43,289 bases of DNA, from assembly GCA_004213995.1 (NCBI GenBank), contig SGZJ01000010.1, forward strand, positions 1-43,289, written 5' to 3'. The notes beneath the pieces are model-generated. The model was given only the letters and a program-made list of their open reading frames with translations, ran no database searches and had not been told where the DNA came from. Both the position numbers and the translations under genes were made by a program. Of the stretch, positions 1 to 43,289 are shown in pieces (positions within the stretch are counted from its first letter, which is position 1; each line of letters starts with the position of its first letter). The DNA is from Flavobacteriales bacterium (GTDB lineage: Bacteria; Bacteroidota; Bacteroidia; Flavobacteriales; Flavobacteriaceae).

Positions 1-623
1 TTACACTCTATAGCCGATATTTGTTCAAAGTGATTTTCATTTAGTAATAATTTAGAAATATTATTTAAGTCATACTCTATATCCCAACTTTTATCATTAG
101 CAGATTTTTCAAATGAAAAATTAATAAGAGTTTTTGTTAATTTGTTATCAACTCCAGCCCTTGATATTAATTTAGCAGTCGACTCTTCTAGTAAATCCTT
201 AGTTTTAATTTCTACTTCATAATTAACAGGAATTTTTATTTCGTACGCAAAATTTCTTATAATTTTTTGTGTAAACTTATCTATAGTTGAGATATTAAAA
301 GAAGCATAATTTATTAGAATTGATTTCAATACTGAAATCGATTTTGATTGAATTTCTAGATTAGTTAAACCTGTTTCTTTTTTAATAGAATTTAAAAGAG
401 GGTTGTTCTTATCAGAAATAGTTATTTTGGTAAGTTGATTTAAATTATCAATTATTCTACTTTTCATTTCATTTACAGCTTTATTTGTAAATGTTATGGA
501 CAGAATTTTTTTATAAGAATCAATCTGGGGATCTGTAAGCAATATCTTTAAATATTCCTTAACCAGGTTAAAAGTTTTACCACTTCCTGCTGATGCATTA
601 TATATGTTATAGAAATGTTTCAA
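1..623 (-). CDS. UvrD/AddA-type ATP-dependent helicase, N-terminal part (cut by window start)
   Basis: This is the first ~207 residues of an SF1 UvrD/RecB-like helicase; the reading frame runs open off the left edge of the window. Reading from a TTG at 623, residues 9-17 form a Walker A loop (NASAGSGKT). It is followed by motif Ia (SITFTNKAVNEMKSRI, about 44-59) and a motif Ic-like segment (ISTIDKFTQKIIRNF, about 114-128). This N-terminus is typical of the long AddA/RecB-like exonuclease-helicases of Bacteroidota that process double-strand breaks. No ATG precedes the Walker region: a TAA stop lies two codons upstream of the TTG, so TTG is the only credible start. The helicase core and any C-terminal nuclease domain are outside the window. 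Family is secure; AddA versus another UvrD paralogue is not. Confidence 0.85.
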   Translation of the reverse strand, partial: MKHFYNIYNASAGSGKTFNLVKEYLKILLTDPQIDSYKKILSITFTNKAVNEMKSRIIDNLNQLTKITISDKNNPLLNSIKKETGLTNLEIQSKSISVLKSILINYASFNISTIDKFTQKIIRNFAYEIKIPVNYEVEIKTKDLLEESTAKLISRAGVDNKLTKTLINFSFEKSANDKSWDIEYDLNNISKLLLNENHFEQISAIEC

Positions 624-683
624 GTATTATAGATTACTTCACCAAATTAAGTATTCTATATTACTTATTAATAATCCTTTTTG

Positions 684-691
684 TAAATTTG
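684..691 (+). promoter_or_regulatory. Candidate -7 box TAAATTTG for the superoxide dismutase gene
   Basis: The octamer matches the Bacteroidota housekeeping -7 consensus TAnnTTTG and lies 37 bp before the dismutase ATG. I see no good TTG at the expected -33 position, so only the -7 half is supported. Confidence 0.4.
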
Positions 692-727
692 TGTATTAAA
701 TAAATATTAATCTAAAAAAATAATACA

Positions 728-1333
728 ATGGGATTTAAATTACCAAAGCTTAACTTTTCATATGATGCACTAGAACCATCAATCGATGCTAGAACGATGG
801 AAATTCATCATTCTAAACATCACAATGGTTACACTAATAATTTAAACAATGCTATAATTGATACAGATTTAGATTCTGCTTCAATTGAATCTATTTTAGC
901 TAATCTTGATATGAACAATAAAGGGTTGAGAAATAATGCCGGAGGTTATTATAATCACAAATTATTCTGGGAAGTAATTTCACCCGTTGATAATGATGGT
1001 ATTTCAGATACTATGTTAGATCTTATCAACACTTCATTTGGTTCTTTTGACGCATTTAAAGATAAGTTTTCAAAAGCTGCTGCTACCCAGTTTGGTTCAG
1101 GATGGGCATGGCTTTGTGTTATGGACAATGGAAAACTTGAAGTTTGTGGAACTGCCAATCAAGACAATCCTTTAATGCCAAATATTGGATGTGGAGGGAC
1201 ACCTATTTTAGGTGTAGATGTTTGGGAGCATGCTTATTATTTAAACTATCAAAATAGACGAGTAGATTATATTTCTGCATTTATGGGTTTAATAAATTGG
1301 AAAGTCGTTGAAAATAAGTATTTATCTAAATAA
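728..1333 (+). CDS. sodA: Superoxide dismutase, Fe/Mn family, manganese-type motifs
   Basis: Converts superoxide to oxygen and hydrogen peroxide, probably in the cytoplasm since no signal peptide is visible. At 201 residues it has normal family length. Metal ligands are visible as His27 (MEIHHSKHH), His77 (GGYYNHKLFW), Asp164 and His168 (DVWEHAYY). The second-shell residues resemble manganese enzymes: a Gly-Gly pair before YYNH and Gln145 in ANQDNPLM, where iron enzymes usually carry AQ..NH and a non-Gln residue at the latter site. Metal preference from motifs is an inference, and cambialistic enzymes exist. The gene is monocistronic: it has its own -7 box and a strong terminator directly after the stop. 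Confidence 0.95.
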   Translation: MGFKLPKLNFSYDALEPSIDARTMEIHHSKHHNGYTNNLNNAIIDTDLDSASIESILANLDMNNKGLRNNAGGYYNHKLFWEVISPVDNDGISDTMLDLINTSFGSFDAFKDKFSKAAATQFGSGWAWLCVMDNGKLEVCGTANQDNPLMPNIGCGGTPILGVDVWEHAYYLNYQNRRVDYISAFMGLINWKVVENKYLSK

Positions 1334-1336
1334 ATA

Positions 1337-1363
1337 AAAAAGGCGAACATAGTCCGCCTTTTT
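1337..1363 (+). terminator. Rho-independent terminator after sodA
   Basis: A perfect 9-bp stem, AAAAAGGCG pairing with CGCCTTTTT around a 9-nt loop, begins 3 nt after the dismutase stop. The A and T runs flank both sides, so it can also act on the opposite strand for the convergent purF transcript. Confidence 0.9.
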
Positions 1364-1510
1364 CCCCCAAATCAAATCACTTAATAAAGAAATTATAAAG
1401 TGAAAGTATAAATATATTCACGTTCACATTTAATTATTTATATATTACACTTTAGTTGTTTAATTATTAGTAGTTAAATGTTTAAATATTAAACAAAAGA
1501 AGAAAATTAA

Positions 1511-3406
1511 TTAGTAGGCTCTCTTTTTATTTCCTTCGTAGAAGTTTATAAATGCGTTGTTTACTACTCTGTTTCCACCATTTGTAGGGTAGTTTCCTGT
1601 AAAGTACCAATCTCCCAAATTATTAGGGCAGGCCTTGTGTAGATTTTCGATTGATTGAAAGATAATCTTAACTTCAGCACTTGTAACATCTGTACTCAAG
1701 AGAGAAGTAATCATATTTGAAATTTCTTCAGCAGAAAATAAAGCATATAGATCTTTTACATAATTAGTTATTTCTGAATCTGCTAAAAGTTCTTGCTTTT
1801 TACATTTTTTATATGTTGATTCAATTAATGAATATTGATTGGTTTCTTTTAAAAGAGACAATAGTGCTTTAAAAGCTATAAGACTTTCTAAGTTTGCCAT
1901 ATCAATACCGTAACAATCTGGGTATCTGATTTGTGGAGCAGAAGAAACAACAATTATTTTTTTAGGCCCAAGTCGATCAAGCATTTTTAAGATACTTTTT
2001 TTAAGAGTTGTACCTCTGACTATACTATCATCAATAATAATCAAAGTATCAGTTTTTTTAATTACGCCATATGTTATGTCATAAACATGTTCCACTAGGT
2101 CATCTCTGCTACTATCCTCTGTAATAAAAGTCCTTAGTTTAACATCTTTTATAGCAATCTTTTCAATTCTAGCCTTTTCACTTAGTACTTTAATTATTTT
2201 CTCTTTTGAAATATCAGTATTATTTAATATTTCATTTGTTTTTTTCTTGATTAAATAGTTATCTACACTTTCAATCATCCCATAAAATGATGTTTCAGCA
2301 GTGTTGGGAATGTAAGAAAAAACAGAGTTACTTATATCATAATTAATTTCTTTTAAAATTGTAGGCATTATTAGTTTTCCTAACTCTTTTCTTTCTTTAT
2401 AGATATCAGCATCACTACCTCTTGAGAAGTAAATTCTTTCAAATGAACATGCTTTTTTTTCAACTGGAGTAAGTATCTCTTTTATAGCTAATTCTCCTGA
2501 TTTATTTATTAGCAATGCATTACCAGGTGGAACTTCTTTAATTTGATTTAATTTTAAATTAAATGCAGTTTGAATAGCAGGTCTTTCAGATGCAACTACT
2601 ATAACTTCGTCATCTTTATAATAAAAGGCTGGCCTTATTCCTGCAGGATCTCTAAGAATAAAAGAATCTCCGTGTCCCATCATACCTCCAATAACATATC
2701 CTCCGTCCCAATCTTTTGAAGATTTTTTTAATATTTTACTAACTTTTAATCTTTTAGAAATTAAGGGTGAACATTCAGACTTGGTAAAGCCTTCTTTTTT
2801 TAAATCTTTATATATTTTTCTGACTTGAGCATCCAAAAAATGACCAATTTTTTCCATTATTGTAATTGTGTCAGTGTATTCCTTTGGGTGCTGACCTAAT
2901 TCTACAAGATTATTGAATAAATCTTTGACATTGGTCATATTAAAATTTCCAGCTAGAATTAAATTTCTGTGCTTCCAATTGTTTTGTCTTAAAAAAGGGT
3001 GCACACTTTCAACGCTATTTTTACCAAAAGTTCCATACCTAACATGGCCAAGCATTACTTCTCCAATATATGGAATATGTTTTTTTTGAAGAGAAACATC
3101 ATCTTTTAGTAAAGGATTACTTTCTAAAGTATCATTAATTCTATTGTTGATTTTTGAAAAAACATCTTGAATTGGTTGCTGTTCAATTGACCTAACCCTA
3201 CTTATATATCTTTCACCAGGTTCAACATCAAATTTAATACTTGCAAAACCCGCACCGTCTTGACCTCTGTTGTGTTGTTTTTCCATCAAGAGATACATTT
3301 TATTTATTCCATAAAATGTAGACCCATACTTTTTTTTATAATAATCTAATGGCTTAAGAAGTCTAATATGGGCAATTCCACATTCATGTTTTAAAGCATC
3401 ACTCAT
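1511..3406 (-). CDS. purF: Amidophosphoribosyltransferase, long Bacteroidota form
   Basis: Catalyses the first committed step of purine synthesis: PRPP plus glutamine gives phosphoribosylamine. The N-terminal glutaminase begins with Cys9 after a short propeptide (MSDALKHE-CGIA), followed by QHNRGQDGAG (44-53) and GHVRYGT (120-126). The PRPP-binding loop IIIDDSIVRGTT (456-467) is intact. At 631 residues it is well over 100 residues longer than E. coli or Bacillus PurF, with an extra C-terminal region ending near GDWYFTGNYPTNGG. Around residues 152-159 the usual HNGNLTN stretch reads AGNFNMTN, so the glycine of the oxyanion region is replaced by Phe. It probably leads a minus-strand transcript from a -7 box at 3436-3443; purN lies further upstream on the same strand. 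Confidence 0.93.
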   Translation of the reverse strand: MSDALKHECGIAHIRLLKPLDYYKKKYGSTFYGINKMYLLMEKQHNRGQDGAGFASIKFDVEPGERYISRVRSIEQQPIQDVFSKINNRINDTLESNPLLKDDVSLQKKHIPYIGEVMLGHVRYGTFGKNSVESVHPFLRQNNWKHRNLILAGNFNMTNVKDLFNNLVELGQHPKEYTDTITIMEKIGHFLDAQVRKIYKDLKKEGFTKSECSPLISKRLKVSKILKKSSKDWDGGYVIGGMMGHGDSFILRDPAGIRPAFYYKDDEVIVVASERPAIQTAFNLKLNQIKEVPPGNALLINKSGELAIKEILTPVEKKACSFERIYFSRGSDADIYKERKELGKLIMPTILKEINYDISNSVFSYIPNTAETSFYGMIESVDNYLIKKKTNEILNNTDISKEKIIKVLSEKARIEKIAIKDVKLRTFITEDSSRDDLVEHVYDITYGVIKKTDTLIIIDDSIVRGTTLKKSILKMLDRLGPKKIIVVSSAPQIRYPDCYGIDMANLESLIAFKALLSLLKETNQYSLIESTYKKCKKQELLADSEITNYVKDLYALFSAEEISNMITSLLSTDVTSAEVKIIFQSIENLHKACPNNLGDWYFTGNYPTNGGNRVVNNAFINFYEGNKKRAY

Positions 3407-3435
3407 TACAGATATATTATGGTCTTGTTAAAAAA

Positions 3436-3443
3436 CAAAAATA
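3436..3443 (-). promoter_or_regulatory. Candidate -7 box TATTTTTG for purF
   Basis: On the minus strand this octamer matches TAnnTTTG and ends 29 bp before the purF start codon. The -33 region is degenerate. It suggests purF has its own promoter even though pfkB and purN lie upstream on the same strand. Confidence 0.45.
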
Positions 3444-3482
3444 GAATCAATTTTTACAAATATCTAAAAAAAGTGATTTATT

Positions 3483-4382
3483 TTATTTTTTAATTTTAGA
3501 GACTCTTTGTTCGATAAGATTAATATCTAAATTCATTATGTTATTTGGCCCAAAATCTTCAATGCAATACGATGCAATCGCAGTTCCATACATAACTCCT
3601 TTTTTAACTTCATCAAATGAAATCTCTGAACAACTTGCTAAATATCCTGCCAATCCACCTGCAAATGTATCTCCTGCTCCAGTAGGGTCCTTAACTATTT
3701 CAGTAGGAAATATTGGACAATTATAATAATCATCTTCACCAAAAACTAATGATCCAAATTCTCCTTTTTTAATGATTAAAAATTTAGGTCCAAGTTTAGA
3801 TATTTTCTTTGCCGCAATCTTCAAATCACTTTCACCAGTTAATTGTTCAGCTTCTTGGTCGTTAATACATAACAAATCAACTTTCGAAATCACATTAACT
3901 AACTCGTCAAGAGAGTTATCCATCCAGTAATTCATTGTATCTAAAATTACAAGTTTTGGTTTTGAGTTCATTTGCTCCAGAACACTTAATTGAGTAGAAG
4001 GATGTAAGTTTCCAAGAAGGACTATTTCCGCATTTTTATAATTGTTTGGGACTATGGGTTTAAAATCTGCAAGAACATTTAGTTCAGTGGTTATAGTATC
4101 TCTATGATTCATGTTTACATGATAAAGACCTTCCCAAAAAAAAGTTTTTCCACCTTTAACAATTTCAATACCAGAAATATCTATTTTTTTTGTTTTCAAA
4201 AGAGTTAAATATTCTTCAGGGAAATCACTACCAACAACCGAAACTATAGCGTTATTAATATTAAAAACTGATGAGGATACTCCAATAAACATGCCTGAGC
4301 CACCTAAAATCTTATCCACTTTACCAAATGGAGTTTCTATTGAATCAAATGCGACTGTGCCAACAATAAGTAATTTGTTCAT
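3483..4382 (-). CDS. PfkB-family carbohydrate/nucleoside kinase
   Basis: A ribokinase-like sugar or nucleoside kinase of 299 residues. It opens with the family's early strand (LLIVGTVAFDSIETPFG), has a glycine pair near residues 27-30 (GGSGMF), and carries the signature DPTGAGDTFAGG near 232-243, in which Asp238 is the expected catalytic base. Flavobacteria keep a gene of this kind between purF and RNase HI, hinting at a link to nucleoside or ribose salvage; the substrate cannot be read from sequence. It is separated from RNase HI by 29 bp, which contain a -7-like box at 4402-4409. Confidence 0.88.
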   Translation of the reverse strand: MNKLLIVGTVAFDSIETPFGKVDKILGGSGMFIGVSSSVFNINNAIVSVVGSDFPEEYLTLLKTKKIDISGIEIVKGGKTFFWEGLYHVNMNHRDTITTELNVLADFKPIVPNNYKNAEIVLLGNLHPSTQLSVLEQMNSKPKLVILDTMNYWMDNSLDELVNVISKVDLLCINDQEAEQLTGESDLKIAAKKISKLGPKFLIIKKGEFGSLVFGEDDYYNCPIFPTEIVKDPTGAGDTFAGGLAGYLASCSEISFDEVKKGVMYGTAIASYCIEDFGPNNIMNLDINLIEQRVSKIKK

Positions 4383-4401
4383 TTAATGTATTTTAAGTTT
4401 G

Positions 4402-4409
4402 CAAATATA
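4402..4409 (-). promoter_or_regulatory. Candidate -7 box TATATTTG before the pfkB-type kinase
   Basis: Minus-strand match to TAnnTTTG in the short gap between the RNase HI stop and the kinase start. A -33 partner is not evident, and readthrough from purN-rnhA is equally possible. Confidence 0.35.
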
Positions 4410-4411
4410 AA

Positions 4412-5026
4412 TTATTTTCGTCCGAAATCAGCAGGAATTTCACCCCAAATTTTCGTTTTCCATTTCAATATTTTTGTTTGATAAGTATTAGATTTAAGCC
4501 ATAATATAGCTCTATCAATTAATAAAAATAGATTTTCATTTTCGTTAGTCCTTTCTAATTTTGTATTACATTTTTTTTTTCTAACCCAACTTATTGCAGT
4601 AATTGAATCAGTGTAAATGGGTTTATTGCTTTTCATCTTCTTTAATTCTGCCAACCCGTGGACCAAGGCTAAAAATTCACCAATATTATTAGTTCCTTTT
4701 TTAAATGGACCGTGATTAAATAATAATTTTTTTGTTTTGGTGTCTACCCCTTGGTATTCCATAATGCCAGGATTCCCACTTGATGCAGCATCTACAGAAA
4801 TAGAATTATAATTTGGAAGTTCATCACTCTTGAAAAGCTTAGATTTGGCAAAGTAAATTTTATGACCTTCAGTTAGTGCATTGTTAGCATCTTTTAAATT
4901 TTCAAAAGACTTATATTTTGCCCCTTTAAAATTATTAATTTGTATTTTACAGTCCTCCCAAGAATTATAGACGCCTTTTTTATGACCTCTCCAAACTACA
5001 TAATATTTTTTTTTCTTCTTCTTCAT
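4412..5026 (-). CDS. rnhA: Ribonuclease HI with N-terminal viroplasmin (hybrid-binding) domain
   Basis: Cleaves the RNA of RNA-DNA hybrids. Residues 1-45 or so form the viroplasmin/caulimovirus-VI hybrid-binding domain (KYYVVWRGHKKGVYNSW). The C-terminal RNase H fold shows the acidic set: Asp in SVDAASSGNPG, Glu in NNIGEFLALVHGL, Asp in IYTDSITAISW, and a terminal EIPADFGRK. I place the start at the ATG at 5026, one base after the purN TAA, because the lysine-rich MKKKKKK leader is usual for this family. A longer form starting at 5053 would only add nine residues inside purN. Tightly coupled to purN upstream. Confidence 0.92.
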   Translation of the reverse strand: MKKKKKKYYVVWRGHKKGVYNSWEDCKIQINNFKGAKYKSFENLKDANNALTEGHKIYFAKSKLFKSDELPNYNSISVDAASSGNPGIMEYQGVDTKTKKLLFNHGPFKKGTNNIGEFLALVHGLAELKKMKSNKPIYTDSITAISWVRKKKCNTKLERTNENENLFLLIDRAILWLKSNTYQTKILKWKTKIWGEIPADFGRK

Positions 5027-5027
5027 G

Positions 5028-5597
5028 TTAGTTAATAAGTCTTGCAACAACATCTGGAAAATACTTCATTTCTAAGTTATTAATTTTTTTTGCTAAGCTA
5101 GTAATACTTTCATTTTGTTCTAATCTGATTTTTTTTTGGAAAATAACCTCTCCTTCATCATAATTACGGTTAACCTTATGAATTGTAATACCACTGAAGA
5201 GTTCTTTGTTTTCAATCACTGCAGCATGAACATAATTGCCATACATTCCTTTACCACCATACTTTGGTAAAAGTGAAGGATGAATATTTATAATTGGGAA
5301 ACTCATTTCAATTAAAGTAGTTGGAATTTTTAATAAGAACCCAGCTAGTATTATCATTTCTGGATTGATTTTTAAAATCTTTTGTTCTACTAATGATGAG
5401 TTGAAAAATGATTGTTTTTCAAATACCTCACATTTAATATTTAGTGCTTCACATCTTTTGATTACACCAGCTTTTGGGTTGTTAGTAAAAACAAACCAAT
5501 TGACTTTTAGCTTAGCTTCTGAAAGTTTTAAAATTAGGTTTTCTGTATTTGAACCACTACCAGATGCAAAAATTATTATATTTTTTATTTTTGACAT
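5028..5597 (-). CDS. purN: Phosphoribosylglycinamide formyltransferase (10-formyl-THF dependent)
   Basis: Transfers a formyl group from 10-formyltetrahydrofolate to GAR, the third step of purine synthesis. At 189 residues it is of typical length. The phosphate-binding loop ASGSGSNTENLI follows the first strand. The catalytic Asn and His are in NIHPSLLPKYGG, and the catalytic Asp is in NRNYDEGEVIF. It is divergent from acpP across a 145-bp gap and heads the purN-rnhA-pfkB-purF run, so purine genes lie at both ends of this group. Confidence 0.95.
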   Translation of the reverse strand: MSKIKNIIIFASGSGSNTENLILKLSEAKLKVNWFVFTNNPKAGVIKRCEALNIKCEVFEKQSFFNSSLVEQKILKINPEMIILAGFLLKIPTTLIEMSFPIINIHPSLLPKYGGKGMYGNYVHAAVIENKELFSGITIHKVNRNYDEGEVIFQKKIRLEQNESITSLAKKINNLEMKYFPDVVARLIN

Positions 5598-5694
5598 TTA
5601 AAAAACACTTCTCAAATTTTTAATAATATTAGCCATTTAAATTAAATAAATTGCACATTTCCTTTCTAAATAGTTAAATTAAAATAAAGTTTTT

Positions 5695-5702
5695 TATTTT
5701 TG
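5695..5702 (+). promoter_or_regulatory. Candidate -7 box TATTTTTG for the acpP-fabF-rnc run
   Basis: Matches TAnnTTTG and lies 40 bp upstream of the acpP ATG in the purN/acpP divergent gap. The -33 region lacks a clear TTG. An acpP promoter is expected here because the upstream gene points the other way. Confidence 0.5.
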
Positions 5703-5742
5703 TCAACTATAACTAAATATTAAACTAATAAAACTTAAAATT

Positions 5743-5973
5743 ATGTCAGACATTGAATCAAGAGTTAAAGCTATTATTGTAGATAAATTAGGAGTAGATG
5801 AAAATGAAGTTGTTACTGAAGCAAGCTTCACAAATGACCTAGGGGCAGACTCTCTAGATACTGTAGAATTAATAATGGAATTTGAAAAAGAATTTGATAT
5901 TCAAATACCTGATGATCAGGCAGAAAATATTTCTACTGTCGGTCAGGCAGTTTCTTACATTGAAAATGTGTAA
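5743..5973 (+). CDS. acpP: Acyl carrier protein
   Basis: Carries growing acyl chains in type II fatty-acid synthesis. It is a 76-residue acidic helical protein with Ser37 in [10 protein letters not shown], the 4'-phosphopantetheine attachment site. The C-terminus ([19 protein letters not shown]) is standard for AcpP. The ketosynthase gene follows after 13 bp, giving the common acpP-fabF-rnc order. Confidence 0.98.
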
Positions 5974-5986
5974 ATAAAATTTTTTT

Positions 5987-7240
5987 ATGGAATTAAAAAG
6001 AGTTGTTGTTACAGGTCTTGGTGCTCTTACCCCAATTGGGAATAATGTTAATGAGTATTGGGATAATTTAATTAGTGGCAAGAGTGGTGCTGCGCCAATA
6101 ACTTATTTTGATACTGAAAAATTTAAAACAAAATTTGCATGTGAGTTAAAAGGTTTTAATGCCTTAGATTTTCTTGACAGAAAAGAAGCTCGAAAAATGG
6201 ATAGATTTACCCAATATGCCATGGTAGCTTCTGAAGAAGCGATTAGTGATTCAAAAATTGATTTAGAATCAATTGATAATTACCGAGCTGGAGTAATATG
6301 GGGTAGTGGAATAGGAGGAATCGAAACCTTTCAAAATGAAGTAATTAATTTTGCTTCCGGTGATGGAACTCCAAGATTTAATCCGTTCTTTATTCCAAAA
6401 ATGATTGGAGATATAGCCCCAGGACACATTTCGATGAAATATCATTTTATGGGACCAAGTTATACCACTGTTTCTGCTTGTGCCTCTTCCGCAAATGCAA
6501 TGGTAGACGCCCTCAATTATATTAGACTTGGTCATTGTGATATAATTATAACTGGTGGTAGTGAAGCTGGTGTTAATAAAGCAGGTATGGGAGGTTTTAA
6601 TGCCATGCATGCATTATCCACAAGAAATGAAGATCCTGCAACCGCATCCAGACCATTTGATTCAACAAGAGATGGGTTTGTTCTGGGTGAAGGATCAGGA
6701 GCTATTATTCTAGAAGAATACGAGCATGCAAAAGCAAGAGGAGCAAAAATATATGCCGAACTTATTGGTGGAGGACTATCATCTGATGCGTACCATATTA
6801 CCTCACCTCATCCTGAGGGTCTAGGGGTAAAAGCTGTTATAAAAAATTGTTTAAATAACGCAGGAGTGTCCTTTGAGCAAGTAGATGCAATAAACACTCA
6901 TGGCACATCAACTCCTTTGGGTGATGTTGCAGAGCTTAAAGCAATTTCAGATGTTTTTGGGGATCATGCTAAAAACATCAATATAAATTCAACAAAGTCT
7001 ATGACAGGGCATTTGCTAGGGGCAGCTGGAGCTGTAGAAGCTATTTCTGTCATTTTATCAATTAAAAACGGGATTGTACCTCCAACTATTAATCACAAGA
7101 ACTCAGACGAAAACATAAATTCGTCTTTAAATTTAACATTAAATAAAGCTCAAAAGAGAGATATAAATATAGCAATGAGTAATACTTTTGGCTTTGGAGG
7201 TCATAATGCTTGTGTTATTTTTAAAAAATACATTAATTAA
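5987..7240 (+). CDS. fabF: 3-oxoacyl-[acyl-carrier-protein] synthase II
   Basis: Elongating ketosynthase that condenses malonyl-ACP with acyl-ACP. It is 417 residues long. The thiolase-fold triad is visible as Cys165 (SACASSANAM), His305 (NTHGTSTPLGD) and His342 (TGHLLGAAGAV), with Lys337 just before it. The C-terminal GFGGHNA loop is also present. The stop codon TAA shares its last base with the rnc ATG (TAATG), so the two are translationally coupled. Confidence 0.97.
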   Translation: MELKRVVVTGLGALTPIGNNVNEYWDNLISGKSGAAPITYFDTEKFKTKFACELKGFNALDFLDRKEARKMDRFTQYAMVASEEAISDSKIDLESIDNYRAGVIWGSGIGGIETFQNEVINFASGDGTPRFNPFFIPKMIGDIAPGHISMKYHFMGPSYTTVSACASSANAMVDALNYIRLGHCDIIITGGSEAGVNKAGMGGFNAMHALSTRNEDPATASRPFDSTRDGFVLGEGSGAIILEEYEHAKARGAKIYAELIGGGLSSDAYHITSPHPEGLGVKAVIKNCLNNAGVSFEQVDAINTHGTSTPLGDVAELKAISDVFGDHAKNININSTKSMTGHLLGAAGAVEAISVILSIKNGIVPPTINHKNSDENINSSLNLTLNKAQKRDINIAMSNTFGFGGHNACVIFKKYIN

Positions 7241-7974
7241 TGGGTAATTCAATACTGAATAATTTTAACCTATTTAATAAAAAAGACAACTTCTATTTTG
7301 AAATTAAAAAACTTCTAAAATTTACTCCAAATTCAATTCATTATTACAAAACAGCTTTCACTCATAGATCTTTAAATTTAAAGGATATTAATGGCATTGC
7401 AGTAAATTATGAAAGACTTGAATTTCTTGGAGATTCTATATTAAGTTCTATTATTTCAACCTACCTATTTAATCAAATTCCTGAAGCTTCTGAAGGTTAT
7501 TTGACAAAAATGAGATCCAAGATTGTTAGTCGAAAACATTTAAATGAATTAGGTCAAGAATTAAATTTAACTCAACACTTAACTTGTGATTTGAACATTG
7601 AGAATTATGGTGAAAATATTGAAGGAAATTTATTTGAGTCGCTAATCGGAGCTATTTTTTTAGATAAAGGCTATAAATATGCTAGGAAGTTTATATTCCA
7701 AAGTGTGATTATTCCACATGTTGATCTTAAAAAACTTGATGGAAAAATAATAAGTTATAAGACATTGATTATTGAATGGTGCCAAAAAAATAAATTAAAA
7801 TATTGCTATGAAACATTTGAGGATTCTGGAAATGATAGTATTAAGCATTTCACCTCTAACTTACAAATATCAAGTTTTCAGTTAGTTAAAGCGAGGTCTA
7901 CATCAAAGAAAAAGGCTGAAGAAAAAGTTTCTCAAAGAGCCTTTTATATTAATCAAAATCAAATCAATATTTAA
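7240..7974 (+). CDS. rnc: Ribonuclease III
   Basis: Double-stranded-RNA endonuclease for rRNA and mRNA processing. The signature YERLEFLGDSILSSIIS (about 57-73) holds the first catalytic acidic residues, and NLFESLIGAIFLD holds the second Glu. A double-stranded RNA-binding domain follows from about residue 167 (YKTLIIEWCQKNKLKY...) to the C-terminal KKKAEEKVSQRAF helix. The 244-residue length is normal for flavobacteria. The last codons and stop are part of a 16-bp direct repeat with the downstream leader. Confidence 0.95.
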   Translation: MGNSILNNFNLFNKKDNFYFEIKKLLKFTPNSIHYYKTAFTHRSLNLKDINGIAVNYERLEFLGDSILSSIISTYLFNQIPEASEGYLTKMRSKIVSRKHLNELGQELNLTQHLTCDLNIENYGENIEGNLFESLIGAIFLDKGYKYARKFIFQSVIIPHVDLKKLDGKIISYKTLIIEWCQKNKLKYCYETFEDSGNDSIKHFTSNLQISSFQLVKARSTSKKKAEEKVSQRAFYINQNQINI

Positions 7975-8001
7975 GAAAATATTATTCAAATCAATATTTA
8001 A
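7959..8001 (+). repeat. Short direct repeat across the rnc stop codon
   Basis: The 16-mer TCAAATCAATATTTAA occurs at 7959-7974, ending exactly at the rnc stop, and again at 7986-8001. The 27-bp offset fits a small local tandem duplication that has since diverged in its second half. Confidence 0.8.
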
Positions 8002-8028
8002 ATAGAATAATATTTGTTATATTTTTAT

Positions 8029-8511
8029 ATGGCAGTTAGAAAAATTATTTTTCAAGAGGAAGAACATCTTCATTACCATTTATTAGCAATTCATTCGGTA
8101 TTAACTGATTATAGACTCGCCTTTTTTTTAAATAAACATTTAAATATTGAGCTAAAAAGAGCTTTTGATGATTTGGATATTTCATTGCAAGACGGTTTTT
8201 ACTCATTCTTTCAGTACGAAGATGAAGATAATTTATTAAATTGGAACTTAATTTCTAATAGTTCATATACAAACGTTAAAAATGAAATTAAAGAATCATT
8301 ATTATTTAAAAACACCAAGGTTGAGCTAAAAAAATTTAAATTAATTAGTGAATTAAGTCAAGTAGATTTTTTTCTAAAAATTGAATACCACACAGACCAA
8401 ATTAATATAAATCAAATTATAAAATCAATCAACGAAATACCAAATATAATTTCAGTTTATACCTTGAACTTAAAAAATATTAAGAATAAAGAAAATCTAA
8501 ATTTTTCATGA
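8029..8511 (+). CDS. IPExxxVDY-family protein (function unknown)
   Basis: A 160-residue cytoplasmic protein of a family found between rnc and pyk in flavobacteria. The N-terminal block (AIHSVLTDYRLAFFLNKHLN) and acidic middle (YEDEDNLLNWNLIS) fit the family. The naming motif appears altered: residues 106-114 read ISELSQVDF, with Ser for Pro and Phe for Tyr. I start at the ATG at 8029, giving MAVRKI; a TTG at 8014 would add five residues but is less likely. Its stop overlaps the pyk start in ATGA. No enzymatic motif is visible, and position alone suggests only co-expression with rnc and pyruvate kinase. Confidence 0.75.
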   Translation: MAVRKIIFQEEEHLHYHLLAIHSVLTDYRLAFFLNKHLNIELKRAFDDLDISLQDGFYSFFQYEDEDNLLNWNLISNSSYTNVKNEIKESLLFKNTKVELKKFKLISELSQVDFFLKIEYHTDQININQIIKSINEIPNIISVYTLNLKNIKNKENLNFS

Positions 8512-9941
8512 GAAATAAAAATAAAAAAACAAAAATAGTTGCAACTCTAGGTCCATCTGTAAATTCTAAATCAAAATTAAAGAAAGTATTGGATGAAGGG
8601 GTTAATGTTTTAAGAATAAATTTTTCACATGCTATTCATGATGATGTCAAGAACACGATTAATTTAATTAGAGACTTAAATTCTACTTATCACTATAATG
8701 CTGCTATTTTAGCAGATCTTCAAGGTCCTAAAATTAGAATTGGTAAAGTGAAAGATGATTACACTGTTAAAAAAGGAGATATAATTTCATTTAAAACTGG
8801 AGATCAATTTATCGCAGATAAAAATGAATTTTATATGAGTTATTCAAACTTCGCCAAGGATGTAAAAGTTGGAGAAAAAATATTAATAGACGACGGTAAA
8901 TTAATTTTTGAAGTAACTAAGACAGATAAAAAAAATACTGTTCATGCGAAATCTATCCTAGATGGAATTATTAGATCCAATAAAGGGGTAAATTTACCCA
9001 ATACACTGATTTCACTACCAGCTCTAACTAATAAAGACAAAGAAGATGCTATTTTTGCTATCTCACAAAAGGTGGACTGGATTGCTTTATCATTTGTTAG
9101 AAATGCAAAAGATTTAAAGGACTTAAATGACTTAATTTACAAGCATTCTGACGTGAAAATTCCTGTAATCGCTAAAATAGAAAAGCCAGAGGCAGTTTTA
9201 GCTATTGATGATATAATACAAAATTGTGATGGATTGATGGTTGCAAGAGGAGATCTTGGGGTTGAAGTCCCTAGTGAGCAAGTTCCGCTCATACAAAAAA
9301 AACTAGTTTATAAGGCTAAAAAATGTAGAATACCTGTAATCATTGCTACCCAAATGATGGAAAGTATGATGGATAGTTTAACTCCATCTAGAGCAGAAGT
9401 AAATGATGTTGCAAATTCAATTATTGATGGTGCAGACGCGGTTATGTTAAGTGGTGAAACTTCGGTAGGAAAATTTCCTGTTGAGGTTATTAAACAAATC
9501 TCTAAAATTATTAATTCTGTTGAATACTCTAGTTTAATTAAAGTTCCCGAAAATCCTCCAACAATAAAAACAAATAGATATATAACAAAAGCTATATGTT
9601 ATCATGCGTCTCATATGGCTGATGAAATTGATGCCAAAGCTATTATGACTTTGACCAACAGTGGATATACAGCTTTTCAAATATCTGCATGGAGACCTCA
9701 TTCAAATATTCTAGTCTTTACATCTAATAAAAGAATTTTAAATAGATTAAGTTTATTGTGGGGAGTAAAGGCTTTTTACTACAATAAATTTAGTAGTACT
9801 GACATAACTATTGAAGAAATTACTAAGATTGCAATCTCTGAGGGCTATATATCAAAAGGGGATTTCACTATTAGCTTAGCCGCAATGCCAATAAAAGCAA
9901 AAGGAATGGTAAATACCTTAAGAGTAAATCAGGTAACTTAA
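8508..9941 (+). CDS. pyk: Pyruvate kinase
   Basis: Last step of glycolysis: phosphoenolpyruvate plus ADP gives pyruvate and ATP. The 477-residue sequence shows TKIVATLGPS at the start, RINFSHA, DLQGPKIRIG, VIAKIEKPEA with the catalytic Lys, VARGDLGVE (metal-binding) and IIATQMMESM. A regulatory C-terminal domain follows MLSGETSVGKFPVE. It overlaps the upstream gene by 4 nt and is followed 6 nt later by the CYTH gene, so the three are likely co-translated. Confidence 0.97.
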   Translation: MRNKNKKTKIVATLGPSVNSKSKLKKVLDEGVNVLRINFSHAIHDDVKNTINLIRDLNSTYHYNAAILADLQGPKIRIGKVKDDYTVKKGDIISFKTGDQFIADKNEFYMSYSNFAKDVKVGEKILIDDGKLIFEVTKTDKKNTVHAKSILDGIIRSNKGVNLPNTLISLPALTNKDKEDAIFAISQKVDWIALSFVRNAKDLKDLNDLIYKHSDVKIPVIAKIEKPEAVLAIDDIIQNCDGLMVARGDLGVEVPSEQVPLIQKKLVYKAKKCRIPVIIATQMMESMMDSLTPSRAEVNDVANSIIDGADAVMLSGETSVGKFPVEVIKQISKIINSVEYSSLIKVPENPPTIKTNRYITKAICYHASHMADEIDAKAIMTLTNSGYTAFQISAWRPHSNILVFTSNKRILNRLSLLWGVKAFYYNKFSSTDITIEEITKIAISEGYISKGDFTISLAAMPIKAKGMVNTLRVNQVT

Positions 9942-9947
9942 GATGTT

Positions 9948-10415
9948 TTGATAGAAATAGAAAGAAAATTCTTAGTAAAATCTGACAAATATAGGTCTGA
10001 TGCATTTAAAGTACAGTTATTATCTCAAGCATATCTAAATAATAATCCAGATAAATCTGTTAGAATTAGGATAGTTGACAATGAAGGATTTATAACGATT
10101 AAAGGACCTTCTAACGATGGTGGATTTTCTAGGTTTGAATGGGAAAAAAAAATTCCATTTGATGAAGCAGTTGAGTTAATGAAACTTTGTGGAGATCAGC
10201 TAATTTTAAAAAAAAGGTATTTTGTAAAACACAACAAAATAATCTTAGAAGTTGACGAATTTTTAAATAATAATAAAGGATTAGTTGTTGCAGAAGTAGA
10301 ATTAAAAACAACTAGCCAAAAGATAGTCTTACCTGATTGGATAGCAGAAGAAGTAACAGGAGTTAATAAGTATTATAATTTGAGTTTGATCTCCAACCCA
10401 TTTAGTAGTTGGTAG
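9948..10415 (+). CDS. CYTH-domain protein (triphosphate tunnel metalloenzyme)
   Basis: A 155-residue member of the CYTH/TTM superfamily. The signature ExExK is at the extreme N-terminus (IEIERKF), followed by SVRIRIVDNEGFITIKGP (tunnel strands), FEWEKKIP and a late Glu-rich strand (VVAEVELKTT). Short bacterial members hydrolyse inorganic triphosphate or related substrates; which one applies here is unknown. The start is TTG: the nearby ATG at 9943 runs straight into a stop, whereas TTG puts the ExExK motif at residues 3-7, as in homologues. It lies just 6 nt after pyk. Confidence 0.88.
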   Translation: MIEIERKFLVKSDKYRSDAFKVQLLSQAYLNNNPDKSVRIRIVDNEGFITIKGPSNDGGFSRFEWEKKIPFDEAVELMKLCGDQLILKKRYFVKHNKIILEVDEFLNNNKGLVVAEVELKTTSQKIVLPDWIAEEVTGVNKYYNLSLISNPFSSW

Positions 10416-10470
10416 ATTAAAATATTGAACTAAATGATTATCTTCGTCCTCACAAACAAAAACAATAAAT

Positions 10471-12018
10471 ATGAATATTTCTGAATTTGGAATTAATCAG
10501 GCATTAAAGACTCTAGGAGTTAATAAAAACAACTTAGGTTCTTCAACTGGATCTAATTTTTTTGCTTCTGGAGAAAATATACAAAGTTTTTCACCTGTCG
10601 ATGGTGAATTAATTGGTACTGTTCAAGCTACAACTAAGGAAGATTATGAAAAAATTATTAAAACTTCTTCTAATGCATTTAAACAATGGAGGGACAAAAC
10701 TGCACCTGAAAGAGGTGAAGTGGTACGACAGTTTGGTAATAAATTAAGAGATTTTAAAGAGCCATTAGGAAAGTTAGTTTCTTATGAGATGGGGAAAAGT
10801 TATCAAGAAGGATTAGGAGAAGTTCAAGAAATGATCGATATATGTGACTTTGCAGTTGGTTTGTCAAGGCAACTTCACGGATTAACAATGCATAGTGAAA
10901 GGCCAGGTCACAGAATGTATGAACAATACCATTCCTTAGGAATTGTAGGTATTATTTCTGCTTTTAATTTTCCTGTTGCAGTTTGGGCATGGAATACTGC
11001 ATTAGCTTGGGTTTGTGGAGATGTTTGTGTGTGGAAACCTAGTGAAAAAACTCCTTTATGTGGGATAGCTTGTCAAAACATTATAGCGGAAGTTTTTAAA
11101 GAAAACAATGTTCCTGAAGGAGTATCTTGTCTTATTAACGGAGATTATAAAGTAGGTGAGTTTATGAGCAAGGACTCTAGAATTCCTTTGGTTTCGGCAA
11201 CTGGCTCAACTAGGATGGGTAAAATTGTAGCTAGCGAGGTAGCCGGGAGATTAGGAAAGTCATTATTAGAATTAGGAGGAAACAATGCAATAATTGTATC
11301 TCCAGATTCAGATTTAAAAATGACAGTGATTGGTTCCGTATTTGGAGCAGTCGGCACTGCAGGTCAAAGATGCACTAGTACAAGAAGATTAATTATACAC
11401 GAAACTATTTATGATAAAGTAAAAAACGCATTAGTAGAAGCCTATAAGCAATTAAAAATTGGAAATCCTTTGGATGAATCAAATCACGTTGGACCATTAA
11501 TTGATATACTTGCTGTTGATTCTTATAACAATGCATTAAATAAAGTTGTAGAAGAAGGTGGAAAAATAATAGTTAATGGTGGTGTTTTGTCAGGTGAAGG
11601 ATACGAAAGTGGTTGTTATGTAAAGCCTGCAATTGCTGAAGCTAAACCAAATTTTAATATTGTGCAGCACGAAACATTTGCTCCAGTTTTATACTTGTTA
11701 AAGTATAGTGGTTCAGTTGAAAATGCAATTGAAATTCAAAACGAGGTAAAACAAGGGTTGTCATCATCTATTATGACTAACAACCTTAGAGAGGCTGAGT
11801 TATTTTTATCTGTAAATGGATCAGATTGCGGTATTGCTAATGTAAATATTGGAACCTCTGGTGCTGAAATTGGAGGTGCTTTTGGAGGAGAAAAAGATAC
11901 TGGAGGGGGAAGAGAATCTGGTTCAGATGCTTGGAAAGTGTACATGAGAAGACAAACAAATACCATAAATTATACTACTGATTTACCATTAGCACAAGGA
12001 ATTAAGTTTGATTTATAA
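10471..12018 (+). CDS. Aldehyde dehydrogenase, ALDH7-like (aminoadipate-semialdehyde / piperideine-6-carboxylate type)
   Basis: NAD(P)-dependent aldehyde dehydrogenase of 515 residues. Asn166 (SAFNFPVAVWAWN), Glu267 (LELGGNNA) and nucleophile Cys301 (GQRCTSTRR) are all present. Overall length and segments such as SVRIPL-type neighbours SRIPLVSATGSTRMG resemble antiquitin/ALDH7, which oxidises alpha-aminoadipic semialdehyde in lysine catabolism. Substrate is inferred from subfamily resemblance only; no lysine aminotransferase gene is nearby. Its stop is nested with that of the convergent dehydrogenase gene in TTATAA. Confidence 0.88.
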   Translation: MNISEFGINQALKTLGVNKNNLGSSTGSNFFASGENIQSFSPVDGELIGTVQATTKEDYEKIIKTSSNAFKQWRDKTAPERGEVVRQFGNKLRDFKEPLGKLVSYEMGKSYQEGLGEVQEMIDICDFAVGLSRQLHGLTMHSERPGHRMYEQYHSLGIVGIISAFNFPVAVWAWNTALAWVCGDVCVWKPSEKTPLCGIACQNIIAEVFKENNVPEGVSCLINGDYKVGEFMSKDSRIPLVSATGSTRMGKIVASEVAGRLGKSLLELGGNNAIIVSPDSDLKMTVIGSVFGAVGTAGQRCTSTRRLIIHETIYDKVKNALVEAYKQLKIGNPLDESNHVGPLIDILAVDSYNNALNKVVEEGGKIIVNGGVLSGEGYESGCYVKPAIAEAKPNFNIVQHETFAPVLYLLKYSGSVENAIEIQNEVKQGLSSSIMTNNLREAELFLSVNGSDCGIANVNIGTSGAEIGGAFGGEKDTGGGRESGSDAWKVYMRRQTNTINYTTDLPLAQGIKFDL

Positions 12019-12768
12019 TTTTTTATTAATTATAGTACTACAGGCTTGATCTGAAGGTAAAACTAGTATATCAGCAATGTTTACATGTTTTGGTCTTGAT
12101 ATAACAAATGAAATAATTTCTGCTATATCTTCTGCTTGCAATGCTTCATATCCTTTGTAAACATTTTTAGCAGTTTGCGTATCACCTTTAAATCTGACAT
12201 CAGAAAAAGATGTTTCAACCAGCCCAGGATTAATTTCTGAGACTTTAATATTATGCTTATTTAGGTCTAATCGAAGACTCTGACTTATTGCTTTTACAGC
12301 ATATTTACTTGCGCAGTAAATATTTCCTTTGGGATAAACTTCTCTGCCTGCAAGAGACCCAATATTTATAATGTGACCAGTTGAATTTTCAATCATATTA
12401 TTGACAATAGCTTTTGTCACATACATTAGCCCTTTAACATTAATATCAATCATTTTATCCCAATCATTGATATTTCCATCTTGAAAAAAATCCATACCAT
12501 GTGCATTTCCAGCATTATTTATTAGTACATGTATATTTTTCCATTTTTCTGGTAAGCTGGAAATTGAACGAATAACTTCAGGATTCAATGAAACATCAAA
12601 GCACAATGAAATTGTTGAAGTTATTTTATTTAAGTCATCTTCTATTGAGCAAAGAACTTCATTTCGTCTACCACAAAGAATAAGTTTAAATCCAAGTTTG
12701 GCTAACTCATATGCAGTTGCTTTTCCAATCCCACTAGTTGCTCCAGTAATTAATGCTATTTTATCCAT
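12013..12768 (-). CDS. Short-chain dehydrogenase, YdfG-like
   Basis: A classical SDR of 251 residues with a Rossmann fold: TGATSGIG (8-15) binds the cofactor, NNAG is at 84-87, and the triad is Ser138, Tyr151 and Lys155 (YCASK). Arg residues after the second strand (CGRRNE) favour NADP. The sequence resembles YdfG, which reduces 3-oxo acids such as malonic semialdehyde and oxidises 3-hydroxy amino acids. It is transcribed toward the ALDH7-like gene, so any metabolic link is not operonic. The 158-bp gap to moxR should hold divergent promoters, but I see no exact TAnnTTTG there. Confidence 0.9.
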   Translation of the reverse strand: MDKIALITGATSGIGKATAYELAKLGFKLILCGRRNEVLCSIEDDLNKITSTISLCFDVSLNPEVIRSISSLPEKWKNIHVLINNAGNAHGMDFFQDGNINDWDKMIDINVKGLMYVTKAIVNNMIENSTGHIINIGSLAGREVYPKGNIYCASKYAVKAISQSLRLDLNKHNIKVSEINPGLVETSFSDVRFKGDTQTAKNVYKGYEALQAEDIAEIISFVISRPKHVNIADILVLPSDQACSTIINKKL

Positions 12769-12926
12769 CCTATAAATATATGCATCTATTAAATATTATT
12801 AAAAAATATGTTAAAATTATTGTTAATTTTTTGTTTTTTTAACCAATTATTAACAGGGTAGAAGTAATATTTTTAACAAATTGCAAAGTGTTATTCATTT
12901 AACACTGAAATATTAAAATTTAAAAG

Positions 12927-13922
12927 ATGGAAAATAAAATAAACATTAAGGAAATTAATGAAAAAATTGAGAAAGAGAGTGCTTTTATCGATTTACTAAT
13001 ATTTGAACTTAATAAGGTAATTGTAGGGCAAAAACCAATGATTGAAAGGTTGTTAATAGGCCTTCTTGGTAAAGGTCATATCTTGTTAGAAGGAGTGCCT
13101 GGTTTAGCCAAAACACTAGTTATTAATTCCTTATCTAAGGCCATAAAAGGGTCTTTTAGTAGAATTCAATTTACACCTGATTTACTTCCCGCAGATGTTG
13201 TTGGTACCCAAATATATAATATTAAAGAGACTAATTTTTCAGTGAAAAAAGGACCTGTCTTTGCAAATTTTGTTTTAGCTGATGAAATAAATAGAGCTCC
13301 AGCCAAAGTGCAGTCTGCATTACTTGAAGCCATGCAAGAAAAGCAGGTTACTATAGGTGATGAAACTTTCATTTTAGATAAACCTTTTTTAGTAATGGCA
13401 ACGCAAAATCCTGTAGAGCAAGAAGGGACTTATACATTACCTGAAGCCCAAGTCGATAGATTTATGTTAAAAACAGTAGTTGATTACCCATCTATGGATG
13501 ATGAAAAATTAATTATTAGAGCAAATTTATCTGGCAGTTTTGAAAAAATTAGTCCAGTTGTTTCAATCAAAGAAATTATTAAAGCTCAAAAAACAATTAA
13601 CGAGGTTTATATGGATGAAAAAATAGAGTCATATATCCTAGACATAATATTTGCAACTAGAGAACCTTCAAAATATAAATTATCTGAACTTGAGCCTTTA
13701 ATATCCTTTGGAGCATCCCCAAGAGGTAGTATTAATCTTGCATTAGCTTCAAAGTGTTATGCCTTTATTAAAAGAAGAGGGTATGTTATCCCTGAAGACG
13801 TTAGGGCAGTTGTTCATGATGTTTTAAGGCACAGAATAGGAATTACTTATGAGGCTGAGGCAGAAAACTTAACATCTGTTGACATCATAAATAAAATTGT
13901 TAATCAAATTGAAGTCCCTTAA
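12927..13922 (+). CDS. MoxR-family AAA+ ATPase of the Bat operon
   Basis: A MoxR chaperone-like ATPase of 331 residues. Walker A is GVPGLAKT (56-63), Walker B is VLADEINRAPAK (117-128), and the MoxR segment ATQNPVEQEGTYTLPEAQVDRF is clear. In this class the ATPase is thought to remodel or activate von Willebrand A-domain partners encoded next to it. It is the first gene of a nine-gene run; the DUF58 gene follows after 10 bp. Confidence 0.95.
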   Translation: MENKINIKEINEKIEKESAFIDLLIFELNKVIVGQKPMIERLLIGLLGKGHILLEGVPGLAKTLVINSLSKAIKGSFSRIQFTPDLLPADVVGTQIYNIKETNFSVKKGPVFANFVLADEINRAPAKVQSALLEAMQEKQVTIGDETFILDKPFLVMATQNPVEQEGTYTLPEAQVDRFMLKTVVDYPSMDDEKLIIRANLSGSFEKISPVVSIKEIIKAQKTINEVYMDEKIESYILDIIFATREPSKYKLSELEPLISFGASPRGSINLALASKCYAFIKRRGYVIPEDVRAVVHDVLRHRIGITYEAEAENLTSVDIINKIVNQIEVP

Positions 13923-13932
13923 ATTTTGATTT

Positions 13933-14799
13933 ATGGATACTAAAGATCTTTTAAAGAAAGTTAGAAAAATTGAAATTAAAACTAGAAGGTTATCAGACCA
14001 TATTTTTGGTGGTGAATACCATTCTACTTTTAAGGGAAAGGGAATGACTTTTAGTGAAGTTAGACAGTATCAAATAGGTGACGATGTTAGGACGATTGAC
14101 TGGAATGTAACGGCTAGGTATAAAGAGCCATATATAAAAGTTTTTGAAGAAGAACGAGAGCAGACATTAATGTTAATGGTAGACGTCTCCGGGTCTAAAT
14201 TTTTTGGAACCAACGATGTTTTTAAAAATGAATATGTTACTGAAATTGCCGCAACTTTATCTTTTTCAGCGAATCAAAACAATGATAAAATTGGTTTAAT
14301 ATTATTCACAGATGTAATTGAATTATACATTCCACCTAAAAAAGGCAAGACACATATATTAAGAATAATCAGAGAATTATTAGACTTTAAGCCGATAAGT
14401 AAAAAAACCGATATTCATTTTGCATTTAAATTTTTGTCGAACGTCCAAAAAAACAAATCGATTGTATTCATAATATCTGATTTTATTTCGCCTGATTATT
14501 TTAAAAGCTTAAAAATTAGTTCTTCTAAACACGATATTACTGGGATTAGAATTTTTGATAAAGGGGAAGAATCAATTCCAAATTTGGGCTTGATTCAAGC
14601 TATAGATAGTGAAACAGGAGTCGTTTCTACAATCAATACAAGTTCTTCAAGAGTTAGATCATCTTACAAAAAACAGTATTTGTCCAATGTAAAAGTATTT
14701 GAGAATAACTTCAAACGCTCTGGAGCTGGAATAATCAATTGTGGAATTGAAGAGAGTTATGTTAAAAAGTTACTTGGATATTTTAAAAATAGAAGTTAA
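13933..14799 (+). CDS. DUF58 / von Willebrand A-like protein
   Basis: A 288-residue soluble protein with the DUF58 core (GDDVRTIDWNVTARYKEP, then KVFEEEREQTLMLMVDVSGS). The latter continues into a vWA-like fold with DVSGS as a metal-site remnant. DUF58 proteins always accompany MoxR and are considered its partner or adaptor. The next gene's ATG follows the stop immediately (no gap), so expression is coupled. Confidence 0.93.
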   Translation: MDTKDLLKKVRKIEIKTRRLSDHIFGGEYHSTFKGKGMTFSEVRQYQIGDDVRTIDWNVTARYKEPYIKVFEEEREQTLMLMVDVSGSKFFGTNDVFKNEYVTEIAATLSFSANQNNDKIGLILFTDVIELYIPPKKGKTHILRIIRELLDFKPISKKTDIHFAFKFLSNVQKNKSIVFIISDFISPDYFKSLKISSSKHDITGIRIFDKGEESIPNLGLIQAIDSETGVVSTINTSSSRVRSSYKKQYLSNVKVFENNFKRSGAGIINCGIEESYVKKLLGYFKNRS

Positions 14800-16443
14800 A
14801 TGAGAATTAACAGTTTAACATATAATTTTTTAAAAATAAAATTTTTAGGACTATTCTTCTTTGCTTTGTTTAACCAATTAAATGCTCAAGAGGCCTCAAG
14901 CTTTGTAGATACTACAAGTATTAGAATTGGAGAACAGATTAATTATAAAATCAATATTAAATTAGATTCATTAGATGAGATTAATTTTCCTAAAGCCAAA
15001 GACTTTGCCCCCTTTGAACTTATAAACGAATTTAAAGTAGATACTAACTATTTAGATAAAAAATTTATAATAAGTAAGCAGTTTGCTTTAACTTTTTTTG
15101 ACTCTGGCACATATTATATCCCTTCACAAAAATTAAGTCTTTTAGATAAAGAAATCGAATTAGATTCCTTTAAAGTAACAATTAACCCTGTAAAAATAGA
15201 CACCACTAAACAAGGCCTTTATGATATAAAACCTATTATGAAATCAAACACTAAGTTTGATTTTCTGTTTTGGCTTTATATTTTAATATTCATCATTGTC
15301 TTCTGTACTTTCTTATACTTTAAAAATCAGATTTTCTCATTTTTTACAATTAATAAATTGGAAGTAGAATATCTAACACCTTATGAAAAGGCTGTAACTG
15401 AGCTGTCAAAAATTAAAAACCTCAATTACCTTTCTGAAATTGACATCAAAACTTATTATTCAGATTTAACATTTGTCATTAGAAATTTTATTGAAGAAAA
15501 AATTATAGATAATGCATTAGAGTGTACAACAAAAGAATTAATTCAGAAACTCTCTTTATTAAAAACATCAAAGAAACTAAACTTTTCTAATTCAACTTTA
15601 AAAAATATTGAAGATGTATTTTCCAGAGCAGACCTTGTTAAGTTTGCAAAATATGAGCCAGATACTCAATCTGCATCAACTGATTTAGAAACACTAACCA
15701 AGGAGCTTGAAAAGATTAAATTAATATTGCCTGAACCTTCTGAGGAAGAATTAGAAAAAAATCTTAAAATTCAAGAAGACCTCAGAAGAAAAAGATTAAA
15801 AAATAGAAATAACAAAATTGCTATATACTCACTATTATCTCTATTTCTTATTTATTTAACTGCTTCTATAATTTATGGTTTTACTTACGTAAATGATAAG
15901 ATATTTCAAAAACAAAATTTGATATTTCTTGAATCTGACAATTGGGTTAGCTCTAGTTATGGTGCTCCACCAATTACAATTTCAACCCCAGAGGTGTTAA
16001 TTAGAAATACTGATAGCCTTACATTTAGTGTAATCGAAGCCTCTTCAAAATCAGAATTTAGTTTTAATAATATTAAAGATCCATTATATATTACACTTAC
16101 TAATTTTAAACTTACTGAAAACAGCTCTAGTATTAAACTACAAGATGTAATGGTTAGCTCTATAGAAACTATTGAAAAACTAGGAGTTAAAAACATCATT
16201 ACTAAATTTGAAAAATTTCAAACTCCCAATGAAGCAGAAGGATTAATGATTTATGGATCTGCAGATTTTCCTGTGGATAAGCCAAATCAATTTAGAAAGT
16301 CAAAATATAAAATATTTGGATTTATCAACAATCAAGATTATAAGCAGATCTTTATTTCATGGGAAGAAAATGACAACTATATTGTTGAAATTATTGACAG
16401 AATTATAAACTCTATTGAATTAGTAAAAAACAAAACAAACTAA
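14800..16443 (+). CDS. BatD-like membrane protein with extra C-terminal domain (Bat operon, unnamed)
   Basis: A 547-residue protein. A signal peptide (about 1-29, ending FNQLNAQ) precedes a BatD-like beta domain (about 31-130) and a first membrane segment (about 155-175). Then comes a helical cytoplasmic region (about 190-340), including SRADLVKFAKYEPD, which resembles the BatD C-terminal helices. A second membrane segment (about 341-362) leads to a ~185-residue outside domain with no motif I recognise. Flavobacteria often carry an extra gene at this position between DUF58 and batA. It overlaps batA by one base (TAATG). Role unknown; a scaffold for vWA proteins is an inference. Confidence 0.8.
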   Translation: MRINSLTYNFLKIKFLGLFFFALFNQLNAQEASSFVDTTSIRIGEQINYKINIKLDSLDEINFPKAKDFAPFELINEFKVDTNYLDKKFIISKQFALTFFDSGTYYIPSQKLSLLDKEIELDSFKVTINPVKIDTTKQGLYDIKPIMKSNTKFDFLFWLYILIFIIVFCTFLYFKNQIFSFFTINKLEVEYLTPYEKAVTELSKIKNLNYLSEIDIKTYYSDLTFVIRNFIEEKIIDNALECTTKELIQKLSLLKTSKKLNFSNSTLKNIEDVFSRADLVKFAKYEPDTQSASTDLETLTKELEKIKLILPEPSEEELEKNLKIQEDLRRKRLKNRNNKIAIYSLLSLFLIYLTASIIYGFTYVNDKIFQKQNLIFLESDNWVSSSYGAPPITISTPEVLIRNTDSLTFSVIEASSKSEFSFNNIKDPLYITLTNFKLTENSSSIKLQDVMVSSIETIEKLGVKNIITKFEKFQTPNEAEGLMIYGSADFPVDKPNQFRKSKYKIFGFINNQDYKQIFISWEENDNYIVEIIDRIINSIELVKNKTN

Positions 16444-17447
16444 TGACTTTTAAAATACAGTTTCTAAATCCCGAGTTTTTTTGGTTGCTACTAATAGTCC
16501 CAATCGCTTGTATTTGGTTTATTTTGAAAAAAAATAAGTTCAATAATTCGATATCAGTTCCAAACACAAGCGCTCTATTATCTCAATCTTCTGTTCTTCC
16601 AAAGCTAAAGCCAGTCTTAAATATTCTTAGAATTTTATCTCTAATATTTATAATTATAGCATTGGCAAGACCTCAGATAATTGATGTGACAACCAAAATT
16701 AAAAATAATCAAGGAATAGACATTGTAATGGCAATTGATGTTTCAGCCAGTATGTTAGCAAAAGATTTAAAGCCAAATAGATTAGAGGCCTTAAAAAATG
16801 TTGCTTCTAATTTTATTTTGGACAGAATTAATGATAGAATTGGTTTGGTTGAATATGCTGGAGAGAGTTATACAAAAACTCCGATTACTAGTGATAAGAA
16901 TATTATAATAAAATCACTTAACGAAATTAATTATAACACTATAATTGAGGGTGGAACTGCTATAGGAATGGGATTAGCTACATCTGTTAATAGGATAAAG
17001 GACAGTAAAGCCAAAAGCAAAGTTATTATTTTGTTGACTGATGGGGTTAATAATTCTGGGTTTATAGATCCAAATACAGCTGCTGAATTAGCAATTGAAT
17101 ATGGAATAAAAATATACACGATTGGCATAGGCACTAATGGAATGGCTCTTTCACCTGTTGGAATTGATAATAACGGAAAATTCAGTTATGCAAAAATTCA
17201 AGTTGAAATTGATGAAAATTTACTTATTGAAATTGCAGAAACGACTGGTGGTAAATACTTTAGAGCTACTAATAACAAGAAATTACAAGAAATTTACAGT
17301 GAAATAAACAAATTAGAAAAATCAGATGTTGAAGAAATTAAATACTATAATCATGATGAAAAATATAGATTTTATATTTTACTGGCTATTATATTTTTGA
17401 CAACTGAACTAGTCTTGAAATATACACTCTTTAGAAGCTTTATATAA
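16443..17447 (+). CDS. batA: BatA, membrane-anchored von Willebrand A protein
   Basis: A 334-residue protein with two N-terminal membrane helices (about 12-29 and 60-76), a vWA domain and a C-terminal membrane helix. The metal-ion-dependent adhesion site is complete: Asp99, Ser101, Ser103 (DVSAS), Thr in GGTAIGMGL, and Asp in LLTDGVNNSG. Bat proteins were named for aerotolerance in Bacteroides fragilis; their molecular role is unsettled. The stop and the batB start overlap by one base. Confidence 0.94.
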   Translation: MTFKIQFLNPEFFWLLLIVPIACIWFILKKNKFNNSISVPNTSALLSQSSVLPKLKPVLNILRILSLIFIIIALARPQIIDVTTKIKNNQGIDIVMAIDVSASMLAKDLKPNRLEALKNVASNFILDRINDRIGLVEYAGESYTKTPITSDKNIIIKSLNEINYNTIIEGGTAIGMGLATSVNRIKDSKAKSKVIILLTDGVNNSGFIDPNTAAELAIEYGIKIYTIGIGTNGMALSPVGIDNNGKFSYAKIQVEIDENLLIEIAETTGGKYFRATNNKKLQEIYSEINKLEKSDVEEIKYYNHDEKYRFYILLAIIFLTTELVLKYTLFRSFI

Positions 17448-18493
17448 TGTATCAACTAGAAGAAAAAATATGGTTTTGGTTAATGGTTCTTCCAATATTG
17501 GCAGCTATTTTATTTTTCATTAATGAAATATGGAAAACCCGTACTCAACAAGGATTTATTACACAATCCTCTCTACTAAAGTTAAGCCCTGATTATTCAA
17601 GGTTCAAGCCTTATCTGAAAATGTTTATTAACATATTATCATTAATACTATTGATTTTTGCTATGGTTAATTTTCAAGTTGGAACTAAAATTGAAAGCTA
17701 TAAAAGGTTTGGTGTTGATATAGTGTTTGCAATTGATGTTTCTAGAAGTATGCTTGCTGAAGATGTTGCTCCAAATAGACTAGAGAAGTCTAAACAAATT
17801 GTTAATCAAATTATTAATAAACTTACAAGTGACAGAGTAGGTATTGTTGCCTATGCAGGAAAGGCATTTCCACAACTTCCAATAACTACTGACTATTCAT
17901 CTGCAAAGATGTTTTTAAGTAATATGAACACAGATATGATATCTTCTCAAGGCACTGCTATTGATGAGGCAATACAGCTATCATCTACATATTTTGATGA
18001 AAACATCAACACTTCTAAATTATTGATAATTATATCTGACGGAGAAGACCATAATAACAGTTCTCTAGACATTGCAAAAATGGCTGCTCAAAAGGGAATA
18101 AAAATACATACAATTGGAGTTGGAAAAGAAAAAGGATCTCCAATCCCAATGAAAAAAAATGGTATTACTCAAAACTATAAGAGAGATAATAATAATGAAG
18201 TTGTTATTACAAAACTTAATAAAAAAGTTTTAACTGATATAGCTGAAATCACACAAGGAACCTTCATTATTGGTCAAAACACCTCATTTGTAATAAATGA
18301 AATAGATAAAATTTTACTAGAAACTGAAAAGACAGAATTTGAAAGCACACAGTTCTCTGATTATAAGGATCAGTTTCAGTTATTTATTTTTATAGCCTTA
18401 ATGTTCTTATTTTTAGATATATTTCTGTTTGATTCTAAGACAAGTTGGATAAAAAAATTAAACTTATTTAATGATAACAATGCTGCAAAATAA
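17447..18493 (+). CDS. batB: BatB, membrane-anchored von Willebrand A protein
   Basis: A 348-residue paralogue of BatA with the same layout: two N-terminal helices, a vWA domain, and a C-terminal helix near 305-325. The metal site is intact (Asp97, Ser99, Ser101 in DVSRS; Thr in QGTAID; Asp in IISDGEDH). It is presumed to act together with BatA at the inner membrane. Its last 23 bases overlap batC. Confidence 0.94.
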   Translation: MYQLEEKIWFWLMVLPILAAILFFINEIWKTRTQQGFITQSSLLKLSPDYSRFKPYLKMFINILSLILLIFAMVNFQVGTKIESYKRFGVDIVFAIDVSRSMLAEDVAPNRLEKSKQIVNQIINKLTSDRVGIVAYAGKAFPQLPITTDYSSAKMFLSNMNTDMISSQGTAIDEAIQLSSTYFDENINTSKLLIIISDGEDHNNSSLDIAKMAAQKGIKIHTIGVGKEKGSPIPMKKNGITQNYKRDNNNEVVITKLNKKVLTDIAEITQGTFIIGQNTSFVINEIDKILLETEKTEFESTQFSDYKDQFQLFIFIALMFLFLDIFLFDSKTSWIKKLNLFNDNNAAK

Positions 18494-19271
18494 AATTAAT
18501 AAAACATTAATTAATTATGCCCTACTGATGTTTATATCTATGGGAAGTATAATGTCTCAGCAAAATGAGTATGAATCTTTAATTAAAAAAGGAAATAATT
18601 CATTTGAAGATAACACAGCTCTTTCTGAACAAAATTACAGAAAAGCAATTTCATATAGTCCTGAATTTGTTAAAGGCCAATATAATTTTAGTAACAACCT
18701 ATATAAAAATGAATATTATGATGAGGCCTTACTTAATCAATTAGAGGCTTCAAAATATGCAAAGACCAGGGCAGATAAGCACCTGATATTTCATAATATT
18801 GGTAACATACTGATGAAGAAAAAAATGTGTAAAGAAGCTGTTGAGGCTTATAAAAATGCACTTAAAAATAACCCTAAAGATGATGAGTCAAGATACAATT
18901 TAGCTTTGGCTAAAGATTGTGCTAAGGATGAAAATGAAAATGAAAAGGAAAGTGAAGGTGAAGATGAAGACGAGGATAAAGAAAAGGATAAAGAAAAAGA
19001 TGAAAATGAAGATCAAAAAGAGGATAAAGATCAGCAGGGAGATGACGAAAAACAAAATGAAGACCAAGATCAAAAAGAAAATAATAAAGATGATAATGAT
19101 CAAAAAGGAGATGACAAAAGTAAAGATGAAAAGCCTAAAGAAAAGAAATTGTCACCACAACAAATAAAAAATATCTTAGAGGCAATGAATCAAGAAGAAA
19201 GTAAAGTTCAAGAAAAAATGAATGCAAAAAAATTAAAAGGAGTTAAATTAAAAAATGAAAAAGACTGGTAA
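18471..19271 (+). CDS. batC: BatC, TPR protein with long charged linker
   Basis: Signal peptide (about 1-29), tetratricopeptide repeats (about 35-147), then a strikingly charged linker at 151-226 made almost entirely of Asp, Glu, Lys, Asn and Gln. A conserved C-terminal helix follows (SPQQIKNILEAMNQEE, about 228-243), ending KNEKDW as in other BatC proteins. Two starts are possible, at 18471 and 18480; both keep the signal peptide, and both lie inside batB. The one-base overlap with batD continues the coupling. TPRs suggest a protein-protein role with BatA/BatB. Confidence 0.9.
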   Translation: MITMLQNKINKTLINYALLMFISMGSIMSQQNEYESLIKKGNNSFEDNTALSEQNYRKAISYSPEFVKGQYNFSNNLYKNEYYDEALLNQLEASKYAKTRADKHLIFHNIGNILMKKKMCKEAVEAYKNALKNNPKDDESRYNLALAKDCAKDENENEKESEGEDEDEDKEKDKEKDENEDQKEDKDQQGDDEKQNEDQDQKENNKDDNDQKGDDKSKDEKPKEKKLSPQQIKNILEAMNQEESKVQEKMNAKKLKGVKLKNEKDW

Positions 19272-21028
19272 TGAGTTATAAATACTTACTAAATATTGCT
19301 TTACTTTTCATTAACTTAAATGTTTTCTGTCAAATTAACTTTGAAGCTAAATTAAGTAAAAGTACTCTAGGGGTTAACGAAAGATTACGTGTGGAATTTT
19401 CAATAAATGAAGACGGCGACAATTTTTCACCTCCTGACTTTATGAATTTTAAAGTAGTTGGTGGCCCATCCCAATCTATTAAGAATTCCTGGGTTAATGG
19501 AGATAGATCTTACAGTAAATCTTACACTTATTTTCTTTCTCCGATTAAAACAGGCACTTACAGTATAGGTCAAGCTACAATTGAAGTAGATGGAAAGGTT
19601 TATAAAACACTACCACTGGAAATTAAAGTTGTGGGTGCTGTAAAAAACCCTAACAAGGAAAACGACCCAAATTATGTTTCAGATAGTGAAATCTATTTAA
19701 CTTCAGAAATATCAAAAAGATCCCCATATTTAAATGAAGGGTTTTCAGTTGTTTATAAATTATATTTTTCATCTAATATTGGTATCACAAATTGGAGAGA
19801 ATTGTCCTCTCCAAGGTATACTGATTTCTGGAGTCAAAATATCGACATCGATAACTATACCATTGAAGATGGGACATATAAAGGAAAGCCATCTAGATAT
19901 GTGATCCTGAAAAAAACTGTTCTTTACCCTCAAAAAGAAGGTGAATTAACAATCGAGCCTTTATCGCTAGACATAACACTACAATTACCAACTAATAGAA
20001 GAGATTTCTTTGGACAGAGGATTACTAAATCTTCACAAAAAGTCGTAACCTCTGGAGATCAAATAATTAGTGTAAAACAATTACCTAATTTAAATAAACC
20101 AAAAGATTATAACGGAGCAGTTGGATCATTTAATTTTGTAGCCACAACTTCAAAACGACAACTTTCAGTTTCAGAGGCTCTAGAGCTAGAACTTGAAATT
20201 AAAGGAAATGGAAACTTAAAATTATTTCAACTCCCAAAACTTAGTCTCCCTTCTTCTTTAGAGATTTATGAGCCTGAAAAAACAGAAAACATTTCTACAA
20301 ACATTAGTGGCATGAGAGGATCTATTCGTGATATATACACAATAGTTCCTTCCAAACCAGGAAAATATAAAATTCCTAAAATAGAGTTTTCTTATTTTGA
20401 TATTAATTCAAAAAAATATAAAACAATTAGCTCAAATGAAATCAATATTGATGTAGATGGAGAGGAGTGGGGTAGTGAAAAAGATAAAAATATTAATTCA
20501 AAAATTAAACCAAAAAACACAACACTTAAATTCCTTCCTTTTAAAACAAAATCTAAATTTGTTAAAATTAAGACTAAATCTTTTTTTAATACAAATATTT
20601 TTTGGGGGTTATTAATATTGCCATTTATTATTACAATACTAATAATCATATTAATGAATTATTTGAATGGTCGCAATAAGTTTTTGAATACTAATATATC
20701 CATCAAGTCTAGAAAATTAGCAAAAAAGTATTTACTAGGTGCAAAATCTAAGCTTGGTAGTAAAAAAGAATTTTATGAATCTCTTGATAAAGCGTTACAT
20801 AATTATCTTAAATCAATTACTTTATTCGATAATAGTAACTACTCAAAAATTAATATTCAAAAAGAGTTAGAGAAAAGAAATATAGACGCTAATATTATTA
20901 AAGCATTAAATCAATTATTTAGTAATTGTGAAATGGCTAGATATACTCCAATTACTAATGTTGAAATGGAATCTGACTACAAAACTGCTTTAGATATAAT
21001 AGCAGAGATTGATAAATCAATTAATTAA
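19271..21028 (+). CDS. batD: BatD, oxygen-tolerance protein
   Basis: A 585-residue membrane-anchored protein. A signal peptide (about 1-21, ending NVFCQ) is followed by tandem beta-sandwich BatD domains typified by LGVNERLRVEFSINEDG. A membrane segment lies near 440-463 (FWGLLILPFIITILIIIL), and a cytoplasmic helical tail includes FSNCEMARYTP. It is the second BatD-like protein in this operon. The batE start is 2 bp downstream of its stop. Confidence 0.93.
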   Translation: MSYKYLLNIALLFINLNVFCQINFEAKLSKSTLGVNERLRVEFSINEDGDNFSPPDFMNFKVVGGPSQSIKNSWVNGDRSYSKSYTYFLSPIKTGTYSIGQATIEVDGKVYKTLPLEIKVVGAVKNPNKENDPNYVSDSEIYLTSEISKRSPYLNEGFSVVYKLYFSSNIGITNWRELSSPRYTDFWSQNIDIDNYTIEDGTYKGKPSRYVILKKTVLYPQKEGELTIEPLSLDITLQLPTNRRDFFGQRITKSSQKVVTSGDQIISVKQLPNLNKPKDYNGAVGSFNFVATTSKRQLSVSEALELELEIKGNGNLKLFQLPKLSLPSSLEIYEPEKTENISTNISGMRGSIRDIYTIVPSKPGKYKIPKIEFSYFDINSKKYKTISSNEINIDVDGEEWGSEKDKNINSKIKPKNTTLKFLPFKTKSKFVKIKTKSFFNTNIFWGLLILPFIITILIIILMNYLNGRNKFLNTNISIKSRKLAKKYLLGAKSKLGSKKEFYESLDKALHNYLKSITLFDNSNYSKINIQKELEKRNIDANIIKALNQLFSNCEMARYTPITNVEMESDYKTALDIIAEIDKSIN

Positions 21029-21030
21029 TT

Positions 21031-21777
21031 ATGAGACACTTTTTATTTTTCATTTTATTTGTTAATCTAAGTTTTTCTCAACAAAATGATATTTTTGTTG
21101 TTGCTAACGAAAAATATAATTCCTTAGATTTTGTTGGTGCCATTGAAAAGTATAATGAACTTTTGAAAGGAGGATTTCACTCATCAGAATTGTATTTTAA
21201 TTTAGGAAATGCTTATTACAAGCTTGATAGCTTAGCTCAAAGTATTTATTATTATGAAAAAGGTTTAAAATATTTTCCAAATGATTCTAGTTTAATTCAA
21301 AATTTAGCATACTTAAATAATCTTACAATAGATGATATTGAATCTTTGCCTGAAGATATTGTTAGTAAGCAATTAAATTATTTGCTAAACTATTTTTCTT
21401 TTAATACCTGGTCAATAATTACTATAATTACAGCTATACTTTCTTGTGTCATATTTCTGTTATATTTTTTATCTAAGTCATCTATATACAAACGGACATA
21501 TTTCACAATATTTATACTATCTTTCATATTAACATCCTCTTTGTTATTTGTAAATTTTAAAATTTATAACGTTCAAACAACTATTGAATTTGGAATAGTT
21601 TATAAAGATGTAATTGAAGTTAATTTTGAACCAAATGAAAAAAGTGAAGTTTTATTTGAAATTCACGAAGGAACAAAAGTTGAAGTAATAGAGAACTTTG
21701 ACATGGATTGGTTAAAAATAAAATTGTCGAATGGACAAACTGGTTGGGTTATAAAAAATCAAATTAAAATCATATGA
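21031..21777 (+). CDS. batE: BatE, TPR and SH3-domain protein
   Basis: A 248-residue protein. A signal peptide (about 1-17) precedes TPR repeats (about 20-100; ELYFNLGNAYYKLDSLAQSI). Two membrane helices (about 127-147 and 156-175) lead to a bacterial SH3 domain at the end (EGTKVEVIENFDMDWLKIKL, then GQTGWV). SH3b domains often contact peptidoglycan, so the tail may face the periplasm; this is inference. The stop overlaps the next gene's start in ATGA. Confidence 0.92.
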   Translation: MRHFLFFILFVNLSFSQQNDIFVVANEKYNSLDFVGAIEKYNELLKGGFHSSELYFNLGNAYYKLDSLAQSIYYYEKGLKYFPNDSSLIQNLAYLNNLTIDDIESLPEDIVSKQLNYLLNYFSFNTWSIITIITAILSCVIFLLYFLSKSSIYKRTYFTIFILSFILTSSLLFVNFKIYNVQTTIEFGIVYKDVIEVNFEPNEKSEVLFEIHEGTKVEVIENFDMDWLKIKLSNGQTGWVIKNQIKII

Positions 21778-22235
21778 TTACATTAGATCTAGTAGAGAGC
21801 GCTCAAAAAAAATGGGGTGAAGGAATTGTTAAAATTGGAAGTTTGAAAAACAATTTCAAATTATGTAAAGAATTTACTTCTAGTTTTTTAAATGAAACAT
21901 ATAGTTTTAAAGAAGGTAAAATTTTGTTCAAACCAACAAAAGCATGTGAAGAACAATTTCGTCCTAATTTCGATATGGCTTTGTCCTATTTTATTGGCGG
22001 AAATGATTCGTTTTGTAATGAAGACGAAGGTTTTGCAATGAAACCTTGGGTTAAGGTTTTATTTGAAAACTCTGGAGTTATAATTGAGAAAAATAGAGCA
22101 ATTGCAATGGGTAATTATTTCTTCACTGACTTAAATGGAAATACAATAAAAGTTGAATACTCTTTTGGTTATAAATTAATTGATTCTAAGTTATATATTG
22201 ACTTACATCATTCTTCATTACCTTTTACGCATTAG
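21774..22235 (+). CDS. Iota-class carbonic anhydrase-like protein (NTF2 fold, COG4337-type)
   Basis: A 153-residue protein matching the small NTF2-fold family to which iota carbonic anhydrases belong. Family blocks visible are FKPTKACEEQFRP (52-64), ALSYFIGG (69-76), EDEGFAMKPWVKVLFEN (83-99), AMGNYFFTD (111-119) and the hallmark HHSSLP at 145-150. By analogy with the metal-free cyanobacterial enzyme, Thr55, Tyr72 and Ser147 are candidate bicarbonate-contact residues. No signal peptide is seen, so it should be cytoplasmic, unlike several exported relatives. Database entries of this family are sometimes mislabelled phosphoribosyl-AMP cyclohydrolase. It overlaps batE by 4 nt and so is made with the Bat operon. 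Family assignment is good; CO2 hydration here is inferred. Confidence 0.75.
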   Translation: MITLDLVESAQKKWGEGIVKIGSLKNNFKLCKEFTSSFLNETYSFKEGKILFKPTKACEEQFRPNFDMALSYFIGGNDSFCNEDEGFAMKPWVKVLFENSGVIIEKNRAIAMGNYFFTDLNGNTIKVEYSFGYKLIDSKLYIDLHHSSLPFTH

Positions 22236-22237
22236 TT

Positions 22238-22723
22238 TTATTTCAAAAAATTTGCTGAAATAAATCTACTTAATTCATTAAGGGGCTTATAATAAATTGA
22301 TAACTCAAGTTTATCTTGCTCTATTATTTTAAGAGAATTATTGGCTAGATTAAACACAAAAATTAATATAACTAGTATTAGAATGTTTTTTAAAAGTCCA
22401 AAAACACTTCCTAGAATTTTATTAAATAATCCTAATGCTACTAATTTTACGAGTTTTGTGGCAACTTTACCTAGGATTGAAACAATTAGTATGGTTAATA
22501 TAAATAATATAACATTTGATAGAATTATTATATAACCCTCTTTCCAGTTAAAATACTGCTTAGACATTAAATAATTAGATAAATCACCATTGTATTGAGT
22601 AGCTAAATATATACCTAGTACCAATCCAATAACAGATGCTATTTCAATAATGAAGCCCTTATATAACCCTTTTATAAACCCATAAATAAGGAAGATTGAA
22701 ATAAAAATATCTATATAATTCAT
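22238..22723 (-). CDS. CvpA-family membrane protein
   Basis: A 161-residue inner-membrane protein with four predicted helices: YIDIFISIFLIYGFIKG, IEIASVIGLVLGIYLA, YIIILSNVILFILTILIVSI and LLKNILILVILIFVFNLA. The NYIDIF opening, FIIEIASVIGLVLG stretch and NKILGSVFGLLK segment are typical of CvpA (colicin V production) proteins, whose molecular role is poorly known. It runs convergently with the carbonic-anhydrase-like gene, with stops only 2 bp apart and no terminator between. Confidence 0.9.
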   Translation of the reverse strand: MNYIDIFISIFLIYGFIKGLYKGFIIEIASVIGLVLGIYLATQYNGDLSNYLMSKQYFNWKEGYIIILSNVILFILTILIVSILGKVATKLVKLVALGLFNKILGSVFGLLKNILILVILIFVFNLANNSLKIIEQDKLELSIYYKPLNELSRFISANFLK

Positions 22724-22759
22724 AAATAATATTTTTACAAATAAAAGAAATTTTATTTA

Positions 22760-22790
22760 TTGAATAACATAAATGATAATGCTAACTTTG
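22760..22790 (+). promoter_or_regulatory. Bacteroidota-type promoter (TTG, 20 bp, TAACTTTG) before the unknown gene and pheS
   Basis: This is the best two-part promoter I see in the window: TTG at 22760-22762 and a -7 box TAACTTTG at 22783-22790, with a 20-bp spacer. Transcription would begin near 22797, giving a leader of only about a dozen bases before the ATG at 22809. Confidence 0.55.
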
Positions 22791-22808
22791 TTTTAATTAT
22801 AGACGCAA

Positions 22809-23162
22809 ATGATTAATTCTAAGTTAAAAGAAAGATGGGGAATATTAACTCATAAATTATCTATTGATTTTCGTGATGGTGATGAGATTGATTTAGATTC
22901 GATTATTTATTTAATCGGAGTTCAAGAGTTGCAACAGCTTCATTCTAAATTTAACAAGAATCAAAAACTAGATTTAATGCACATAGCTATATGTAAATTA
23001 TTAAGTGATTATGGTTATTATGAATTTGATTATATAGATGAGCAAGGATGGCCACACTATAAATGTCTAAAGCAACTACCTAACTTGAAGGCTGGGGAAC
23101 AGTCCATCTTAATGAAAGACGCAATAGTTAACTATTTTCTTAAATCTAATTATATTCAATAA
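22809..23162 (+). CDS. Conserved-looking hypothetical protein upstream of pheS
   Basis: A 117-residue soluble protein that I do not recognise by function. It has an amphipathic start (LKERWGILTHKLSIDF), an acidic Asp/Glu turn (DGDEIDLDSIIYLIGVQELQQL), a helical middle (DLMHIAICKLLSDYGYYEF) and an aromatic patch (DEQGWPHYKCL). There is no signal peptide or membrane segment. I recall similar small proteins before pheS in other flavobacteria, but this is memory rather than a search. It has its own promoter and lies 32 bp before pheS, so co-transcription with the tRNA synthetase is likely. Confidence 0.75.
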   Translation: MINSKLKERWGILTHKLSIDFRDGDEIDLDSIIYLIGVQELQQLHSKFNKNQKLDLMHIAICKLLSDYGYYEFDYIDEQGWPHYKCLKQLPNLKAGEQSILMKDAIVNYFLKSNYIQ

Positions 23163-23194
23163 GAATGATTAAATTTGACATTTGACTAAACAAC

Positions 23195-24211
23195 ATGATT
23201 GAACAAATAGCACATAATATTAAAGAAATTGAATCTTTTAAGTCTTCTTCGAAAGATGAAATTGAAAATTTTAGAATAAAGTATTTAGGTAAAAAAGGCC
23301 TTGTTAACTTTTACTTCTCAGAATTTAAAAATGTTGATAATAGCAAAAAAAAGGAATATGGTTTAAGTATAAATAAACTGAAAATATCCGCACAAAATAA
23401 ATTTAATGAGTTAAATTCTTTAGTTTCAAGTAACTCAACCTTATCTCAACTAAACGATTTAACTAGACCAGGTAATTCCATTGAAATTGGTTCAAAACAT
23501 CCTATTACAATTGTAAAAAATAGAATTATTGATATTTTTTCTAGTATTGGATATAATGTTAGTGAAGGACCAGAAATTGAAGATGACTGGCACAATTTCA
23601 CTGCACTTAATTTACCTGAACATCACCCTGCAAGGGATATGCAAGACACTTTCTTTATACAGACAAACCCTGATTTATTATTAAGAACACATACTAGTTC
23701 TGTTCAAGTAAGATATATGGAAAGTAATAAACCTCCAATTAGAACAATTTCTCCAGGAAGAGTGTATAGAAACGAAGCCATTTCAGCAAGATCTCATTGT
23801 TTTTTTCATCAAGTTGAAGGCCTGTATATTGATGAAAATGTCAGTTTTGCAGATCTTAAACAGACTTTAGAATTTTTTACCACACAGCTTTTTGGTAAAT
23901 CAAAAATTAGATTAAGGCCATCTTATTTCCCTTTTACTGAACCAAGCGCGGAAGTAGATGTTTATTGGGGCTTAAAAAATGAAACAGACTACAAAATGAC
24001 TAAGGGGACAGGTTGGTTAGAAATTATGGGTTGTGGAATGGTTGACCCTAATGTCTTGGACAATTGTGGGATAGATTCTAAAAAATATTCAGGTTTTGCA
24101 TTTGGAATGGGTATAGATAGAATAGCTCTTTTGCTTCACCAAATTAAAGATATTAGACTACTTAGTGAAAATGATACTAGATTTATTAAACAATTTAAAT
24201 CAACAATTTAA
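23195..24211 (+). CDS. pheS: Phenylalanine-tRNA ligase alpha subunit
   Basis: Catalytic subunit of the alpha2beta2 enzyme that charges tRNA-Phe. An N-terminal coiled coil (about 1-90) precedes the class II core: GPEIEDDWHNFTALNLPEHH, RTHTSSVQVRYM, ISPGRVYRNEAISARSH (motif 2), WLEIMGCGMVDPNVL and motif 3 FAFGMGIDRIALLLH. It is 338 residues, normal length. pheT is not adjacent in this window. The last four bases overlap the end of gpsA on the other strand. Confidence 0.97.
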   Translation: MIEQIAHNIKEIESFKSSSKDEIENFRIKYLGKKGLVNFYFSEFKNVDNSKKKEYGLSINKLKISAQNKFNELNSLVSSNSTLSQLNDLTRPGNSIEIGSKHPITIVKNRIIDIFSSIGYNVSEGPEIEDDWHNFTALNLPEHHPARDMQDTFFIQTNPDLLLRTHTSSVQVRYMESNKPPIRTISPGRVYRNEAISARSHCFFHQVEGLYIDENVSFADLKQTLEFFTTQLFGKSKIRLRPSYFPFTEPSAEVDVYWGLKNETDYKMTKGTGWLEIMGCGMVDPNVLDNCGIDSKKYSGFAFGMGIDRIALLLHQIKDIRLLSENDTRFIKQFKSTI

Positions 24212-25209
24212 TTTAACTTTTCGTTTAATTTTTTAAATGTATTTTTAGGATTCTTTTTTTCATAAAGAATTGCATGAACAGCTTCAATAATTGGAGTTTT
24301 TGCTTTTTTAATATTATCCCCATTTAATTGCATAGCTTTTTTTGTTGAAATATATCCTTCTGCAATCATTTTCATTTCCATTTGAGCGGCCTTTACTGTA
24401 TAGCCTTTACCGACCATATTGCCAAACATTCTATTCCTTGAAAAGACAGAATAACCAGTAACTAACAAATCACCTAAATATGCTGAATTATTAATATTCC
24501 TTTTTATTTTATGCTTTTTCTTTATAAATCTTTTTATTTCTCTAATTGCATTACTCATTAAAATGCTCTGAAAATTATCTCCGTACCCAAGGCCATGAGC
24601 AATTCCTGCAGCAATAGCATATATGTTTTTTAACATGCTGGAATATTCAATTCCAATTACATCGTCACTTACTTTTGTTTTAATATACTTATTGTTAAAA
24701 TCTAAACAAATAGTCTTTGCTAAACTCTTTTTAGAGCAAGCAATAGTTAAGTAAGAAAGTCTCTCTAAAGCTACTTCTTCTGCATGACAAGGACCAGCAA
24801 TAACTAAAAATTTTTCTTTAAGTATATTATAATTATTTATCATGTGCTCTCCAACTAAAAGACCAGTTTCTGGTACGATGCCTTTTATTCCAGAAATCAC
24901 TATTTTTTTTGAAATATCAACTTTAATTTTTTCCAATTCAGAATTTATAAATTCAGAAGGGACAACTAATATTATTACATCTGCATTTCTAACAACATCA
25001 TTTAAATTTGCGCTTATTTGTAATTTAGATAGATTTAACTCAACAGAGCTTAAATAATTTGGATTATGTTTATTCTTTTGGATGTAATCAAGGGTTTCAT
25101 TGTTTCTTACATACCAAGCAATAGAATTTAAATTATCAGACAGAATTTTGACTATTGCAGTAGCCCAGCTACCACTTCCAATAACAGCATAATTTAAATT
25201 GTTTTTCAT
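24208..25209 (-). CDS. gpsA: Glycerol-3-phosphate dehydrogenase [NAD(P)+]
   Basis: Makes sn-glycerol-3-phosphate from dihydroxyacetone phosphate for phospholipid synthesis. It is 333 residues. The Rossmann loop AVIGSGSWATAIV is at 8-20. GIKGIVPETG, AGPCHAEEVA, EYSSMLKNIYAIAAGIAHGLG (with the catalytic Lys) and GDLLVTGYSVFSRNRMFG follow the family pattern. It lies 15 bp after nadD and ends overlapping pheS. Confidence 0.96.
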   Translation of the reverse strand: MKNNLNYAVIGSGSWATAIVKILSDNLNSIAWYVRNNETLDYIQKNKHNPNYLSSVELNLSKLQISANLNDVVRNADVIILVVPSEFINSELEKIKVDISKKIVISGIKGIVPETGLLVGEHMINNYNILKEKFLVIAGPCHAEEVALERLSYLTIACSKKSLAKTICLDFNNKYIKTKVSDDVIGIEYSSMLKNIYAIAAGIAHGLGYGDNFQSILMSNAIREIKRFIKKKHKIKRNINNSAYLGDLLVTGYSVFSRNRMFGNMVGKGYTVKAAQMEMKMIAEGYISTKKAMQLNGDNIKKAKTPIIEAVHAILYEKKNPKNTFKKLNEKLN

Positions 25210-25224
25210 TTTATAAGTTATAAG

Positions 25225-25803
25225 TTAAATATTTATTTTAATATTATTATTTATTAGATAAGATAAAACCTTTGAGTCTATTTTTAAATTATCTGTTTTC
25301 TTATTTAAAATATTTTTTCTGATATTTGAAGCTGAAACATTAATTATAGGAGCGTTTAAATAGTAAATATTTTCATGTGTTAATTTAGATTTTTCTTTGC
25401 AATTATTTCGTGGGTACACATATATTTTATGGTTTTTTATAATTTCACTGTACTGTTTCCAAGTCGTAAGCTTCTTTATATTATCATCGCCAATTATTAA
25501 ACTATAATTATTAATATCATTTTCTTTTTTTAAATAATTTAATGTGCTTATTGAATAACTCGGTTTAGGTAGGTTCTTCTCAATATCACTAGGTAAAATA
25601 TTTTTATGTTTTTTACAGACAATTTCTAGCATTTTATATCGGTGATTAAAATCAATAAGTGTGCTATCGATTTTGTGAGGACTTTGTGGGGTAAGGACAA
25701 ACCAAACTTTATCTAAATCAGAGTTGTTCACAGCATAAATGGCTACTTGTAAATGACCATCGTGAATAGGATTAAACGCACCAAAATAGAGTCCAATATT
25801 CAT
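25225..25803 (-). CDS. nadD: Nicotinate-nucleotide adenylyltransferase
   Basis: Adenylates nicotinate mononucleotide in NAD synthesis. It is 192 residues. The nucleotidyltransferase motif is GLYFGAFNPIHDGHL (4-18), with the HxGH-like element IHDGH, and the second motif SASNIRKNI is near the C-terminus (usual form ISSTxIR). VLTPQSPHK is also typical of NadD. It directly abuts gmk, whose stop codon ends one base away. Confidence 0.94.
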   Translation of the reverse strand: MNIGLYFGAFNPIHDGHLQVAIYAVNNSDLDKVWFVLTPQSPHKIDSTLIDFNHRYKMLEIVCKKHKNILPSDIEKNLPKPSYSISTLNYLKKENDINNYSLIIGDDNIKKLTTWKQYSEIIKNHKIYVYPRNNCKEKSKLTHENIYYLNAPIINVSASNIRKNILNKKTDNLKIDSKVLSYLINNNIKINI

Positions 25804-26379
25804 CTATTGATTTTTTGTAAATTGATAAATTATATTTTTCACCTGTTTTATTGCTAGTTCTAAGTTATCATTAATAATCACAAAATCGTATTTGTCAGAA
25901 TATTCAAGTTCTTTAATTGCTTTATCTAACCTAAATTCTATACTTTTTTTAGATTCAGTTTCTCTATTTACCAAACGTTTTTTTAATTCGATTAAACTGG
26001 GTGGTTTAATAAAAATTGAAACACTTGTTTCCGGAAATTGTGCTTTTAAATTTAACCCACCTATAACATCTACATCGAAAACTATATTTTTTCCTTTAGA
26101 ATTTAATTTTTGAATTTCAGATTTTGATGTACCGTAAAATACATTTTTATAAACTTCTTCCCACTCTATAAAATCGTTATTTTGAATTTTTTCTTTAAAA
26201 TTCGAGACAGATATAAAGTGATAATCTTTTCCATCTATTTCATTTTTTCTTTTCGCTCTTGTAGTTGAGGATATTGAAAATTCTAGATTTATATCTTCTA
26301 ATGACAGTAATTCTTTTACAATAGTTGTTTTCCCAGAGCCAGAGGGAGCAGCGATTATAATCAATTTTTCTTTTTTCAT
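25804..26379 (-). CDS. gmk: Guanylate kinase
   Basis: Phosphorylates GMP to GDP. It is 191 residues. The P-loop APSGSGKTTIV is at 11-21. GMP-binding residues are in SISSTTRAKRKNEIDGKDYHF, followed by FIEWEEVYKNVFYGTSKSE and FDVDVIGGLNLK. One-base overlap with the yicC stop (TAATG) shows translational coupling; yicC-gmk is a common pair across bacteria. Confidence 0.97.
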   Translation of the reverse strand: MKKEKLIIIAAPSGSGKTTIVKELLSLEDINLEFSISSTTRAKRKNEIDGKDYHFISVSNFKEKIQNNDFIEWEEVYKNVFYGTSKSEIQKLNSKGKNIVFDVDVIGGLNLKAQFPETSVSIFIKPPSLIELKKRLVNRETESKKSIEFRLDKAIKELEYSDKYDFVIINDNLELAIKQVKNIIYQFTKNQ

Positions 26380-27236
26380 TATAATACGTTTAACAATTGC
26401 TCTTTTATTTTTTCTAATTCATCTTTCATTTGAATTACAATTTTTTGCATTTCAGAGTTATTTGCTTTTGAACCTATAGTATTTATTTCTCTACCAATTT
26501 CTTGCCCAATAAAAGCTAATTTTTTTCCGTTAGAAGTACTGTTTTTAAGCGATGATAAAAAGTATTCTAAATGATTTTTTAGTCTTACTTGCTCTTCAGT
26601 TATATCAATTTTTTCAATATAATATATCAACTCCTGCTCTAACCTATTGTTATCGTGATCAATATTTAATTTTTCAATTTCTAGATTAATTTTAGATCTA
26701 ATATGTTTAATGCGCTCGGGGTCTATTTCATTAATTAATGATAGTAGATCACCAATTTTATGGATTCTCATGATAAAATCTTTTTCTAAAGCTAGACCTT
26801 CATCTTTTCGATATTTAATTAGAGATTCAATAGCATTTTCAATTTCTTTAAAAATCTTCGGCCAATCTGAATCGTTTTCTTCAATCTGTTTAGAAATAAT
26901 GGCATCTGGCATTTTTACTGCTATTTTTAATAACTCTACTGCCGAGCCGTCAACAATACTTCTTAATTGATCAATATATGTATTTATTAAAGGAGAATTT
27001 AGTAATGATTTATTATTATCATTTTTTGAGTCCATATATAACAAAAACTCAACTTTTCCTCTTTTTAGTTTGTCAGATAAATGTTTTCTTATAAGGAGTT
27101 CTTTGGGTTTTACAGAATTTGTTATTCTGGTATTTAAATCTAGATTTTTACTATTTAAAGACTTAATTTCAATTGTTAAATTTCCGCTTTCCAACTGAAC
27201 TATAGACTTACCGTAGCCAGTCATTGATTGAATCAT
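26379..27236 (-). CDS. yicC: YicC-family protein (endoribonuclease/RNase adaptor)
   Basis: A 285-residue protein with the hallmark start MIQSMTGYGKS and the C-terminal block LAFIGQEIGREINTIGSKAN. The family includes YicC of E. coli, described as an endoribonuclease or RNase adaptor. It leads the yicC-gmk-nadD-gpsA minus-strand run, with a -7 box just upstream. Confidence 0.95.
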   Translation of the reverse strand: MIQSMTGYGKSIVQLESGNLTIEIKSLNSKNLDLNTRITNSVKPKELLIRKHLSDKLKRGKVEFLLYMDSKNDNNKSLLNSPLINTYIDQLRSIVDGSAVELLKIAVKMPDAIISKQIEENDSDWPKIFKEIENAIESLIKYRKDEGLALEKDFIMRIHKIGDLLSLINEIDPERIKHIRSKINLEIEKLNIDHDNNRLEQELIYYIEKIDITEEQVRLKNHLEYFLSSLKNSTSNGKKLAFIGQEIGREINTIGSKANNSEMQKIVIQMKDELEKIKEQLLNVL

Positions 27237-27253
27237 ATTATTTTAAGTTTTTA

Positions 27254-27261
27254 CAAAGATA
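27254..27261 (-). promoter_or_regulatory. Candidate -7 box TATCTTTG for the yicC-gmk-nadD-gpsA run
   Basis: Minus-strand TAnnTTTG match ending 17 bp before the yicC start, inside the 33-bp gap to the EamA gene. The same TATCTTTG octamer precedes atpD. The -33 region is not clear. Confidence 0.45.
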
Positions 27262-27269
27262 AATAAATC

Positions 27270-28160
27270 TCAATTAGCTTCTTTTTTTAGAGAAACTAAA
27301 TAAATACCAGTGAAGACTAAACAAACCGCCATGATGTCTGTTAATTTTAAGATGTCACTTCCTGTAGCAATTGCATATATAATTCCTATTATTGGTTGAA
27401 GATAAATAAACATTCCAACGGTTGATGCTTTTAGTGTTTTTAATGCATAAACATTAAGTAAATACACAGCAAACGTTGCACCTGTAATGACAAAACCAAT
27501 TTTTAGAAATGTGATTTTATCATATATTTTCCAAGGAATTTCTAAGAAATGATGAATAGAAAATGGCGTATTTAGTATCACACCTAGAAGAAATAACCAT
27601 TTCATAATTGTTATTACAGAATATTTTTTAGTCAAAGATCTCACGGCGACTAAATATATTGCATAAGAAATACTATTTAATAACAGTAATAAATTACCAG
27701 ACCTTATATCTTCAGGATTAAAATTAGTTCTAGTATTAATAAGTATTATTGAAATAGCACCTATAAAACCGATTGCTACCCCAATTAGTCTAGTCTTTAT
27801 TACTTTTTCTTTTATCATAATAATAGAAATGATGAATACTATAATAGGAGAAATTGTTGAAATTATAGAGCTATTGATTGGAGTAGATAACTCTAACCCT
27901 TTTATGGCAGAAATCATATTTATTGACATTCCAAAAACACTACAGAATAAAAATTTAGGCCAATCTTTTTTTTGAATTTTTTCTTTCTTACTAAATATAG
28001 AAATTATCCAGAATAAAGTGCACGCACCTAATACTCTTGCTAATAATAAGCCAGGTGGAGTTATAAAAACTGGCATTAAGTTTTTAGTAATTGTATGGTT
28101 GAGTCCAAAAATTGATGTCGCTGTTAAAGCAGCAATAATTGCTAGTAGTCTATTATTCAC
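27270..28160 (-). CDS. EamA-family (drug/metabolite) transporter
   Basis: A 296-residue inner-membrane protein with about ten hydrophobic helices in two EamA repeats (about 5-140 and 150-290). ATSIFGLNHTITKNL at the start and YLQPIIGIIYAIATG late in the second repeat are typical of DMT permeases. Substrate is unknown. The start codon is GTG, immediately preceded in frame by a stop, and GTGAATAA contains the stop of the upstream ArsC-like gene, giving an 8-base overlap. Confidence 0.92.
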   Translation of the reverse strand: MNNRLLAIIAALTATSIFGLNHTITKNLMPVFITPPGLLLARVLGACTLFWIISIFSKKEKIQKKDWPKFLFCSVFGMSINMISAIKGLELSTPINSSIISTISPIIVFIISIIMIKEKVIKTRLIGVAIGFIGAISIILINTRTNFNPEDIRSGNLLLLLNSISYAIYLVAVRSLTKKYSVITIMKWLFLLGVILNTPFSIHHFLEIPWKIYDKITFLKIGFVITGATFAVYLLNVYALKTLKASTVGMFIYLQPIIGIIYAIATGSDILKLTDIMAVCLVFTGIYLVSLKKEAN

Positions 28161-28506
28161 TTAGATGCTTTTTTAACTCTAAGATATTTTTTTTGCTGTT
28201 TCCAATAAAAATTTTATTATCAATAACTATCACTGGTCTCTTTAAAAATGTGTAATTATCTAATATGTAATTTTTATATTCAAGCTCAGTTAAGGCTACA
28301 TTTTTAAGTTTTTTTTCACTAAACAGTTTAGCTCTTTTATTGAAAATTAGTTCATAGCTTTTTGATAAATCATATATCATTTCTAACTCATTTATAGTAA
28401 TGGGCTTAGATTTAATTTCTCTAAATTCAAATGAACTATCTAATTTAAGATCTTTAATAATTCTTATACAAGTATTGCAAGATTTTAGATAAAAAACTAC
28501 CTTCAT
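28153..28506 (-). CDS. ArsC/Spx-family thioredoxin-fold protein
   Basis: A 117-residue thioredoxin-fold protein of the ArsC/Spx/YffB group. The redox motif CNTC lies at about 10-13 (YLKSCNTCIRI). A cis-proline-type strand RPVIVIDNKIFIGNS follows later. True arsenate reductases usually have an Arg triad that I cannot confirm, so a glutathione- or thiol-dependent reductase role is only possible. It heads a two-gene unit with the EamA transporter. The leader holds TACCTTTA, one base off the -7 consensus. Confidence 0.85.
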   Translation of the reverse strand: MKVVFYLKSCNTCIRIIKDLKLDSSFEFREIKSKPITINELEMIYDLSKSYELIFNKRAKLFSEKKLKNVALTELEYKNYILDNYTFLKRPVIVIDNKIFIGNSKKNILELKKHLSE

Positions 28507-28571
28507 AGTGAACTAAATATTTATTTAAAAATAAAGGTATTATTTAGTTTTAGATACTACTAATTAAAATA

Positions 28572-28579
28572 TATTTTTG
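28572..28579 (+). promoter_or_regulatory. Candidate -7 box TATTTTTG before the cystathionine enzyme gene
   Basis: TAnnTTTG match 17 bp upstream of the ATG in the divergent gap with the ArsC-like gene. Upstream T-rich sequence (TTTTAG) sits near the -33 position instead of TTG. Confidence 0.45.
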
Positions 28580-28596
28580 TTAAATAAATTATACTA

Positions 28597-29736
28597 ATGA
28601 AATTTAATACTAAAACTATTCATGGTGGACAGACTCACGACCCAGCTTATGGTGCCGTTATGCCTCCAATCTATCAAACATCAACATATGCTCAGACTAC
28701 ACCTGGTGGCCACAAAGGATTTGAATATTCTAGAACTCACAATCCAACTAGACACGCTTTAGAAAATTCATTTGCAAGCATAGAAAATGGCAAACATGGA
28801 CTAGCTTTCGGATCAGGACTTGCTGCAATAGATGCTGTAATTAAATTATTAAAACCTGGTGATGAGGTTATTTCTACAAATGATCTATACGGAGGTACGT
28901 ATAGACTGTTTACTAAAATCTATCAAGATTTTGGAATTAAGTTTCATTTTGTTGGAATGGAAAGCCACTCAAAAATCAATTCTTTGATAAACAAAAACAC
29001 AAAACTATTATGGGCTGAAACTCCTACAAATCCTATGTTAAATATTGTAGATATCAAAGCCTTGTCTAAAATTGCAAAGATTAATAATATCCTATTTGCT
29101 GTTGATAATACGTTCGCAACACCATACATACAAACTCCGTTAGATTTAGGAGCTGACATTGTAATGCATTCAGCAACTAAGTATCTTGGAGGTCATAGTG
29201 ATGTTGTCATGGGTGCGCTTATTGTTAATAATAGCTCTTTAGCAGAGAAATTATATTTTATTCAAAATGCAAGTGGTGCTATTCCGGGACCCCAAGATAG
29301 TTTTTTGGTTTTGCGTGGAATCAAAACTTTGCACATTAGAATGCAAAGGCACTGTGAAAATGCTAAGATGATTGCAGAGTTTTTAAACGAACACCCTAAA
29401 GTTGAAAAAGTTTATTGGCCTGGACTTAAAAATCATAAAAATCACTCTATTGCTAAAAGTCAGATGAATGATTTTGGAGGAATGATTTCTTTTACTTCTA
29501 AGAATAATGACTACGACGAAACTATAAGAATTCTAGAAAGATTAAAAATATTTACTCTTGCTGAATCCTTGGGAGGGGTTGAATCCCTTTCCGGTCACCC
29601 CGCTAGTATGACACACGCAAGTATTCCGAAACTTGAAAGGGAAAAATCAGGTGTTGTAGATTCACTTATTAGACTTAGTGTAGGAATTGAAGATATCTCT
29701 GATTTGATTCAAGACTTGAAACAAGCGCTAGAATAG
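28597..29736 (+). CDS. metB: Cystathionine gamma-synthase / gamma-lyase (PLP enzyme)
   Basis: A 379-residue Cys/Met-metabolism PLP enzyme. PLP-binding Lys195 is in HSATKYLGGHSDVV. EYSRTHNPTRHALE (43-56) and AESLGGVESLSGHPASMTH are conserved. Glu in GGVESL argues against a beta-lyase (usually Tyr). At the EYSR position the Glu43 matches eukaryotic gamma-lyases, while E. coli MetB has Asp, so synthase versus lyase is not settled. The symbol follows usual flavobacterial annotation. It appears monocistronic, 110 bp before gdhA. Confidence 0.88.
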   Translation: MKFNTKTIHGGQTHDPAYGAVMPPIYQTSTYAQTTPGGHKGFEYSRTHNPTRHALENSFASIENGKHGLAFGSGLAAIDAVIKLLKPGDEVISTNDLYGGTYRLFTKIYQDFGIKFHFVGMESHSKINSLINKNTKLLWAETPTNPMLNIVDIKALSKIAKINNILFAVDNTFATPYIQTPLDLGADIVMHSATKYLGGHSDVVMGALIVNNSSLAEKLYFIQNASGAIPGPQDSFLVLRGIKTLHIRMQRHCENAKMIAEFLNEHPKVEKVYWPGLKNHKNHSIAKSQMNDFGGMISFTSKNNDYDETIRILERLKIFTLAESLGGVESLSGHPASMTHASIPKLEREKSGVVDSLIRLSVGIEDISDLIQDLKQALE

Positions 29737-29846
29737 ATTTTTTATTAATATGATAATATTATTAGTGATTAATATAATATATTTATTAAATCATTATTTT
29801 TATACAGCTATTAATTAAAATATTATAATTTAAAATCAAATATATT

Positions 29847-31190
29847 ATGCAAGACAAAATAAACGGATTTTTAGATTTAGTACGCGAAAGAAATGGAAAT
29901 GAACCAGAATTTATGCAGGCAGTTGAAGAGGTTGCAGAAACTGTTATTCCATATATAGTAAATAAAGACATATATCACGGGAAAAATATTTTACTAAGAA
30001 TGGTTGAGCCTGAAAGAGTAATATCGTTTAGAGTCTGTTGGGTTGATGATTTAGGGGAGATTCAGGTAAATAGAGGTTACAGAGTTCAAATGAATTCAGC
30101 AATTGGTCCTTACAAAGGAGGTTTAAGATTTCATCCAACAGTTGACTTGAGTATACTTAAGTTTTTAGCTTTTGAACAAGTTTTTAAAAATAGTCTTACA
30201 ACTTTGCCAATGGGTGGTGGAAAAGGAGGAAGTGATTTTGATCCAAAGGGTAAAAGTGACAATGAGATTATGAGATTTTGCCACTCATTTATGAGTGAGT
30301 TATTTAGACATATCGGCCCAAATACAGACGTGCCTGCAGGAGATATAGGAGTTGGAGGAAGAGAAATAGGGTATTTATTTGGTAAATATAAAAGATTAAG
30401 CAACGAATTTACCGGAGTTTTAACAGGAAAAGGAGTTTCTTGGGGAGGGTCGTTGATACGACCTGAAGCTACAGGTTACGGAACAGTATATTTTGCTCAA
30501 AATATGTTAGCTACAAGAGGAGATGACTTAACAAATAAAACAGTTGTTATTTCTGGATCAGGAAATGTTGCTCAGTTTGCAGCTGAAAAATCAATTCAGT
30601 TAGGAGCAAAAGTTCTTACAATGTCTGATTCTTCTGGTTATATTTATGATTCTGAAGGAATAGATGATGAAAAACTAAAACATATAATGACCCTTAAAAA
30701 TGTTCAAAGAAAGCGAATCAGTGAATACTGTATTAAATATCCAAATAGTGAGTTTGTTAAAGGAAAAACCCCATGGGCTACAAAATGTGACATAGCACTT
30801 CCGTGTGCTACGCAAAACGAATTAGATTTAAACGATTCTAAAGTATTACTTAAAAACGGATGTATTTGTGTAAGTGAGGGAGCTAATATGCCTTCCACCA
30901 AAGATGCAGTTCATGAGTTTCAAAAAGCTAAAATTTTATTTGCTCCCGGTAAAGCTTCAAATGCCGGAGGAGTTGCTACATCAGGTTTAGAAATGACTCA
31001 AAACTCTCTTAGATATAATTGGTCTAGAGAAGAAGTAGATGAAAAATTAAAGGACATAATGATGGATATTCATGATTCTTGCATTGAGTATGGTTCAGAT
31101 GATAACGGTTATGTTGACTATGTAAAAGGAGCTAATATAGCTGGTTTTGTCAAGGTAGCTGATGCAATGCTAGCCCAAGGTATAGTTTAG
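29847..31190 (+). CDS. gdhA: NADP-specific glutamate dehydrogenase
   Basis: Assimilates ammonia: 2-oxoglutarate plus NH4+ plus NADPH gives glutamate. The 447-residue length is typical of hexameric bacterial GdhA. The substrate region shows YKGGLRFHPTVD and PMGGGKGGSDFDPKG with Lys126, then GPNTDVPAGDIGVGGREIG. The cofactor loop VVISGSGNVAQFAAEK and the C-terminal SNAGGVATSGLEMTQNS are standard. The 110-bp leader is extremely AT-rich with overlapping partial repeats, and I see no exact promoter box. It is followed by a strong AT-only hairpin. Confidence 0.97.
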   Translation: MQDKINGFLDLVRERNGNEPEFMQAVEEVAETVIPYIVNKDIYHGKNILLRMVEPERVISFRVCWVDDLGEIQVNRGYRVQMNSAIGPYKGGLRFHPTVDLSILKFLAFEQVFKNSLTTLPMGGGKGGSDFDPKGKSDNEIMRFCHSFMSELFRHIGPNTDVPAGDIGVGGREIGYLFGKYKRLSNEFTGVLTGKGVSWGGSLIRPEATGYGTVYFAQNMLATRGDDLTNKTVVISGSGNVAQFAAEKSIQLGAKVLTMSDSSGYIYDSEGIDDEKLKHIMTLKNVQRKRISEYCIKYPNSEFVKGKTPWATKCDIALPCATQNELDLNDSKVLLKNGCICVSEGANMPSTKDAVHEFQKAKILFAPGKASNAGGVATSGLEMTQNSLRYNWSREEVDEKLKDIMMDIHDSCIEYGSDDNGYVDYVKGANIAGFVKVADAMLAQGIV

Positions 31191-31205
31191 TTTTATATTA
31201 TTATA

Positions 31206-31248
31206 TTATAATGATATATTTGTCGTTCTTATAGATATATCATTATAA
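31206..31248 (+). terminator. Perfect AT-rich inverted repeat between gdhA and porZ
   Basis: TTATAATGATATAT (31206-31219) pairs perfectly with ATATATCATTATAA (31235-31248) around a 15-nt loop, followed by ATTTTTTC. The 14-bp stem and T-run fit a GC-poor terminator for gdhA. A -7-like box (31215-31222) lies within the left arm, so a regulatory role for porZ is also possible. Confidence 0.65.
31215..31222 (+). promoter_or_regulatory. Candidate -7 box TATATTTG for porZ, inside the hairpin
   Basis: Matches TAnnTTTG and ends 34 bp before the porZ ATG. It overlaps the left arm and loop of the inverted repeat. No TTG is present at the expected -33 position. Confidence 0.35.
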
Positions 31249-31256
31249 ATTTTTTC

Positions 31257-33584
31257 ATGAAGTTTATTGCCATACTTTTTTTTTCAATATTGAGTATACC
31301 TCTTTGTATTTCTCAAAACTGGAATGGGCATTATTCTTATCACAACTCAATTGACACTTCAATTGGAAACGGGAAAATATTTACTGCATCAGAAAATGCA
31401 ATTTATATTCACTCAACTCAAGATGATCAACTAAGTATAATTACAACTATAGATGGGTTGTCTGGTGATTTTATTTCAAACATTTATTACAGTACAAATT
31501 TTAATAAATTAATTATTGGATATGAAAACGGTTTAATTCAAATTGTAGATTTTAATAATGATAATATTTTAACTATATATGATATAATAGAAAAGACTAC
31601 AATACCTCCCAATAAAAAAAAGATAAACGAATTTACAGAGGTTGATAATATAATTTATATATCAACTGATTATGGAGTTTCATTATACGACTTAAATTCC
31701 TTAGAATTTAGTGATAGCTTATTTATTGGAGAAGGTGGAACACAACAACAAGTAAATCAGACAATAATAAACGATAATTTTTTATACGCTGTATTGCCAG
31801 ATTTTGGTGGAATAAAAAGAGTTAACCTAGATTTAGATATAATCAACTATCAAAACTGGGAGCTTGTTTATTCTGGAGATTTTGATTTTATATTAAACAT
31901 CGATGATAGTTTTGTTTTTACTAATGAAAACAATGTTTTTTTCAACGAAAACGGCACATTTAGCCAAGTAATTTCTTTGTCTCAAACTATAAAAAAAATT
32001 GTTATAAATGAAGGCAAAATAATAATTACATCCGAAGATAAAATTTTTATTTATGACACAAATTTCAACCTAATAAACAGTTCAATTATAAGCAGTAATT
32101 TTAACACCAACTTTAATAGTTCAGAATTATACAATAATTATATTTATGTAGCCACATCTTCAAAAGGGCTGCTTAAAATTAACATAAATAATGTTCAACA
32201 AAATTACTCAATATTACCCGCTGGCCCTCTTGATAATAATGTCTTTTCAATTAGCTCTCTGTATGGAAGCCTTTGGGCAACTTTTGGAGATTATACTTCA
32301 ACTTATAATCCATATCCATTAGCAAGAAAAGGGGTTAGTCATTGGTCTGACGAATATTGGAATAATATAAATTATGATAGTATTCCTGAAAATGCGGTTA
32401 ATTTAAATAACATTTCAATAAATCCATTTGATTTAAATAATATATTTATTAGCTCATATCACGGTGGATTATTAGAAATCTCAGATGAATCTTTAAGTTT
32501 ATTTGATCAGTCAAATAGTGGTCTAGAGTCTTTAATTTCAAATGAAACTAACTACAACAGTGTAAGAATTTCAGGAAGTAACTTTGATGACTCAGGCACT
32601 TTATGGCTAATGAATTCCAGAGTTGACAACCCTTTAAAGTCTTTTAATCTAGACACAAATCAATGGTCAAGTTATGATTTTACTCAAATTATCCCAGATG
32701 GATTTAATGATGAACTTGGATTTAGTGATATAGTAATTGGATCAAATGGAACAAAATGGATAGGAGGTTTAAATTCTGGATTGATAGGGTTTAATGAAAA
32801 TGCGGGTAATCCACTGATAAAAAGAATAAATGATAATGATGTTGGCAATTTACCTTCTCCTTATGTTAAAAGTCTAGCGATGGATAATAATAACCATTTG
32901 TGGATAGGAACTATTAAAGGACTTAGAGTTTTATATAATACTTCTAATTTTTTTGATGCTAATGTATCTACACAACAGATAGTTATTGAAGAGGATGGGA
33001 TTTATAAAGAACTTTTAGAACAACAATTTATTTCTGATATAAAAGTAGATGGATCAAATAATAAGTGGGTAGGGACTATAGGTTCAGGACTATTTTATTT
33101 TTCACAAAATGGACAACAAACTATCTATCATTTTACTAAGAACAATTCTCCATTACCTTCGAACAATATAAATGATATAGCATTAGATTTTGTAAATGGT
33201 CTTGTATTTATTGCTACAGATAAAGGGTTAGTTTCATTTGATTCAGGGGGATCAACTACAAGCTCAACATTAAATGAATCTTATGTTTATCCGAATCCAG
33301 TTCGTCCATCTTTTAATATGAATATTGAAAAGATAAAAATTTCAGGAATTACAGAAGATATAAATATAAAAATTACAGACATTTCAGGCAATCTCGTGGC
33401 TGAAGCTAATTCAAATGTAAATAATAGATATAACGGATTTAACTTGGAAATCGACGGAGGAATTGCATACTGGAATGGAAAAAACTTAGCAAATAATTCT
33501 GTTTCATCTGGGGTTTATATAGTGATGCTTTCAGATCTCGATAGCTATGACACAAAAATCTTAAAAATTATGATAATTAGATAA
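31257..33584 (+). CDS. porZ: PorZ-like type IX secretion protein (beta-propeller, C-terminal sorting-type domain)
   Basis: A 775-residue exported protein, nearly the length of Porphyromonas PorZ. A signal peptide (about 1-19) is followed by two beta-propeller regions with repeated blades (IIGYENGLIQIVD, IYISTDYGVSLYDL, NHLWIGTIKGLRVLYN, NKWVGTIGSGLFYFS). A C-terminal domain starts around residue 674 with SYVYPNPVRPSF and ends in SGVYIVMLSD...KILKIMIIR. PorZ works at the cell surface with PorU in attaching type IX secreted proteins to lipopolysaccharide. The position just before recO supports the assignment; general propeller T9SS cargo is the alternative. The stop overlaps recO in TAATG. Confidence 0.82.
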   Translation: MKFIAILFFSILSIPLCISQNWNGHYSYHNSIDTSIGNGKIFTASENAIYIHSTQDDQLSIITTIDGLSGDFISNIYYSTNFNKLIIGYENGLIQIVDFNNDNILTIYDIIEKTTIPPNKKKINEFTEVDNIIYISTDYGVSLYDLNSLEFSDSLFIGEGGTQQQVNQTIINDNFLYAVLPDFGGIKRVNLDLDIINYQNWELVYSGDFDFILNIDDSFVFTNENNVFFNENGTFSQVISLSQTIKKIVINEGKIIITSEDKIFIYDTNFNLINSSIISSNFNTNFNSSELYNNYIYVATSSKGLLKININNVQQNYSILPAGPLDNNVFSISSLYGSLWATFGDYTSTYNPYPLARKGVSHWSDEYWNNINYDSIPENAVNLNNISINPFDLNNIFISSYHGGLLEISDESLSLFDQSNSGLESLISNETNYNSVRISGSNFDDSGTLWLMNSRVDNPLKSFNLDTNQWSSYDFTQIIPDGFNDELGFSDIVIGSNGTKWIGGLNSGLIGFNENAGNPLIKRINDNDVGNLPSPYVKSLAMDNNNHLWIGTIKGLRVLYNTSNFFDANVSTQQIVIEEDGIYKELLEQQFISDIKVDGSNNKWVGTIGSGLFYFSQNGQQTIYHFTKNNSPLPSNNINDIALDFVNGLVFIATDKGLVSFDSGGSTTSSTLNESYVYPNPVRPSFNMNIEKIKISGITEDINIKITDISGNLVAEANSNVNNRYNGFNLEIDGGIAYWNGKNLANNSVSSGVYIVMLSDLDSYDTKILKIMIIR

Positions 33585-34306
33585 TGTTAGTATCGAGTTC
33601 CGCTATAGTACTGTCCAAAGTTCGTTATCAAGATAATGATCTAATTATCAAGTGCCTTACAAGAGATTTAGGTGTTGTATCTTATTTGGTTAAAAATATT
33701 TCAGTTTCAAAGAAAAGTAAAAACAAATTTGCATTTTTTCAACTTTTAAATATTATTGATTTAGAGACTAATTTTAATCCAAATAGGTCAATTCAATATA
33801 TTAAAGATTTAAAAATTAAATATAGCTTCAAATCCCTTCACACTAATATCTATAAGAGCTCTGTAGTTATGTTTTTATCTGAAATATTATCTACAATTAT
33901 TCATAATGAAATTCAAGATGTTGAGTTGTTTGATTTTATTGAAAGTTCACTTATTTGGTATGATAATTCTCAAGACAGTTCTACTTTTTATTTAATTTTT
34001 TTGATGAAAATAACTAACTATTTGGGTTTTTATCCAGATTGCACTAATATGCATTTTAATTATTTTAATTTGGAAGAGGGTCTTTTTGAAAATTCAAAAA
34101 ATAGTAAGTATGTAATCAGAGGAGAGAGTCTAGTTTTATTTAAAACAATTTTAGGCATAAAATTTGATAGTAACAAGTTGCCATTTATAGATAAGATGAA
34201 GAAGAAAGATATATTAAATAATATTTTAATTTATTATAAATTGCACGTCGATGGATTTAAAGATCCAAAATCTTTAAAAGTATTAAATCAAATTTTTGCA
34301 GATTAA
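33584..34306 (+). CDS. recO: DNA repair protein RecO
   Basis: Recombination mediator that loads RecA with RecR. The 240-residue protein begins with the OB-fold LVSSSAIVLSKVRYQDNDLIIKCLTRDLGVVSYLVK, followed by the helical RecO domain (LSEILSTIIHNEIQDVELFDFI, then NYLGFYPD). Zinc-finger cysteines of some RecO proteins are not seen as a full set. It is joined by one-base overlaps to porZ and to the receptor gene downstream. Confidence 0.92.
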   Translation: MLVSSSAIVLSKVRYQDNDLIIKCLTRDLGVVSYLVKNISVSKKSKNKFAFFQLLNIIDLETNFNPNRSIQYIKDLKIKYSFKSLHTNIYKSSVVMFLSEILSTIIHNEIQDVELFDFIESSLIWYDNSQDSSTFYLIFLMKITNYLGFYPDCTNMHFNYFNLEEGLFENSKNSKYVIRGESLVLFKTILGIKFDSNKLPFIDKMKKKDILNNILIYYKLHVDGFKDPKSLKVLNQIFAD

Positions 34307-36756
34307 TGAAAATAGTATCCAATTTAATAATCTTTACATTTTCACTCTTTGTTTATTCACAAGAAATTTACGTTTTAGATGAGTTAACAATGGAGCCAAT
34401 CTCAGGAGCTCTTTTGTATGAGGAAATTGAGGGTGAAATTAAAAAAGGAACAATGTCAGATATTAATGGAGCTGTTTCTCTTTCAGCATTTAAAAATGCT
34501 ACTTTTATTAAAATATCTCATATTTCTTATTCCAATAGAACATTGGAATTTAATAATATCACTGGAAATATCTTGTTAAAACCTGATTCAAACAAGTTGG
34601 ATGAAATTGTTATATCAGCTTCAAAATTTTCTCAAAACCTTAAAGAAATATCTCAAAGGGTAGTATTTATCTCATCTGAAGATGTAGTATTAAGTAACCC
34701 ACAAACCAGTGCTGATTTACTAAGTAGTAGCGGCAATGTATATATCCAAAAAAGTCAATTAGGTGGGGGCAGCCCCATGATTAGGGGTTTTTCAACGAAC
34801 AGATTAACTTTGTCTGTTGATGGAGTAAGATTAAACAATGCTATATTTAGAGGGGGAAACATACAAAATGTAATTTCAATAGACCCTTTTAATATTCAAA
34901 ATACAGAAATTGTACTTGGGTCAAGTTCTGTTATTTATGGTAGTGATGCTATTGGTGGAGCTATGAACTTTCAAACAAAAAAACCAGTGCTATCTGAAAC
35001 AGATAGTATTTTCTTTAAACTTAACTCGATTTCTAGAAACTCTAGTGCTAATAGAGAAAAAACAGCCCATATAGATTTTAACTTAGGATTTGAAAAATTT
35101 GCCAGCCTTACTAGTTTTTCTTTTTCTGATTTTAATGATCTTAAAATGGGAGCTAATGGTCCCTCAGACTACCTAAGACCCGAATATGTTCAGCAGGTAG
35201 ATGGACAGGATGTTATTTTCGATAACTCTGACCCAAGAGTTCAAAAACATACTGGATATTCTCAGTTTAATTTTATGCAAAAATTTCTATTAAAAACTGA
35301 TAAAACAGAATATGACTTTGGAGTTCATTTTTCCTCAACTTCGAATATTCCTAGATATGATAGGTTGATAAGATACAATAATGATACTAACCAACTTCAT
35401 TATGGAGAGTGGTATTACGGCCCACAAAAATGGCTTTTATTAAACTCAAAGATTACAAAAGAGAGTTTTAAATCTCCAATCTATGATAAATTAATTTTAA
35501 CCACTGCTTATCAAAAGTTTGATGAAAGTCGATTTAGCAGAAAGATAAATTCAACTGATAAAAAAGAATTTAAAGAACAGGTTAATGTTTTTTCTTTGAA
35601 TTTGGATTTTGAAAAATCTTATGATAAAAAATCCTATTTTTCCTATGGTATAGAGTATTTAAATAACAAAGTTAAATCTACTGCTTCTTTAAACAATATA
35701 GCAAACGGCACTTTTTCGTCAATAGCAACAAGATACCCTGACGACTCTACATGGGAATCTCTAGCAAGTTATCTTACCTATAAATATAAATCAAGTAAAG
35801 ATTTAATTTTTCATTATGGGTTAAGATATAGTCATATAATTATTAATGCCGATTTATCACCAAATAATTCATATTATAATTTCCCTTTTTCTAATGCTGA
35901 TCTTAATACTGGAGCATTAACAGGAGCTTTAGGTTTAAGTTGGATTCAGAATGATTCTTTTCAATGGAAGTTTAATGTTACAACAGCATTCAGAGCTCCA
36001 AATATTGATGATATTGGAAAAATATTTGATTCAGCGCCAGGTGTAGTTGTTGTTCCGAACCCTGATTTAAAGCCCGAAAAATCATTTGGTCTTGAACTTG
36101 GAAGTTTTATTAGTGTTAACTCAAAAATTAATTTTGATTTTGCAGTTTATTATACTCATTTATATAATAGTATGATAAGAAGTCCTTTTAGTATGACGGT
36201 TGATTCAGATGATCCGAGTGGATCTTCAATAATTAATCAAATTATTTATCATGGAGAGTTAAGTGATATTTATGCTATTCAAAATGCTTCTAAATCTTGG
36301 CTTTATGGTTTTGAAACAGGTCTTAAGATAAATTTATCTGACAATTTTGATTTTAAGACTCAATACAATTACTTAAATGGAGAACAAAGAGACATGAATG
36401 GAGCTGCAAACTTACCAGTTCGTCATGTTTCTCCACATTTTGGAAATGTTCATTTTATTTACTCAAAAAATAAAACTAAAATCGATCTATTTTTTAATTA
36501 TAATTCAAAACTTTCATTTTCTCAACTCTCAAATTCCGAGAGAGACAAACCTTATTTATATGCTACAGATCAAAATGGCAATCCATATTCTCCGTCTTGG
36601 CATACTTTCAATTTGAGAACTTTATATGAAATGAACAAAAATTTTCAATTTACGGCGTCTATAGAAAACATCTCGAATAAGTTATATAGACCGTATTCTT
36701 CTGGAATATCAGCACCTGGAATAAACTTTATATTTTCCGTAAATTACAGTTTATAG
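34306..36756 (+). CDS. TonB-dependent outer-membrane receptor with carboxypeptidase-like domain
   Basis: An 816-residue receptor. A signal peptide (about 1-18, ending FVYSQ) precedes a carboxypeptidase-regulatory-like domain (about 20-95). The plug domain (about 100-225) includes GGGSPMIRGFSTNRLTLSVDG, and a 22-strand-type barrel ends with the aromatic terminus FSVNYSL. The plug sequence is reminiscent of haem/haemoglobin-type receptors (RGF.TNRL...DGVRLNNA), but the ligand is unproven. It overlaps recO by one base, and recX follows after 9 bp, so an import receptor sits inside a recombination-gene run. Confidence 0.92.
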   Translation: MKIVSNLIIFTFSLFVYSQEIYVLDELTMEPISGALLYEEIEGEIKKGTMSDINGAVSLSAFKNATFIKISHISYSNRTLEFNNITGNILLKPDSNKLDEIVISASKFSQNLKEISQRVVFISSEDVVLSNPQTSADLLSSSGNVYIQKSQLGGGSPMIRGFSTNRLTLSVDGVRLNNAIFRGGNIQNVISIDPFNIQNTEIVLGSSSVIYGSDAIGGAMNFQTKKPVLSETDSIFFKLNSISRNSSANREKTAHIDFNLGFEKFASLTSFSFSDFNDLKMGANGPSDYLRPEYVQQVDGQDVIFDNSDPRVQKHTGYSQFNFMQKFLLKTDKTEYDFGVHFSSTSNIPRYDRLIRYNNDTNQLHYGEWYYGPQKWLLLNSKITKESFKSPIYDKLILTTAYQKFDESRFSRKINSTDKKEFKEQVNVFSLNLDFEKSYDKKSYFSYGIEYLNNKVKSTASLNNIANGTFSSIATRYPDDSTWESLASYLTYKYKSSKDLIFHYGLRYSHIIINADLSPNNSYYNFPFSNADLNTGALTGALGLSWIQNDSFQWKFNVTTAFRAPNIDDIGKIFDSAPGVVVVPNPDLKPEKSFGLELGSFISVNSKINFDFAVYYTHLYNSMIRSPFSMTVDSDDPSGSSIINQIIYHGELSDIYAIQNASKSWLYGFETGLKINLSDNFDFKTQYNYLNGEQRDMNGAANLPVRHVSPHFGNVHFIYSKNKTKIDLFFNYNSKLSFSQLSNSERDKPYLYATDQNGNPYSPSWHTFNLRTLYEMNKNFQFTASIENISNKLYRPYSSGISAPGINFIFSVNYSL

Positions 36757-36765
36757 ATAGTCTTT

Positions 36766-37236
36766 ATGAGTGAATTATTCAAGCAGTCGGATATTGTAAA
36801 AAAATTGCAAAGATACTGCGTATATCAAGATAGATGTCATAAAGATATAACTGACAAGATGAAATTAATGAAAATACCATATACCCTTTATGATAATGTT
36901 TTGGTAGAATTAATTAAAGATGATTTTTTAAACGAAGAGCGATTTGCTTTTAGTTTTATTAGAGGAAAGTTTAGAATTAAGCAATGGGGTAAGATTAAAC
37001 TTAAAAATGAACTTTTTCAAAGGAACATAACTTCAGCTCTTATAAATAATGCTTTAGGTCAAATTAATGACGAAGATTATAATAAAACATTTGACGAATT
37101 AGCTTTAAAAAAGTTTAATTATTTAAATCAGGATACCAGCATAAAAAGCAAAAAAAAATTTATCAGCTATTTACAGTACCGGGGGTGGGAAAACGATTTG
37201 ATTTTCAAAAAAGTAAACGATTTTTTTAAAATTTAA
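36766..37236 (+). CDS. recX: Regulatory protein RecX
   Basis: Modulates RecA filament stability. The 156-residue protein shows the three-helix RecX repeats: QRYCVYQDRCHKDITDKM, DFLNEERFAFSFIRGKFRIKQWG and the late YLQYRGWENDLIFKKV. It shares a transcript with recO through the intervening receptor gene. Its last 11 bases overlap the end of the convergent BtuB-like receptor gene. Confidence 0.9.
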   Translation: MSELFKQSDIVKKLQRYCVYQDRCHKDITDKMKLMKIPYTLYDNVLVELIKDDFLNEERFAFSFIRGKFRIKQWGKIKLKNELFQRNITSALINNALGQINDEDYNKTFDELALKKFNYLNQDTSIKSKKKFISYLQYRGWENDLIFKKVNDFFKI

Positions 37237-39076
37237 CATTTAGTCCAACTAGAATATTTCTTCCGGGCATTTCAACTAAGTTTGTTTCGCTGTAAATTGC
37301 ATCGAACAGATTATTTCCAGTTAAAGATATTTTATAATTCTTTAAACTATAATTTAACTTTAGGTCCGTTACAGAATAATTCTCCCCAAAGCTTCTTTCA
37401 GCATATTTATAAACTATTGAGCTATTAAGGTTTTTTTTGATTTCAAAACTATAGGAAGAAGTGATATGATTTTTTAATGAATTTAGTGCATATCTTGAAA
37501 AATCAAAATCAGTTTGTTTTAAATCATCTTTAATATTTGTGTATCCAATATTTATGCTGTGTTTTAAAAATGTAGCTAGATAAAAATCATAAGATAAATC
37601 AACTTCATAACCTTTTGTGTTTATCTCTCTTATATTAAATGCTTCCCACGGAGCTGATTCTATGTTTTTCACATAATCAATTACATCAGATGCATCTCGA
37701 TTGAAAACAACAAAATTTATATTTAATCCGTTTTTATCAAATCGTGCTCCAAATTCTTGTGTTAATGCTTTTTCAGGATTTAAATTATCATTTCCAATTG
37801 TTGTTGGGCTGCTATAGTATAAATCGGTATAGGTAGGTACTCTATAGGTGTAACCAACATTACTATATAATTTAATATCTTCATTTACTTGATAGCCAAT
37901 ATCCAGTCCTGGATAAGCAAAGAAATTCCTAAATAAATTACTTTGGTAATTCATATTTGTTGATACATCTGAAAAATAACTAAATGCTACTCCGGGAGTT
38001 AAATCAATTTTTTCATCTGCAAATTTCATTTGGTGTTCTAAAAATAAATTCACCATAGTTCTATTTCTATTACCTAGATTATTACTAGATAATTTTACGG
38101 ATGAAATATCTAATCCAAACCCTGTACTTCCAAGTTCTGATTTGTAAGATCCATTAAGTTCGAAACCAACTTTATTAGATATGTGTAAATTTCTATATAC
38201 GGATGGATTATGTCTTAGATAAACATACATATCTTGATTTCTTTTCCAGTATAGTTTAGGTTTTATAATTAAATTTCCCTTAACTATTTTGGTAGAAAAT
38301 CCTAATAAACTAGCCTGTGTTTCTTCATATTGATCAATAGCTTCAGGGCTTGCATAGAATCCGTTAGCTCCAAATTTTCTTTCATTAAAAGAAGATATCA
38401 TGTCAATCAACTGCCCTTTTATTTTAAAGCTATTTTTTAAAAAATAATTTTCATTTTTATAATCGGTATTGTATTTATGTCCTTCTGAGCTATTATTTGA
38501 ATAGTGGAAAAGTACAGATTGATCTTGAATATTCTTGCTAATTGTTACTGAAGCATTTTGCTGTTCATAAGATCCAGCTTCTAACTTTACTGAGACTATA
38601 TCTTCTGCTACTTTAGAAGTAACAATATTTATCGCTCCTGTGAAAGCATTTTGTCCGTATACTCTAGACGCAGAACCTTTTATGATTTCTATTCTTTCTA
38701 TTACCTCAATAGGTAATGCCATATTCATGGTGTGGTGCCCTGTTTGAGGATCTTCTACTTTAATTCCATCTATTAAAAGTAGAGTTTGATCAAAACCACC
38801 ACCTCTAATATATAAGTCTGCTTGCATCCCTGAAGCCCCTCTTCTTCTTATATCTATCCCTGCAACTTGTTGTAATAATTCTGCAACGTTATTCGCTGGA
38901 CTATTAATAATTTCTTCTTTTGAAATCACCTGCACAGTTTTTGAACTTTCAGATAATTCTAGTTCAATTCTAGGCGAAGAAACAACCGTTACTTCTTCAA
39001 GACTTATTTGCTCCTCTTGCGAGTTAATTACTGAATTTATTGCAATTATTAAGATTACAGATAGTAATTTTTTCAT
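37226..39076 (-). CDS. TonB-dependent receptor, BtuB-like
   Basis: A 616-residue outer-membrane receptor about the size of BtuB. A signal peptide (about 1-19) is followed by a TonB-box-like stretch (ISLEEVTVVSSPR). The plug has ELLQQVAGIDIRRRG, YIRGGGFDQTLLLIDGIKV and SRVYGQNAFTGAINIVTSK. The barrel ends FDAIYSETNLVEMPGRNILVGLNVKF. Sequence features resemble the cobalamin/colicin receptor family, but the 110-bp leader shows no cobalamin riboswitch, so the substrate is open. It has its own -7 box and is divergent from umuC. Confidence 0.9.
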   Translation of the reverse strand: MKKLLSVILIIAINSVINSQEEQISLEEVTVVSSPRIELELSESSKTVQVISKEEIINSPANNVAELLQQVAGIDIRRRGASGMQADLYIRGGGFDQTLLLIDGIKVEDPQTGHHTMNMALPIEVIERIEIIKGSASRVYGQNAFTGAINIVTSKVAEDIVSVKLEAGSYEQQNASVTISKNIQDQSVLFHYSNNSSEGHKYNTDYKNENYFLKNSFKIKGQLIDMISSFNERKFGANGFYASPEAIDQYEETQASLLGFSTKIVKGNLIIKPKLYWKRNQDMYVYLRHNPSVYRNLHISNKVGFELNGSYKSELGSTGFGLDISSVKLSSNNLGNRNRTMVNLFLEHQMKFADEKIDLTPGVAFSYFSDVSTNMNYQSNLFRNFFAYPGLDIGYQVNEDIKLYSNVGYTYRVPTYTDLYYSSPTTIGNDNLNPEKALTQEFGARFDKNGLNINFVVFNRDASDVIDYVKNIESAPWEAFNIREINTKGYEVDLSYDFYLATFLKHSINIGYTNIKDDLKQTDFDFSRYALNSLKNHITSSYSFEIKKNLNSSIVYKYAERSFGENYSVTDLKLNYSLKNYKISLTGNNLFDAIYSETNLVEMPGRNILVGLNVKF

Positions 39077-39093
39077 TGTTTTTTATTTTTTTT

Positions 39094-39101
39094 CAAAATT
39101 A
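39094..39101 (-). promoter_or_regulatory. Candidate -7 box TAATTTTG for the BtuB-like receptor
   Basis: Minus-strand TAnnTTTG match ending 17 bp before the receptor start. A TTG lies 12 bp further upstream, closer than the usual ~19-20 bp, so the -33 part is doubtful. Confidence 0.45.
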
Positions 39102-39140
39102 CTGCTTTTTTCTCCAATTCTATATTTTGTTAATAATAAA

Positions 39141-39172
39141 TAGCTAATTGGGCTATATGTTTTGTTTCAAAC
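39141..39172 (+). promoter_or_regulatory. Candidate operator region before umuC
   Basis: Two small inverted repeats lie 15-46 bp upstream of the umuC ATG: TAGC-7nt-GCTA (39141-39155) and GTTTCAAAC (39164-39172). UmuCD genes are usually repressed by LexA, so either could be an SOS operator, but I do not know the LexA box of this lineage. Low confidence. Confidence 0.25.
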
Positions 39173-39186
39173 ATTATATTTATTTC

Positions 39187-40440
39187 ATGTTTGCACTTGT
39201 CGATTGTAATAATTTTTATGCTTCTTGTGAGCGTGTTTTTAATCCAAATCTTCAGCATAAACCAATAGTAATTTTATCCAATAACGATGGGTGTATTATT
39301 TCTAGAAGTGATGAAGCTAAAAAATTAGGAATACCTATGGGAGCTCCTATTTTTAAATATAGATCCCTTATTGCCAACCATGATGTAAAGGTCTTTTCCT
39401 CAAATTATTCTTTGTATGGAGATATGAGTAGTAGAGTAATGTCTATATTAAAACAATTCACACCAGACATACAGGTTTATAGTATAGATGAATCTTTTTT
39501 AAAGCTAGAAGGTTTTGAGGATTATAATTTGACTGACTATGGAATGTTAATGAAAAACAGGATTTTAAAATGGACAGGAATACCTACTTGTGCTGGAATT
39601 GCTCCGACAAAGGCTTTATCTAAAGTTGCTAATAAAATTGCAAGAAAATATCCTAACCAGACAAATGGGGTATATGTTATTGATACTGAAGCTAAGAGGG
39701 TGAAAGCTTTAAAATGGACTAAAATAAAAGATATATGGGGAATAGGAAAAAAGCTTAGTAATAGATTAGCAACTAAAGGATGTAAAAACGCATATGATTT
39801 TACTCAGTTACCGGAGAGTTGGGTAAAGTCTAATATGTCAGTTGTAGAATCTAGATTACAGCGAGATTTATTAGGGATACCAACACTTGATTTAGAAGTT
39901 CAAAAATCTAAAAAATCTATTGCAACGACTAGAACTTTTGAAAAACCATTAAAGGAATTAGATAAAGTTAAAGAGCGTATCTCTACTTTTGCTTTTGTCT
40001 CGGGAGAAAAACTACGTCGCCAAAACTCTCACTGTCACATGATTATAGTTATCCTTAGAAGTAACTATTTTAGAGAAGATTTAAAACAACATTACGCAAC
40101 TAAAGTAATTAGTTTGCCATACCCGACAAACTCCTCTCTTGTACTTAGTAATTATGCAATAAAAGCTATTGAAGAGGTTTTTAAGAGTGGAATTGCATAC
40201 AAAAAAGCAGGAATAATACTTACTGGTTTAGTTCCTTCTAATAACTATCAATTAAATATATTTGATTGGGAGAATTCTAATCATCAACCACTTATGAAGG
40301 CTATTGATAAGATAAATTACAGGTTTAGTAATAAGATAAAACTAGCTAATCAAGATTTAAAAAAAACTTGGAAGATGAAACAAGATCATTTATCTCCCAA
40401 CTATACCACTAATCTGCAAGATATAATTAAAGTAAAATAA
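39187..40440 (+). CDS. umuC: DNA polymerase V catalytic subunit UmuC (Y-family)
   Basis: Error-prone translesion polymerase. I start at the ATG at 39187 because it gives MFALVDCNNFYASCERVF, the normal Y-family N-terminus with Asp6; the upstream ATG at 39148 would add 13 unlikely residues. The catalytic pair is Asp101-Glu102 (YSIDESFLKL). CAGIAPTKALSKVANKIA and WGIGKKLSNRLATKG (helix-hairpin-helix) follow. The UmuC-type C-terminal tail (PLMKAIDKINYRFSNK) is present. At 417 residues it is complete. The stop overlaps umuD by one base (TAATG), with umuC first. Confidence 0.95.
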   Translation: MFALVDCNNFYASCERVFNPNLQHKPIVILSNNDGCIISRSDEAKKLGIPMGAPIFKYRSLIANHDVKVFSSNYSLYGDMSSRVMSILKQFTPDIQVYSIDESFLKLEGFEDYNLTDYGMLMKNRILKWTGIPTCAGIAPTKALSKVANKIARKYPNQTNGVYVIDTEAKRVKALKWTKIKDIWGIGKKLSNRLATKGCKNAYDFTQLPESWVKSNMSVVESRLQRDLLGIPTLDLEVQKSKKSIATTRTFEKPLKELDKVKERISTFAFVSGEKLRRQNSHCHMIIVILRSNYFREDLKQHYATKVISLPYPTNSSLVLSNYAIKAIEEVFKSGIAYKKAGIILTGLVPSNNYQLNIFDWENSNHQPLMKAIDKINYRFSNKIKLANQDLKKTWKMKQDHLSPNYTTNLQDIIKVK

Positions 40441-40877
40441 TGAAAGAAAAAGTTAAAGCGCTTCAATTTTTTATTCCACAACCTAGCTCTGGAGAGGGGA
40501 CAATCATTATTAATTCAGGGATTGCTGCTGGATTTCCGTCTCCAGCCGATGACTTTAAACAAAATAGAATAAGTCTTGACAATGAATTAGTTAAAAACAA
40601 GGAAGCTACTTTCTTTGCAAGAGTTTGTGGTCAGTCTATGATTGGCGCAGGCTTAGACGATAATGACTTATTGGTAATAGATAGAAGTATAGAGCCAGAA
40701 AACAATAAAATCGCTGTATGCTTTATAGATGGGGAATTTACTGTAAAAAGACTTTTAATTAAAAAAGGTAAACTTTGGCTTCAGCCAGAAAATTCAGAAT
40801 TTAAACCAATAGAAGTTACAAACGAAAATGAGTTTGTAATTTGGGGAATAGTAACTAATGTTATAAAAAAAGTATAA
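40440..40877 (+). CDS. umuD: UmuD, self-cleaving subunit of DNA polymerase V
   Basis: A 145-residue S24/LexA-type peptidase that is cleaved to UmuD' during SOS induction. The cleavage site is Ala30-Gly31 in AAGFPSPADDF (E. coli has Cys-Gly). The nucleophile is Ser66 (GQSMIGAG) and the base is Lys103 (FTVKRL). It has no DNA-binding domain, which separates it from LexA. It follows umuC rather than preceding it as in E. coli, and ends 8 bp from the convergent atpC. Confidence 0.94.
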   Translation: MKEKVKALQFFIPQPSSGEGTIIINSGIAAGFPSPADDFKQNRISLDNELVKNKEATFFARVCGQSMIGAGLDDNDLLVIDRSIEPENNKIAVCFIDGEFTVKRLLIKKGKLWLQPENSEFKPIEVTNENEFVIWGIVTNVIKKV

Positions 40878-40885
40878 AAGGTAAT

Positions 40886-41164
40886 TTAGTCTACTAGAGC
40901 TATAATTTTATTTTCTTTTAACTCTACAGTACCCGAATTAATGGAAAGAAAAGTTCCTTTTTCAGGTCCATTTTGAAATTTATCTTTAAGATTTTCTTCT
41001 ATCGTAATATCACCATAAATTTTAATTGTTCCTTTCTTTAATGTAGAAACAATTGAAGCGTGGTTATTTAACATTTCAAATTCACCATCAACACCAGGAA
41101 CAGCAACCGAAGTGACTTCTCCACTAAATAAAGTAAATTCCGGAGATATAATTTCTAAATACAT
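40886..41164 (-). CDS. atpC: ATP synthase F1 epsilon subunit (short form)
   Basis: Central-stalk subunit of F1. It has 92 residues, covering only the N-terminal beta-sandwich (YLEIISPEFTLFSGEV, VPGVDGEFEMLNNHASIV). The C-terminal helical hairpin that inhibits ATP hydrolysis in E. coli (about 139 residues in total) is absent. The short form is common in Bacteroidota. It follows atpD after 19 bp; the remaining F1Fo genes are not here. Confidence 0.93.
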   Translation of the reverse strand: MYLEIISPEFTLFSGEVTSVAVPGVDGEFEMLNNHASIVSTLKKGTIKIYGDITIEENLKDKFQNGPEKGTFLSINSGTVELKENKIIALVD

Positions 41165-41183
41165 TTAAACTAAAATTTATAAT

Positions 41184-42707
<1,524 letters not shown>

Positions 42708-42729
42708 TTAGTAAATAACTTTCAAGTCG

Positions 42730-42737
42730 CAAAGATA
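42730..42737 (-). promoter_or_regulatory. Candidate -7 box TATCTTTG for atpD-atpC
   Basis: Minus-strand TAnnTTTG match ending 37 bp before the atpD start. A promoter is required here because a terminator for the upstream minus-strand gene lies just beyond. TTTTTTAG occupies the approximate -33 region. Confidence 0.5.
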
Positions 42738-42806
42738 GATTTTTATTCTAAAAAATTTTAATAATTTTTTTAAAAAATGTCTAAAATTTATCAATTTTTA
42801 TTAAAC

Positions 42807-42839
42807 AAAAAAACCTGTAGTTCATCTACAGGTTTTTTT
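42807..42839 (-). terminator. Rho-independent terminator after the SGNH hydrolase gene
   Basis: A perfect 14-bp stem, AAAAAAACCTGTAG with CTACAGGTTTTTTT, around the loop TTCAT. It lies 21 bp beyond the hydrolase stop on the minus strand and insulates it from atpD. The symmetric A/T tracts make it bidirectional. Confidence 0.92.
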
Positions 42840-42860
42840 ATAAAAATTTATTTGAAAAAA

Positions 42861-43289
42861 TTATCTCAAGTCAGGCGAGTAATTTGTTGGATAGTCACCA
42901 GCTTTAACTGCTGCATCTGATAAGTTTGACCCATAATGAGCGTCAATTGCCTCCATCATTCCATTAGCAATTAGCGCACTACCTCTAGCTGTTGTGTGAA
43001 CTCCATCTAGAGAAAAGAACCCTCCAGTAACTAAATCAGTAGTCATTACATAATCATCAAAAGCAATACCTTGAACAACTGCTTGGTTTAAGATTCCATA
43101 AGCATCATAAAGAGCCCATCCTTGTTGAGCGGTTAACGTTTCAATAGTAGCATTAAATTGGATAATTCTTGCTTGAGCTTCAGCAATTTCATTAGATGAT
43201 AAAACAATATTGTCTGCAAGAGGAACTGAAACTCCATTTATTTGAGTAGGATTTCCACCCACAGCTGTTCCTATTAGACCAATTGCAGG
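42861..43289 (-). CDS. SGNH/GDSL-type hydrolase, C-terminal part (cut by window end)
   Basis: C-terminal 142 residues of a lipase/esterase-like SGNH hydrolase. The frame stays open to the window edge, so the start lies outside; the GTG at 43262 is internal. The catalytic Asp-His pair is in FSLDGVHTTARGSALIANGM. The segment VGGNPTQINGVSVPLADN and the ending DYPTNYSPDLR resemble flavobacterial outer-membrane-associated SGNH proteins. The nucleophile Ser (GDSL) block is not in view. A strong terminator follows the stop. Confidence 0.85.
   Translation of the reverse strand, partial: PAIGLIGTAVGGNPTQINGVSVPLADNIVLSSNEIAEAQARIIQFNATIETLTAQQGWALYDAYGILNQAVVQGIAFDDYVMTTDLVTGGFFSLDGVHTTARGSALIANGMMEAIDAHYGSNLSDAAVKAGDYPTNYSPDLR

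Follow-up and report, generated by a model that had tools for sequence, protein, structure and literature searches.

Why does a Flavobacteriales bacterium carry a gene resembling a metal-free carbonic anhydrase (CA) at the end of its Bat operon? Textbooks present carbonic anhydrase as a zinc enzyme, one that places a notable demand on zinc in the ocean, and to our knowledge there is little evidence of when cells use the metal-free class, which was described in 2021. The window considered here, i.e., the whole stretch of DNA that was analysed, comprises 43,289 nucleotides of contig SGZJ01000010.1 (assembly GCA_004213995.1), and the gene occupies positions 21,774 to 22,235 of its forward strand. 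A first-pass annotation made from the sequence alone had recognized an iota-class CA and had coupled it to Bat; the identification holds, a functional coupling is not supported, and a connection to zinc had been overlooked.

By family and fold, the 153-aa product is a single-domain iota-CA of the COG4337 type, the metal-free branch, and is predicted to be cytoplasmic and catalytically active. Its sole NCBIfam match was NF047901, “metal-independent carbonic anhydrase” (E 1e-28, 100 bits), a narrow equivalog built as a 205-position model of the longer form; the match begins at model position 52, and its score falls short of the equivalog cut-off of 350 bits. The PDB matches 7c5x (E 1.9e-78) and 7c5v (E 1.8e-23) are both iota-CAs, Bn86287 of Bigelowiella and all2909 of Anabaena, respectively (PMC8132391), with which the protein shares about 36–44% identity, the HHSS motif, and the catalytic Thr, Tyr, His, and Ser. 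A Pfam match to a ZGRF1-like family was rejected as chance (E 0.054), and there was no other Pfam match. An AlphaFold2 model (pLDDT 90.8) returned iota-CAs as all five of its best Foldseek matches (TM 0.91–0.93), and VIA-align placed it on 7c5v with Z 24.6 and an rmsd of 1.4 Å and on 7c5x with Z 23.3, the next unrelated NTF2-like fold following at Z 14.6; the NTF2-like folds nearest to the protein are these two structures, no other NTF2-like family supplies its best matches, and one domain spans the reading frame, as in prokaryotic COG4337-type iota-CAs. The COG4875-type iota-CAs (Thalassiosira, Burkholderia; structural relative 3h51) have the NTF2 fold and the HHSS motif as well, but are less similar to the model (Z 14.6). 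The COG4875 type is reported to be metal-dependent.

Thr55, Tyr72, and His145 are kept in 60 of 60 aligned relatives and Ser147 in 59, the remaining row being truncated; this conservation and the close fit to 7c5v bear out the earlier suggestion of a pocket containing Thr55, Tyr72, and Ser147. The equivalent residues of all2909 (Thr106, Tyr124, His197, and Ser199) are needed for activity, and mutants in them are dead or impaired (PMC8132391). By homology, Thr55 and Tyr72 would activate water with assistance from Ser147 and His145, and with no metal or zinc-bound hydroxide (PMC8132391). The Met1 column is invariant in all 60 relatives, with no N-terminal extension, so the subfamily begins at the domain and is predicted to be cytoplasmic, in keeping with the lack of a signal peptide remarked on previously; signal peptides are present in most described bacterial COG4337 proteins (PMC8132391). 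A cytoplasmic iota-CA would make bicarbonate from CO2, and since the described COG4337 homologues hydrate CO2 and show no clear dehydration (PMC8132391), such an enzyme would suit the supply of bicarbonate to carboxylases, a housekeeping role that had already been proposed and that we consider likely.

The gene fills an interval bounded upstream by batE (21,031 to 21,777, forward strand; TPR and SH3_3 domains), the last Bat gene, and downstream by the convergent cvpA (22,238 to 22,723, reverse strand; Colicin_V, PF02674). The remainder of the Bat operon, encoding a 547-aa protein, batA, batB, batC, and batD, precedes batE (14,800 to 21,028, forward strand), and a conserved gene for a 117-aa protein together with pheS (22,809 to 24,211, forward strand) serves to mark synteny of the interval across Flavobacteriaceae. 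Among the best 80 relatives in named genomes, iota-CA lies between batE and cvpA in 13 and elsewhere in the other 67; the adjacency singled out by the first-pass annotation is conserved within one clade and not beyond it. In outgroup Flavobacteriaceae, the order batE-[SulP]-beta-CA-cvpA-117aa-pheS was read across in seven genomes, and further partial loci agree with the batE-[SulP]-beta-CA-cvpA order. The congeners G150 and G152 are without iota-CA and hold a zinc beta-CA exactly between batE and cvpA, its start falling in TAATG at the point where, in the window, the batE stop and the iota-CA start overlap in ATGA (21,774 to 21,777, forward strand), as first noted. Given the beta-CA in these congeners and in the seven outgroup genomes, the 3′ end of Bat in Flavobacteriaceae is an old carbonic-anhydrase slot in which iota-CA is a replacement. 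The beta-CA (Pro_CA, PF00484) of this order shares with iota-CA its slot, its operon position, and its presumed reaction, but has an unrelated fold and the zinc ligands Cys-Asp-His-Cys, which iota-CA lacks.

A second in-situ exchange of the two classes occurs in genus g213, which belongs to another family of the order: one genome encodes a beta-CA (G291, L144:4781-5464) and another an iota-CA (G344, L145:5032-5493) between the same two flanking genes, which are 72% and 63% identical in the two genomes. A 39-nt upstream leader is common to both loci (local score 51 vs. 24 for the best of 500 shuffles).

Across 395 genomes of the order, iota-CA was found in 59, beta-CA in 224, and both in 9 (Fisher p 1.7e-12, a raw value that ignores relatedness), and the two classes are largely mutually exclusive. 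The window's own genus (g1) and genera g172, g203, g209, and g213 each contain species with iota-CA or with beta-CA and 0 genomes with both. In the nine dual-CA genomes, one iota copy is broken by three stops (G220) and five lie in longer open frames of 200–250 codons, whose products are perhaps exported. Beta-CA is absent from all 13 genomes with iota-CA in the Bat slot, each of which is incomplete. In the window's genome (75.6% complete), the iota-CA gene is single-copy, and searches found neither a beta-CA nor a match to the gamma-CA model PaaY, which does match in larger relatives; at that completeness, and with the search covering the beta and gamma classes, iota-CA is likely the only CA of the organism.

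In many relatives, iota-CA sits with genes for a Fur-family regulator, MerC, FolE, and ZigA/CobW (ZigA matching NF038288 at E 1.7e-167), and sometimes HisI and PhoX. The FolE of these loci is of the classical type, so they are not made only of zinc-free enzymes, and the regulator carries a FUR domain that the Zur, PerR, and Fur models matched weakly, the NCBIfam Zur match lying well below its cut-off. Tabulated over 80 named genomes, 28 have such a zinc locus together with a beta-CA, 7 the zinc locus only, 2 a beta-CA only, and 43 neither (p 7.6e-13, again raw and with relatedness ignored); one exception, locus L070, has the palindromic box discussed below 82 bp upstream of its CA, and counting it as a zinc locus post hoc gives 29/7/1/43. 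Some of the seven zinc-locus genomes without a beta-CA are incomplete MAGs, and in an independent-pairs test the well-supported branches of the CA tree provide only two contrasts between zinc and non-zinc loci, too few for a decision, although they mostly agree with the association. Where iota-CA coexists with beta-CA, it is mostly located in the zinc-starvation locus.

The palindrome TGCAACNNNGTTGCA, allowing at most one mismatch, has 49 matches in 31 of the 35 zinc loci (550 kb) vs. 2 in other loci (703 kb), with a chance expectation of 2.5 per Mb and the motif having been derived from these same zinc loci. Independently of that derivation, exact copies number 0–2 per genome genome-wide, and a perfect copy stands upstream of a DtxR-ZnuA operon (L185), and we regard TGCAACNNNGTTGCA as a candidate Bacteroidota Zur box. 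The adjacent zinc genes and the common box suggest that iota-CA in these relatives is under zinc control. The window's genome contains two exact copies, one of them between merC and a Fur/Zur-like gene, and a box with one mismatch upstream of zigA, and this zinc locus (MerC-box-Fur/Zur-like, box-ZigA) is without a CA gene. Within the window, no box with up to two mismatches was found, and the neighbours of iota-CA are Bat and CvpA, not zinc genes. With the gene away from the zinc locus and the window box-less, its CA is probably free of zinc control.

The explanation that we prefer, at a probability of about 0.7 for the whole, is that a CA which had served as a zinc-sparing backup took over the slot of the zinc enzyme and so became the sole, constitutive CA. 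In larger-genome Bacteroidota, iota-CA would be a backup located in a zinc-starvation locus beside a Fur/Zur-like repressor, with the zinc beta-CA doing the routine work; in the small-genome lineage of the window, it would have left the regulon and taken the beta-CA slot at the Bat 3′ end, where it is probably the only CA and constitutively expressed. Same-spot replacement, together with the zinc-cluster location in larger-genome relatives, suggests that iota-CA is a zinc-saving replacement. A wider history, in which iota-CA was first a Zur-type zinc-starvation backup in Bacteroidota, often co-encoded with a beta-CA-fold protein lacking zinc ligands, and then repeatedly displaced the zinc enzyme in situ in small-genome marine lineages until their only CA was zinc-free, seems to us slightly better than an even bet. 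The two in-situ swaps, the near-exclusivity, and the zinc-locus context suggest that iota-CA is equivalent to beta-CA in vivo and offer a concrete, testable answer to when the metal-free class is used, namely zinc sparing; if true, some cells would possess a single CA, one that works without zinc.

Alternatively, iota- and beta-CA may be gained and lost at the CA slot by chance, with no zinc-related selection, and the history of the slot lends this idea some substance in that the swaps may run both ways. In a tree of 1,933 columns (batA, batB, batD, pheS, and gpsA), the window and L046, both with iota-CA, are sister to the beta-CA-bearing G150 and G152, and the four together are sister to nine iota-slot genomes; by parsimony alone, one iota entry with a loss in G150/G152 is equal to two entries. 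In the CA tree, the slot iota-CAs group in a single clade (SH-aLRT 100) that also includes two members from outside Bat, and the beta-CA of G150/G152 belongs to a different beta subgroup from most slot enzymes; the congruent CA tree and this divergent beta-CA favour a single entry. The simplest history is one change from beta to iota, after which G150/G152 acquired a beta of another kind, probably in place of iota; two separate iota gains are possible. However, chance turnover does not predict that coexisting iota-CAs should be confined almost entirely to zinc loci sharing a box, and we consider it rather unlikely.

A function within the Bat (MoxR/VWA) aerotolerance system, such as the tuning of CO2/bicarbonate or pH, would accord with the ATGA overlap, the co-directional operon, and the age of the CA slot beside batE in Flavobacteriaceae, but the slot accepts an unrelated beta-CA across the family and in the two congeners, it is without any CA in one relative (L135/L200), SulP often stands between batE and the beta-CA, and most iota-CA loci are outside Bat. 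A slot that holds beta-CA, iota-CA, or nothing rules out Bat-coupled function as the main reading and undercuts the link drawn originally, leaving such a role a slim chance. That the fold is kept for some other NTF2-like function in vivo could be read from the missed NF047901 cut-off and from a cytoplasmic location unlike that of most described bacterial members (PMC8132391), but is very improbable given the invariant catalytic residues, the position-for-position replacement of beta-CA at two loci, and the SulP transporters that adjoin some iota-CA genes as they do beta-CA.

The zinc-sparing replacement has partial precedents. The Zur-regulated gamma-CA (Cam) of Pseudomonas and relatives (PMC2770081) and ytiB of Bacillus subtilis (PMC6103462) are likewise CA paralogues beside a COG0523 GTPase and Zur-linked genes that serve as backups under zinc limitation, and CA paralogues in Zur regulons are thus known for the gamma and beta types (PMC2770081; PMC6103462). 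Those belong to metal-type classes, whereas the class here is metal-free, occurs in Bacteroidota, and would later have left the regulon and become established as the principal CA. An adaptation of COG4337 proteins to low metal has already been proposed (PMC8132391); unlike all2909 and Bn86287, the subfamily of the window has no signal peptide or repeat, is predicted to be cytoplasmic, lies in Bat, zinc, or SulP loci, and replaces beta-CA. No report of iota-CA in zinc or Zur loci or of iota/beta displacement was found in the open-access literature searched. The protein itself belongs to a known family, and its apparent use in place of a zinc enzyme is what seems new.

Directly 3′ of the zinc-locus iota-CA in about 25 loci (e.g., L097:9477-9974), often with a 1-nt overlap, lies a gene of a 165-aa family with no Pfam or NCBIfam match. 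Its predicted fold is that of beta-CA over nearly the whole length (Z 15.8; pLDDT 77.9, moderate confidence), and the top 50 structure matches are all beta-CA or the related CS2 hydrolase; an hhalign profile comparison did not link the family to beta-CA. Cys9 and Asp12 are invariant, and since neither a His nor a second Cys is conserved, canonical zinc binding looks lost; the partner is possibly a zinc-less beta-CA relative co-encoded with the metal-free iota-CA.

Several further observations concern the boxes and loci surveyed. The merC, Fur/Zur-like, and zigA genes of the window's own genome (L196:6232-8410, contig C34) form, with their TGCAACNNNGTTGCA boxes, a candidate zinc regulon, and in Tenacibaculum ovolyticum (L198:5209-8540) a SulP/beta-CA cluster has, a few kb away, a Fur/Zur-like gene that is accompanied by two boxes. 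Close to the exact boxes at L195:4726-5110 and L187:1501-1821 are genes whose small products (about 100 aa) contain His and Cys and lack a Pfam match; they may be zinc-related proteins of the surface or periplasm. The alkaline phosphatase PhoX, an iron/calcium and not a zinc enzyme, is encoded in about ten loci (cluster 21, e.g., L086, L087, L117, L118, and L122), mostly zinc iota-CA loci, and is perhaps another zinc-sparing enzyme. Lastly, L048, L059, and L068 carry a flavobacterial-type iota-CA on contigs labelled Chloroflexi or Euryarchaeota, and their bin names are probably wrong.
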